DNA of 35,747 nucleotides, taken from an uncultured bacterium. Lineage in GTDB: Bacteria > Actinomycetota > Coriobacteriia > Coriobacteriales > Eggerthellaceae. This document shows positions 1 through 35,747 of the stretch, one piece after another. The stretch spans positions 1 to 35,747 of the forward strand of contig CANOCK010000006.1 of assembly GCA_947564525.1 (NCBI GenBank). Reading direction: 5' to 3'. Below the pieces are notes generated by a model. That model made no database searches. It was given only the letters and a program-made list of their open reading frames with translations, and was not told the origin of the DNA. Numbering within the stretch: the first letter of the stretch is position 1; each line of letters opens with the position of its first letter. The position numbers were made by a program, and so were the translations under genes.

Positions 1-197
1 GCCGGCAGGCCGCGAGGCATCCCGCCCAGGGCCGCGGGCGCTCCGGCATCCCAGCGCTCCTGGGCGACGCCGCACCGCAGGGGCAGGGCGTCACGGCCTG
101 GCGCCCTGGGCGGCCCTGTGGCACAATCGGAGGCGAACGACCCAAGGGGCGCGCCGCTGTGCGGCTGCAGCCGCCAAGACCGTGAAGGAGCATCCTC
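1..197. other. Leader region upstream of the first gene
   Basis: No convincing gene is visible. One plus-strand frame stays open, but its translation is arginine/proline/glycine-rich low-complexity text, as expected for shadow frames in GC-rich DNA. The palindrome GCGGCTGCAGCCGC at 161-174 lies just before the ribosome binding site AAGGAG at 185-190 and could fold over the start region of the next gene. No strong promoter is recognisable. Confidence 0.4.
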
Positions 198-2207
198 GTG
201 TTCGAGCGTTTCCGCAGGAAGAAGCCGCAAGACCAGCAACCCGCCCCCGGCCAGGGAGGCAGCGGCCCCCAGGGCCAGGGCAAGGCGCCCGGCGAGGTGC
301 TCGCTCCCTTCCTGGAGGCGGCCCTGCCCGATGCCATCGACGAGCTGGCCTTCCGCGTGTCCATGGGCGTCTCGGAAGGCTCCGCCCCGATCACCGGCTT
401 CGAGCGCTACGCCGCCCGACTGCTGGACGAGGCCGGCGCCTCGCGGCTGCGCCCCATCGCCGCGGAGCATCCCCTCGAGGCGGTGCGGCTGGACTCCACC
501 GGCCTGTTCTGGCTGCACTTCGATGGCTCGGAGCTCACGGCCGACCAGCTGGAGCGCGTGCTGGCCACGGAGGCGGCGCTGAACCGCCTGGCCCTGGTCG
601 AAGGGGCCCTGGCCGCCAAGCCGGACGAGGCCGTCACCGAGGAGAGGTGCTCCTTGGAGGATTGGCGCCTCATCCGCTCCGTGGCCGACGGCGCCCAGGC
701 GCTGCTGGACAAGTCGGCCCCGAGCAACGAGCGCCTCTCCCAGGGCGATGCCCGAGCGCCCCGCGGGGGCAACTGGGACGTCCTGACCTGCCTGGCTGGG
801 CGCTGCGAGGAGGAGCGGCTGCCCTTCCGGCTGACCTACCGCCTGGACGCCGAGGTGCGCACCGGCACGATGGCCGTGTGCTTCGTCGCGCCCAACCCGG
901 CGTTCTTCCCTGCCAGCCGCTGGGACGAGGTGGCGGCCCAGTGGGTCGATGCCGCCGACGAGCGCCCGGCAGCGGCAGCCGCCTGCACGCTGCGCCTGGC
1001 AGTGCTGGTCGCTGCGGCGGCTCTGGGCACCAGCGTGGGCATATCGCGCGTGGTGGTCAACGCCCGCGAGGGCAGCTTCGAGGGGCCCGTGGTGCTCGGC
1101 TGCGAGTTCGAGCGCATGCCCTTCATGATGCGCACGCTGGGCGCCATCGAGCGGGGCGAACTGGCCGCCGACGACGACCTGGAAGGGCTGCTGGCCGCTG
1201 CGGCCCCGAGCTGCTGGGCCGCCAAGGCCGGCGAGGACGGGCGCCTGGAAGCGGTGGAGGCCCTGGATGCCGGGCTGCCCGAGCGGCGCATCCCCATGGA
1301 GGAGGACGACCGGCCGCTGCCCGAGGATCTGGCCCGGCTGCTGCATGCCGACACCGTGCGCGAGCTGGACGTGCTGAGCGTCCAGGACGCGGCGCTCACG
1401 GAGCGCTTCGACGCCATCATGGAGGACAGCGACGACGCGCCGCTTCTGGCCATCGCCCAGCTGGAGGAGCTGCTGTCGTCCTTGGAGGAGAAGGACCGCG
1501 CCGCCTGCGAGGCCGCAGGCCGGCCGTTGGAGCCGCTGTACTGCCAAGGGGCCTTCGCCCGCTACCTCATCAGCCTAGCCTGCGACGACGAGGCTCGCCG
1601 GTTCTACCGCGTGGCCGACATGAGCTACGCAGCCCGCTCGACGCTGGTGCACCTCTACCTCGAGCTGGGCGACGAGGAGGCCGCCCTGGCCCAGGCCCGC
1701 GCCTGCGTGGCCCTGGCACCCTCGAGCCCTTCGGCCTACCAGGCCCTGGTCACGGCCCTGGTCGCCCAAGACGACTATGCCGGGGTGGTCGACGCCGAGA
1801 AGCGCGCGCTGCGGGTGGCCGTGTCGCCGGACGAGGTGTTCTACGCCTACTACCGCCTGGCCTACGCCTTCTGGCGCACAGGCCAGCGCGACCTGGCCCT
1901 GGCCTGCTACCTGCGCGTGCCGCCCTTCGCCTCGGTCGGCGAGATGGCCGCGACCGAGCGCGAGGAGCTGATGGCGGAGATGAGCGGGGTCGACCTGGAG
2001 GACTTCGACCGCGATGCGGTGCTGCGCGGCAGCGGGGTACCGCTGGCGCCCAGCAAGGAGGCCCTGGACATCATGGCCGAGGCCGCCATCAGGTTCTGCG
2101 AGGCCTCCATGCCACTGGCAGCGGGCCCGGGCGCCAGCGTGCTGGGGACCATCCAGCATGACGACGCGCTGACGGCCCTGGCCATCTCCATGCGCGAAGG
2201 GGCCTAA
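198..2207 (+). CDS. Uncharacterised protein with TPR-like C-terminal region
   Basis: 669 residues, GTG start chosen because AAGGAG at 185-190 sits 7 bases upstream. There is no signal peptide. The N-terminus is basic (FERFRRKK) and followed by a Q/P/G-rich linker to about residue 35, so the protein is probably cytoplasmic. Residues 40-430 are acidic, mostly helical, and match no family I recognise. Residues of about 440-600 contain helical pairs with the small/large residue spacing of tetratricopeptide repeats (for example around YLELGDEEAALAQARACVAL and AYAFWRTGQRDLALACYL), which suggests protein-protein binding. It is convergent with the amidohydrolase gene, with only 16 bases between the stops. 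A short hairpin, GGGGCC/GGCCCC at 2199-2214, overlaps the stop codon. The coding call is firm; function is unknown. Confidence 0.85.
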   Translation: MFERFRRKKPQDQQPAPGQGGSGPQGQGKAPGEVLAPFLEAALPDAIDELAFRVSMGVSEGSAPITGFERYAARLLDEAGASRLRPIAAEHPLEAVRLDSTGLFWLHFDGSELTADQLERVLATEAALNRLALVEGALAAKPDEAVTEERCSLEDWRLIRSVADGAQALLDKSAPSNERLSQGDARAPRGGNWDVLTCLAGRCEEERLPFRLTYRLDAEVRTGTMAVCFVAPNPAFFPASRWDEVAAQWVDAADERPAAAAACTLRLAVLVAAAALGTSVGISRVVVNAREGSFEGPVVLGCEFERMPFMMRTLGAIERGELAADDDLEGLLAAAAPSCWAAKAGEDGRLEAVEALDAGLPERRIPMEEDDRPLPEDLARLLHADTVRELDVLSVQDAALTERFDAIMEDSDDAPLLAIAQLEELLSSLEEKDRAACEAAGRPLEPLYCQGAFARYLISLACDDEARRFYRVADMSYAARSTLVHLYLELGDEEAALAQARACVALAPSSPSAYQALVTALVAQDDYAGVVDAEKRALRVAVSPDEVFYAYYRLAYAFWRTGQRDLALACYLRVPPFASVGEMAATEREELMAEMSGVDLEDFDRDAVLRGSGVPLAPSKEALDIMAEAAIRFCEASMPLAAGPGASVLGTIQHDDALTALAISMREGA

Positions 2208-2223
2208 CGGCCCCGCTCCGGCC

Positions 2224-3918
2224 CTAGCCTAGCCCATATACCTTCCGGCCGCCCACGTAGGTGGCCATCACCTGGGCCTCGAGCAGCGCCTCGGGGGGCG
2301 AGCCCAGCACGTCGCGGTCGAGCACCACGAGGTCGGCCAGCATCCCCGGCGCGAGCACGCCCAGCTCGTGGCTGCGGCCCGCCGCTCGCGCACTGCCAGC
2401 GGTGTAGGCCGCCAGGGCCTCGGCCACGGTGATGCGCTGCTCGGGCAGCCAGCCGCCCTCGGGCCAGCCGCTGTCGGCCTCGCGCCGCGTCACCGCCGTG
2501 TACACCGCCTTCAAGGGGTCGACCGGGGTCACCGGCGAGTCGGTGCCGAAGGCCAGCGTGGCCCCAGCGTCGATCAGGGAGCGGAAGGGCCACATGAGCG
2601 GCACCCGATCCGGCCCCAGGTCACGCTCGGGGCCGCCCGGGTCGAGCGTCATGTGCCGCGGCTGCACCGAGGCCACGACGTCCAGGCGCGCCAGGCGCTC
2701 CACGTCGCCGGGCTGGAAGTTCTCCAAGTGCTCGACGGCCAGCACCGGATGCGGCCCCTCGGGCGCCTCGGCTTTCCGGGCTGCCTCGTAGGAGTCGAGG
2801 GCCCGATGGATGGCCTCGTCGCCGATGGCATGGATGCGCACCCCCTGGCCCGCAGCCGTCGCCTCGGCCACCAGCTCCGCCATGGCCTCGGGCGCCACCG
2901 TGGGCCGACCGCGGTCCCCCTCGAAGCGCGGGTTGGCGTAGGGGTCGCGCAGCCACGCGGTGTGCTGGCTGGACACCCCGTCGAAGAACTGCTTGAAGCC
3001 GCTCGCCCGCAGAAGCGACCCCCGGAGGCGGCCCTGCAGCTCGGCCAGGCGCGTCGTCCCCGGCAGCAGCGTGGGGAACAGGTGGGCGCGCACGGTGAGC
3101 TGGCCCGCCTCCTCGAGCTTCGCGAACAGGTCGTCGCGCACGAAGTCCAGGCCCGGGCCCGCCATGAGCGCCATGTCGTCCACCGCAGTGACGCCCACGG
3201 CGTTCAGGTGCCCGAGGAAGCTGCGGTAGGCGTCCAGCAGCTCGTCCTCGCCGAAGCCTGCCACGATGCGGGGCATGAGCTCCATGGCCGCCGCCTCGCG
3301 CACGACGCCCGTCAGGCGCCCCTCGGCATCGCGGTCGTAGCTTCCGCCGGCGGGCGGCTCGGCATCCTCCGCGATGCCCAGGCGCTCCAGGGCGCAGCCG
3401 TTCAGCCACAGGGTGTGGGCGTCCCCCGAGTACAGCGCCACGGGCTGATCGGGATAGGCAGCGTCGAGGGAGGCGCGGGTGGGCACCTCGGGCGGGTCCC
3501 ACAGGTACTCGCGCCAGCCCTGGGCCAGCAGCCACGACCCGGCGGGGCGCCGGGCGGCCAGGGGGGCCAGGCGCGCCACGCAGTCCTGCTCGCTCGCGCC
3601 CACGAACTGCTCGGCCAGAGGGGAGGCGTAGAGGGCGGAATGGAAGAAGTGCAGATGGGCATCATGGAAGCCCGGCATGAGGAAGGCCTCTCCGTAGTCT
3701 GCCACCACCGCGTCAGGAGCTACGGGGCACGCGGTGCTGCCCACGGCCTCGGGCGGGGCCACCCACAGGATGCGGTCACCCGCCACCCCCAAGGCCACGG
3801 GGCCCGTGCCCTCCTGCAAGGCGCCGTCCGCCCACGCCCCTGTGAACCCGGAGGCCGCCTTCACCACCAGCGTCGCCGCCTGCTGCGGCTGCTGCGCCCG
3901 TTGCGCCCGCTCCGTCAT
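2224..3918 (-). CDS. YtcJ-like metal-dependent amidohydrolase
   Basis: 564 residues, amidohydrolase superfamily (amidohydrolase_3/YtcJ group), a family of TIM-barrel metalloenzymes hydrolysing C-N bonds of amides or cyclic amides. The metal-binding HxH lies at residues 88-90 in MPGFHDAHLH. Further on come the family motif with FKQFFDGVSSQHTAWL, the histidines of HAIGDEAIHRAL and AVEHLE, and the catalytic aspartate of FGTDSPVTPVDPL, so the active site looks complete. There is no signal peptide, so it is cytoplasmic. It starts 28 bases after the histidine kinase stop on the same strand and may be the last gene of that transcript or have its own promoter. Substrate cannot be predicted: members of this group include N-substituted formamide deformylases, but most are uncharacterised. 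Confidence 0.9.
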   Translation of the reverse strand: MTERAQRAQQPQQAATLVVKAASGFTGAWADGALQEGTGPVALGVAGDRILWVAPPEAVGSTACPVAPDAVVADYGEAFLMPGFHDAHLHFFHSALYASPLAEQFVGASEQDCVARLAPLAARRPAGSWLLAQGWREYLWDPPEVPTRASLDAAYPDQPVALYSGDAHTLWLNGCALERLGIAEDAEPPAGGSYDRDAEGRLTGVVREAAAMELMPRIVAGFGEDELLDAYRSFLGHLNAVGVTAVDDMALMAGPGLDFVRDDLFAKLEEAGQLTVRAHLFPTLLPGTTRLAELQGRLRGSLLRASGFKQFFDGVSSQHTAWLRDPYANPRFEGDRGRPTVAPEAMAELVAEATAAGQGVRIHAIGDEAIHRALDSYEAARKAEAPEGPHPVLAVEHLENFQPGDVERLARLDVVASVQPRHMTLDPGGPERDLGPDRVPLMWPFRSLIDAGATLAFGTDSPVTPVDPLKAVYTAVTRREADSGWPEGGWLPEQRITVAEALAAYTAGSARAAGRSHELGVLAPGMLADLVVLDRDVLGSPPEALLEAQVMATYVGGRKVYGLG

Positions 3919-3946
3919 CGCCGCCCCTTCCCTTGGATGGCCCGTC

Positions 3947-4846
3947 TCAGCTGAGGTCCATTATAGGGTCATGGCGGAAGGTCAGCACGATGGAGAGGCG
4001 GTCGCCCTCCAGGGTGGCGTCCGCCTGGGCTCCCATGGCGGCGCAGAGCTCGGCCACCACGGCCAGCCCGAGGCCGGCGCCGGGGCGCGAGCGCGCGGCG
4101 TCGGCCCGGTAGAAGCGCTCGAACAGCCGGTCGACGTCCAGCGCTGCCGGGTCGGCCACCGCGTTCTCGAAGGCGATGGCGCCGCCGCACTGGCGGATGG
4201 CCGGCGCCGAGACGCCATGGCGCAGCGCGTTGGCCACCACGTTCTCGAAGATGCGGGCCAAGGCGGCGCGGTCGGCCTGCACGCAGGCGCCCTCGTCCTC
4301 GAAGGCCACCGCGGGCTCCCAGCCGCGCTCCTCGAACTCGGGGCAGTGCCCCGCCAGCACCTCGGCCAGCACCGGCAGCATCGTCACCGGCTCCAGGTCG
4401 AGAGTCGCCTCGGGGTCGCGCGCCTGGGAGTAGGCGAACAGCGACCCCAGCAGCACCTCCATGGCATCCAGCCGCTCAACGGCCGAGGCCAGGTAGCGGT
4501 CGCGGCCCGGGCCCTCCGGCTCGCCCAAGGCCAGCTGGATGTAGCCCTTGGCCCCCGCCAGCGGCGTGCGGATGTCGTGGGAGAGGCTCGCCAGGTCCTG
4601 CTGGAACGCGCGCTGGGCCTGGGCGGCCTGGCGCTTCTCGGCGCTGGCCGCGTCCAGCTCGCCGTTGATCGCCCGCGCCAGGTCCGCGAACCCGGGCCCG
4701 GGCATCTGGGTGGTCAGGCGCCCGTTGGAGGCCCGGTCGCGGGTGCGCAGGAACGCCGCCATGCGCCCGAGCTCGCGCCGGTAGGCCCACGCCGTCAAGC
4801 TCACGACCAGCACCAACAGCCCCAGCAAGAGCAGCCACCCCATCAT
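3947..4846 (-). CDS. Sensor histidine kinase, single membrane segment
   Basis: 299 residues from the ATG at 4846, preferred over the upstream in-frame ATG at 4864 because AAAGGTGG lies just before it. Residues 3-21 form the only membrane segment and there is no extracellular sensor domain. The HisKA phospho-acceptor is His90 in SHDIRTPL, and the N box is ENVVANALRHG (201-211). The first glycine box is degenerate, replaced by LDVDRLFERFYRAD, while GAGLGLAVV (256-264) is intact. This form is typical of kinases linked to BcrA/LanF-type ABC transporters. The ABC permease gene ends 79 bases upstream. No regulator gene is adjacent; the likely partner is the OmpR-type regulator at 12407-13126, separated by about 7.5 kb. 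That pairing is an inference. Confidence 0.9.
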   Translation of the reverse strand: MMGWLLLLGLLVLVVSLTAWAYRRELGRMAAFLRTRDRASNGRLTTQMPGPGFADLARAINGELDAASAEKRQAAQAQRAFQQDLASLSHDIRTPLAGAKGYIQLALGEPEGPGRDRYLASAVERLDAMEVLLGSLFAYSQARDPEATLDLEPVTMLPVLAEVLAGHCPEFEERGWEPAVAFEDEGACVQADRAALARIFENVVANALRHGVSAPAIRQCGGAIAFENAVADPAALDVDRLFERFYRADAARSRPGAGLGLAVVAELCAAMGAQADATLEGDRLSIVLTFRHDPIMDLS

Positions 4847-4925
4847 CGTGCCACCTTTCCCCATCCGAGGCGCCAGGCCGCCAGCCGGGCCGCCCAGCGC
4901 GCCCAGCCAGCGGCCCGCGCCGCTC

Positions 4926-5840
4926 CTAGATGTCGCGCCTGCGGCACACGCCCAGGGCCACGGCCGTGCTGACCGCCGCCCACAGGCCGCCCACCAGCAG
5001 CACGTGGCCCCACACGGGAAGCCCGGGCACCGGCAGCGCCGCGTCGACGGCCAGCAGCGTCGCCGCGCCGTTCGCCAGCAGCTGGGTGCAGCCGTGCAGC
5101 AGCCACGGAGGCACCGTGCCCAGCCAGGGCAGCGCCGGCGCTAAGCCGGAGCACAGGCCGGCCACGACGGCGCCCGTCACCCCGGTGGATACCATCACCG
5201 CCAGCGCCGTGCCGAGCCACTTGCTGCGCGTGAGCCACGTGACCACCGCTGCGATGAACGCATAGGCGCAGGACAGCAGCCAAGCAAGCCCCAGCCAGAG
5301 CGCCAGCTCGCCCGGGGTGCCGACCACCTCGTAGGTGAAGCCGGCCACGGCGAAGGAGGCAGTGGTCACCGCTGCGCACAATGCCAGCATGATCGCCTGG
5401 ATGAGCGCGATGAACACCAGCTTCTCGGCGAAGTAGATGCGGCGCCCCCGCCGGCTCATGAGCAGGTTCTTGATGAAGCCGTGGTCGAAGTCGCTCACCA
5501 GGAACAAGGCCGCCAGCGCCGTGCCGAGCACGCCCAGCATGCCGCCGGTCAGGAACGCCTGGGCCCAGGTGTGCGTCAGGCTGTCCATGGCCTTGTCGTT
5601 GAGCGGCGCCATCTCGGCCATGCTCTCGTCCAGGTCGGCTTGGGCCTCGACCTGCTCGGCAGCGGTCAAGCCTGCGTTGTCGGCAGCCTGCTCGTTCACC
5701 ATGACGGCGAAGTCGGGCGATGCGACCCAGCTCAGCAGGGCTGCGCACGCGCTTATGCCCACCACGAGGACGGCAGTGAACGCCCAGAAGTCGCCCCGGC
5801 GCACCAGGCGGTAGAAATCGGACTTAAGCAGGTTGAACAT
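4926..5840 (-). CDS. ABC-2 type transporter permease (lantibiotic-immunity/bacitracin type)
   Basis: 304 residues with about six hydrophobic segments. The first is at residues 20-40, followed by an acidic, Ala/Glu-rich extracytoplasmic loop (about 42-92) and then five segments to the C-terminus. This is the layout of BcrB/LanE-like permeases that expel or shield against peptide antibiotics. The ATG lies inside the ATPase gene (17-base overlap) after GGAAGGGGG, so the two products are translationally coupled and should form one transporter. Only one permease gene is present, whereas LanFEG systems have two. It presumably works as a homodimer like BcrAB. Substrate is unknown. Confidence 0.85.
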   Translation of the reverse strand: MFNLLKSDFYRLVRRGDFWAFTAVLVVGISACAALLSWVASPDFAVMVNEQAADNAGLTAAEQVEAQADLDESMAEMAPLNDKAMDSLTHTWAQAFLTGGMLGVLGTALAALFLVSDFDHGFIKNLLMSRRGRRIYFAEKLVFIALIQAIMLALCAAVTTASFAVAGFTYEVVGTPGELALWLGLAWLLSCAYAFIAAVVTWLTRSKWLGTALAVMVSTGVTGAVVAGLCSGLAPALPWLGTVPPWLLHGCTQLLANGAATLLAVDAALPVPGLPVWGHVLLVGGLWAAVSTAVALGVCRRRDI

Positions 5841-6927
5841 GGCTGCCCCCTTCCATCAGCTCCACGAAGTAATCCTCCAGGTCGCGCTTCACCTCGGTGA
5901 ACTCAAGCACCGTCACGCCGTCGGCGTGGAGCCGCTGGGCCACCGCCTCGGGCTCGAAGCCGCCAGATACGTGCAGCGCCTGGTCGGGCTCCATGCGCAG
6001 CGTCGCCGCAGGGAACGCCTGCTCCAGCAGCGCCAACGTGCGCGCCGGGTCGGCCGTGCGCACCCGCAGGCTGTCGCCGCATTCCGCCCACACCGCCTCG
6101 GCCGTCATCTCGCGCACCATGCGGCCCTGCGCGATGACGCCATAACGGGTGGCCATGCGATCCAGCTGGTCGAGCACATGAGAGCTGATGACCATGGTCA
6201 TGCCGAAGGACTGGTTCAGCCGCATGAGCAGCTGGCGCATGGCGCGGGTGCCCTCGGGGTCAAGGCCGTTGAACGGCTCGTCGAGCAGCAGCAGGTCGGG
6301 CTGGCCGATTAGCGCCAACGCGATGCCCAAGCGCTGCTTCATGCCCTGGGAGAACCGCTTGGCGCGCTTGCGCCCCGCAGCCTCGAGGCCCACCAGGCGC
6401 AGCGCCTCCTCGCAACGCTCGCGCGCATCGGGCAGCCCCAGGGCCAGCGCCTTCGCCATGAGGTTGTCGAAGGCGCTCAAGGCAGGCAGCAGCCCCGGCG
6501 CTTCGATGAGCACCCCGATGCGCTGGCGCCCGTCGAGGGAGGCCCCCCGGCCGCCAAGGCGCTCCTGCGCTCGGCTCCGCGCACGGTCCGTCGCCGAGGG
6601 CGCCGCAGGGGCAGCCGCCTGGACGGATGCAGCCGAGGGCTCGACCTGGGCAGAGGGCGCCCCCGAGAGCGTCTGGGCTGACGGCGGCGCAGGAGCCGTC
6701 GCCACCGGCTCCACCATGCCCGCCTCGGCCTGGACGCCGAACAGCAGCACCTCCCCTGCGGTGGGCTGCACGAGCCCGTCGACCATCTTCATCACCGTGG
6801 ACTTGCCCGCGCCGTTCTTGCCGACGAAGCCGTAGATGTCGCCTGGCTGCACATGCATGGCGAAGTCGTCCACCACACGGCGGCCATGGTAGGCCTTGGC
6901 CAGCCCGCGCGTCTCGATCACGTACAC
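5824..6927 (-). CDS. ABC transporter ATPase, BcrA/LanF-like, with an internal Ala/Pro-rich insert
   Basis: 367 residues, GTG start behind AGGAAAGGAG. Walker A is GKNGAGKST (36-44), the signature FSQGMKQRL (193-201), Walker B LLLLDEP (212-218) and the H-loop SSH (248-250). The position of the usual Q-loop glutamine carries Glu in IGVLIEAPGLLPAL (137-150), the E-loop described for lantibiotic-immunity LanF ATPases. Family members are about 230-310 residues. The extra length here is a low-complexity Ala/Pro/Ser segment at about 67-130, between Walker A and the E-loop, rich in PSAQ-like units. The reading frame is open throughout, so this is an insert, not a frameshift. The C-terminal 90 residues resemble the accessory tail of this ATPase class. 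Direct repeats upstream suggest control by an OmpR-family regulator. Confidence 0.9.
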   Translation of the reverse strand: MYVIETRGLAKAYHGRRVVDDFAMHVQPGDIYGFVGKNGAGKSTVMKMVDGLVQPTAGEVLLFGVQAEAGMVEPVATAPAPPSAQTLSGAPSAQVEPSAASVQAAAPAAPSATDRARSRAQERLGGRGASLDGRQRIGVLIEAPGLLPALSAFDNLMAKALALGLPDARERCEEALRLVGLEAAGRKRAKRFSQGMKQRLGIALALIGQPDLLLLDEPFNGLDPEGTRAMRQLLMRLNQSFGMTMVISSHVLDQLDRMATRYGVIAQGRMVREMTAEAVWAECGDSLRVRTADPARTLALLEQAFPAATLRMEPDQALHVSGGFEPEAVAQRLHADGVTVLEFTEVKRDLEDYFVELMEGGSHVQPA

Positions 6928-6964
6928 GCCCTCTCCTTTCCTGGGACCTCATGGTACGCCTTCG

Positions 6965-7016
6965 AGTATGGGCGGGAAACCTTGGGCAAGCCTTGGATAA
7001 GCTTTAAGAAACCTTG
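6965..7016 (-). promoter_or_regulatory. Putative promoter and direct-repeat operator of the ABC operon
   Basis: Read on the minus strand, the pentamer CAAGG occurs at 7016-7012, 6995-6991 and 6984-6980, with a degenerate copy (TAAAG) at about 7006-7002. The phase is thus roughly one copy per 10.5-11 bases. On the plus strand two copies read GAAACCTTG exactly, 32 bases apart. Tandem repeats on one helix face just upstream of a -10 are the usual binding site of OmpR-family regulators, such as NisR/SpaR-type boxes. A possible -10 is CATACT at 6970-6965, ten bases after the last repeat. The likely binder is the regulator at 12407-13126; this is an inference. Confidence 0.5.
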
Positions 7017-7257
7017 AAGATTCGAGCCGCTCGGCCTCGGACTGCCGAGGGCAGCTAGGTGGCCGTGAGCGCCGTGTAGACCGCACTGGCCAGGCCATCG
7101 CTCGACCCGAGGCCGCCGAGGGCGGCAGGAGCCGAAAGGGAGGCTCCAAGCCGACGGCGACCTTGTCGACGGCAGCTCGACGGCCGGCGGCCTGGCCCCT
7201 CGACGAGATGCCGGTCCTCTTGCATCACGCATCGACATCCGGCCGGCAGGCTCAGCT

Positions 7258-7478
7258 CCTATCGCTTTTCTCTGGCTCCGAGGCCCATTTTCACGAGAAT
7301 CTAGCCTTTCGCAAGGAGCCCCACAGGCCCTCGCGAAAGGATCGCATGGATGCTACGCGCATCGTGCCTGATGAGAGCCATTCGTCCTTATCACCGCCAT
7401 CCAACCTCGACACCCAGAGAATTCCGAGGAGGCTAGGTTCGCGCGAAAGCGGCCAACAGGGTCTAGAAAAGCGATAGG
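7258..7478. repeat. Long imperfect inverted repeat, MITE-like, 221 bases
   Basis: The outer 14 bases CCTATCGCTTTTCT (7258-7271) are perfectly inverted at 7465-7478. The arms continue with similarity: GGCC at 7282-7285 against GGCC near 7454, and GAATCTAGCCT (7297-7307) against the inverted copy AGGCTAGGTTC (7430-7440), 10 of 11 matching. Each arm is about 50 bases. An inner hairpin CCTTTCGC/GCGAAAGG lies at 7305-7340. No transposase is encoded. The form fits a non-autonomous element or a large structured RNA. I could not recognise a known family. Confidence 0.55.
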
Positions 7479-7673
7479 GCGAGCTGGAGGCCTAGGGAAC
7501 CGGCGCGATGGCCCTGGCCCGGTGCCGCGGCACGCGGCCCCTCACGCCTGGCGTCCCCGACACAGCAGGATGCCACATGCGCCCCCTGCGCGAGAGCGAC
7601 CCCTTCGAATCCCAAGGAAAAGCCCCATTGCCCTTCCTAGCCCCTGCGGCCAAGAGGGACGATGGACCAGGAT

Positions 7674-7714
7674 GCGGCAGCTGGCGCCATGAGGTCCCGA
7701 GCGCCAGCTGCCGC
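7674..7714 (-). terminator. Strong hairpin after the surface-protein gene
   Basis: GCGGCAGCTGGCGC (7674-7687) pairs perfectly with GCGCCAGCTGCCGC (7701-7714) around a 13-base loop, 18 bases beyond the stop codon on the minus strand. No T-tract follows, so it may be a weak intrinsic terminator or an mRNA 3'-end stabiliser. Confidence 0.45.
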
Positions 7715-7732
7715 TGCTCCCCTCTCGCGCCC

Positions 7733-10700
7733 TTACGAGCCCGCCAGCCCCACCATGTACACGAGCCTGAGGATGGGCCGGGAGCGGTCGTCGATGGCGA
7801 CGTCGGAGAGGGGCAGGTCGGCCGCGCAGTCGATGCCGTAGCGCACGCGCAGGGTGCCAGGCGAGGACACAGAGGAGGCGGGCGGGACGACGAGGTCCAA
7901 CGAGGAGAGGTCCTGGGGGCTCGCCATGGCGCCGTGGGGCGGCCGGTCGGCCGGCAGCTCGTAGAGCCCCGAGAGCGGGAAGGAGAGCCGCTGCGCGCCG
8001 TCGGCGTCGGCCGACAGCACGAGCGAGACCTTCATGAGGTTGCCGGCCTTGGCCTCGTCGCCCGACGCGAAGAGGCCGAGCGCGCCCTGCCGATGGCCCA
8101 TGGCCGTGCCGGCCTCCTGGCCGAAGGCCGCGACCTGCACCTCGCCTGAGGACCACGAGCGGAACTCGCCGGTGGCATGACCCGAGCCGTCCGGGCCCGA
8201 GGCCACCACGCGCCCCTGCTCCCAGTCCACCGTGAGGTCCAGGTCCACGCTTATGGGCACGTCCACGCGGAGGTCTGCGACCCACTTCGCCGTGAAGGTG
8301 GCGGTGGTGGCGGGCTCCTGGCCCTCCACGGCCCTCTCCCCGTAGGAGATGGGCACCGCCGCGACGTCACCCTCCGCGGCCTTGAGCTTGCCGCCTGCGA
8401 GCGTGGCCCCGGCATCGAAGGAGTAGGCCGCCCCGTCCGGCCCCGTCGCCTCCCAGCCCGCGAACAGGTAGCCCGAGCGCTTGGGGGCCGCGGCGAGCGT
8501 CACGTCCTGGTCGAACGCGGCCGATACCGCCTTGCCCGCAGCAGCATCGTCCCAGGCGCCGCCGGCCGGGTCGAAGGCCACGCGGTAGGCGTTGGCGTCC
8601 CAGCGAGCCAGGGCCCCCGCGCCCCAGTTGAAGTCCCACACGTAGGAGCTCTTCCCGTCAGGGCCGTAGAGGCATAGGGCCCCGTCCTCCCAGCATTGCA
8701 TGCCGGGATGGGCCTCCGTCGACTCGTTCCTTATCCAGTAGCCGTCGAAGGAGTAACCGAGCCGCGTCGGCAGGTCCTCCTCGGGGATGTCCGGCAGCAC
8801 CTTGCCCACCGTACCCCGCGCCTGGGGCTCGCCAGAGCCTCCGTTGGGAATCAGCCTCATCGCATAGCTCGGCCAGATGGCGTAGATGGTGCCTTCGTCC
8901 TCGGTGAGGACGTAGCCCTCGGGCAGCCGCGCGCGGCCCTCCGGGTCGCGTGCCCAGCCGGCCGAAGGGACATCGACGACATCAGAGAAGCCATGGGTAT
9001 CCCTGAGCGCCAGGAGGTAGCCTGAGCGGAAACGGCCCGCATAGCGCGAGTGGTACCTCTCTCCCGTGGGCCATGGGTCCTTATACTCCACCGTACCGCC
9101 CACGAGGCGGCTGCCAGCCCAGTAGGCCCCCGAGCCGCACCCACGTATAGCGAAGTCCTCGTCGGCACTAGGGTTGCCCGTCAGAGGCCAATGGGAAAGG
9201 CGCGCCACGCCGTCGATGTCGGTGAGGTCGCGGTCGACGAAGGAACCGGGCGCACGGTCGTAGCCGTTCACGTCGATGGTGGTGGTGCCCGCAGCGAAGC
9301 TCCCCTCGGTCCAGAAGGCGTAGAGGGTGCACTTGTCCTGGTCCTTGTCCCAGGCGGTGACGGGCTGGCCGTCGGAGCGGTAGTAGCAGGTGCCGCCCGT
9401 CGGCGAGTCGTAGTAGCCCTCGAACTTGAAGCCCGGCCGCACCGGCATGGAGGCTGCGGGGAGCACCTGGTCGTAGGTGGCCCTCACGCTGGCGGTGCCG
9501 CCCGAGCCGCCGTTGGGGTCGAGCGTGACCGCGCACTCGATGGGCTCCCATCGGGCGGTGTAGGTGCCTCCTGCCTCGATCATCTTGCCGCTCCACTCAT
9601 CCTGACCTAGCTCGTCGCCGAATCTGTTCGTGGCGTCCCAGCCCGTAGTGCGATACCCGGTGCGCTCAAGGTGCATATGCTTGGCCTCCACCCCCTCGCC
9701 TGCACGGGTCTCGTAGTACACCGAGGTCCCATCGGCGCCAACCGTCGTCGCCCCTACCCAAGTAATGACCTGCTTGTTGGGATCTTTAGTTCCGGTCCAG
9801 TGATCAGTGCCCATTACATGTGTCCGTAAAGTTCCCCCGTTAGGGTCAAACACCGCTTCGCGCTTAGCCTTAGCAAGGAAGACCGTTACGGTGTCGTCTC
9901 TTTCGGTTGAGATGTTCGGGGCTTTCTGCTCGAAGGCGTAGTCCGGCCTCGACGATCCCTGCGTCCGGCTCCAGCCATAGCATTCGTAATCAGGAAGCCC
10001 TTCATAGGCTTGCATATCCGCCCAAAGTCCAGGTGTCTGCCATCGAGGCCCATTGTCTCCAGGTATGGCAGCAGCTTGTTTGTCGTATTCGAAGGTCTCG
10101 GTCGTGTAAGTCTGAGTGCCATCAAAGCTCTTGAATTCGACGGTATAGTTGTTAGGCTTCGGGTAGGTGCTCAGCGTAGTTTCGCGTAATCCCCAAAAAG
10201 CTGTATTTTGCGGGTATGTTCTGTCCTCGTTGACAAGCTTTGTCCCGAACACGGGCTTGCCATCTGGTCCAAAGGTGGTTTCGTACCAACCGTCGCAATG
10301 GTAGCCGGTATCGAGCGATATGGGCGTAGCTCCAAATTTCTCCTTGTGGTAAGCTCCTCGCCACATGGGCAGCGGAGAGTCGGCCTTGTACGTTCCATCT
10401 TTTGCGTACCGGCGAAGTTTTATCTCCACCCATCCATGATGAGCGTAGATCGGGTTGTTCCAGTGATCGGTCCTATCCAGCACGCTGTTCAAGCTGGTCA
10501 GAAGCGAGTCATCATTGAGGGTAGCTGACCAGCCAATCAGGTCGTTGCCCTCGTAGGGATAGTCATAGCGATCCTCGGGCGCAAAGCAGTGTATCCAGTA
10601 TCGTCGTTTAGACCCATCAGCTCCATCGACGGCGATTCGAACGTGCTTTTCGTCTTCAAATCGGATGCTCGTTCCGGTCAACGCGAGCCTCGTTCTGTTG

Positions 10701-12016
10701 TGCTCTGTTAGAGAGCTGCGACCATCGGCATACACTATGTACTCCCAAATAGGGCATCCGTTGCCACAAATGGTGAGAGAGCGAATAGGACTAGCCGCTA
10801 CCGCGGAGCCAAGGAGCACATCGGCCGAAGTCATAGCAGGCCTATAGGCCACCTCGGCAAAACCCGCGTCCAACCATGGCCCGGCATCTACCTCGTCAGA
10901 GAGGCAGACCTTGACCCTGGATGCTACCAGCTCGGCGGGGGCGCCTGTCTCACTGCTGAGCGCATCCGGGGCGACAGAGCGCACGCTACCGGACGCATCG
11001 ATTCGGCCCAGCTCGGCGCAGCCCTCCAAAGAGCCAGCGGCAACGGTCGCGCATCCATCGGCGATGGCGACCTCGGTCGCTCCGGCAGGCGCGCGCAGCA
11101 GGGTCTCGCCAGCAGCGTCGTATAGGCAACCATTCCACGAGGAGAAGGCTGCACTGCCCGCTTCCACAGAGATGGCCGTGACGCCTGCGCAATGCGAGAA
11201 CGCAGACGGCGGCACCACCTCCGCTTCCTTGGGGATGCGGGCAGCGCCCTGCTTGCCCTCGGGAATGAGCAAGAGGCGTGTTCCATCGGCATCGAAGAGC
11301 ATGCCGTCGTAGGAGGAGTAGGCGGGGTTGCCCTCGGCCACCTCGATGGTGCCGACCGAAGAGTTCCAGAAGGCAGCCTCATCGACGGATTCGACGGTGG
11401 CGGGTATCGCGACCGTAAGGGCATCGCAGCCGACGAAGGCGCGAGGGCCGATGGCGACCACGGAGTAGACGACGCCGTCGCAAACGACGGATTCGGGGAC
11501 AACCAAGGCGCTGCCATCGGAGCGCTCGGAAGACACCTCCTCTGGCGAGGGCTGGGGCGAACCCGCCCCGACGGAGGCTTGCCCTGTGGCGCCATGCGGC
11601 AGCAGCTCCAAGTCGTCGCCTTCAGCCAAGGGGGCTCCGTCAGGCTCGACAGCAGAACCGCCGACCAGACCATCAGCGAGCGTCTGGGGCGCAACGGCCA
11701 CGAGAGCGATCCGTCCCTTGCCCACGATGGCATAGGTCGACCCCTCCACGACAAAGGAGCCGGGCACAGGCTCGGCAGGCTCCTCGCCCAGAGCAACGTC
11801 AGCGCTCACCCGCAAGGCCTCTGTAGCGAGAGCCGAAGCGAGCAGCCCAGGGCCCCTGGCCCCAGCATCAGCAGAGGTCCCCATCCCGGCAGCCCCAAGG
11901 ACCTGAGCGCCTTCTCCGGCAACGGCAGGGCGCACGACCGCCCAGGAGGCGGTCAGAGCCAGGGCGAGCAGGACCAGCAGCAGCTTGGGGATTCGAGAAA
12001 CAACAGGGGCTCGCAT
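7733..12016 (-). CDS. Giant secreted surface protein with BspA-type LRR and InlB B-repeats
   Basis: 1427 residues, ATG start behind GAAGGAG with 9-base spacing. Residues 1-33 form a signal peptide (RIPKLLLVLLALALTASWAVV, then AVA). Residues of about 165-360 hold BspA-like leucine-rich units, for example YSVVAIGPRAFVGCDALT and VVPPSAFSHCAGVTAISV. From about 625 to 1247 come at least five InlB B-repeat/Listeria-Bacteroides units with the DPNGG...GY.F.GW pattern, at about 625-700, 718-825, 830-902, 1050-1140 and 1142-1247. The last 180 residues are beta-rich and have no LPXTG motif or terminal membrane segment, so the mode of cell attachment is unclear. Such proteins usually mediate adhesion or matrix binding. 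Codons for residues of about 390-750 are clearly less GC-rich than the rest. It sits between a response regulator and the ABC operon it should control. Confidence 0.9.
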   Translation of the reverse strand: MRAPVVSRIPKLLLVLLALALTASWAVVRPAVAGEGAQVLGAAGMGTSADAGARGPGLLASALATEALRVSADVALGEEPAEPVPGSFVVEGSTYAIVGKGRIALVAVAPQTLADGLVGGSAVEPDGAPLAEGDDLELLPHGATGQASVGAGSPQPSPEEVSSERSDGSALVVPESVVCDGVVYSVVAIGPRAFVGCDALTVAIPATVESVDEAAFWNSSVGTIEVAEGNPAYSSYDGMLFDADGTRLLLIPEGKQGAARIPKEAEVVPPSAFSHCAGVTAISVEAGSAAFSSWNGCLYDAAGETLLRAPAGATEVAIADGCATVAAGSLEGCAELGRIDASGSVRSVAPDALSSETGAPAELVASRVKVCLSDEVDAGPWLDAGFAEVAYRPAMTSADVLLGSAVAASPIRSLTICGNGCPIWEYIVYADGRSSLTEHNRTRLALTGTSIRFEDEKHVRIAVDGADGSKRRYWIHCFAPEDRYDYPYEGNDLIGWSATLNDDSLLTSLNSVLDRTDHWNNPIYAHHGWVEIKLRRYAKDGTYKADSPLPMWRGAYHKEKFGATPISLDTGYHCDGWYETTFGPDGKPVFGTKLVNEDRTYPQNTAFWGLRETTLSTYPKPNNYTVEFKSFDGTQTYTTETFEYDKQAAAIPGDNGPRWQTPGLWADMQAYEGLPDYECYGWSRTQGSSRPDYAFEQKAPNISTERDDTVTVFLAKAKREAVFDPNGGTLRTHVMGTDHWTGTKDPNKQVITWVGATTVGADGTSVYYETRAGEGVEAKHMHLERTGYRTTGWDATNRFGDELGQDEWSGKMIEAGGTYTARWEPIECAVTLDPNGGSGGTASVRATYDQVLPAASMPVRPGFKFEGYYDSPTGGTCYYRSDGQPVTAWDKDQDKCTLYAFWTEGSFAAGTTTIDVNGYDRAPGSFVDRDLTDIDGVARLSHWPLTGNPSADEDFAIRGCGSGAYWAGSRLVGGTVEYKDPWPTGERYHSRYAGRFRSGYLLALRDTHGFSDVVDVPSAGWARDPEGRARLPEGYVLTEDEGTIYAIWPSYAMRLIPNGGSGEPQARGTVGKVLPDIPEEDLPTRLGYSFDGYWIRNESTEAHPGMQCWEDGALCLYGPDGKSSYVWDFNWGAGALARWDANAYRVAFDPAGGAWDDAAAGKAVSAAFDQDVTLAAAPKRSGYLFAGWEATGPDGAAYSFDAGATLAGGKLKAAEGDVAAVPISYGERAVEGQEPATTATFTAKWVADLRVDVPISVDLDLTVDWEQGRVVASGPDGSGHATGEFRSWSSGEVQVAAFGQEAGTAMGHRQGALGLFASGDEAKAGNLMKVSLVLSADADGAQRLSFPLSGLYELPADRPPHGAMASPQDLSSLDLVVPPASSVSSPGTLRVRYGIDCAADLPLSDVAIDDRSRPILRLVYMVGLAGS

Positions 12017-12406
12017 TGCGACCTGCTCCTTCCGGCGACGTGGCTACGTACCACTGCGGAGGAAGCCCCGTTCCGTCATCGGCAAATGTGGCTCAAGCGA
12101 GTAAGGAGGGCATCCACCACAGTCGCCTAAACCGCAAGATTACGCAGAATTTGGTTTGGGTTGCTCTCTGCCAAATACGGATCTTGAAAGGCAGATGCCC
12201 TCTTTACCCCCTATTCAACAAAGAACCCCAAACAGAGCATGTATTCGATTCTGCGTAATTTCCCGATCAGGGAATCACGGTTTAGGCAGCTGTGAGCATA
12301 GCAAGCGCCTCGGCAACATGCAAGGAGCATTCCGAAACTCAATTCCTCACATGCGAAAACGGCAGGTTCGCTAGAGAATGCGAAGGTGCCCGACCACAAC
12401 CGCCGC
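12017..12406. other. 390-base spacer upstream of the surface-protein gene
   Basis: No gene is recognised. Much of it (about 12130-12370) is unusually AT-rich for this window and holds a nested inverted repeat (12118-12294). The surface-protein gene has its ribosome binding site GAAGGAG just above 12024, so its promoter probably lies between that and the repeat; I cannot place it. The response regulator stop is at 12407, with no clear terminator after it. Confidence 0.45.
12118..12294. repeat. Nested inverted-repeat element, 177 bases, AT-rich
   Basis: Outer ends: CACAG-TC-GCCTAAACCG (12118-12134) is inverted at 12278-12294 as CACAG-CT-GCCTAAACCG, 15 of 17 matching. Inside, ATTACGCAGAAT (12139-12150) is perfectly inverted at 12248-12259. 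Next, TTTGGGTT (12155-12162) pairs with AACCCCAAA (12224-12232) with one bulge, and TCTGCC (12167-12172) with GGCAGA (12190-12195). The right arm carries an extra small palindrome, TTCCCGATCAGGGAA (12260-12274). All helices nest, so one strand can fold into a single long hairpin, as miniature transposable elements or structured RNAs do. There is no coding capacity. Confidence 0.6.
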
Positions 12407-13126
12407 CTAGCCGGCGCTCAGCTTGAAGCCGATGCCCCAGACCGTCTGGACGTAGCCGTCGGTGCCGGTGGGCTTCAGCTTGGCGCGCAGGTTGGACACA
12501 TGGGCGCTCACGGTGCTCTCCTGGGCGACGTAGGGCTCGCCCCAGGCGCGCTCGAACAGCTCCTGCTTGGTGAAGACACGGCCAGGGTGCTCGGCCAAGA
12601 GCTCGGCGATGGCGTACTCGGTGCGCGTCAGAGCCAGCTCCTCCCCGTCGACGGAAAGGGTGCGAGCCGCGCGGTCGACGGCCCATCGACCGCGGCGCAG
12701 CACGCCCCCATCGCCCACGCCGGAGCCAGCCGCGCTGCCCTCGCCAATCGCCCGATGACGCAGTTGCACCGCCACGCGGGCCGCCAGCTCATCGAGGTCG
12801 AAGGGCTTGACCAGGTAGTCGTCGGCGCCGAGCCCCAGCAGGCTCACCTTGTCGGCCGCCGTCGTGCGGGCCGAGACCACGATGATGGGCAGCGCCGGGT
12901 CGGCAGCACGCACCGCCTCCACCACCGACTCGCCTGGGGCTCCTGGCAGCATCAAATCGGTTATGACCAGGTCGAAGCGCTGCTGTCCCAGCAGCAGCCG
13001 AGCCTCGGAGCCCGAGAAGGCCGCCACGGCCCCATGGCCCTCGCGCGCCAGCCGCGCGCACACCACCTCGTTGATGGCAGCGTCGTCCTCCACCACCAGG
13101 ATACGAGCGCTCTCGCTTTCCGCCAA
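12407..13126 (-). CDS. OmpR-family response regulator
   Basis: 239 residues, TTG start behind AAGGTGGG. The receiver domain spans about 8-120, with acidic pair Asp14/Asp15, phospho-acceptor Asp57 (VITDLML), Ser85 and Lys107 (VKPFD) all in place. A 20-residue Gly/Ser-rich linker leads to a winged-helix DNA-binding domain at about 142-236 (LTRTEYAIAELLAEHPGRVFTKQEL and STVSAHVSNLRAKL). It is divergent from the DMT permease gene. There is no kinase gene beside it; the nearest is at 3947-4846 on the same strand, beyond the surface protein and the ABC genes. I infer that these two form one pair and that the ABC operon, with its direct repeats at 6976-7016, is the target. Confidence 0.92.
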   Translation of the reverse strand: MAESESARILVVEDDAAINEVVCARLAREGHGAVAAFSGSEARLLLGQQRFDLVITDLMLPGAPGESVVEAVRAADPALPIIVVSARTTAADKVSLLGLGADDYLVKPFDLDELAARVAVQLRHRAIGEGSAAGSGVGDGGVLRRGRWAVDRAARTLSVDGEELALTRTEYAIAELLAEHPGRVFTKQELFERAWGEPYVAQESTVSAHVSNLRAKLKPTGTDGYVQTVWGIGFKLSAG

Positions 13127-13199
13127 TCGAGCCCACCTTCTCCCCTTCGCATGCGCATTTCTCGCCTATGATAGCCCCAACCGAAAGGAGGCGCACCCG

Positions 13200-14129
13200 A
13201 TGAACGTCACCCTGCGCAGCGCAGCGCTCGTGCTCCTGGCCGGCATCAGCTACGGTGCCACAGCGCCCATCATCAAGCTGGCCCACGGGGCGGGTTTCAC
13301 CTGGCAGCAGATCACCGCTGGGCAGTCCACCTACGGCGTGCTGCTGTTCTTGCTGGCGCTCGCAGTGGTGCGCCTGCGAGGCCAGCGGTGGCAGCGCCTG
13401 GCACCGCGCCAACTGCTGAAGCTGCTCGGCACCGGCGTGGTCACCTGCTGCACCTGCGCGCTGTACAGCATTGCGCTGGGCTACCTGCCCGTGGCCGTGG
13501 CGCTCACGCTGTTGTTCCAGTTCACCTGGGTAGGCGTGCTCATCCAGGTGATCGCAACGCAGCGCGCGCCGAGCAAGGCCGAGGTGGCATCGGCAGCCAT
13601 CGTGCTGGTGGGCACCCTTGCTGCCAGCGGGCTGCTGTCCACGGAACTGACCATCGACTACCACCCCATCGGGATGGCTTGCGGCATGGGGTCGGCGGTG
13701 TCTTGCGCGCTGTTCATGTTCTTCACCAGTCGCGTGGAAACCGATCTGCCCACCATCCAGCGCGGGCTGGTCATCTGCTGCGGCTCGGCGATTCTGGCCT
13801 ACACGCTGTGCCCCACCTACCTCATCGACGGGGTCGTGCTGGCCCAAGCCCCCTTCGGCGCACCCCAAGGGCTCTTCGCGCTGCTGCTGCCGGTCATCCT
13901 GTTCGGGCTAGGCGGCCCTCATCTGCCCACGGGCATCGTGTCCATTTTGGCATCGGCGGAGCTGCCCACTTCCATCGTGCTTAGCCTGGTGATGCTGAGC
14001 GAGCCCATCGATGCCATCCAGGCCGCGGGCGTCATAACCATCCTGGTCGGAGTCGTGGTGTCCCAAGCGCCCACGCTCGCCGAGCTGGGGGGCCAGCGCA
14101 AGCAGGGCGGCCCGCCGCAGCCGCGCTGA
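13200..14129 (+). CDS. DMT-superfamily (EamA) permease
   Basis: 309 residues, ATG start preceded by AAAGGAGG (13184-13191). Ten hydrophobic segments in two five-segment halves fit the EamA drug/metabolite transporter fold. EamA-like features include the early AGISYGATAPIIKLA segment and the final VITILVGVVVSQ helix. It lies in the inner membrane and probably moves a small metabolite or amino acid outward; the substrate cannot be read from sequence. A possible -10, TATGAT, is at 13167-13172, but no good -35 is seen. It is transcribed away from the response regulator and followed by the ATPase cassette 100 bases downstream. Confidence 0.88.
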   Translation: MNVTLRSAALVLLAGISYGATAPIIKLAHGAGFTWQQITAGQSTYGVLLFLLALAVVRLRGQRWQRLAPRQLLKLLGTGVVTCCTCALYSIALGYLPVAVALTLLFQFTWVGVLIQVIATQRAPSKAEVASAAIVLVGTLAASGLLSTELTIDYHPIGMACGMGSAVSCALFMFFTSRVETDLPTIQRGLVICCGSAILAYTLCPTYLIDGVVLAQAPFGAPQGLFALLLPVILFGLGGPHLPTGIVSILASAELPTSIVLSLVMLSEPIDAIQAAGVITILVGVVVSQAPTLAELGGQRKQGGPPQPR

Positions 14130-14230
14130 GCCAGGCTGTCGGCAAGCCCGCCGATTCGCGGCGCCATCACCTGCCAAGGCCCACAGAGCCGCAAGCACTG
14201 CACCCGCCTTCTCATCCGGCGGGAAGATGA

Positions 14231-14261
14231 TGTAAAATCCGGAGAGCATTCCGGATTTTGC
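14231..14261. repeat. Left palindromic end of the DUF4143 ATPase cassette
   Basis: Arms AAAATCCGGA and TCCGGATTTT surround the loop GAGCAT (14234-14259). Including flanks, the left copy starts TGTAAAATCCGGA and ends TCCGGATTTTGC. The right copy at 15583-15613 is its inverted counterpart in both flanks, but its loop reads the same way. It may also serve as a terminator for the DMT permease gene or as an operator of the ATPase gene, whose start lies 18 bases downstream. Confidence 0.6.
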
Positions 14262-14278
14262 ACAGATTCGAGGACCCT

Positions 14279-15556
14279 ATGTACATCTCCCGCGCCCTAG
14301 AGCCCGTGGTCCGCCGCTACTCGGAGCACTTCAAGGCCGTCGTGGTCACCGGGCCGCGCCAGGTAGGCAAGACCACCATGCTCAAGCACCTCATGGCCCA
14401 GGACGAGGAGCAGGGCATCGAGCGCTCCTACGTCACCATGGACGACACCGCCCTCCGGCAACTGGCCGTCGGTGACCCGGCGCTCTTCCTCCAGCGCTAC
14501 AAGGCCCCTATCCTGATCGACGAGATACAGAAGGCTCCCGAGCTGCTCCCCTATATAAAGATGGCCCTCGACGAAGCCAAAGGCAACGGCCTGTTCTGGC
14601 TGACGGGGTCGCAGCCCTTCCATCTGATGAGGCACGTGTCGGAATCGCTCGCGGGACGCGTCGGCATCATCGAGATGCTCGGCCTCTCCAACGCGGAGCT
14701 GGCCGGAACGCCCTCGGAGCCCTTCGCCCCTAGCGAAGACTACTTCCTGCGCCGCGTCGCCAGCATGCCCGCCTTCGATGTCAGGGAGGCATTCGCGCGC
14801 ATCGCCACCGGATCGCTGCCCGCCATCCGCACGCTGCCGCCCAACCTGCATGCAGGCGGCTATGAGTCCTACATCGACACCTACGTGATGCGCGATATCC
14901 GCGACCTCGCCCAGGTCACCGACGAGCTCAAGTTCAGGAGGTTCCTCTCGGCCTGCGCGGCGCTCACCTCCCGTCCTGTCGTCTATGCCGAGCTCGCCCG
15001 CCTGGCCGACATCGACGAGAAGACGGCGAAGGCATGGCTCTCGCTCTTGGTCAGCTCTTACCTTGTGAAGGTGGTGCCCCCCTACGCCAACAGCCTCGTG
15101 AAGCGGCTGACCAAGCGGCCGATCATGCACTTCACCGATGTCGGCCTTGCCGCCTATCTGGCTGGCTGGACCACCCCTGAGACCATGGAGCTCGGCGCTA
15201 TGGCAGGCCAGCTCTTCGAGACCTACGCCTACAGCGAGCTCTGCAAGAGCTTCGTCAACGCTGGGCAACAGGCGCCGTTCCACTTCTTCAGGACCAGCAC
15301 GCAAAAAGAGATAGACCTCCTGCTCGAGCATGACAACATGCTCTTCCCCATCGAAGTGAAGAAGAGCGCGTCTCCGACGAAGGGCGATGCCCGCAACTTC
15401 TCTGCGCTGCAGCCCATGAGCGAAGATGTCGCCGACATCCCTGCCGCCTTAGCAGCCTTCAAGCGCGATATCGGCATTGGCACTGTTCTGTGCATGGCTC
15501 AGGACACGTTCCCCATTTCGCAGAATGCTTGGGCTTTTCCCGTTTGGGCTATCTAA
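14279..15556 (+). CDS. AAA-family ATPase with DUF4143 domain
   Basis: 425 residues from the ATG at 14279, chosen because GAGGA lies 4 bases upstream; an in-frame TTG at 14258 overlaps the palindrome and is less likely. Walker A is GPRQVGKTT (about 26-34) and Walker B is PILIDEIQKAPEL (about 80). Next comes the helical DUF4143 region (YVMRDIRDLAQV to FTDVGLAAYLAGW). The C-terminus has the nuclease-like strand pattern EIDLLLEHDNMLFPIEVKK. Proteins of this family are widespread, often multicopy, and have no settled function; links to defence, restriction-like or toxin-antitoxin roles have been suggested. G+C falls toward the 3' end (29 of 60 in the line at 15301). Identical palindromes bracket the gene, suggesting it moves as a unit. 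Confidence 0.9.
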   Translation: MYISRALEPVVRRYSEHFKAVVVTGPRQVGKTTMLKHLMAQDEEQGIERSYVTMDDTALRQLAVGDPALFLQRYKAPILIDEIQKAPELLPYIKMALDEAKGNGLFWLTGSQPFHLMRHVSESLAGRVGIIEMLGLSNAELAGTPSEPFAPSEDYFLRRVASMPAFDVREAFARIATGSLPAIRTLPPNLHAGGYESYIDTYVMRDIRDLAQVTDELKFRRFLSACAALTSRPVVYAELARLADIDEKTAKAWLSLLVSSYLVKVVPPYANSLVKRLTKRPIMHFTDVGLAAYLAGWTTPETMELGAMAGQLFETYAYSELCKSFVNAGQQAPFHFFRTSTQKEIDLLLEHDNMLFPIEVKKSASPTKGDARNFSALQPMSEDVADIPAALAAFKRDIGIGTVLCMAQDTFPISQNAWAFPVWAI

Positions 15557-15582
15557 CGTAGTCGCCTGCTTGTAGTAAGATC

Positions 15583-15613
15583 GCAAAATCCGGAGAGCAT
15601 TCCGGATTTTACA
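15583..15613. repeat. Right palindromic end of the DUF4143 ATPase cassette
   Basis: This is the second copy of the palindrome: core 15585-15610, identical over all 26 bases to 14234-14259, starting 26 bases after the ATPase stop. The outer flanks are exchanged relative to the left copy (GC before, ACA after), so the two ends form a 31-base inverted pair differing only in the 6-base loop orientation. The A4-stem-T4 layout could also act as a weak bidirectional terminator. Confidence 0.6.
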
Positions 15614-15665
15614 AGCAACCGCAGTTATCCCAGTTCAGACGCCGTCCCCATGCCGCCCTGAACGC

Positions 15666-15695
15666 AAAAAGAGCCCGGGGCGCACCCCAGGCTCT
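15666..15695 (-). terminator. Intrinsic terminator of the citrate synthase-acyl-CoA ligase operon
   Basis: On the minus strand AGAGCC-T-GGGG pairs with CCCC-G-GGCTCT around a TGCG loop, followed at once by TTTTT (15670-15666). It lies 35 bases after the ligase stop codon and is the clearest rho-independent terminator on this strand. Confidence 0.85.
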
Positions 15696-15730
15696 CTCAC
15701 GAACAAACCCTGCATGGCAGGCAAAGCGCC

Positions 15731-17425
15731 CTACTTCCCGGCGCGCACCAGCTCCTCGGCCATCTCGCGCAGCTTGAACTTCTGCACCTTCATCGAAGGC
15801 GTCATGGGGAAGTCGTCCACGAAGAACACGCGCTTGGGCACCTTGTACCGCGCGATGCGGGGGATGGCCCATTCGCGCACGCCGTCTTCGGTCAGGTCCT
15901 CGTAGCCGGGGCGCACGCGCAGGAACGCGCCCACGATCTCGCCGTACTTCGCGTCGGGGATGCCCACCACCTGCGCGTCGAGCACGCCCGGGTGCGTCAG
16001 CAGGAAGTTCTCCAGCTCCAGCGGGTAGATGTTCTCGCCGCCGCGGATGATCATGTCCTTGATACGGCCGGTCACACGGTAGTAGCCATCCTCGTCCACC
16101 ATCCCCAGGTCGCCCGAATGCAGGTACCCGTCGGCGTCGATGGCCTCGGCCGTGGCCTCGGGCATCTTGTAGTAGCCCTTCATGACGTTGTAGCCCTTGC
16201 AGCACAGCTCGCCCGGCTCGCCCACGCCGCAGATGTGCCCGTCGGCTGGGTCAATCACGCGCACGTCCACCGGCGGGTGCTTCTTGCCCACCGTCTCGCA
16301 CTTGTGCTCGATGTCGTCGTCGGCCGAGGTCTGCGTGAACACGGGGCTCGTCTCGGTCAGGCCGTAGCAGATGGTGATCTCGGTCATGTTCATGCGGTCC
16401 ATGACCTCGCGCATGGTCTCGGGCGGGCAGGGGCTGCCGGCCATGATGCCCGTGCGCATGTGCGACAGGTCGAACGTGTCGAAGTCGGGGTGGTTCAGCT
16501 CGGCGATGAACATGGTGGGCACGCCGTAGACGGCCGTTGCCTTCTCCTTGGACAGCGCCTGGAGCACCAGCCCCGCGTCGAAGTCCTCCACGATGAGCAT
16601 GGTGGAGCGGTGCGTCAGGTTAGCCATCACGCCCAGCACGCAGCCGAAGCAATGGAAGAACGGCACCGGCAGGCACACGCGGTCCTCGGGCCCGAGCTTC
16701 TGGCCCTCGCCGATGTAGAAGCCGTTGTTCAGGATGTTGCGGTGCGTGAGCATGACGCCCTTCGGGAAGCCCGTGGTGCCACTCGTGTACTGCATCATGA
16801 CCACGTCGTTGTTGTCGAACTGCGCCTGGGCCCACTCCAGGTCGGTGTCGGGCCGGTGCTGGCCCAGCAGCAGCAGCTCGGGCACGCTGTAGAAGCCGCG
16901 GTGCTTCTCGGGGCCCATGTAGATGAGGTTCTTCAGGAAGGGGTACGTCTCGCTGTCGAGGAAGCCGCGCTGCTGCTCGAGCGATTCAGGCACCAGGTCG
17001 CGGATGATCTGCAGGTAGTCCACGTCGCGGTAGGCGTCGATGACGCACAGCGCCTTCATGTCCGACTGCTTCAGCACGTAGTCCAGCTCGTGGCTCTTGT
17101 ACACCGGGTTCACCGTGACCATGACGATGCCCGCCTTGGCGCAGGCGTACATGAACGTCAGCCAGTCAGGGATGTTGCGCGCCCACACGCCCAGGTGGTC
17201 GCCGGGCTTCATGCCGATGGCCATCAGGCCCTTGGCCAGCTGGTCGGTGCGCTCGTCGAAGTCGCGGTAGGTCCAGCGCAGGTCGCGGTCGGGGTACACC
17301 ACGAACTCATGGTCGGGGTCCACGGCCACTTGCTCCTTGAAGTAGGCGCCTATGGTGAGCTCGGAATGCAGCGGGTAGTCCGGGTCGCCCGGGATGGGAC
17401 GAGCTGCCTTTTCCTCTTCGGTCAT
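15731..17425 (-). CDS. AMP-forming acyl-CoA ligase (fatty-acid/aryl-CoA ligase type)
   Basis: 564 residues, ATP-dependent adenylate-forming ligase that activates a carboxylic acid to its CoA thioester. The P-loop motif [11 protein letters not shown] is at residues 213-223, followed by YGLTETSP, then [21 protein letters not shown] with the core Asp/Arg, and [11 protein letters not shown]. The C-terminal catalytic lysine motif reads SMKVQK (Lys546) where relatives usually have TGKIQK. The ATG lies 8 bases after the stop of the XRE-cupin gene, so the two are co-transcribed; it is the last gene before the terminator. XRE-cupin/acyl-CoA ligase pairs recur in anaerobes, and the regulator probably senses a related acid or acyl-CoA. 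Chain length and substrate are unknown. Confidence 0.92.
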
Positions 17426-17433
17426 GGCGCCCC

Positions 17434-18015
17434 CTACAGCGGCGTGTAGACGCAGGCAAGGAACTTGGCGTTCTGCCCGTCGTGGGCGCGCACCTGGTGG
17501 GGCACGATGGAGTCGTAGTAGATGCTCTCGCCCGGGTGCAGCACGAAGGTCTCGTTGCCGTACTCGATCTCGATGCAGCCCTCCATGCCGTAGAGCCATT
17601 CCTCGCCCTCGTGGCTGTCCAGCTTGTGCGTGGCCTCGCCGGTGGGCGTCACCGTGATGATGAACGGGTCCATGTGGCGCGACGGGCGCCCCGCCGCCAG
17701 GCTGAAGTAGCTCAGGTCGCCGGCGTCGCGGGCGGTCTGCAGCGTCTTGACGCGTTCGACCTCTTCCATCTGCGCGGCGTCGATGTAGGCCGGCCCGAAC
17801 GACTCGTCGTCGTCCATGAGCGTGCCCAGGCGCACGCCCAGGGCGCGGGTCAGCTTGATGAGCGGAGCCAGGGAGGGCGGCACGTCGCCGGCCTCGAGCT
17901 GCTCGATGACCTCCACCTCGCAGCCGCAGCGGTCGGCCAGGTCCTGGGCGCTCAGATGATGGGCCTCGCGCAGCGTCGTTATCTTCTTGCCGAGCTTGTT
18001 GTCTTCGGTGCTCAA
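17434..18015 (-). CDS. XRE-family regulator with C-terminal cupin domain
   Basis: 193 residues, TTG start 10 bases after AGGAGG. Residues of about 9-63 are a helix-turn-helix ([23 protein letters not shown]). Residues of about 110-190 are a cupin barrel with [12 protein letters not shown] and [17 protein letters not shown], where a small ligand probably binds. The size matches the XRE-cupin family (180-200 residues). It lies 45 bases after the symporter gene and 8 bases before the ligase gene, so it is probably an internal cistron controlling its own operon. A long alternative frame running into the ligase starts from a TTG directly after the Shine-Dalgarno sequence and is not protein-like. 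Confidence 0.9.
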
Positions 18016-18060
18016 AGCCTCGCAACCTCCTCTGGGACGGGTCCGAATCGCCCTATGATA

Positions 18061-19440
18061 CTACGAGCTGGCCAGCGTAGCGGCCCTTTTCTCCTTGCGG
18101 GCGTAGGCACGCTTCTGGATGGCGTCCACGCACTGGGCCACGGCCGCGTCGCCGGTGACGTTCACCGTGGTGCGCATCATGTCCAGGATGCGGTCGACGC
18201 CCGCCACCAGGGCCACGCCCTCCACGGGCAGCCCCACCGACTGCAGCACCATGGCCAGCATGATCATGCCGCTGCCCGGCACGCCAGCGGTGCCGATGGA
18301 GGCCAGCACGCTGGTCATCACGATGGTGAACTGCTGGCCCAGCGTCAGCTCGATGCCGAACACCTGGGCGATGAACATGGCGCACACGCCCTGGTAGATG
18401 GCGGTGCCGTCCATGTTGATGGTGGCCCCCAGCGGCAGCACGAACGACGTGACCTCTTTGGACACGCCCATCTTCTCGTTGCATTCCATGTTCAGCGGCA
18501 GCGTGCCCACCGACGACGCCGAGGCGAAGGCGAAGCCGATCACCGGCAGCTCGCCCTTGAGGAACTTGAGCGGGCTCTTGCGCGCGAACGCCTTGACGAT
18601 GCCCGAGTACACGAACAGGATCTGGCACGCCATGGCCACGTAGGCCACCACCACCAGCCACAGAAGCGGCATGAGCACATCGGGGCCGTTGTTGGCGATG
18701 ACAGGCGTGATCAGCCCGAACACCCCGAACGGCGCCACCAGGATGATGCCGCGCATGATCTGGATGCACACGTCGGACAGGGCGTTGGTGAGGGCCACCA
18801 CCGGCGCGGCCTTCTTCCCCGCCGCGATGATGCCGAAGCCGAACACCACGGCGATGACGATCACCTGCAGCATGGTGGCGTCGGCCATGGGCTGCACGAA
18901 GTTGGAGGGGAAGATGTTCACGATGGTGTCGATGAACGAAGGCGCGTCAGCTGCCTCGTAGGAGAGGTCGCCGGTATCCATGGTATAGCCGGCGCCCACG
19001 TGCATGACGTTGGCGAACACGAGCCCCAGCGTGACGGCGCAGGCGGTGGTGCCCAGGTAGAACAGCACGGTCTTGCCGCCGATGGCCCCCACCTTCTTCA
19101 CGTCCTCCAGCGACACCACCCCTGCGATGATGGAGAACAGCACCAGCGGCACCACGATCATCTTGATGAGGTTCAGGAAGATGGTGCCGAAGGGCTTGAT
19201 GTAGGTGTCGGCTATCTCCGGCGCCCCTTGCAGTGCCAGGCCCACCAGCACGCCGGCCACCAGCGCGATGAATATCCACGTGGTGAGCGAGAGCCGCTTG
19301 AACCACGGCTTGGGCTTGGGCGCGACGTCGGGCTCGGACGCGGGCTCTGTCGCAAGCGCGGCGCCAGGCTCGCGACCGGGCTCGGGCTCGAGCCCGGTCG
19401 CAGGCGCAAAGGCCTGCGCCCCCTTCTCTTCCTCGGTCAT
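18061..19440 (-). CDS. Dicarboxylate/amino acid:cation symporter (DAACS, GltP-like)
   Basis: 459 residues. After a hydrophilic Pro/Glu-rich N-terminus (1-48) comes the eight-helix, two-hairpin DAACS fold. Hairpin 1 is SASSVGTLPLN (307-317), helix 7 carries NMDGTA (342-347), hairpin 2 is GVPGSGMIMLAM, and helix 8 reads DRILDMMRTTVNVTGD (416-431). Arg423 aligns with the arginine that in GltPh binds the side-chain carboxylate of aspartate, and the Asn and Asp of NVTGD are kept. An acidic substrate (glutamate, aspartate or a C4-dicarboxylate) with sodium or proton coupling is therefore likely. It is separated from citrate synthase by only 6 bases. The N-terminal tail is longer than in most relatives. 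Confidence 0.93.
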   Translation of the reverse strand: MTEEEKGAQAFAPATGLEPEPGREPGAALATEPASEPDVAPKPKPWFKRLSLTTWIFIALVAGVLVGLALQGAPEIADTYIKPFGTIFLNLIKMIVVPLVLFSIIAGVVSLEDVKKVGAIGGKTVLFYLGTTACAVTLGLVFANVMHVGAGYTMDTGDLSYEAADAPSFIDTIVNIFPSNFVQPMADATMLQVIVIAVVFGFGIIAAGKKAAPVVALTNALSDVCIQIMRGIILVAPFGVFGLITPVIANNGPDVLMPLLWLVVVAYVAMACQILFVYSGIVKAFARKSPLKFLKGELPVIGFAFASASSVGTLPLNMECNEKMGVSKEVTSFVLPLGATINMDGTAIYQGVCAMFIAQVFGIELTLGQQFTIVMTSVLASIGTAGVPGSGMIMLAMVLQSVGLPVEGVALVAGVDRILDMMRTTVNVTGDAAVAQCVDAIQKRAYARKEKRAATLASS

Positions 19441-19446
19441 CTCCCT

Positions 19447-20934
19447 CTACCTCTCCTCGATGGGCCGATAGGGGCGGCTGCCCTTGCAGGTGTCCTTGTA
19501 GGCGGGGCGCATGATGCGCTTGCCGCCGACGATCTCCTCGAAGCGATGGGCCGCCCAGCCGGCCATGCGCGCGCAGGCGAACAGCGGCGTGAACAGCTCT
19601 TCGGGGATGCCCATCATCGCGTACACGAAGCCGGTGTACATGTCGATGTTGGCGCAGATGTCCTTGGCGATGCCCCGCTCCGCCAGGATGGCGGGAGCCA
19701 GGCGCTCCACGGTCTGGAGCAGGCGGAACTCCTGCTCGTAGGCGGTGCCACGCGCCAGGTCCTCGGCGAAGCGCTTGCACACCACGGCCCGCGGGTCGCT
19801 CTTGGTGTACACCGCATGGCCCATGCCGTAGATGAGGCCGGTGCGGTCGTAGGCCTGCTTCGACGCCACGCGCCGCAGGTAGGCCGCCACCTCGTCGTCA
19901 TCGGCCCAGTCGCGCACCTCGCGCTTGAGCTCGGTTTGCATGGCGCGCACCTTGTGGTTGGCGCCGCCGTGGCGGTAGCCCTTCAGCGACCCGATGGCCG
20001 CCGCGTAGGTGGAGTAGGGGTCGGTGTCGGCCGAGGACAGCACCCGGGCCGCGAAGGTGGAGTTGTTGCCGCCACCGTGCTCGGCGTGCAGGCACAGCAT
20101 GATGTCGAGCATGCGCGCCTCCTCCGCGGTGAAGCAGCGGTCGGGGCGCAGCATGGACAGGATGGTCTCGGCCGTGGACTGCCCCGGCACGAAGCGATGC
20201 ATGATCATGGAGCCGTGGTTGAACTGCGCCTGCTGGGCGTAGTAGGCCAGCACCATGATGCGCGGCAGGCGCGACAGCAGCGAGAGCGCGGTGTGGATCT
20301 CGTGCTTGGCGTTGCGGTCCTCGGCATGGCCATCGGCAGCGTAGAGCTGCAGCACCGAGCGGGCCAGCATGTTCATGGTATCCGGGGACGGCGCGTGCAT
20401 GAGGGCGCTGGCGGTGAAGCCGTCGGGCAGCTCGCGCTGGGAGTCGATGACCTCCATGAACGCGCCGAGCTCGGCACGGGTGGGCAGGTCCCCCATCAGC
20501 AGCAGGTAGGCCACTTCCTCGAAGTTGAACCGGCGGCCGTCCCCCGGCTCTCCCAGCAGGTCGTACAGATCGTAGCCGCGGAAGCGCAGCGAGCCCTCGT
20601 CGGCCTGCTTCTCGCCGTCGCATATCACGTAGCCGTGGACGTTGGAGATGTTGGTCATGCCCACCACCACGCCGGTGCCGTCGGCGTTGCGCAGCCCGCG
20701 CTTCACGTCGTGGCGCTCGTAGTGGGCCGGATCGATGCGGTTCAGGTCGCGGAAGCTTCCGTAGAGGTTGACCTTGCGGACCTCCTCGGCATCCACCTCG
20801 AAGGGCGTCGTCGGCGTCACGACGCAGGATGCCGGAGGGGGCGTGGGAACAGCGGGGCTGGCGACGACCGCGCCGCCGTCCTGGGCTGCGTCGGCTGCCG
20901 TGATCGGCTGGTCGGGCGTGGGGCTCTCGGGCAT
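19447..20934 (-). CDS. Citrate synthase family protein
   Basis: 495 residues; condenses an acyl-CoA (acetyl- or propionyl-CoA) with oxaloacetate. Catalytic histidines appear as His286 in CLHAEHGGGN and His322 in YRHGGANHK, with GMGHAVYTKSDPR at 370-382 and catalytic Asp431 in NIDMYTGFVYAMMG. Residues 1-45 are an Ala/Pro/Thr-rich extension not seen in most citrate synthases. The ATG is 6 bases after AAAGGTGA. First gene of the operon, directly upstream of the acidic-substrate symporter. Citrate versus 2-methylcitrate synthase activity cannot be settled from sequence; no prpB/prpD or aconitase gene is nearby. In anaerobes it more likely feeds the oxidative branch toward 2-oxoglutarate/glutamate. 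Confidence 0.92.
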   Translation of the reverse strand: MPESPTPDQPITAADAAQDGGAVVASPAVPTPPPASCVVTPTTPFEVDAEEVRKVNLYGSFRDLNRIDPAHYERHDVKRGLRNADGTGVVVGMTNISNVHGYVICDGEKQADEGSLRFRGYDLYDLLGEPGDGRRFNFEEVAYLLLMGDLPTRAELGAFMEVIDSQRELPDGFTASALMHAPSPDTMNMLARSVLQLYAADGHAEDRNAKHEIHTALSLLSRLPRIMVLAYYAQQAQFNHGSMIMHRFVPGQSTAETILSMLRPDRCFTAEEARMLDIMLCLHAEHGGGNNSTFAARVLSSADTDPYSTYAAAIGSLKGYRHGGANHKVRAMQTELKREVRDWADDDEVAAYLRRVASKQAYDRTGLIYGMGHAVYTKSDPRAVVCKRFAEDLARGTAYEQEFRLLQTVERLAPAILAERGIAKDICANIDMYTGFVYAMMGIPEELFTPLFACARMAGWAAHRFEEIVGGKRIMRPAYKDTCKGSRPYRPIEER

Positions 20935-20996
20935 GGGCGCTCACCTTTCTCTTTCATATATATGATAGCGAAAGTGCTGCGGCCAATACCCTGTGG

Positions 20997-21027
20997 TATA
21001 CTTTTCTCACTTTACCACAGTAAAGTG
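20997..21027 (+). promoter_or_regulatory. Putative -10 box and 20-bp palindromic operator of the amino acid ABC operon
   Basis: TATACT at 20997-21002 is a good -10; the matching -35 position is poor. Immediately downstream, at the expected transcription start, lies a perfect palindrome with arms CACTTTAC (21008-21015) and GTAAAGTG (21020-21027) around CACA. A palindrome over the start site is a typical repressor operator. The divergent citrate synthase promoter lies within 70 bases (TTGGCC about 17 bases from an AT run near 20960), so one protein could affect both. The binding protein is not identified. Confidence 0.5.
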
Positions 21028-21085
21028 AATGAGTAACCGGAGGGCGGGGCCGCGCGCCAGCGCCCGTTGCTTAAAGGGAGGCAAC

Positions 21086-21922
21086 ATGAAGAAACGCATC
21101 GTCGCTGCCGTGGCCGTAGGGGCCGCGCTCGCCCTGACCGTGGGCGCGCTGGCTGGCTGCACCAGCAACAACGAGGGCGCCAGCTCCAGCAGCTCGGCCG
21201 CCACCGAAGCGCCGACCACTACCCTCGTCGTCGGCTTCGACAACAGCTACCCGCCCTACGGCTTCATCGGGGACGACGGCTCCTACACCGGCTTCGACCT
21301 CGACCTGGCCACCGAGGTGGCCAACCGCAACGACTGGGGCATCGAGCTCATGCCCATCGACTGGGACGCCAAGGACGCGCTGCTGGGCCAGGGCACGGTC
21401 AACTGCATCTGGAACGGCTTCACCATGGAGGGCCGCGAGGACAACTACACCTTCAGCGAGCCCTACATGCTCAACGAGCAGGTCATCGTGACCAAGGCCG
21501 GCGCGGGCATCGACAGCCTCGAGGGGCTGGCGGGCAAGGTGGTCATCACCCAGATCGACTCCGCCGCCCTCGACGTCCTTGAGGGCGACCAGGCCGAGCT
21601 GGCAGCCACCTTCGGCAAGCTGGACACCATCAGCGACTACAACAACGCGTTCATGCAGCTGGAGGCCGGCACCGTGGACGCCGTGGCCTGCGACCTGTCC
21701 ATCGCCGCCTACCAGATGGCCGCCAACCCCGACGCCTACGTGCAGCTGGAGACGCCGCTGAGCTCCGAGCACTACGCCGTGGGCTTCAAGAAGGGCGACG
21801 AGAGCCTGGTGGGAGCCGTCAACGAGACCTTGAAGGCCATGTACGCTGACGGCACCGTGCAGCAGCTGTGCGAGAAGTACGGCCAGTACGGCCTCAGCTT
21901 CGATAACTGGGTCCTGAAGTAG
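21086..21922 (+). CDS. Polar amino acid ABC transporter substrate-binding lipoprotein
   Basis: 278 residues, ATG preceded by AAAGGGAGG. The lipoprotein signal has lipobox ALAGC with Cys25, then a Ser/Ala/Thr-rich tether to about residue 46. The mature domain is a type-II binding protein of the SBP_bac_3 family: TLVVGFDNSYPPYGF at its start, DGSYTGFDLDLATEVANR, WNGFTMEGREDNYTFSEPYM, and Asp/Gln-rich hinge segments. It binds a polar amino acid, perhaps glutamine or cystine; the sequence does not decide which. It is the first gene of an importer operon with the permease and ATPase that follow, and is separated from them by a terminator that should let it be expressed in excess. Confidence 0.92.
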   Translation: MKKRIVAAVAVGAALALTVGALAGCTSNNEGASSSSSAATEAPTTTLVVGFDNSYPPYGFIGDDGSYTGFDLDLATEVANRNDWGIELMPIDWDAKDALLGQGTVNCIWNGFTMEGREDNYTFSEPYMLNEQVIVTKAGAGIDSLEGLAGKVVITQIDSAALDVLEGDQAELAATFGKLDTISDYNNAFMQLEAGTVDAVACDLSIAAYQMAANPDAYVQLETPLSSEHYAVGFKKGDESLVGAVNETLKAMYADGTVQQLCEKYGQYGLSFDNWVLK

Positions 21923-21945
21923 GCCATCTACCGGCTTCGACGTGC

Positions 21946-21977
21946 GGGCGGAGGCGCTTGGCCTCCGCCCCTTTTTT
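21946..21977 (+). terminator. Intercistronic terminator between binding protein and permease
   Basis: GGGCGGAGGC (21946-21955) pairs perfectly with GCCTCCGCCC (21961-21970) around GCTTG, followed by C and six T residues (21972-21977). This is a full rho-independent terminator inside the operon, 24 bases after the binding-protein stop. Partial read-through would give more binding protein than permease. Confidence 0.85.
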
Positions 21978-21992
21978 GCGAGAGGGCACGAC

Positions 21993-22646
21993 ATGGAATT
22001 CGCAACGATGATGGGGATCCTCGGCGACGGCTTCGTGCTGACCGCCGAGATCTTCGTGGTGACGCTCGTCGGCTCGCTGCCGCTCGGCGTGCTGGTGGCG
22101 CTCGCCCGCATGAGCCGCTTCAAGCCGCTGGCGCTGGTGGCGCGGCTCTACATATCCATCCTGCGCGGCACGCCGCTCATGCTGCAGCTCATGGCCATCA
22201 TGTACGGGCCCTATTACCTGCTCGGCCTCCAGATGGGCACCGACTGGAAGTTCTACTCCTGCGCCATCGGCTTCATCCTGAACTACGCCGCCTACTTCGG
22301 CGAGATCTACCGCAGCGGCATCCAGTCCATCCCCCGCGGCCAGTACGAGGCGGCCAACGTGCTGGGCTACACTCGCGCCCAGACGTTCATGAAGATCGTG
22401 CTGCCCCAGGTCATCAAGCGCATCCTGCCCGCCATGGGCAACGAGATCATCACCTTGGTGAAGGACACGTCCCTGGCCTTCGTGCTGGGCATCATGGAGA
22501 TGTTCACCGCCGCCAAGGCCCTGGCGGCCCGCGAGGTGTCCATGGTCCCCTATGCCATCGCGGCGCTCATATACTGGGTGTTCTGCCTGATCATCGAGAT
22601 GGTGCTGAACCGCGTTGAGAAGCGCCTCGCCTACTACCACGACTAG
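21993..22646 (+). CDS. Amino acid ABC transporter permease (HisM/GlnP family)
   Basis: 217 residues from the ATG at 21993; an upstream in-frame start at 21942 would lie within the terminator stem and is rejected. Five membrane segments are expected. The ATPase-contact (EAA) loop reads GQYEAANVLGYTRAQTFMKIVLPQVIKRILPAMGNE, and the early YISILRGTPLMLQL motif is typical of polar amino acid uptake permeases. The likely complex is a permease homodimer with two GlnQ-like ATPases. The ribosome binding site is weak (AGAGGG), which fits lower expression than the binding protein. The ATPase ATG follows 12 bases after the stop. Confidence 0.92.
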   Translation: MEFATMMGILGDGFVLTAEIFVVTLVGSLPLGVLVALARMSRFKPLALVARLYISILRGTPLMLQLMAIMYGPYYLLGLQMGTDWKFYSCAIGFILNYAAYFGEIYRSGIQSIPRGQYEAANVLGYTRAQTFMKIVLPQVIKRILPAMGNEIITLVKDTSLAFVLGIMEMFTAAKALAAREVSMVPYAIAALIYWVFCLIIEMVLNRVEKRLAYYHD

Positions 22647-22658
22647 GAGGACCCTCTC

Positions 22659-23429
22659 ATGACCCAACCTGTCGTAAGCCTGGAGCACGCCCGCAAGAGC
22701 TTCGGCGGCAACGAGGTGCTCAAGGACCTGTCGCTCACGGTGAACCGGGGCGACGTGCTGGCCGTCATAGGGCCGTCCGGCGGCGGCAAGTCGACGCTGC
22801 TGCGCTGCCTGACCCTACTGGAGACCTTGGACGACGGCGACCTCAGCTATGGCGGCCTACGGGTGGCCGAGAGCATGGAGGGCCGCGCCCGCTACGGCGA
22901 CAAGGCGACCATCGCCCAGGCCAAGACGCGCTTCGGCCTGGTGTTCCAGAGCTTCAACCTGTTCCCCCACTACACCACCCTCAAGAACGTGGCCGACCCG
23001 CTCGTGGCCGTGCAGAAGATACCCAAGGCCGCTGCCGAGGAACGCGCCCGCGAGCTGCTGGCGAAGATGGGGCTGGCCGGCAAGGAGGCCATGGTGCCCT
23101 GCGAGCTGTCAGGCGGGCAGCAGCAGCGCGTCGCCATCGCCCGGGCCCTGGCCATGAACCCCGACGTGCTGTTCTTCGACGAGCCCACCAGCGCGCTGGA
23201 CCCCGAGCTCACTCGCGAGGTGCTGCGGGTCATCCGCGAGCTGGCCGAAGAGCGCATGACCATGGTGATCGTCACCCATGAGATGGCCTTCGCCCGCGAC
23301 GTGGCCGACCGCATCATATTCATGGATGGCGGCCGCGTGGTGGAGCAAGGGGCCGCCGCCGAGCTCATCAACAACCCCCAAGAGGAGCGCACCCGCACCT
23401 TCCTGGCCAACTACCAGCAAGGGGAGTAG
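22659..23429 (+). CDS. Polar amino acid ABC transporter ATPase (GlnQ/HisP family)
   Basis: 256 residues, ATG behind AGGAGG. Walker A is GPSGGGKST (38-46). The Q-loop is FGLVFQSFNLFPHYTTL, the signature LSGGQQQRVAIARAL, Walker B VLFFDEPTSALDPE and the H-loop VTHEM. A 25-residue stretch around AESMEGRARYGDKATIAQAK before the Q-loop is somewhat longer than in GlnQ. It energises the permease encoded just upstream, and is the last gene of the operon. It is convergent with the next gene (24 bases between stops), with no obvious terminator in between. Confidence 0.94.
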   Translation: MTQPVVSLEHARKSFGGNEVLKDLSLTVNRGDVLAVIGPSGGGKSTLLRCLTLLETLDDGDLSYGGLRVAESMEGRARYGDKATIAQAKTRFGLVFQSFNLFPHYTTLKNVADPLVAVQKIPKAAAEERARELLAKMGLAGKEAMVPCELSGGQQQRVAIARALAMNPDVLFFDEPTSALDPELTREVLRVIRELAEERMTMVIVTHEMAFARDVADRIIFMDGGRVVEQGAAAELINNPQEERTRTFLANYQQGE

Positions 23430-23453
23430 CCGGCGGCCACCAGCCCCGCACGC

Positions 23454-24560
23454 TCACAGGTTGCGCAGGCGCTCCACGGAATGCCATTCGGCCAGGGCCG
23501 CTGCCTGGGTGGCGCTCAGGTGCTCCGCAGAGTAGAAGTAGACGTCGCCGTTGCTGGCCTCGGTGCGGCCAATGTCAGCGTAGTCATCGCACCCGGCCGC
23601 CTGCTCGTAGAGCGCCTCCACCGTGGCGGCGTCAAAGGAGAAGGGCTCGTTGGCGAAGCTTTCGATGGCCATGGGCCGCGGGTAGACCCGCGACTCCTCC
23701 CGCACGCAGTAGACGAAGGCCACCAGCGGGTCGTCCTCGGCGGCCAGGAAGGCCCAGCGAGCGTAGGCGCCGGTCATCTCTGCGGTGTCGTAAAGGTAGT
23801 AGCCATAGGCGCCCATGAGGAGGGCCACCCCCTCGCAGCGGATGGGGCGTCGCTGGGGCAGCGCGTCCGGGTCCACCTGCACCAGCACGTACTCCCCGTC
23901 CAGCTCTGCCAGCTCATAGCCCTCGGGCAGCCGCAGCCCCTCGAAGGAGCCCTCGTCGCCAGCATCGTCGGGGCCCACCAGCGTCAGCTGTCCCTCCACC
24001 TCCACCAGCTCGCAGCCGTCCGCCGCAAGGGCACCGCCGGGCGCCTCGAGCGACGGAGCAGGGACGTCACCCGACGACGCGTCCGCTTCGCCAGAGCCGT
24101 CGAGCCGAGAGCCGAGCGCCGTGGACGGGCCAGCCTTGTCGGGCGCTCCCTGCTCCCCGGACCCTTCGCCCAGCGTCCCGGCGCCGGCGCCGCCGATGGC
24201 CGGCGGCACGCCCACCCCGCGGGAGGCGAAGGGCGAGGGGCCCTTGGGCGCCGTCGGCTGCGGGGACGCCAGCGGGTCGCTCGCCAGGAACGAGCCGCCC
24301 TCGTCCGGCCGGCCGTGCTCCTCGTACCAGGCCATGAGGTGGTCGTAGACCATCATCTCCAGGTCCTCGCCGCTCATGTGCTCCGGCACCAAGCCCTGCT
24401 CGGCCCACTGGGCCGGGGTGGACAGCACGCCGGCCGCCGAGGCGGCGGCCACCGCCTCGAACACGGCGGCCAGGGCGTTGTGCTCGGCGATGGCCTGCCG
24501 CTCCTCCTCGCGGCCAGCGGCACCCCGACCGCCGCCCAGACCCTCGGAAGGCGCGCTCAT
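23454..24560 (-). CDS. Unrecognised protein coupled to the NifU-like gene
   Basis: 368 residues. The ATG overlaps the NifU-like stop as ATGA, with AAGGGG upstream, so translation is coupled. Residues 15-95 are helical and acidic (ALAAVFEAVAAASAAGVLSTP, then GEDLEMMVYDHLMAWYEEHG). Residues of about 100-185 are a disordered Pro/Gly/Ser/Ala linker. Residues of about 190-368 form an acidic alpha/beta region with many aromatic residues (LMGAYGYYLYDTAEMTGAYARWAFLAAEDDPLVAFVYCV). No signal peptide, membrane segment or cysteine motif is visible. I recognise no family. The coding call rests on the overlap, the consistent amino acid make-up and the third-position GC bias. It could act with the Fe-S scaffold, but that is context only. 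Confidence 0.75.
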   Translation of the reverse strand: MSAPSEGLGGGRGAAGREEERQAIAEHNALAAVFEAVAAASAAGVLSTPAQWAEQGLVPEHMSGEDLEMMVYDHLMAWYEEHGRPDEGGSFLASDPLASPQPTAPKGPSPFASRGVGVPPAIGGAGAGTLGEGSGEQGAPDKAGPSTALGSRLDGSGEADASSGDVPAPSLEAPGGALAADGCELVEVEGQLTLVGPDDAGDEGSFEGLRLPEGYELAELDGEYVLVQVDPDALPQRRPIRCEGVALLMGAYGYYLYDTAEMTGAYARWAFLAAEDDPLVAFVYCVREESRVYPRPMAIESFANEPFSFDAATVEALYEQAAGCDDYADIGRTEASNGDVYFYSAEHLSATQAAALAEWHSVERLRNL

Positions 24561-25171
24561 CCCAAAGCCCCTTCCGCGCTCGTCACCTCGGCCACCAGCA
24601 GCTCCACGCGCCCGTCGCGCAGCGAGCAGTGCTCGCAGAGGATGCAGTCCAGGGAATCCTGGTCGCAGGGCAGCTGCTCGTCCAAGGACGCCAGGGTGGC
24701 GCCCTCGCGCACCAGCCAGTCCCCCACTAGCGCCCGCACGCATTCCGCGGCGAAGACCGGGGTATGGGCCTTGTCCCACGGAACGCCGTCCACCGCGTGG
24801 CGCACGTCCTCGGCAGTGACGGCCAGCGCCTCGGCGAAGGTGCGCCCCTCGACCACCTTGCAGACCATGCTGGCGCAAGCGGTCATGGCCAGGCAGCCGC
24901 GCGTCTTGAACCCGATGCGCTCGATGCGCCCCGCCTCGCCGTCCATCACCGCGAACAGCCGGACCGCCACCTCGCCGCGCTTGGACTTGCCCACCATGGC
25001 CTGGGCGTTGAACCCCTCGGGCGCGCCGCCGTTGTCGTAGTTCGCCACCAGGGCGAGCACGGTGTCGGAGTAGCCCGTCACGTCGTCGTCCAGCTCGTCT
25101 TGGTACACGTCTCGGGTGCGCAGGACGAAGCGCTCCCGCGGCTCCAGGTACACGTTGCGCCCTTCTCCCAT
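24557..25171 (-). CDS. NifU/IscU-like iron-sulfur scaffold protein, cysteine pattern altered
   Basis: 204 residues from the ATG at 25171 (GGGAGG 8 bases upstream; an in-frame start at 25219 lacks a site). Residues 35-155 follow the NifU_N fold: GFKTRGCLAMTACASMVCKVVEGRTFAEAL matches the scaffold stretch with Cys93, and Cys144 (AAECVRAL) matches the third ligand. The first ligand position, normally in a GAPxCG segment, is here GGAPEGF with no cysteine. Additional cysteines are Cys99 and Cys104, plus a C-terminal set Cys169, Cys176, Cys179 and Cys182 (CX6CX2CX2C) that could hold a cluster. No SufS/IscS desulfurase gene is nearby. Probably Fe-S assembly or transfer, but possibly a divergent member with another role. 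Confidence 0.82.
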   Translation of the reverse strand: MGEGRNVYLEPRERFVLRTRDVYQDELDDDVTGYSDTVLALVANYDNGGAPEGFNAQAMVGKSKRGEVAVRLFAVMDGEAGRIERIGFKTRGCLAMTACASMVCKVVEGRTFAEALAVTAEDVRHAVDGVPWDKAHTPVFAAECVRALVGDWLVREGATLASLDEQLPCDQDSLDCILCEHCSLRDGRVELLVAEVTSAEGALG

Positions 25172-25313
25172 GGGGTCGACCTCCCGTCTCGTCACCGAAT
25201 CGACCGCATTATCCTGCATCCCCTGATGCGGCGCGTCCCCTCTTTAAGGGGCTTCGAGCAAAATGCTCCCTCATGGCGTACACTGGGAAGGGTCCGAAGG
25301 AGATGCACGCAAG

Positions 25314-26888
25314 ATGGTCCACGCAATCCCGTCGATCCGCTCCCTGGCCCCCGTCATCGCAGGCCTGGCGCTGGCCCGCGCTAGCCTCACCGCTGGCAGC
25401 TACGGAAGCTACGTTGGCACCGACGGGGGCATGTTCGCCGACAGCACCACGCTGCTCATGCTCTTGGTCATGGCCTTGGGGCTGATCGCGCTCATGACGA
25501 CCCGCCACGCCTTCACCGACCGGACCGTGCGCCGCACCAGCGCAGCGCTCATGACGGCCGAGGGCGCGCTCCTCGCCATAGAGGCGACCCTGGCAGCGCT
25601 CGGCGCCCTAGAGGGCAGCGCGCGCCTGCTCCTGAGCTCCGGCGTGGCCCTGGCAGCCAGCGGCGCGATGTTCTTCTGGCTGCGGCTCGCCAAGGGCGCG
25701 CCCAGCGCCCTGGCGGTCACCCTGGTGTTCGGCGCCCTGGCCGCGAGCGAGCTGATCTTGTGGGCCTTCGCCCTCATGCCCTACCCTGCCGCCTTGGCCT
25801 TGGCCGCCCTCGGCGCCTTGGGGCAGCTCCCCGCCGTGAGAGCCGTCCCGACGCGCAAGGCGGCCGCAGCCGAAGAGCCGAGCGCCGAGGGGGAGCCGGC
25901 ACCGCCCACTTACTTCGGCGTGAGCCGCAAGCGCATGGAGGATGCGGCCTTCCTGGTGGCCACCGCCTTCGGCATCGGCCTCATGGGCGTTGTCGCCGGG
26001 CTCCTGCGCGGCTACCCCGATGGGCTGCCCATCGCCTTCACCCCCGGAACCCGCGCCGCCTACGCCCTCCTCACCATGGCTGCCAGCGTGGCCTTGGTCG
26101 TGCTGGCCCAGCGCGGCACCCGCCTCGTCATGACCATAACCGTATGGGTGCTCGTGCAGCTCATGGCCTGCGCTGCCCTGGTGGGCTATGCGCTGTGGCC
26201 GGAGGCTTGGGAGGTCGGGGCTGTGTTCGCGGGGTCGCTGAACTCCCTGATGCTCGGCGTGGTGTGCTACACCATCATCGCCTTCGAGACCCACGGTTGG
26301 CGCGATGCCGCCTACTACGCCTTGGCCGGATGGCTCGTCTGGTTCGGCAGCCGCACTCTCGCGCGCTTGGGGCTGCTAGCGCTCCATCCCTTCAGCATGG
26401 ACACGCTGGCGGTCAACGCCGTGATGACCGCCCTCATCGTGTCATCCACTCAGATGCTATTCGCCAGCTACCTGCGCAACGTGGCCCTCAACGCCGACGA
26501 CGACGCCCAAGCAGCCGAGAAGGCCCTGGCGGCGGCCACGGAGGCGGCCGAGGCGTCCGCCGAACCATCCTCCCCGGCCCCTTCGGGCGCCACGCCAGCG
26601 GTGCCCTTGGCCCGCCTCATGGGCCTGGATGGCCCCCAAGCCCCTGCGAGCGAGCGCCAGGTCGCCATGCAGCGCAGCATCGCCCAGCTGGGAAGCCAGT
26701 TCCTGCTCTCAGAGCGCGAAGTGGAGGTGCTCACGCTCTACGCCCAGGGCTACACCCAGAAGAGAGTGGCCGAGGCCTTGTTCATATCCCAGGGCACCGC
26801 CCACACCCACATCAAGCGCATCTACACCAAGACCGGCATGCACTCGCGTCAGGACATCCTGGACTACCTGGAGAAGTACGTCTCCTAG
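25314..26888 (+). CDS. Membrane-anchored LuxR-family transcriptional regulator
   Basis: 524 residues from the ATG at 25314 (AAGGAG at 25297-25302). Residues of about 8-395 are roughly ten to twelve hydrophobic segments with short loops. A linker rich in Ala/Glu/Pro follows, then a GerE/LuxR helix-turn-helix at about 464-524 (LLSEREVEVLTLYAQGYTQKRVAEALFISQGTAHTHIKRIYTK). There is no receiver or ligand domain; the membrane part presumably senses a signal. This architecture is abundant in Eggerthellaceae, often beside inducible molybdoenzyme genes. Here it lies between the NifU-like gene and the AFOR, 276 bases from the latter. Short palindromes upstream (CCCCT/AGGGG at 25237-25251 and GAGCA-AAA-TGCTC at 25256-25268) may be regulatory. 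Confidence 0.9.
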   Translation: MVHAIPSIRSLAPVIAGLALARASLTAGSYGSYVGTDGGMFADSTTLLMLLVMALGLIALMTTRHAFTDRTVRRTSAALMTAEGALLAIEATLAALGALEGSARLLLSSGVALAASGAMFFWLRLAKGAPSALAVTLVFGALAASELILWAFALMPYPAALALAALGALGQLPAVRAVPTRKAAAAEEPSAEGEPAPPTYFGVSRKRMEDAAFLVATAFGIGLMGVVAGLLRGYPDGLPIAFTPGTRAAYALLTMAASVALVVLAQRGTRLVMTITVWVLVQLMACAALVGYALWPEAWEVGAVFAGSLNSLMLGVVCYTIIAFETHGWRDAAYYALAGWLVWFGSRTLARLGLLALHPFSMDTLAVNAVMTALIVSSTQMLFASYLRNVALNADDDAQAAEKALAAATEAAEASAEPSSPAPSGATPAVPLARLMGLDGPQAPASERQVAMQRSIAQLGSQFLLSEREVEVLTLYAQGYTQKRVAEALFISQGTAHTHIKRIYTKTGMHSRQDILDYLEKYVS

Positions 26889-27013
26889 GACCCAAGGCCC
26901 GGCGCTCGCGGACCTGCGCGATGCGGCCGGGCCCGCAGGGCCCAGCCCAGCCCTCCTGGGCACGAGCCAGCCCGAGCCGCAGGGCCCGCTGCCCCTCCTG
27001 CCCCTAAACGCTC

Positions 27014-27050
27014 GCGCGCCCCCTCGGGCACGATGCCCGAGGGGGCGCGC
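27014..27050. terminator. 17-bp perfect GC hairpin between convergent genes
   Basis: Positions 27014-27030 (GCGCGCCCCCTCGGGCA) are exactly inverted at 27034-27050 around CGA. It lies 126 bases after the LuxR stop and 114 bases after the AFOR stop on the other strand, so it can work in both directions. Neither side has a T-tract, which makes ordinary intrinsic termination uncertain. The flanking 26889-27013 sequence is Pro/Gly-codon-like and shows no gene. Confidence 0.5.
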
Positions 27051-27134
27051 AGCTCCAGCGAAGGGGCCTGGCCGCCCTTCGCAAAGGCAGCCAAGCCGCA
27101 GGTCCGCACCAGGCCCGGCGAATCGCTTGCGAGA

Positions 27135-27154
27135 AGCCGCCCCGACAGGCGGCT
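27135..27154 (-). terminator. Short hairpin after the AFOR gene
   Basis: AGCCGCC (27135-27141) and GGCGGCT (27148-27154) can pair, starting 11 bases beyond the AFOR stop on the minus strand. It is followed by TTCTCG, with only a weak T run. It may assist termination together with the larger hairpin at 27014-27050. Confidence 0.4.
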
Positions 27155-27164
27155 GCGCGCGAGC

Positions 27165-29315
27165 TTAGGGCAGCAGCCCCAGGCCGGCCAGCTCCTCCTT
27201 CACGTCGGGCATGTCATAGTAGTCCAGGCACGCCGCCGTGGGGCAGCCCAGGCTCTCGTCCCACCCGAACTTGCCGTAGGTCATCTTCAGGGCCCGGTCG
27301 AAGTCGTCCCGGTCCATCTTGTCAGTGCCTGCGGTGAAGGGCTGCTTGTCGGGATCCTTCGTGAACACCCACTCGGTGATCTTGTCGTGGATGCCGTGCA
27401 GGTCGTTGCAGCCCATCTTGCCGTCGGGGCCGACCATAGAGCGCACGGTGTTGGCGCGCTGCAGCGTCATGATCTTGGCGCCGGCCTTGTACAGGTCCTC
27501 CGTGGTCACGTCCTGGCCGGTGACGGCCTTGTAGAACTTCGCCTCCAGGTCGAGGTCGCCACGATAGTCGCGAGCCTTGGTGGGGCTCATGGTCATGGGC
27601 CACACCCAGTTGCACAGCGTGAGCGAGTCGTGCAGCACGTCGGTGACGATGGACCACCAGGCGAAGTTGGCCTTGTGGTCGTTCATCGGGGTGTAGTCCT
27701 TGTTGGCGTCCACGGCGTCCTCGCCGCCCCAGACCTCCGCCGCGATGGCCTTCTTCAGCTCGATGGGGAGCCCGCAGCCCTGGAAGTTCACCGCCGAGTG
27801 GATCATGTCATCGCGGTTGAACATCATGTTGTAGACGCCGCCCACCTGGCCGAAGCACTCGATGGCATGGTGCACGGGCCAGCCGCGGTAGTTGATCAGG
27901 CACGACTTCGCCTGGTCGTACCAGCCCTTGTCGTTCCAGCGCTCGGTCCACACGATGGGGCCATGGGCCACGTAGGCCATCTCGTTGTCGTTCTGGGCGA
28001 TGTGCTTGAGGATCTTCACCATGAGAGAGGGATCGTTGTTCTTGAAGCCGTCCCAATCGAACTGGGCGTACTCCTCCTTGGGCAGCACGCGCTCGAACAC
28101 CCCCGCCGCGTAGCAATGGGCGATGTCGCGGTAGAGCTGCGCATAGTTGCACCATAGCCCCAGGTCGTCCACGGTGGACCCCATGGCCTGGTTCCAGACG
28201 GTGGATTCCTGGGTGTTGTCCTTGATGCTGGTCTTGTCCCCCAGGATGCCGATCATGTACTTGAAGGGGAAGTTGGTCACACAGGTGTTGCCAGTGGTCT
28301 CGAAGCCGCCGTTCTGCTCGCTCTCGGGCACCCGCAAGTCGGAGTAGCAGTGGATGGGGCAGCTATGGCAGCCGTTCATCTTGATGGTGTACTTCTCGGC
28401 AGCGGGGCCGTCGTCGTAGACGCTCTTCATGCAGCGATAGCCCACGGTGTTCAGCTCGCCAGGCTTGGGCTCGCCGGTCTCGATGGGCTCGCCTTCGGCA
28501 TCGGCCCAGTACAGGCCCTTGCGGGCCGACCAGCGCGACCCCTTGTCGTAGTACTCGGCCCATTCCTGCTGGGTCTGGGGCACCACATGGTTGTTGTTGG
28601 AGCCGATGATCTCGCGCAGCATGTAGTCGGACAGGTCGGCGACGGCCTTCGGATCGGCCACGTTCACCGCGCCATTGCCCTCCACGTAGAGGGCCTTGAG
28701 GTTCTTCGAGCCCATCACCGCTCCCACCCCAGCGCCGGCCGAGTGGTTGCGGGAGTTGATGACGCAGGCGTAGGGCAGCAAGTTCTCGCCCGCCGGCCCG
28801 ATGGCGGCCACGCACCCCCGGGTGCCCTCGACGCGGGCGATGGCCTCGGTGGTGGCGCGGGTGCCCTGGCCCCACACGAAGCCCGCGGGCTTGATCCTCA
28901 CGTCGTCGTCTCGGATGGCCAGGTACACCGGCTGGTCCGCCTTGCCCTCCAGCACGATGGCGTCGTAGCCGGCCTGCTTGATATGGGCGCCCAGCATGCC
29001 GCCGCAGTGGGCGTCCACCACCTGGTGGTCGGTGGTGTAGGTGGAAAGGGACGCGATGGTGGTGCGGCCCGCCAGGGGCACGCCGGAGGCCGTCAGCGGG
29101 CCCACCGCGTAGACCACCTTGTTCTCAGGAGCCAGGGGGTGGGTGCCCGCGGGCACCTCGTCGTACATGATCTTGTTGGCCACGCCCATGCCGCCCACGT
29201 AGTCCTTGTAGGGCTCGGTGGACGTGGTGGTCACGGTGCCGTGGGTCAAGTCGACGCGGAGAATCTTGCCGGTCCAGCCATAGGACTTCTTCGCGTCCTT
29301 CTTTGCGTCAGCCAT
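27165..29315 (-). CDS. Aldehyde:ferredoxin oxidoreductase family protein (tungstopterin enzyme)
   Basis: 716 residues, ATG at 29315 with GGAG 9 bases upstream. The N-terminal AFOR domain includes YVGGMGVANKIMYDEV, the pterin-binding RNHSAGAGVGAVMGSKNLKA (189-208) and CGGMLGAHIKQAGYDAIVLEGKAD. The [4Fe-4S] ligands fit Cys316, Cys319, Cys323 (CHSCPIHC) and Cys568 (LTLCNW), the same CX2CX3C...C layout as archaeal AOR. There is no signal peptide, so it is cytoplasmic. At 716 residues it is about 100 longer than the archaeal 605-residue AOR. The family oxidises aldehydes to acids with ferredoxin and usually uses tungsten; the substrate here is unknown. It is divergent from the Fe-S/TorD/Psr operon, and a ferredoxin gene lies further downstream at 35045. 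Confidence 0.93.
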   Translation of the reverse strand: MADAKKDAKKSYGWTGKILRVDLTHGTVTTTSTEPYKDYVGGMGVANKIMYDEVPAGTHPLAPENKVVYAVGPLTASGVPLAGRTTIASLSTYTTDHQVVDAHCGGMLGAHIKQAGYDAIVLEGKADQPVYLAIRDDDVRIKPAGFVWGQGTRATTEAIARVEGTRGCVAAIGPAGENLLPYACVINSRNHSAGAGVGAVMGSKNLKALYVEGNGAVNVADPKAVADLSDYMLREIIGSNNNHVVPQTQQEWAEYYDKGSRWSARKGLYWADAEGEPIETGEPKPGELNTVGYRCMKSVYDDGPAAEKYTIKMNGCHSCPIHCYSDLRVPESEQNGGFETTGNTCVTNFPFKYMIGILGDKTSIKDNTQESTVWNQAMGSTVDDLGLWCNYAQLYRDIAHCYAAGVFERVLPKEEYAQFDWDGFKNNDPSLMVKILKHIAQNDNEMAYVAHGPIVWTERWNDKGWYDQAKSCLINYRGWPVHHAIECFGQVGGVYNMMFNRDDMIHSAVNFQGCGLPIELKKAIAAEVWGGEDAVDANKDYTPMNDHKANFAWWSIVTDVLHDSLTLCNWVWPMTMSPTKARDYRGDLDLEAKFYKAVTGQDVTTEDLYKAGAKIMTLQRANTVRSMVGPDGKMGCNDLHGIHDKITEWVFTKDPDKQPFTAGTDKMDRDDFDRALKMTYGKFGWDESLGCPTAACLDYYDMPDVKEELAGLGLLP

Positions 29316-29762
29316 GATCGCTACTCCAAATCTCTTCTTGATACGAGGGTTGCCGTCGCTCATCCAAGGCCGCGATCTGAAGCTCAGCGGAAATCGTGTC
29401 CGCCTCCCCATGGACGCGGATGAGCCGCAGCTTACCAGGGGGCAGTCGAGCCCCCTCCCCTCTTTGGGGGTAATCCCTCCATCAGGGGCAACGACGCCCC
29501 ATAGCCCCTGCTCGCGCAAGGGGAAGGCCCTGCAGCCTCCTCCGGACGAGGCCATCGCATCGCTCGTCCGCCCGGATCGCGGAAGCGCCTTCGGGCTGAC
29601 GCCCGTCCCTTCTCCATCCCTTTCCCCTGAGATAGGAGATGCGCTCCCGTTGCCGTCCCGTAAGGTAAATGCCAGTTGCCGAAGCTCACCTCCGGACCGC
29701 ACGAGAGAGGACATCGTAGAAGACGATACCCACCTGCACACATGGGGGAGGTAGGAACCAAC
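29316..29762. other. 447-base divergent control region between AFOR and Psr-like operon
   Basis: No gene is visible. The region is rich in small hairpins: GGGGGC/GCCCCC (29438-29455), GGGGC/GCCCC (29485-29500) with an alternative partner GCCCCTG (29504-29510) for CAGGGGC (29483-29489), and CGGACGAG/CTCGTCCG (29543-29570). GTTGCC occurs twice, at 29649 and 29675. Competing stems in a long leader could attenuate transcription or bind a ligand; I recognise no named riboswitch. Promoters for both sides must lie here, but I cannot place them with confidence. The Fe-S gene has GGGGGAGG at 29744-29751. Confidence 0.5.
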
Positions 29763-30509
29763 ATGACAGACCCCGAGAAGAACACCGCTGCCGAGCAGCC
29801 CACGACGATCGCTGCGAGCCCAGACGCCGAGGCGCACTCCGAGGCCGCTGCGGGCACGCCCAAGAGGAAGCTGAACGTCACGCGTCGCCAGGTGCTCGCC
29901 ATGGCCGGCTGCGGCGTGGCCGGCCTAGTGGTCGGCGGATTCCTCGCATCCTGGGGCGTGACCCAGAAGTCCATCGCCTCGGGCCGTATCGAGCTGCGCA
30001 CGACGCCCACCAAGATGATCGTCACCGACCGCGCTCGCTGCTCCGGCTGCCAGCGCTGCGAGATGATGTGCACGCTCAAGAACGATGACCGCGTGCAGCA
30101 GAGCATCGCGCGCGTGCGCGTGCGCGACAACTACTTCTTCGGCGCCAGCCCCGACACCAACGACGGCATCTACGACAACTGCGAGTTCACCGTCGAGCAC
30201 TGCAAGCAGTGCGCCGACCCTGCGTGCGCCGAGTACTGCCCGGTGCACGCCATCCACTCCGACAGCCGCACCGGCGCCCGCGTGGTGGACGAGGGCACCT
30301 GCATCGGCTGCGGCATGTGCAGCCAGGCATGCCCCTGGAACATGCCGCGCGTGGACTCCCAGACCGGCGTGTCCACCAAGTGCGTCTCCTGCGGCCGCTG
30401 CGCCGAGCAGTGCCCCAACGGCGCCATCGAGTTCGTCGACTGGCAGGACGTCGCCCAGAAGGTCATCGACAGCGGCGCCGTGCGCACGGTCACCCTGGTC
30501 GAGGCCTAG
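29763..30509 (+). CDS. Tat-targeted ferredoxin-like protein with four [4Fe-4S] clusters
   Basis: 248 residues, ATG at 29763 after GGGGGAGG and AGGA. A hydrophilic 40-residue leader is followed by TRRQVLAMAGCGVAGLVVGGFL (twin arginines 41-42), a Tat signal or signal anchor. Four cysteine quartets follow: Cys93/96/99/103, Cys147/150/155/159, Cys180/183/186/190 and Cys207/210/213/217. This is the DmsB/HybA-type electron-transfer fold, here with its own export signal, as in HybA-like proteins. The TorD-like gene follows after 27 bases, so it belongs to the molybdoenzyme operon, while its divergent neighbour is the cytoplasmic AFOR. Relatives are often annotated next to AFOR genes. The unusually long n-region before the twin arginines is notable. 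Confidence 0.9.
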   Translation: MTDPEKNTAAEQPTTIAASPDAEAHSEAAAGTPKRKLNVTRRQVLAMAGCGVAGLVVGGFLASWGVTQKSIASGRIELRTTPTKMIVTDRARCSGCQRCEMMCTLKNDDRVQQSIARVRVRDNYFFGASPDTNDGIYDNCEFTVEHCKQCADPACAEYCPVHAIHSDSRTGARVVDEGTCIGCGMCSQACPWNMPRVDSQTGVSTKCVSCGRCAEQCPNGAIEFVDWQDVAQKVIDSGAVRTVTLVEA

Positions 30510-30536
30510 GCGCCCACAGGGAAGGGGAAGGTGACC

Positions 30537-31262
30537 ATGGAGGACCAGGCGGTTTTCTCGGTGCTGGCCCAGTGCTTCGGGCCCTTGGAGCGCAAGGAGT
30601 GGGAGGCGCTGACCGCGCCAGCGCTCTGGGACGACTTCCTGACGGCAGCGCGCAGGCTGCTGCAGGACGAGCGGCCCCTCGGCGCCGAGGTCCCGAGCAG
30701 CGCCTCGCTGGCATCGCGCCGGCCGCTGCAGGAGTTCCTCTCCGAGAAGGAGCTGACCGCGCTGTTCGCGCCGCCTGCCTTCGAGGACATGGAGCGCTTC
30801 GCCGCTCGCCACTTCACCGGCGGGCTGCCCGCCTCGGCCATGCCGATCGAGTCGCTGTACCGCCCGTGGAGCCTGGACGGCGCCACGGCCCTCCCGCGAG
30901 AACACGGCTGCTACGGCGGCCAGTCCGCCCGTTACGTGGCCGACCTCTGCCAGCGCCTCGGGCTCGAGGTGCCCGCGGCCTTCGCCGCCTACCCCGACCA
31001 CTTGGCCCTGGAGCTGGACCTGGTGGCGGTGCTGCTGCGTTCCGGCATGGCGGCCGAGGCCCGCACGTTCCTGATGGAGCGGTTCGCCTGGCTCACCGAC
31101 TACCGGCAGCGGCTCATCGCCCTGGGCGATGCCAGCTTCCCCATAGCGCTGGTGGATGTCATCCTGGGCATCCGCACCCAGCAAGAGGAGGTGGCAGCCG
31201 CCCTTCCGCAGGGCGCCGAGGCCACCCGACCCCAACGACCGGTTACGAACGTTCGCCAATGA
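30537..31262 (+). CDS. TorD/DmsD-like molybdoenzyme maturation chaperone
   Basis: 241 residues from the ATG at 30537 (GGGGAAGG upstream; a GTG at 30531 would add two residues). All-helical, no signal peptide. The TorD-family signature appears as YPDHLALELDLVAVLLRSG around residue 153. Such proteins bind the Tat leader of a molybdopterin enzyme and hold the apoenzyme until cofactor is inserted. The gene directly precedes the Tat-dependent molybdoenzyme (16-base gap), its expected client. The last 20 residues (about 222-241) are a loose polar tail. Confidence 0.9.
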   Translation: MEDQAVFSVLAQCFGPLERKEWEALTAPALWDDFLTAARRLLQDERPLGAEVPSSASLASRRPLQEFLSEKELTALFAPPAFEDMERFAARHFTGGLPASAMPIESLYRPWSLDGATALPREHGCYGGQSARYVADLCQRLGLEVPAAFAAYPDHLALELDLVAVLLRSGMAAEARTFLMERFAWLTDYRQRLIALGDASFPIALVDVILGIRTQQEEVAAALPQGAEATRPQRPVTNVRQ

Positions 31263-31278
31263 TAGAGAGGAAGCAACT

Positions 31279-33486
31279 ATGTCAGAACACGCTATGACGC
31301 GGCGCAGCTTTCTGGCTGGGAGCGCTGGCGTGGCCGCTGTGGCGGCCGCAGGCGGCTTCATGGGCTTCGGGGCCTGGCAACAGGCCATAGCGAAGGAAGA
31401 GGAGCCTCCCGGGCGCACCGAGGTGGTGCACACCCTGTGCAACGCCTGCTCCAGCAAGTGCGGCTACGACGCCTACGTCGTGGACGGCAAGCTCACCAAG
31501 CTCATCGCCGACGAGGCGCATCCCTACGCCCAGGGGAAGATCTGCGGGCGCGGCTACGGCTACTCCCAGATCGCCTACTCGCCCGACAGGCTGACGGACC
31601 CGCTGAAGCGGAGCGCCGACGGGTCGTTCGAGGCCATCAGCTGGGACCAGGCCCTCGACGAGATCGGCCAGAAGGTGCGCGAGATCGTGGAGAAGGACGG
31701 CCCCCAGGCCCTGGCCATGGTGCAGGACCCTCGGCCTTCCGGCAAGTACTACACCAAGCGCTTCATGAACGCCCTGGGCAGCCCGAACGTCTACACCCAT
31801 GGCGCAGCCTGCAACCTGTCCAAGGAATCAGGGTTCACCCAGGCCATCGGCACCGGCAACTTCGAGTCGGACGTGGAGCGGTCCAAGATGACCATGTTCA
31901 TCGGGCGCAGCTACGCCGACGCCATCCGCCCCAGCTCGGTGGCGGCCCTGCAGCGCGCCCATGAGAACGGCGCCCACATCGTGCTGGTGGACCCGCGCCT
32001 GAGCAACAGCGCGGCCTTCGCCGACGAATGGGTGCCCATCAACCCCGGCACCGACCTGGCGCTCATCCTTGCCATGGCCAACGTCCTGATCGACCAGGGG
32101 CTCTACGACAAGGCCTACGTGGCCGCCAACGCCGTGGGCTTCGACGAGTGGGCCGCCGCCATAGCCGGCCTCACTCCGGAATGGGCCGCGCCCATCACGG
32201 GCATCGAAGCCTCCACCATCCGACGCCTGGCCACCGAGTTCGCCAATGCGGCGCCGGCCGCCTCCATCGAGCCGAGCTGGCGGGGCGCCTTCGGGTGCTC
32301 CTACCGCAACTCCGGCGAGACGGCTCGAGCCCTGTGCCTGTTCAACACGCTGCTCGGCTGCTGGAACCAGGAGGGCGGGGCGCTGTTCACCTCGGGCGTG
32401 TCCGTCGGCAAGCTCGACCCGGAGAAGTTCCCCTCCACCCCCAAGATCGAGGACGCCATCATCGGCTCGGTGGAGTACCCGCTGGCCCTGAAGTCCATGG
32501 GCACGAACCTCTACGCGGCCCAGATGGCCAAGACCGGCAAGATCAAGGGCATGTTCTTCTACAACTCGAACATGGCCGCCGGCTACTCGAACCCCGCGGA
32601 GCTGGCCAGCTTCCTCGACCGCCTGAAGCTCATGGTGGTCATCGACGTCCAGATGTCCGAGACGGCCCAGCTCGCCGACTACGTGCTGCCGGAGTGCAGC
32701 TTCCTCGAGCGCATGGAGCTGCCGGAGTTCGTGGGCGGCAAGACGCCCGTGGTCACCTTGCGCGACCAGGTGCTCGACGTCATCCACCCGAACACGCTGC
32801 CGAGCGACCAGATCTTCGCCAAGCTGGCCCAGGCCTGCGGCGTTGGGGAGTACTTCGACTTCACCGTCGAGGAGCTGGCCGACGCGCAGCTCAGGACCGT
32901 GGGGCTGAGCCTAGAGGAGCTGCGCGAGGCGGGCACCATCGCCTTCCCGGAGAAGGCCTACTCCTACGGCGCCACCCCCAAGTGGAAGACGCCCACGGGC
33001 AAGGTGCAGTTCGCCAGCGACGCCTGCGAGAAGGCCGGCCTGCCGCGCTGCCCCGTCTGGATGGAGCCCGAGGTCATGCCCGATGCCAGGGCCGGGGAGT
33101 TCCGCTTGATCGGCGGCAAGCAGGCCATCCACAGCCATACCCAGACCGCCAACATCGAGGCGCTCATGGACATCACGGAGGAGTACGGCCTCGACCGTGC
33201 CTGGATCAACGCCTCGGTGGCCCGCGACCTGGGCATCGAGGACGGCGGCCTGGTGGTGCTCCACAACGAGCTGTTCGACGGCCCGATCCGCGTGAAGGTG
33301 ACCGAGCGGTTGAACCCCACGGCCATCTACCTGCCCAGCCACTACGGCTGCTCCTCCAAGGACCAGCATACCGCCTATGGGGTGGGCTTGAACGTCATGG
33401 ACTTCGTGCCCTTCCACATAGAGCCCGGCTACGGCGGCGCCATGACCCAGGAGACGGTGGTCAAGATGCAGAAAGCAGGTGAATGA
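31279..33486 (+). CDS. Tat-exported molybdopterin oxidoreductase, Psr/Phs-like catalytic subunit
   Basis: 735 residues, ATG at 31279 behind GAGAGGAAG. The Tat signal TRRSFLAGSAG has its arginines at 8-9, and a likely cleavage site lies after AIA (36-38). An Fe-S motif at Cys54, Cys57, Cys61 and Cys89 binds a [4Fe-4S] cluster. The bis-MGD domains follow, ending in a molybdopterin-dinucleotide-binding domain from about 610 (FRLIGGKQAIHSHTQTAN). The likely molybdenum ligand is Cys178 in YTHGAACNLSKESG, as in polysulfide/thiosulfate reductases; DMSO reductases use Ser. The next two genes encode its Fe-S and NrfD partners, so it forms a membrane-bound complex facing outward. Substrate is undetermined: polysulfide, thiosulfate or an organic acceptor are all possible. 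Confidence 0.93.
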   Translation: MSEHAMTRRSFLAGSAGVAAVAAAGGFMGFGAWQQAIAKEEEPPGRTEVVHTLCNACSSKCGYDAYVVDGKLTKLIADEAHPYAQGKICGRGYGYSQIAYSPDRLTDPLKRSADGSFEAISWDQALDEIGQKVREIVEKDGPQALAMVQDPRPSGKYYTKRFMNALGSPNVYTHGAACNLSKESGFTQAIGTGNFESDVERSKMTMFIGRSYADAIRPSSVAALQRAHENGAHIVLVDPRLSNSAAFADEWVPINPGTDLALILAMANVLIDQGLYDKAYVAANAVGFDEWAAAIAGLTPEWAAPITGIEASTIRRLATEFANAAPAASIEPSWRGAFGCSYRNSGETARALCLFNTLLGCWNQEGGALFTSGVSVGKLDPEKFPSTPKIEDAIIGSVEYPLALKSMGTNLYAAQMAKTGKIKGMFFYNSNMAAGYSNPAELASFLDRLKLMVVIDVQMSETAQLADYVLPECSFLERMELPEFVGGKTPVVTLRDQVLDVIHPNTLPSDQIFAKLAQACGVGEYFDFTVEELADAQLRTVGLSLEELREAGTIAFPEKAYSYGATPKWKTPTGKVQFASDACEKAGLPRCPVWMEPEVMPDARAGEFRLIGGKQAIHSHTQTANIEALMDITEEYGLDRAWINASVARDLGIEDGGLVVLHNELFDGPIRVKVTERLNPTAIYLPSHYGCSSKDQHTAYGVGLNVMDFVPFHIEPGYGGAMTQETVVKMQKAGE

Positions 33487-34028
33487 TGGCACGCTACGGA
33501 ATGCTGATCAACACTAAGAAGTGCATCGGCTGCTACGCCTGCCGCACGGCATGCCAGCGCCAAAACGACCTTCTGCCCGACGAGGCCTTCATCCGCTTCG
33601 AGGAGCGCGAGGAGGGCGCCTACCCCAACGTGGCGGTGGAGCACGTGCCGCTGCAGTGCATGCACTGCGAGGACGCCCCGTGCGCCAGCGTCTGCCCCAC
33701 GGGCGCTGCCCACATGGGGGCCGACGGCATCGTGAGCGTGGACCAGGGGCGCTGCATCGGCTGCCTGTACTGCATGGCCGCCTGCCCCTACCAAGTGCGC
33801 TCGCGCAACTCCCAGACCGGCGCCGTGGACAAGTGCCGCTTCTGCACGGTGTCCTCCCACGAGAACGGCACCAAGATGTGCTCATGCGTGGACGCCTGCC
33901 TGACCGATGCGCGCATCTTCGGCGACCTGGACGACCCTAACAGCGAGATCTCGAAGGCCATCGTCAAGGAGCACGCCACGCCCCTCAAGGGCGACCTGAC
34001 CCGAGCCAAAGTCTATTACGTGAGGTGA
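33486..34028 (+). CDS. Four-cluster Fe-S electron-transfer subunit (PsrB/DmsB-like)
   Basis: 180 residues. Two adjacent ATGs overlap the molybdoenzyme stop (33483 and 33486); I chose 33486 because AGGTGA then has normal spacing. Cysteine groups are Cys13/16/19/23, Cys58/61/66/70, Cys90/93/96/100, and Cys117/120 with Cys132/134/138, enough for four [4Fe-4S] clusters. There is no signal peptide; it should be exported bound to its Tat-bearing partner. It carries electrons between the NrfD-type membrane subunit and the molybdoenzyme. Its overlap with the preceding gene and short spacing to the next show one operon. Confidence 0.94.
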   Translation: MARYGMLINTKKCIGCYACRTACQRQNDLLPDEAFIRFEEREEGAYPNVAVEHVPLQCMHCEDAPCASVCPTGAAHMGADGIVSVDQGRCIGCLYCMAACPYQVRSRNSQTGAVDKCRFCTVSSHENGTKMCSCVDACLTDARIFGDLDDPNSEISKAIVKEHATPLKGDLTRAKVYYVR

Positions 34029-34033
34029 TTTTC

Positions 34034-34930
34034 ATGACGTTCGAACCGATATGGGGCTCCATCATCGCGTGGTACCTCTTCCTCGCGGGCTTGGGCGGTG
34101 GCGCCTACGTGAGCGCGGCGTTCCTGCGGTGGCGCCACCCCGAAGCGGTGGCCATGATACGCATCGGGCGCTTCATCGCCCCGGTGACCGTCGTCATCGG
34201 CCTGTGCCTGCTCATGTTCGACGCCACGGCCGGCCTCCAGCATCCCTTGCGCTTCGCGCTGCTGCTGACCAACTTCGGCTCGGTGATGACCTGGGGCGTG
34301 GTGTTCCTGGGCGCCTTCACCCTGCTGTCGCTGGCGGGCGCCGGGCTCAGCCTGGCCAAGCGGGACGTGCCCTGGGGGCTGGACATAGCCGCTGCGGCCT
34401 TCGGCGTGTGCGTGGCCATCTACACCGGCTGCCTGCTCGGGGTATGCAAGACGTTCCCGCTGTGGAACAACGCGCTGCTGCCCATCCTGTTCCTGGTGTC
34501 GGCCCTGTCCACGGGCATGGCCGCGGTGCTGGTGGTGGCGATCGTGCGCCATCCCGAGGAGTTCAACCGCGTGGGCGTGTTCAAGAAGTTCCACTTCGTG
34601 CTGCCCCTAGTGGAGCTCTTGCTGGTGGCGTCGCTGTGCTTCGTCACCGCCTCCAACGCCTCGCCGGCGGGCTACGAGTCGGTGATGAGCCTGGTGGCCG
34701 GCGAATGGTCCGTGGTGTTCTGGCTGCTGTTCATCGTGGTGGGCCTGGTGGGCCCGACGCTGCTGGAGACCTGGCTGCTGTTCTTCTCGCCCCGGGAGTT
34801 CGAGGAGAGCCGCAAGGCCCATGTCATCAGCTTCGCCTCGGACGCCGGCGTGCTCGTCGGCGGGTTCGTGCTGCGCCTGCTGGTGCTGGTGGCAGCCGTG
34901 CCGATCACCATGGTGACCCCCTGGCTGTGA
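34034..34930 (+). CDS. NrfD/PsrC-like membrane subunit (quinone-reactive)
   Basis: 298 residues from the ATG at 34034 (GAGGTGA upstream; a GTG at 34025 is possible). About eight membrane segments cover nearly the whole chain. It begins with the NrfD-typical WGSIIAWYLFLAGLGGGAYVSAAF, and further on has CKTFPLWNNALLPILFLVSALSTGMAAV. It anchors the molybdoenzyme/Fe-S pair and exchanges electrons with menaquinol. It is the last gene of the operon, followed 57 bases later by a perfect-palindrome terminator. NrfD subunits lack haem, and no cytochrome gene lies in this window. Confidence 0.93.
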   Translation: MTFEPIWGSIIAWYLFLAGLGGGAYVSAAFLRWRHPEAVAMIRIGRFIAPVTVVIGLCLLMFDATAGLQHPLRFALLLTNFGSVMTWGVVFLGAFTLLSLAGAGLSLAKRDVPWGLDIAAAAFGVCVAIYTGCLLGVCKTFPLWNNALLPILFLVSALSTGMAAVLVVAIVRHPEEFNRVGVFKKFHFVLPLVELLLVASLCFVTASNASPAGYESVMSLVAGEWSVVFWLLFIVVGLVGPTLLETWLLFFSPREFEESRKAHVISFASDAGVLVGGFVLRLLVLVAAVPITMVTPWL

Positions 34931-34987
34931 GGCGAAGGGGCCCATGCCCGAGGGGCTGACGGCGCACAGCCGGAGGTCCCGCCCATG

Positions 34988-35017
34988 AGAAGAGGCCGCC
35001 CGCGGGCGGCCTCTTCT
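34988..35017. terminator. Bidirectional terminator between nrfD-like and ferredoxin genes
   Basis: A 30-base perfect palindrome whose arms read AGAAGAGGCCGCCCG and CGGGCGGCCTCTTCT. On the plus strand it runs into CTTCTTGCTTATT, a T-rich tail. On the minus strand it lies 27 bases after the ferredoxin stop. It serves the convergent ends of both genes. Confidence 0.75.
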
Positions 35018-35044
35018 TGCTTATTGGATCTATGGGGCGGCGAG

Positions 35045-35233
35045 CTAGTCCTCGACGACCTCCGGAATGGCACCCATGGGGCACTCCTCGACGCAGTCGC
35101 CGCAGGCGATGCACGCCTCCTCGTTCACGGACTCCGCAACGCCGTTGACGACCTCCAGCACCTCCTGGGGGCACGCGTCAACGCAGATGCCGCAGCCGAT
35201 GCACTCGTCAGCTTCAATAACTGGATGTGGCAT
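35045..35233 (-). CDS. Small 2[4Fe-4S] ferredoxin
   Basis: 62 residues, ATG behind AGGAG with 6-base spacing. Two classical motifs are present: Cys11/14/17/21 (CIGCGICVDACP) and Cys41/44/47/51 (CIACGDCVEECP). The size and symmetric halves match clostridial-type bacterial ferredoxins, which are low-potential cytoplasmic electron carriers. It is transcribed toward the Psr-like operon and ends at the shared terminator. It may be the electron acceptor of the AFOR at 27165, though a general housekeeping role is equally possible. Confidence 0.93.
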   Translation of the reverse strand: MPHPVIEADECIGCGICVDACPQEVLEVVNGVAESVNEEACIACGDCVEECPMGAIPEVVED

Positions 35234-35305
35234 GAGTTACTCCTATCCGGAAAGTTTTCCTCTCATCAAGGACCACGGGCGGCCCCCTCAATAACTTTCA
35301 GCGAG

Positions 35306-35334
35306 AAGATACCATGTTTCGCCTGCGTTGCCTA
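35306..35334 (-). promoter_or_regulatory. Putative promoter of the ferredoxin gene
   Basis: Minus strand: TAGGCA (35334-35329) as a 4-of-6 match to the -35 and TATCTT (35311-35306) as -10, 17 bases apart, with TGG directly before the -10. An A-tract at 35346-35352 just upstream could act as an UP element. The leader would be about 65 bases. Confidence 0.35.
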
Positions 35335-35747
35335 CGGGAATAGGGTTTTTTTAGATAACGGATTCGCAACGCAAAGAGCAGGTCAAAGCCGCCCACTGAC
35401 GACGCCTCCGAGCAGGTTGATCGCCCAGGGGCCAGGGGTGTCCACACTCCACAGCAGCGAGCTCGGTCGACCGAGGAAAGGGGACGCGCCCGGGGTGCGG
35501 CGCAGGATGCGGCCATGCCCTCTGCGGGGCTGGAGAGGGCATGGGATGCGCGCCGAAAGGGACATGATTGCAAGCCGAAAGGGCACGGCCCATGCGGAGC
35601 GCCTTGAGGCAGAAGGCGCTCCGCACCTTGCAGCGCCTGCGTCCCAAGATGGCAGAAAACGGGCAGATCGTTACAGAATCGAGGCGATTTGGGGTGCTTT
35701 CGGGCTGCCCCGAGGCGCTGCTTATCGCCTTGGGGCAACAAATAGCA
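35335..35747. other. Hairpin-rich non-coding stretch to the window end
   Basis: No credible gene is seen. Four stem-loops follow one another: CTCGGTCGACCGAG (35462-35475); CCATGCCCTCT/AGAGGGCATGG (35513-35544); GCGGAGCGCCTT/AAGGCGCTCCGC (35594-35624); and TGCCCCGAGGCG/CGCCTTGGGGCA with one wobble (35706-35737). GCCGAAAGGG occurs twice between the second and third stems (35552-35561 and 35574-35583), and once more at 7131-7140. It may be a structured RNA, a cluster of repeat palindromes or the control region of a gene beyond the window. Confidence 0.45.

Follow-up and report, generated by a model that had tools for sequence, protein, structure and literature searches.

Background

YdhV-type oxidoreductases occur in Escherichia coli and widely in gut Coriobacteria. 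In E. coli, YdhV is a bis-Mo-MPT enzyme, and the operon that encodes it, ydhYVWXUT, is regulated by FNR, NarL and NarP. No activity is known for YdhV-type enzymes in any organism (PMC13328260), and the one relative tested, without its small subunit, was inactive on 46 aldehydes (PMC13328260, PMC12096430). AFOR sensu stricto has no protein ligand to its metal (PMC12096430), whereas the YdhV type has a Cys metal ligand like that of the benzoyl-CoA reductase BamB (PMC13328260, PMC12096430). Eggerthella, Gordonibacter, Slackia and Collinsella have already been placed in clade 41 of the Class V tungsten/molybdenum oxidoreductases (WOR), and the extra piece found in Coriobacteria was described there just as an 'unknown pyranopterin-containing subunit' (PMC13328260).

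In this work we analysed a window (the whole stretch of DNA considered here) of 35,747 nt, contig CANOCK010000006.1 of assembly GCA_947564525.1, from a gut-dwelling member of the Eggerthellaceae. The feature under study lies at positions 25314-35233. An earlier note had read it as a cytoplasmic aldehyde oxidoreductase linked to a Psr-like molybdoenzyme and a membrane LuxR sensor.

Results

Open reading frame calls in the window recovered every gene described for 25314-35233. The conserved unit extends to the left of 25314 and includes NifU-like and YdhW-family genes, both conserved with it. The features are as follows:

23454-24566, minus strand: YdhW-family gene, probable helper (NCBIfam NF007411, E=2.5e-27, below the curated cut-off)
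24557-25219, minus strand: NifU_N-like protein, probable Fe-S assembly helper (Pfam PF01592, E=1.5e-16)
25314-26888, plus strand: membrane LuxR-type regulator (C-terminal GerE, E=7.8e-15; hydropathy)
27165-29315, minus strand: YdhV-type large subunit, Class V WOR by sequence (NF007354, 1050 bits, cut-off 868)
29456-29472, unstranded: palindromic operator candidate TCCCCTC-TTT-GGGGGTA (conservation across loci)
29763-30509, plus strand: YdhY-type Tat-linked four-cluster small subunit, WorS (NF007382, 212 bits, cut-off 213)
30531-31262, plus strand: TorD-like chaperone of Mo enzymes (Pfam PF02613, E=1.4e-8; TorD model, E=3.7e-5)
31279-33486, plus strand: PhsA/PsrA-like subunit with a Tat signal, one [4Fe-4S] and Mo-ligand Cys178 (2vpw match; ligand alignment)
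33483-34028, plus strand: NrfC/PsrB-like four-cluster subunit (profile matches; 39% identity to E. coli YdhX)
34025-34930, plus strand: NrfD/PsrC-like quinone-site membrane subunit (Pfam PF03916, E=4e-35; 8 hydrophobic segments)
35045-35233, minus strand: two-cluster ferredoxin, 62 aa

The YdhV-type gene and the Psr-type operon are divergent and separated by a region of 447 bp. This gene order is repeated in some 40 related loci, which argues against a chance arrangement, and in all 38 uninterrupted Eggerthellaceae loci the YdhV/YdhY genes are followed by those for the PhsA-like, NrfC and NrfD proteins. NrfC and NrfD would thereby supply the further membrane-associated subunit of a Class V WOR, as parts of one complex with YdhV/YdhY. 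The proposal that the AFOR-type gene and the Psr-like operon share a control region thus found support in a conserved adjacency, the absence of which the note had named as speaking against it, and the Tat-linked Fe-S protein put forward as the link between them belongs to the same conserved unit.

The product of 27165-29315 matched AFOR_N (219.6 bits) and AFOR_C (112.2 bits) and was 52% identical to E. coli YdhV. In the alignment its Cys345 corresponds to Cys336, the metal ligand of E. coli YdhV, and is invariant across the aligned relatives; this YdhV-type Cys sets it apart from AFOR sensu stricto. As far as its sequence tells, the supposed 'AFOR' is a YdhV-type Class V WOR, which is not a known aldehyde oxidase class. 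The four-cluster protein encoded at 29763-30509 was 40% identical to E. coli YdhY and, by this likeness, is YdhY, the small subunit of YdhV. It carries the Tat motif TRRQVLAMAGCGVAGLVVGG in the window, in keeping with the Tat signal and/or transmembrane segment of Class V WOR small subunits; TRR was present in 40 of 40 relatives, and a Tat motif in the 10 Collinsella YdhY proteins inspected (10/10). The YdhW-family product aligned with E. coli YdhW at 32% identity over 123 aa (E=9e-17). Its gene is conserved at the locus, and the NifU-like gene adjoins YdhV in most loci.

The GerE/LuxR DNA-binding domain of the regulator covers residues 465-518, and at least 8 strongly hydrophobic segments were counted in the protein at a strict hydropathy cut-off. 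The best match of this LuxR family adjoins YdhV in 53 of 54 single-contig cases; the membrane LuxR that the earlier note placed beside the locus is dedicated to it and part of the conserved unit. In the YdhV/YdhY promoter region we found a palindrome with the consensus TACCCTC-N3-GAGGGTA in 33 of 40 loci. It occurs close to once per genome (0 for the reversed control) and is missing where there is no LuxR gene. Scanning the region between the divergent genes for sigma-70 promoters gave no hit.

The best solved-structure match of the PhsA-like subunit in the window was the Thermus polysulfide reductase (2vpw, E=2.7e-90); the PhsA equivalog model gave 392 bits against a cut-off of 694. The Mo site (Cys178) and the Fe-S cysteines are present in the window, as in the A subunit of PsrABC/PhsABC, and a TorD gene is present too. 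Among the 39 loci compared, the Mo-ligand Cys was present in 26, including the window, and lost in 12. Gordonibacter provides a ligand-bearing example, Adlercreutzia equolifaciens and Parvibacter ligand-less ones. In these 12 loci H174, R210, K614 and H620 were lost together with it, and all four Fe-S cysteines stayed. The ligand position was occupied by A, S, T, R, E, H, N, V or L, with no consensus. A replacement Cys ligand was rejected, as cysteines near the site were sporadic only and their offsets inconsistent. Pseudogene decay was likewise rejected, since the ligand-less genes have open frames and dN/dS values of 0.05-0.33, indicating purifying selection, and their products keep the fold with its pterin-dinucleotide domain (Pfam PF01568).

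Ligand-bearing and ligand-less forms were exchanged in place, even within Adlercreutzia, where DNA similarity shows a gene-sized break. Simple vertical loss of the ligand was rejected in three tests that forced a mixed clade to group in the tree of PhsA (p = 3.6e-6, 2e-4 and 1e-7), and also by the Adlercreutzia break; the long branches of the ligand-less forms call for caution here. TorD mostly tracked the ligand, with four ligand-bearing loci lacking it and one ligand-less locus having it. A plain Fisher test of this association, which ignores relatedness, gave p = 5e-6; counted by independent events, every differing pair pointed in the same direction, with too few pairs for significance. Because forms with and without the Mo ligand were swapped in place and the Fe-S cysteines were kept, the conserved role of the PhsA-like subunit is probably to relay electrons and not to reduce sulfur. 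The Psr-like molybdoenzyme of the earlier note has an intact Mo site in the window; that the locus centres on it as a terminal reductase is doubtful, given the many relatives without the ligand.

Discussion

We propose that the whole island serves an exported Class V WOR as a single regulon, a reading to which we give a probability of roughly 0.58. The gene set probably exports the YdhV relative and connects it with the respiratory chain via a former sulfur-reductase subunit. In the cytoplasm, YdhV (WorL) would take up its W/Mo-bis-MPT cofactor as it folds and bind YdhY (WorS), and Tat would then export the two together. Beyond the membrane, electrons would pass between YdhV, the YdhY clusters, the single [4Fe-4S] cluster of the PhsA-like subunit, the four NrfC clusters and, at NrfD, menaquinone. 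Docking and electron relay would be the main job of the PhsA-like subunit; its Mo site, intact in the window, would be dispensable, given that relatives exchange the subunit for one that lacks the Mo ligand. The NifU-like and YdhW proteins probably aid cofactor assembly, and the membrane LuxR probably binds the palindrome between YdhV and YdhY, switching both transcription units. As for direction, we lean somewhat towards quinol-driven reduction of an extracytoplasmic compound by YdhV over oxidation of a substrate.

Several observations weaken the one-regulon reading. PhsABC sets, both ligand-bearing and ligand-less, exist without YdhV nearby, the window PhsA has a complete Mo site and a TorD gene, and five loci break the rule that TorD follows the ligand. 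Some of these observations leave room for two separate, jointly controlled enzymes, an exported YdhVY and an independent PhsABC-type Mo reductase catalysing, for example, two steps of one pathway, with ligand-less PhsA merely stabilising NrfC/NrfD. Most stand-alone ligand-bearing PhsABC sets have TorD, and Collinsella keeps YdhV/YdhY, usually with YdhW, NifU and LuxR, in the absence of the Phs module, so that YdhV does not everywhere depend on the Phs link. However, the linkage of the two modules in Eggerthellaceae is strict (38/38), and ligand-less PhsA keeps an Fe-S cluster for which a purely structural part would have no use; we regard this explanation as unlikely, if the strongest of the alternatives.

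The earlier note's model, in which a cytoplasmic aldehyde oxidoreductase passes electrons via ferredoxin to an external Psr-like terminal reductase, now seems improbable. The AFOR fold and motifs, the ferredoxin gene nearby in the window and the absence of a signal peptide on YdhV itself agree with it. However, no aldehyde activity has so far been found for Class V WORs with the Cys ligand (PMC13328260, PMC12096430), export of the partner subunit argues against a cytoplasmic YdhV, and one locus in three no longer has the Mo site of the presumed reductase. The 62-aa ferredoxin, found near the locus in L060, L072, L069 and L139 only, is not conserved there and was rejected as a member of the unit.

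Least probable of all is that ligand-less PhsA remains a metal-dependent catalyst for another substrate, the two pterins holding Mo/W by themselves, as they do in arsenite oxidase: the retained fold and pterin-dinucleotide domain and purifying selection would fit, but the ligand position varies without constraint, several further residues that never change in ligand-bearing forms are also lost, TorD is nearly always gone and the branches are long.

We further suggest, tentatively and at somewhat less than even odds, that a sulfur-reductase-type molybdoenzyme was co-opted across the Eggerthellaceae as a relay for the exported YdhV-type enzyme, the true terminal enzyme of the respiratory complex, and that recombination between the conserved genes on either side has traded the Mo-competent and ligand-less versions of this relay in place. 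The locus defines partner genes to co-express with YdhV, and the natural versions lacking the Mo ligand point to the part of the complex that can do without catalysis. The near-unique operator with its dedicated regulator could report the inducer of a YdhV-type enzyme.

Comparison with known systems

The E. coli ydhYVWXUT operon shares with the window YdhV, YdhY, a YdhW relative, an NrfC-like protein (YdhX) and a membrane subunit in the cluster. It differs in having a cytochrome b (YdhU) in place of NrfD, in lacking a PhsA-like subunit, a NifU-like gene and LuxR, and in its co-directional genes, whereas the window locus is divergent. In E. coli the complete twin-arginine pair is found on YdhX and not on YdhY, unlike in the window, where YdhY itself is Tat-linked.

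Class V WOR clade 41 has the same YdhV-family large subunit, Tat-linked small subunit and membrane subunit (PMC13328260). The main text of that study mentions neither the loss and swap of the Mo ligand nor the LuxR operator nor the linkage to NifU, and the ligand changes in the Psr-like subunit and the LuxR-linked palindrome appear to be two new findings.

The regulator resembles DadR, CadR and HcdR of Eggerthella, LuxR proteins with 10-12 transmembrane segments, in having a polytopic N-terminus and a GerE HTH beside a metalloenzyme cluster (PMC9734109). These are strain-specific, whereas the window type occurs family-wide beside one locus; an inducible pathway stays plausible, and a strain-specific sensor of a single dietary compound does not fit. 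Genetic tools are available for E. lenta DSM 2243 (PMC9734109). A palindromic operator is proposed here for the window LuxR, and none is named in the main text of PMC9734109.

PsrABC/PhsABC (2vpw) has the same A-B-C order, with an A subunit that carries both the Mo-ligand Cys and an Fe-S cluster, a four-cluster B and an NrfD/PsrC-type C. In contrast, PhsA in the present loci is always tied to YdhVY, and many relatives lack the Mo ligand.

The ligand-less relatives recall the menaquinone reductase QrcABCD and alternative complex III, in which a non-catalytic, molybdoenzyme-derived subunit sits in an NrfC/NrfD-type quinone complex. No multihaem cytochrome c subunit (QrcA) was found among the open reading frames read around the locus, and the partner here is YdhVY. 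QrcB is devoid of cofactors (PMC13059093); the ligand-less relatives, by contrast, keep their [4Fe-4S] cysteines, and the window keeps the Mo ligand too. Ligand-less PhsA, its Mo site lost and its Fe-S cluster kept, would thus stand midway between functional complex iron-sulfur molybdoenzymes and wholly inert members like QrcB.

Composition and conservation of the locus

The window, 35.7 kb at the start of contig 6, comes from a draft genome (1.93 Mb, 86% complete) and contains all the genes named in the earlier note. In profile searches with the window proteins, the "AFOR" scored 1050 bits against NCBIfam NF007354, the E. coli YdhV family (cut-off 868), and the Tat-linked four-cluster protein scored 212 against NF007382, the YdhY family (cut-off 213). 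Direct comparison with the ydhYVWXUT region of E. coli K-12 gave identities of 52% for YdhV, 40% for YdhY and 39% between the NrfC-like protein and YdhX. The unit also includes YdhW-family and NifU-like genes, outside the segment first delimited, and is laid out as follows:

23454-24566, YdhW-family gene
24557-25219, NifU-like gene
25314-26888, plus strand, LuxR
27165-29315, minus strand, YdhV
29456-29472, palindrome
29763-30509, plus strand, YdhY
30531-31262, plus strand, TorD
31279-33486, plus strand, PhsA-like
33483-34028, plus strand, NrfC-like
34025-34930, plus strand, NrfD-like

A search for relatives identified the family as the Eggerthellaceae (Paraeggerthella, Gordonibacter, Adlercreutzia, Slackia, Eggerthella and Senegalimassilia). 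An AFOR-type match was found in 96 of 138 family genomes and the YdhV type in about 69. The comparison covered forty neighbourhoods, each spanning up to 20 kb. YdhV and YdhY were divergent in all forty, and the genes for PhsA-like, NrfC-like and NrfD-like proteins followed YdhY in 38/38 loci uninterrupted by a contig end, one of them (L062) with a truncated PhsA-like gene. The adjacency whose absence the earlier note would have counted against its redox island was thus conserved. On the other flank of YdhV, NifU-like and YdhW genes were found in nearly all neighbourhoods; in the window, as in some relatives, the NifU/LuxR block has the inverse orientation.

In the sister genus Collinsella and its relatives, YdhY and YdhV also occur together, usually with LuxR, YdhW and NifU close by, and no PhsA, NrfC or NrfD genes were found within the 15-18 kb examined. 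The core of the unit is therefore YdhV-YdhY with YdhW, NifU and LuxR, and the PhsA-NrfC-NrfD module is an addition of the Eggerthellaceae.

The leader directly before YdhV (29275-29320, minus strand, AGATTTGGAG) is strongly conserved in 25/40 loci and probably reflects ribosome binding, though it is longer than that alone would predict. A 62-residue two-cluster ferredoxin (35045-35233, minus strand), usually missing at the YdhV locus, shares 76-77% identity with one adjoining LuxR in some Slackia loci (L060, L072). The genome of the window encodes a second, distant AFOR-family protein outside the window (G000:C7:17872-19878; 39% identity over the N-terminal part), which is not YdhV-type by adjacency.

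Loss and exchange of the molybdenum site

In the window, the PhsA-like subunit has all four Fe-S cysteines, and its Cys178 corresponds in the alignment to Cys173, the established Mo ligand of Thermus polysulfide reductase. Of 39 loci, 26 retain this ligand, 12 carry A, S, T, R, E, H, N or V in its place, and one has a truncated copy. Among organism-named loci, which partly overlap with the genomes of that set, the ligand was present in Paraeggerthella, Gordonibacter, Eggerthella sinensis, Rubneribacter and Senegalimassilia, and missing from Adlercreutzia equolifaciens, A. caecimuris, A. muris, Parvibacter caecicola, Slackia exigua and S. isoflavoniconvertens. His174, Arg210, Lys614 and His620 were invariant in 69 ligand-bearing sequences and never kept in 41 ligand-less ones, in which the four Fe-S cysteines were retained above 95%. 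Purifying selection acts on the ligand-less genes (dN/dS 0.05-0.33), and the predicted structure of one of their products was confident (pLDDT 86), its best structural match being polysulfide reductase (TM 0.82). TorD was absent from 12/13 ligand-less or truncated loci versus 4/26 ligand-bearing ones, relatedness not being fully removed from this comparison.

On the tree of neighbouring proteins the ligand-less state required 7 changes; on the PhsA tree it was confined to one side of a branch (support 91/99), and forcing three mixed clades together was rejected. Direct DNA evidence came from Adlercreutzia hattorii, which has the ligand, and A. caecimuris, which lacks it: the two align at 86.5% through YdhV and YdhY as far as the YdhY stop codon, after which similarity disappears over most of PhsA and returns close to the PhsA 3' end, extending through NrfC and NrfD. 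Two ligand-less species aligned continuously over 6.9 kb. The two forms of PhsA have been swapped in place. In the other genome of the window's genus (G049), the PhsA at the YdhV locus (L033) lacks the ligand.

Further arrangements were seen. In L172:9728-18764 a single YdhV/YdhY pair precedes two TorD-PhsA-NrfC-NrfD sets in tandem, each of which has the Mo ligand. A second YdhV locus, more distant (59-64% identity), occurs in Eggerthella, Rubneribacter and Parvibacter-like genomes (L168:7711-12909, L170:10013-15358, L171:4696-9772), in each case with an even more degenerate PhsA bearing Gly at the ligand position. In six loci (L163, L164, L165, L166, L167, L169) a ligand-less PhsA-NrfC-NrfD set adjoins its own LuxR, with neither YdhV nor TorD nearby. 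In Slackia (L164:2079-4942) the ligand-less set adjoins a CxxCH-motif protein weakly similar to SorA-type sulfite dehydrogenase (E = 3.5e-10), a possible partner; a second similar protein is also present.

A candidate operator

The divergent YdhV/YdhY region contains the palindrome TACCCTC-N3-GAGGGTA in 33/40 loci. Alone, the window copy would not reach significance (at 3 mismatches, 0.77 matches are expected), and its support is comparative. The core pattern occurred 33 times in 32/138 genomes, nearly always at the YdhV locus; a reversed control pattern did not occur in the 138 genomes. The best match to the window LuxR adjoined YdhV in 53/54 genomes with both on one contig, and the palindrome was missing from 5/5 loci examined in genomes without this LuxR versus 5/37 loci with it (Fisher p = 3e-4, ignoring relatedness). 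Stand-alone PhsABC loci that have the ligand and other LuxR genes also lacked it. In many loci another copy of the palindrome lies between LuxR and NifU, which suggests autoregulation. Four of the six YdhV-less, ligand-less loci bear a variant palindrome, such as TACCCCCTTAGGGGGTA.

Proposed function and relation to known systems

A twin-arginine motif precedes a hydrophobic stretch in 40/40 YdhY proteins, and the motif is present in 10/10 Collinsella-group YdhY inspected; no signal was seen on YdhV itself in the proteins inspected. From these features we infer that YdhV would be exported piggy-back with YdhY. Since the Fe-S chain YdhY to PhsA to NrfC to NrfD is always retained and the Mo site is dispensable, we take PhsA-NrfC-NrfD as a putative quinone link for the exported YdhVY enzyme. 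This reading is tempered by ligand-bearing PhsABC sets without YdhV nearby, and by the ligand-less sets, likewise without a YdhV neighbour, that adjoin other LuxR genes (L163-L167, L169).

The relay reading is also tempered by the window PhsA, which has a complete Mo site and a TorD gene and so may be catalytic as well. Across the loci, the PhsA active site has been lost in a third with the whole arrangement kept, and we therefore take it that sulfur-compound reduction by this subunit is probably not the purpose of the locus. Respiration in the Eggerthellaceae is reductase-rich; together with the BamB-like ligand of YdhV and FNR/NarL/NarP control of the E. coli ydh operon (from the title of Partridge et al. 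2008, in the reference list of PMC4549865), this makes us lean towards reduction of an extracytoplasmic compound by YdhVY.

According to a 2025 review (PMC12096430), the YdhV metal is bound by Cys336, as in benzoyl-CoA reductase BamB, and the second-shell residues found in true aldehyde oxidoreductases are missing from YdhV; the equivalent cysteine (345 in the window) is invariant in our YdhV alignment. A 2026 classification (PMC13328260) assigns YdhV-type enzymes to Class V (clade 41) of the tungsten oxidoreductases, with a Tat signal on the small subunit, membrane association, W or Mo by species and no known activity; the sole heterologously produced member, prepared without its small subunit, was inactive on 46 aldehydes. 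Given this inactivity, the cysteine ligand and the Tat motif on YdhY, the cytoplasmic aldehyde oxidoreductase of the earlier note is the less likely reading.

Some of these membrane LuxR proteins switch on neighbouring metalloenzyme genes in the presence of substrate (PMC9734109), and the main text of that paper names no palindromic operator. Already described in PMC13328260 are the Class V assignment of YdhV/YdhY, their occurrence in these genera and, for Coriobacteria, an "unknown pyranopterin-containing subunit". To our knowledge, within the literature searched and allowing for partial overlap with PMC13328260, the new elements are the loss of the Mo site and the in-place exchange in the PhsA-like subunit, the linkage to a NifU-like gene, the dedicated LuxR with its candidate operator, and the Collinsella form without the quinone module.
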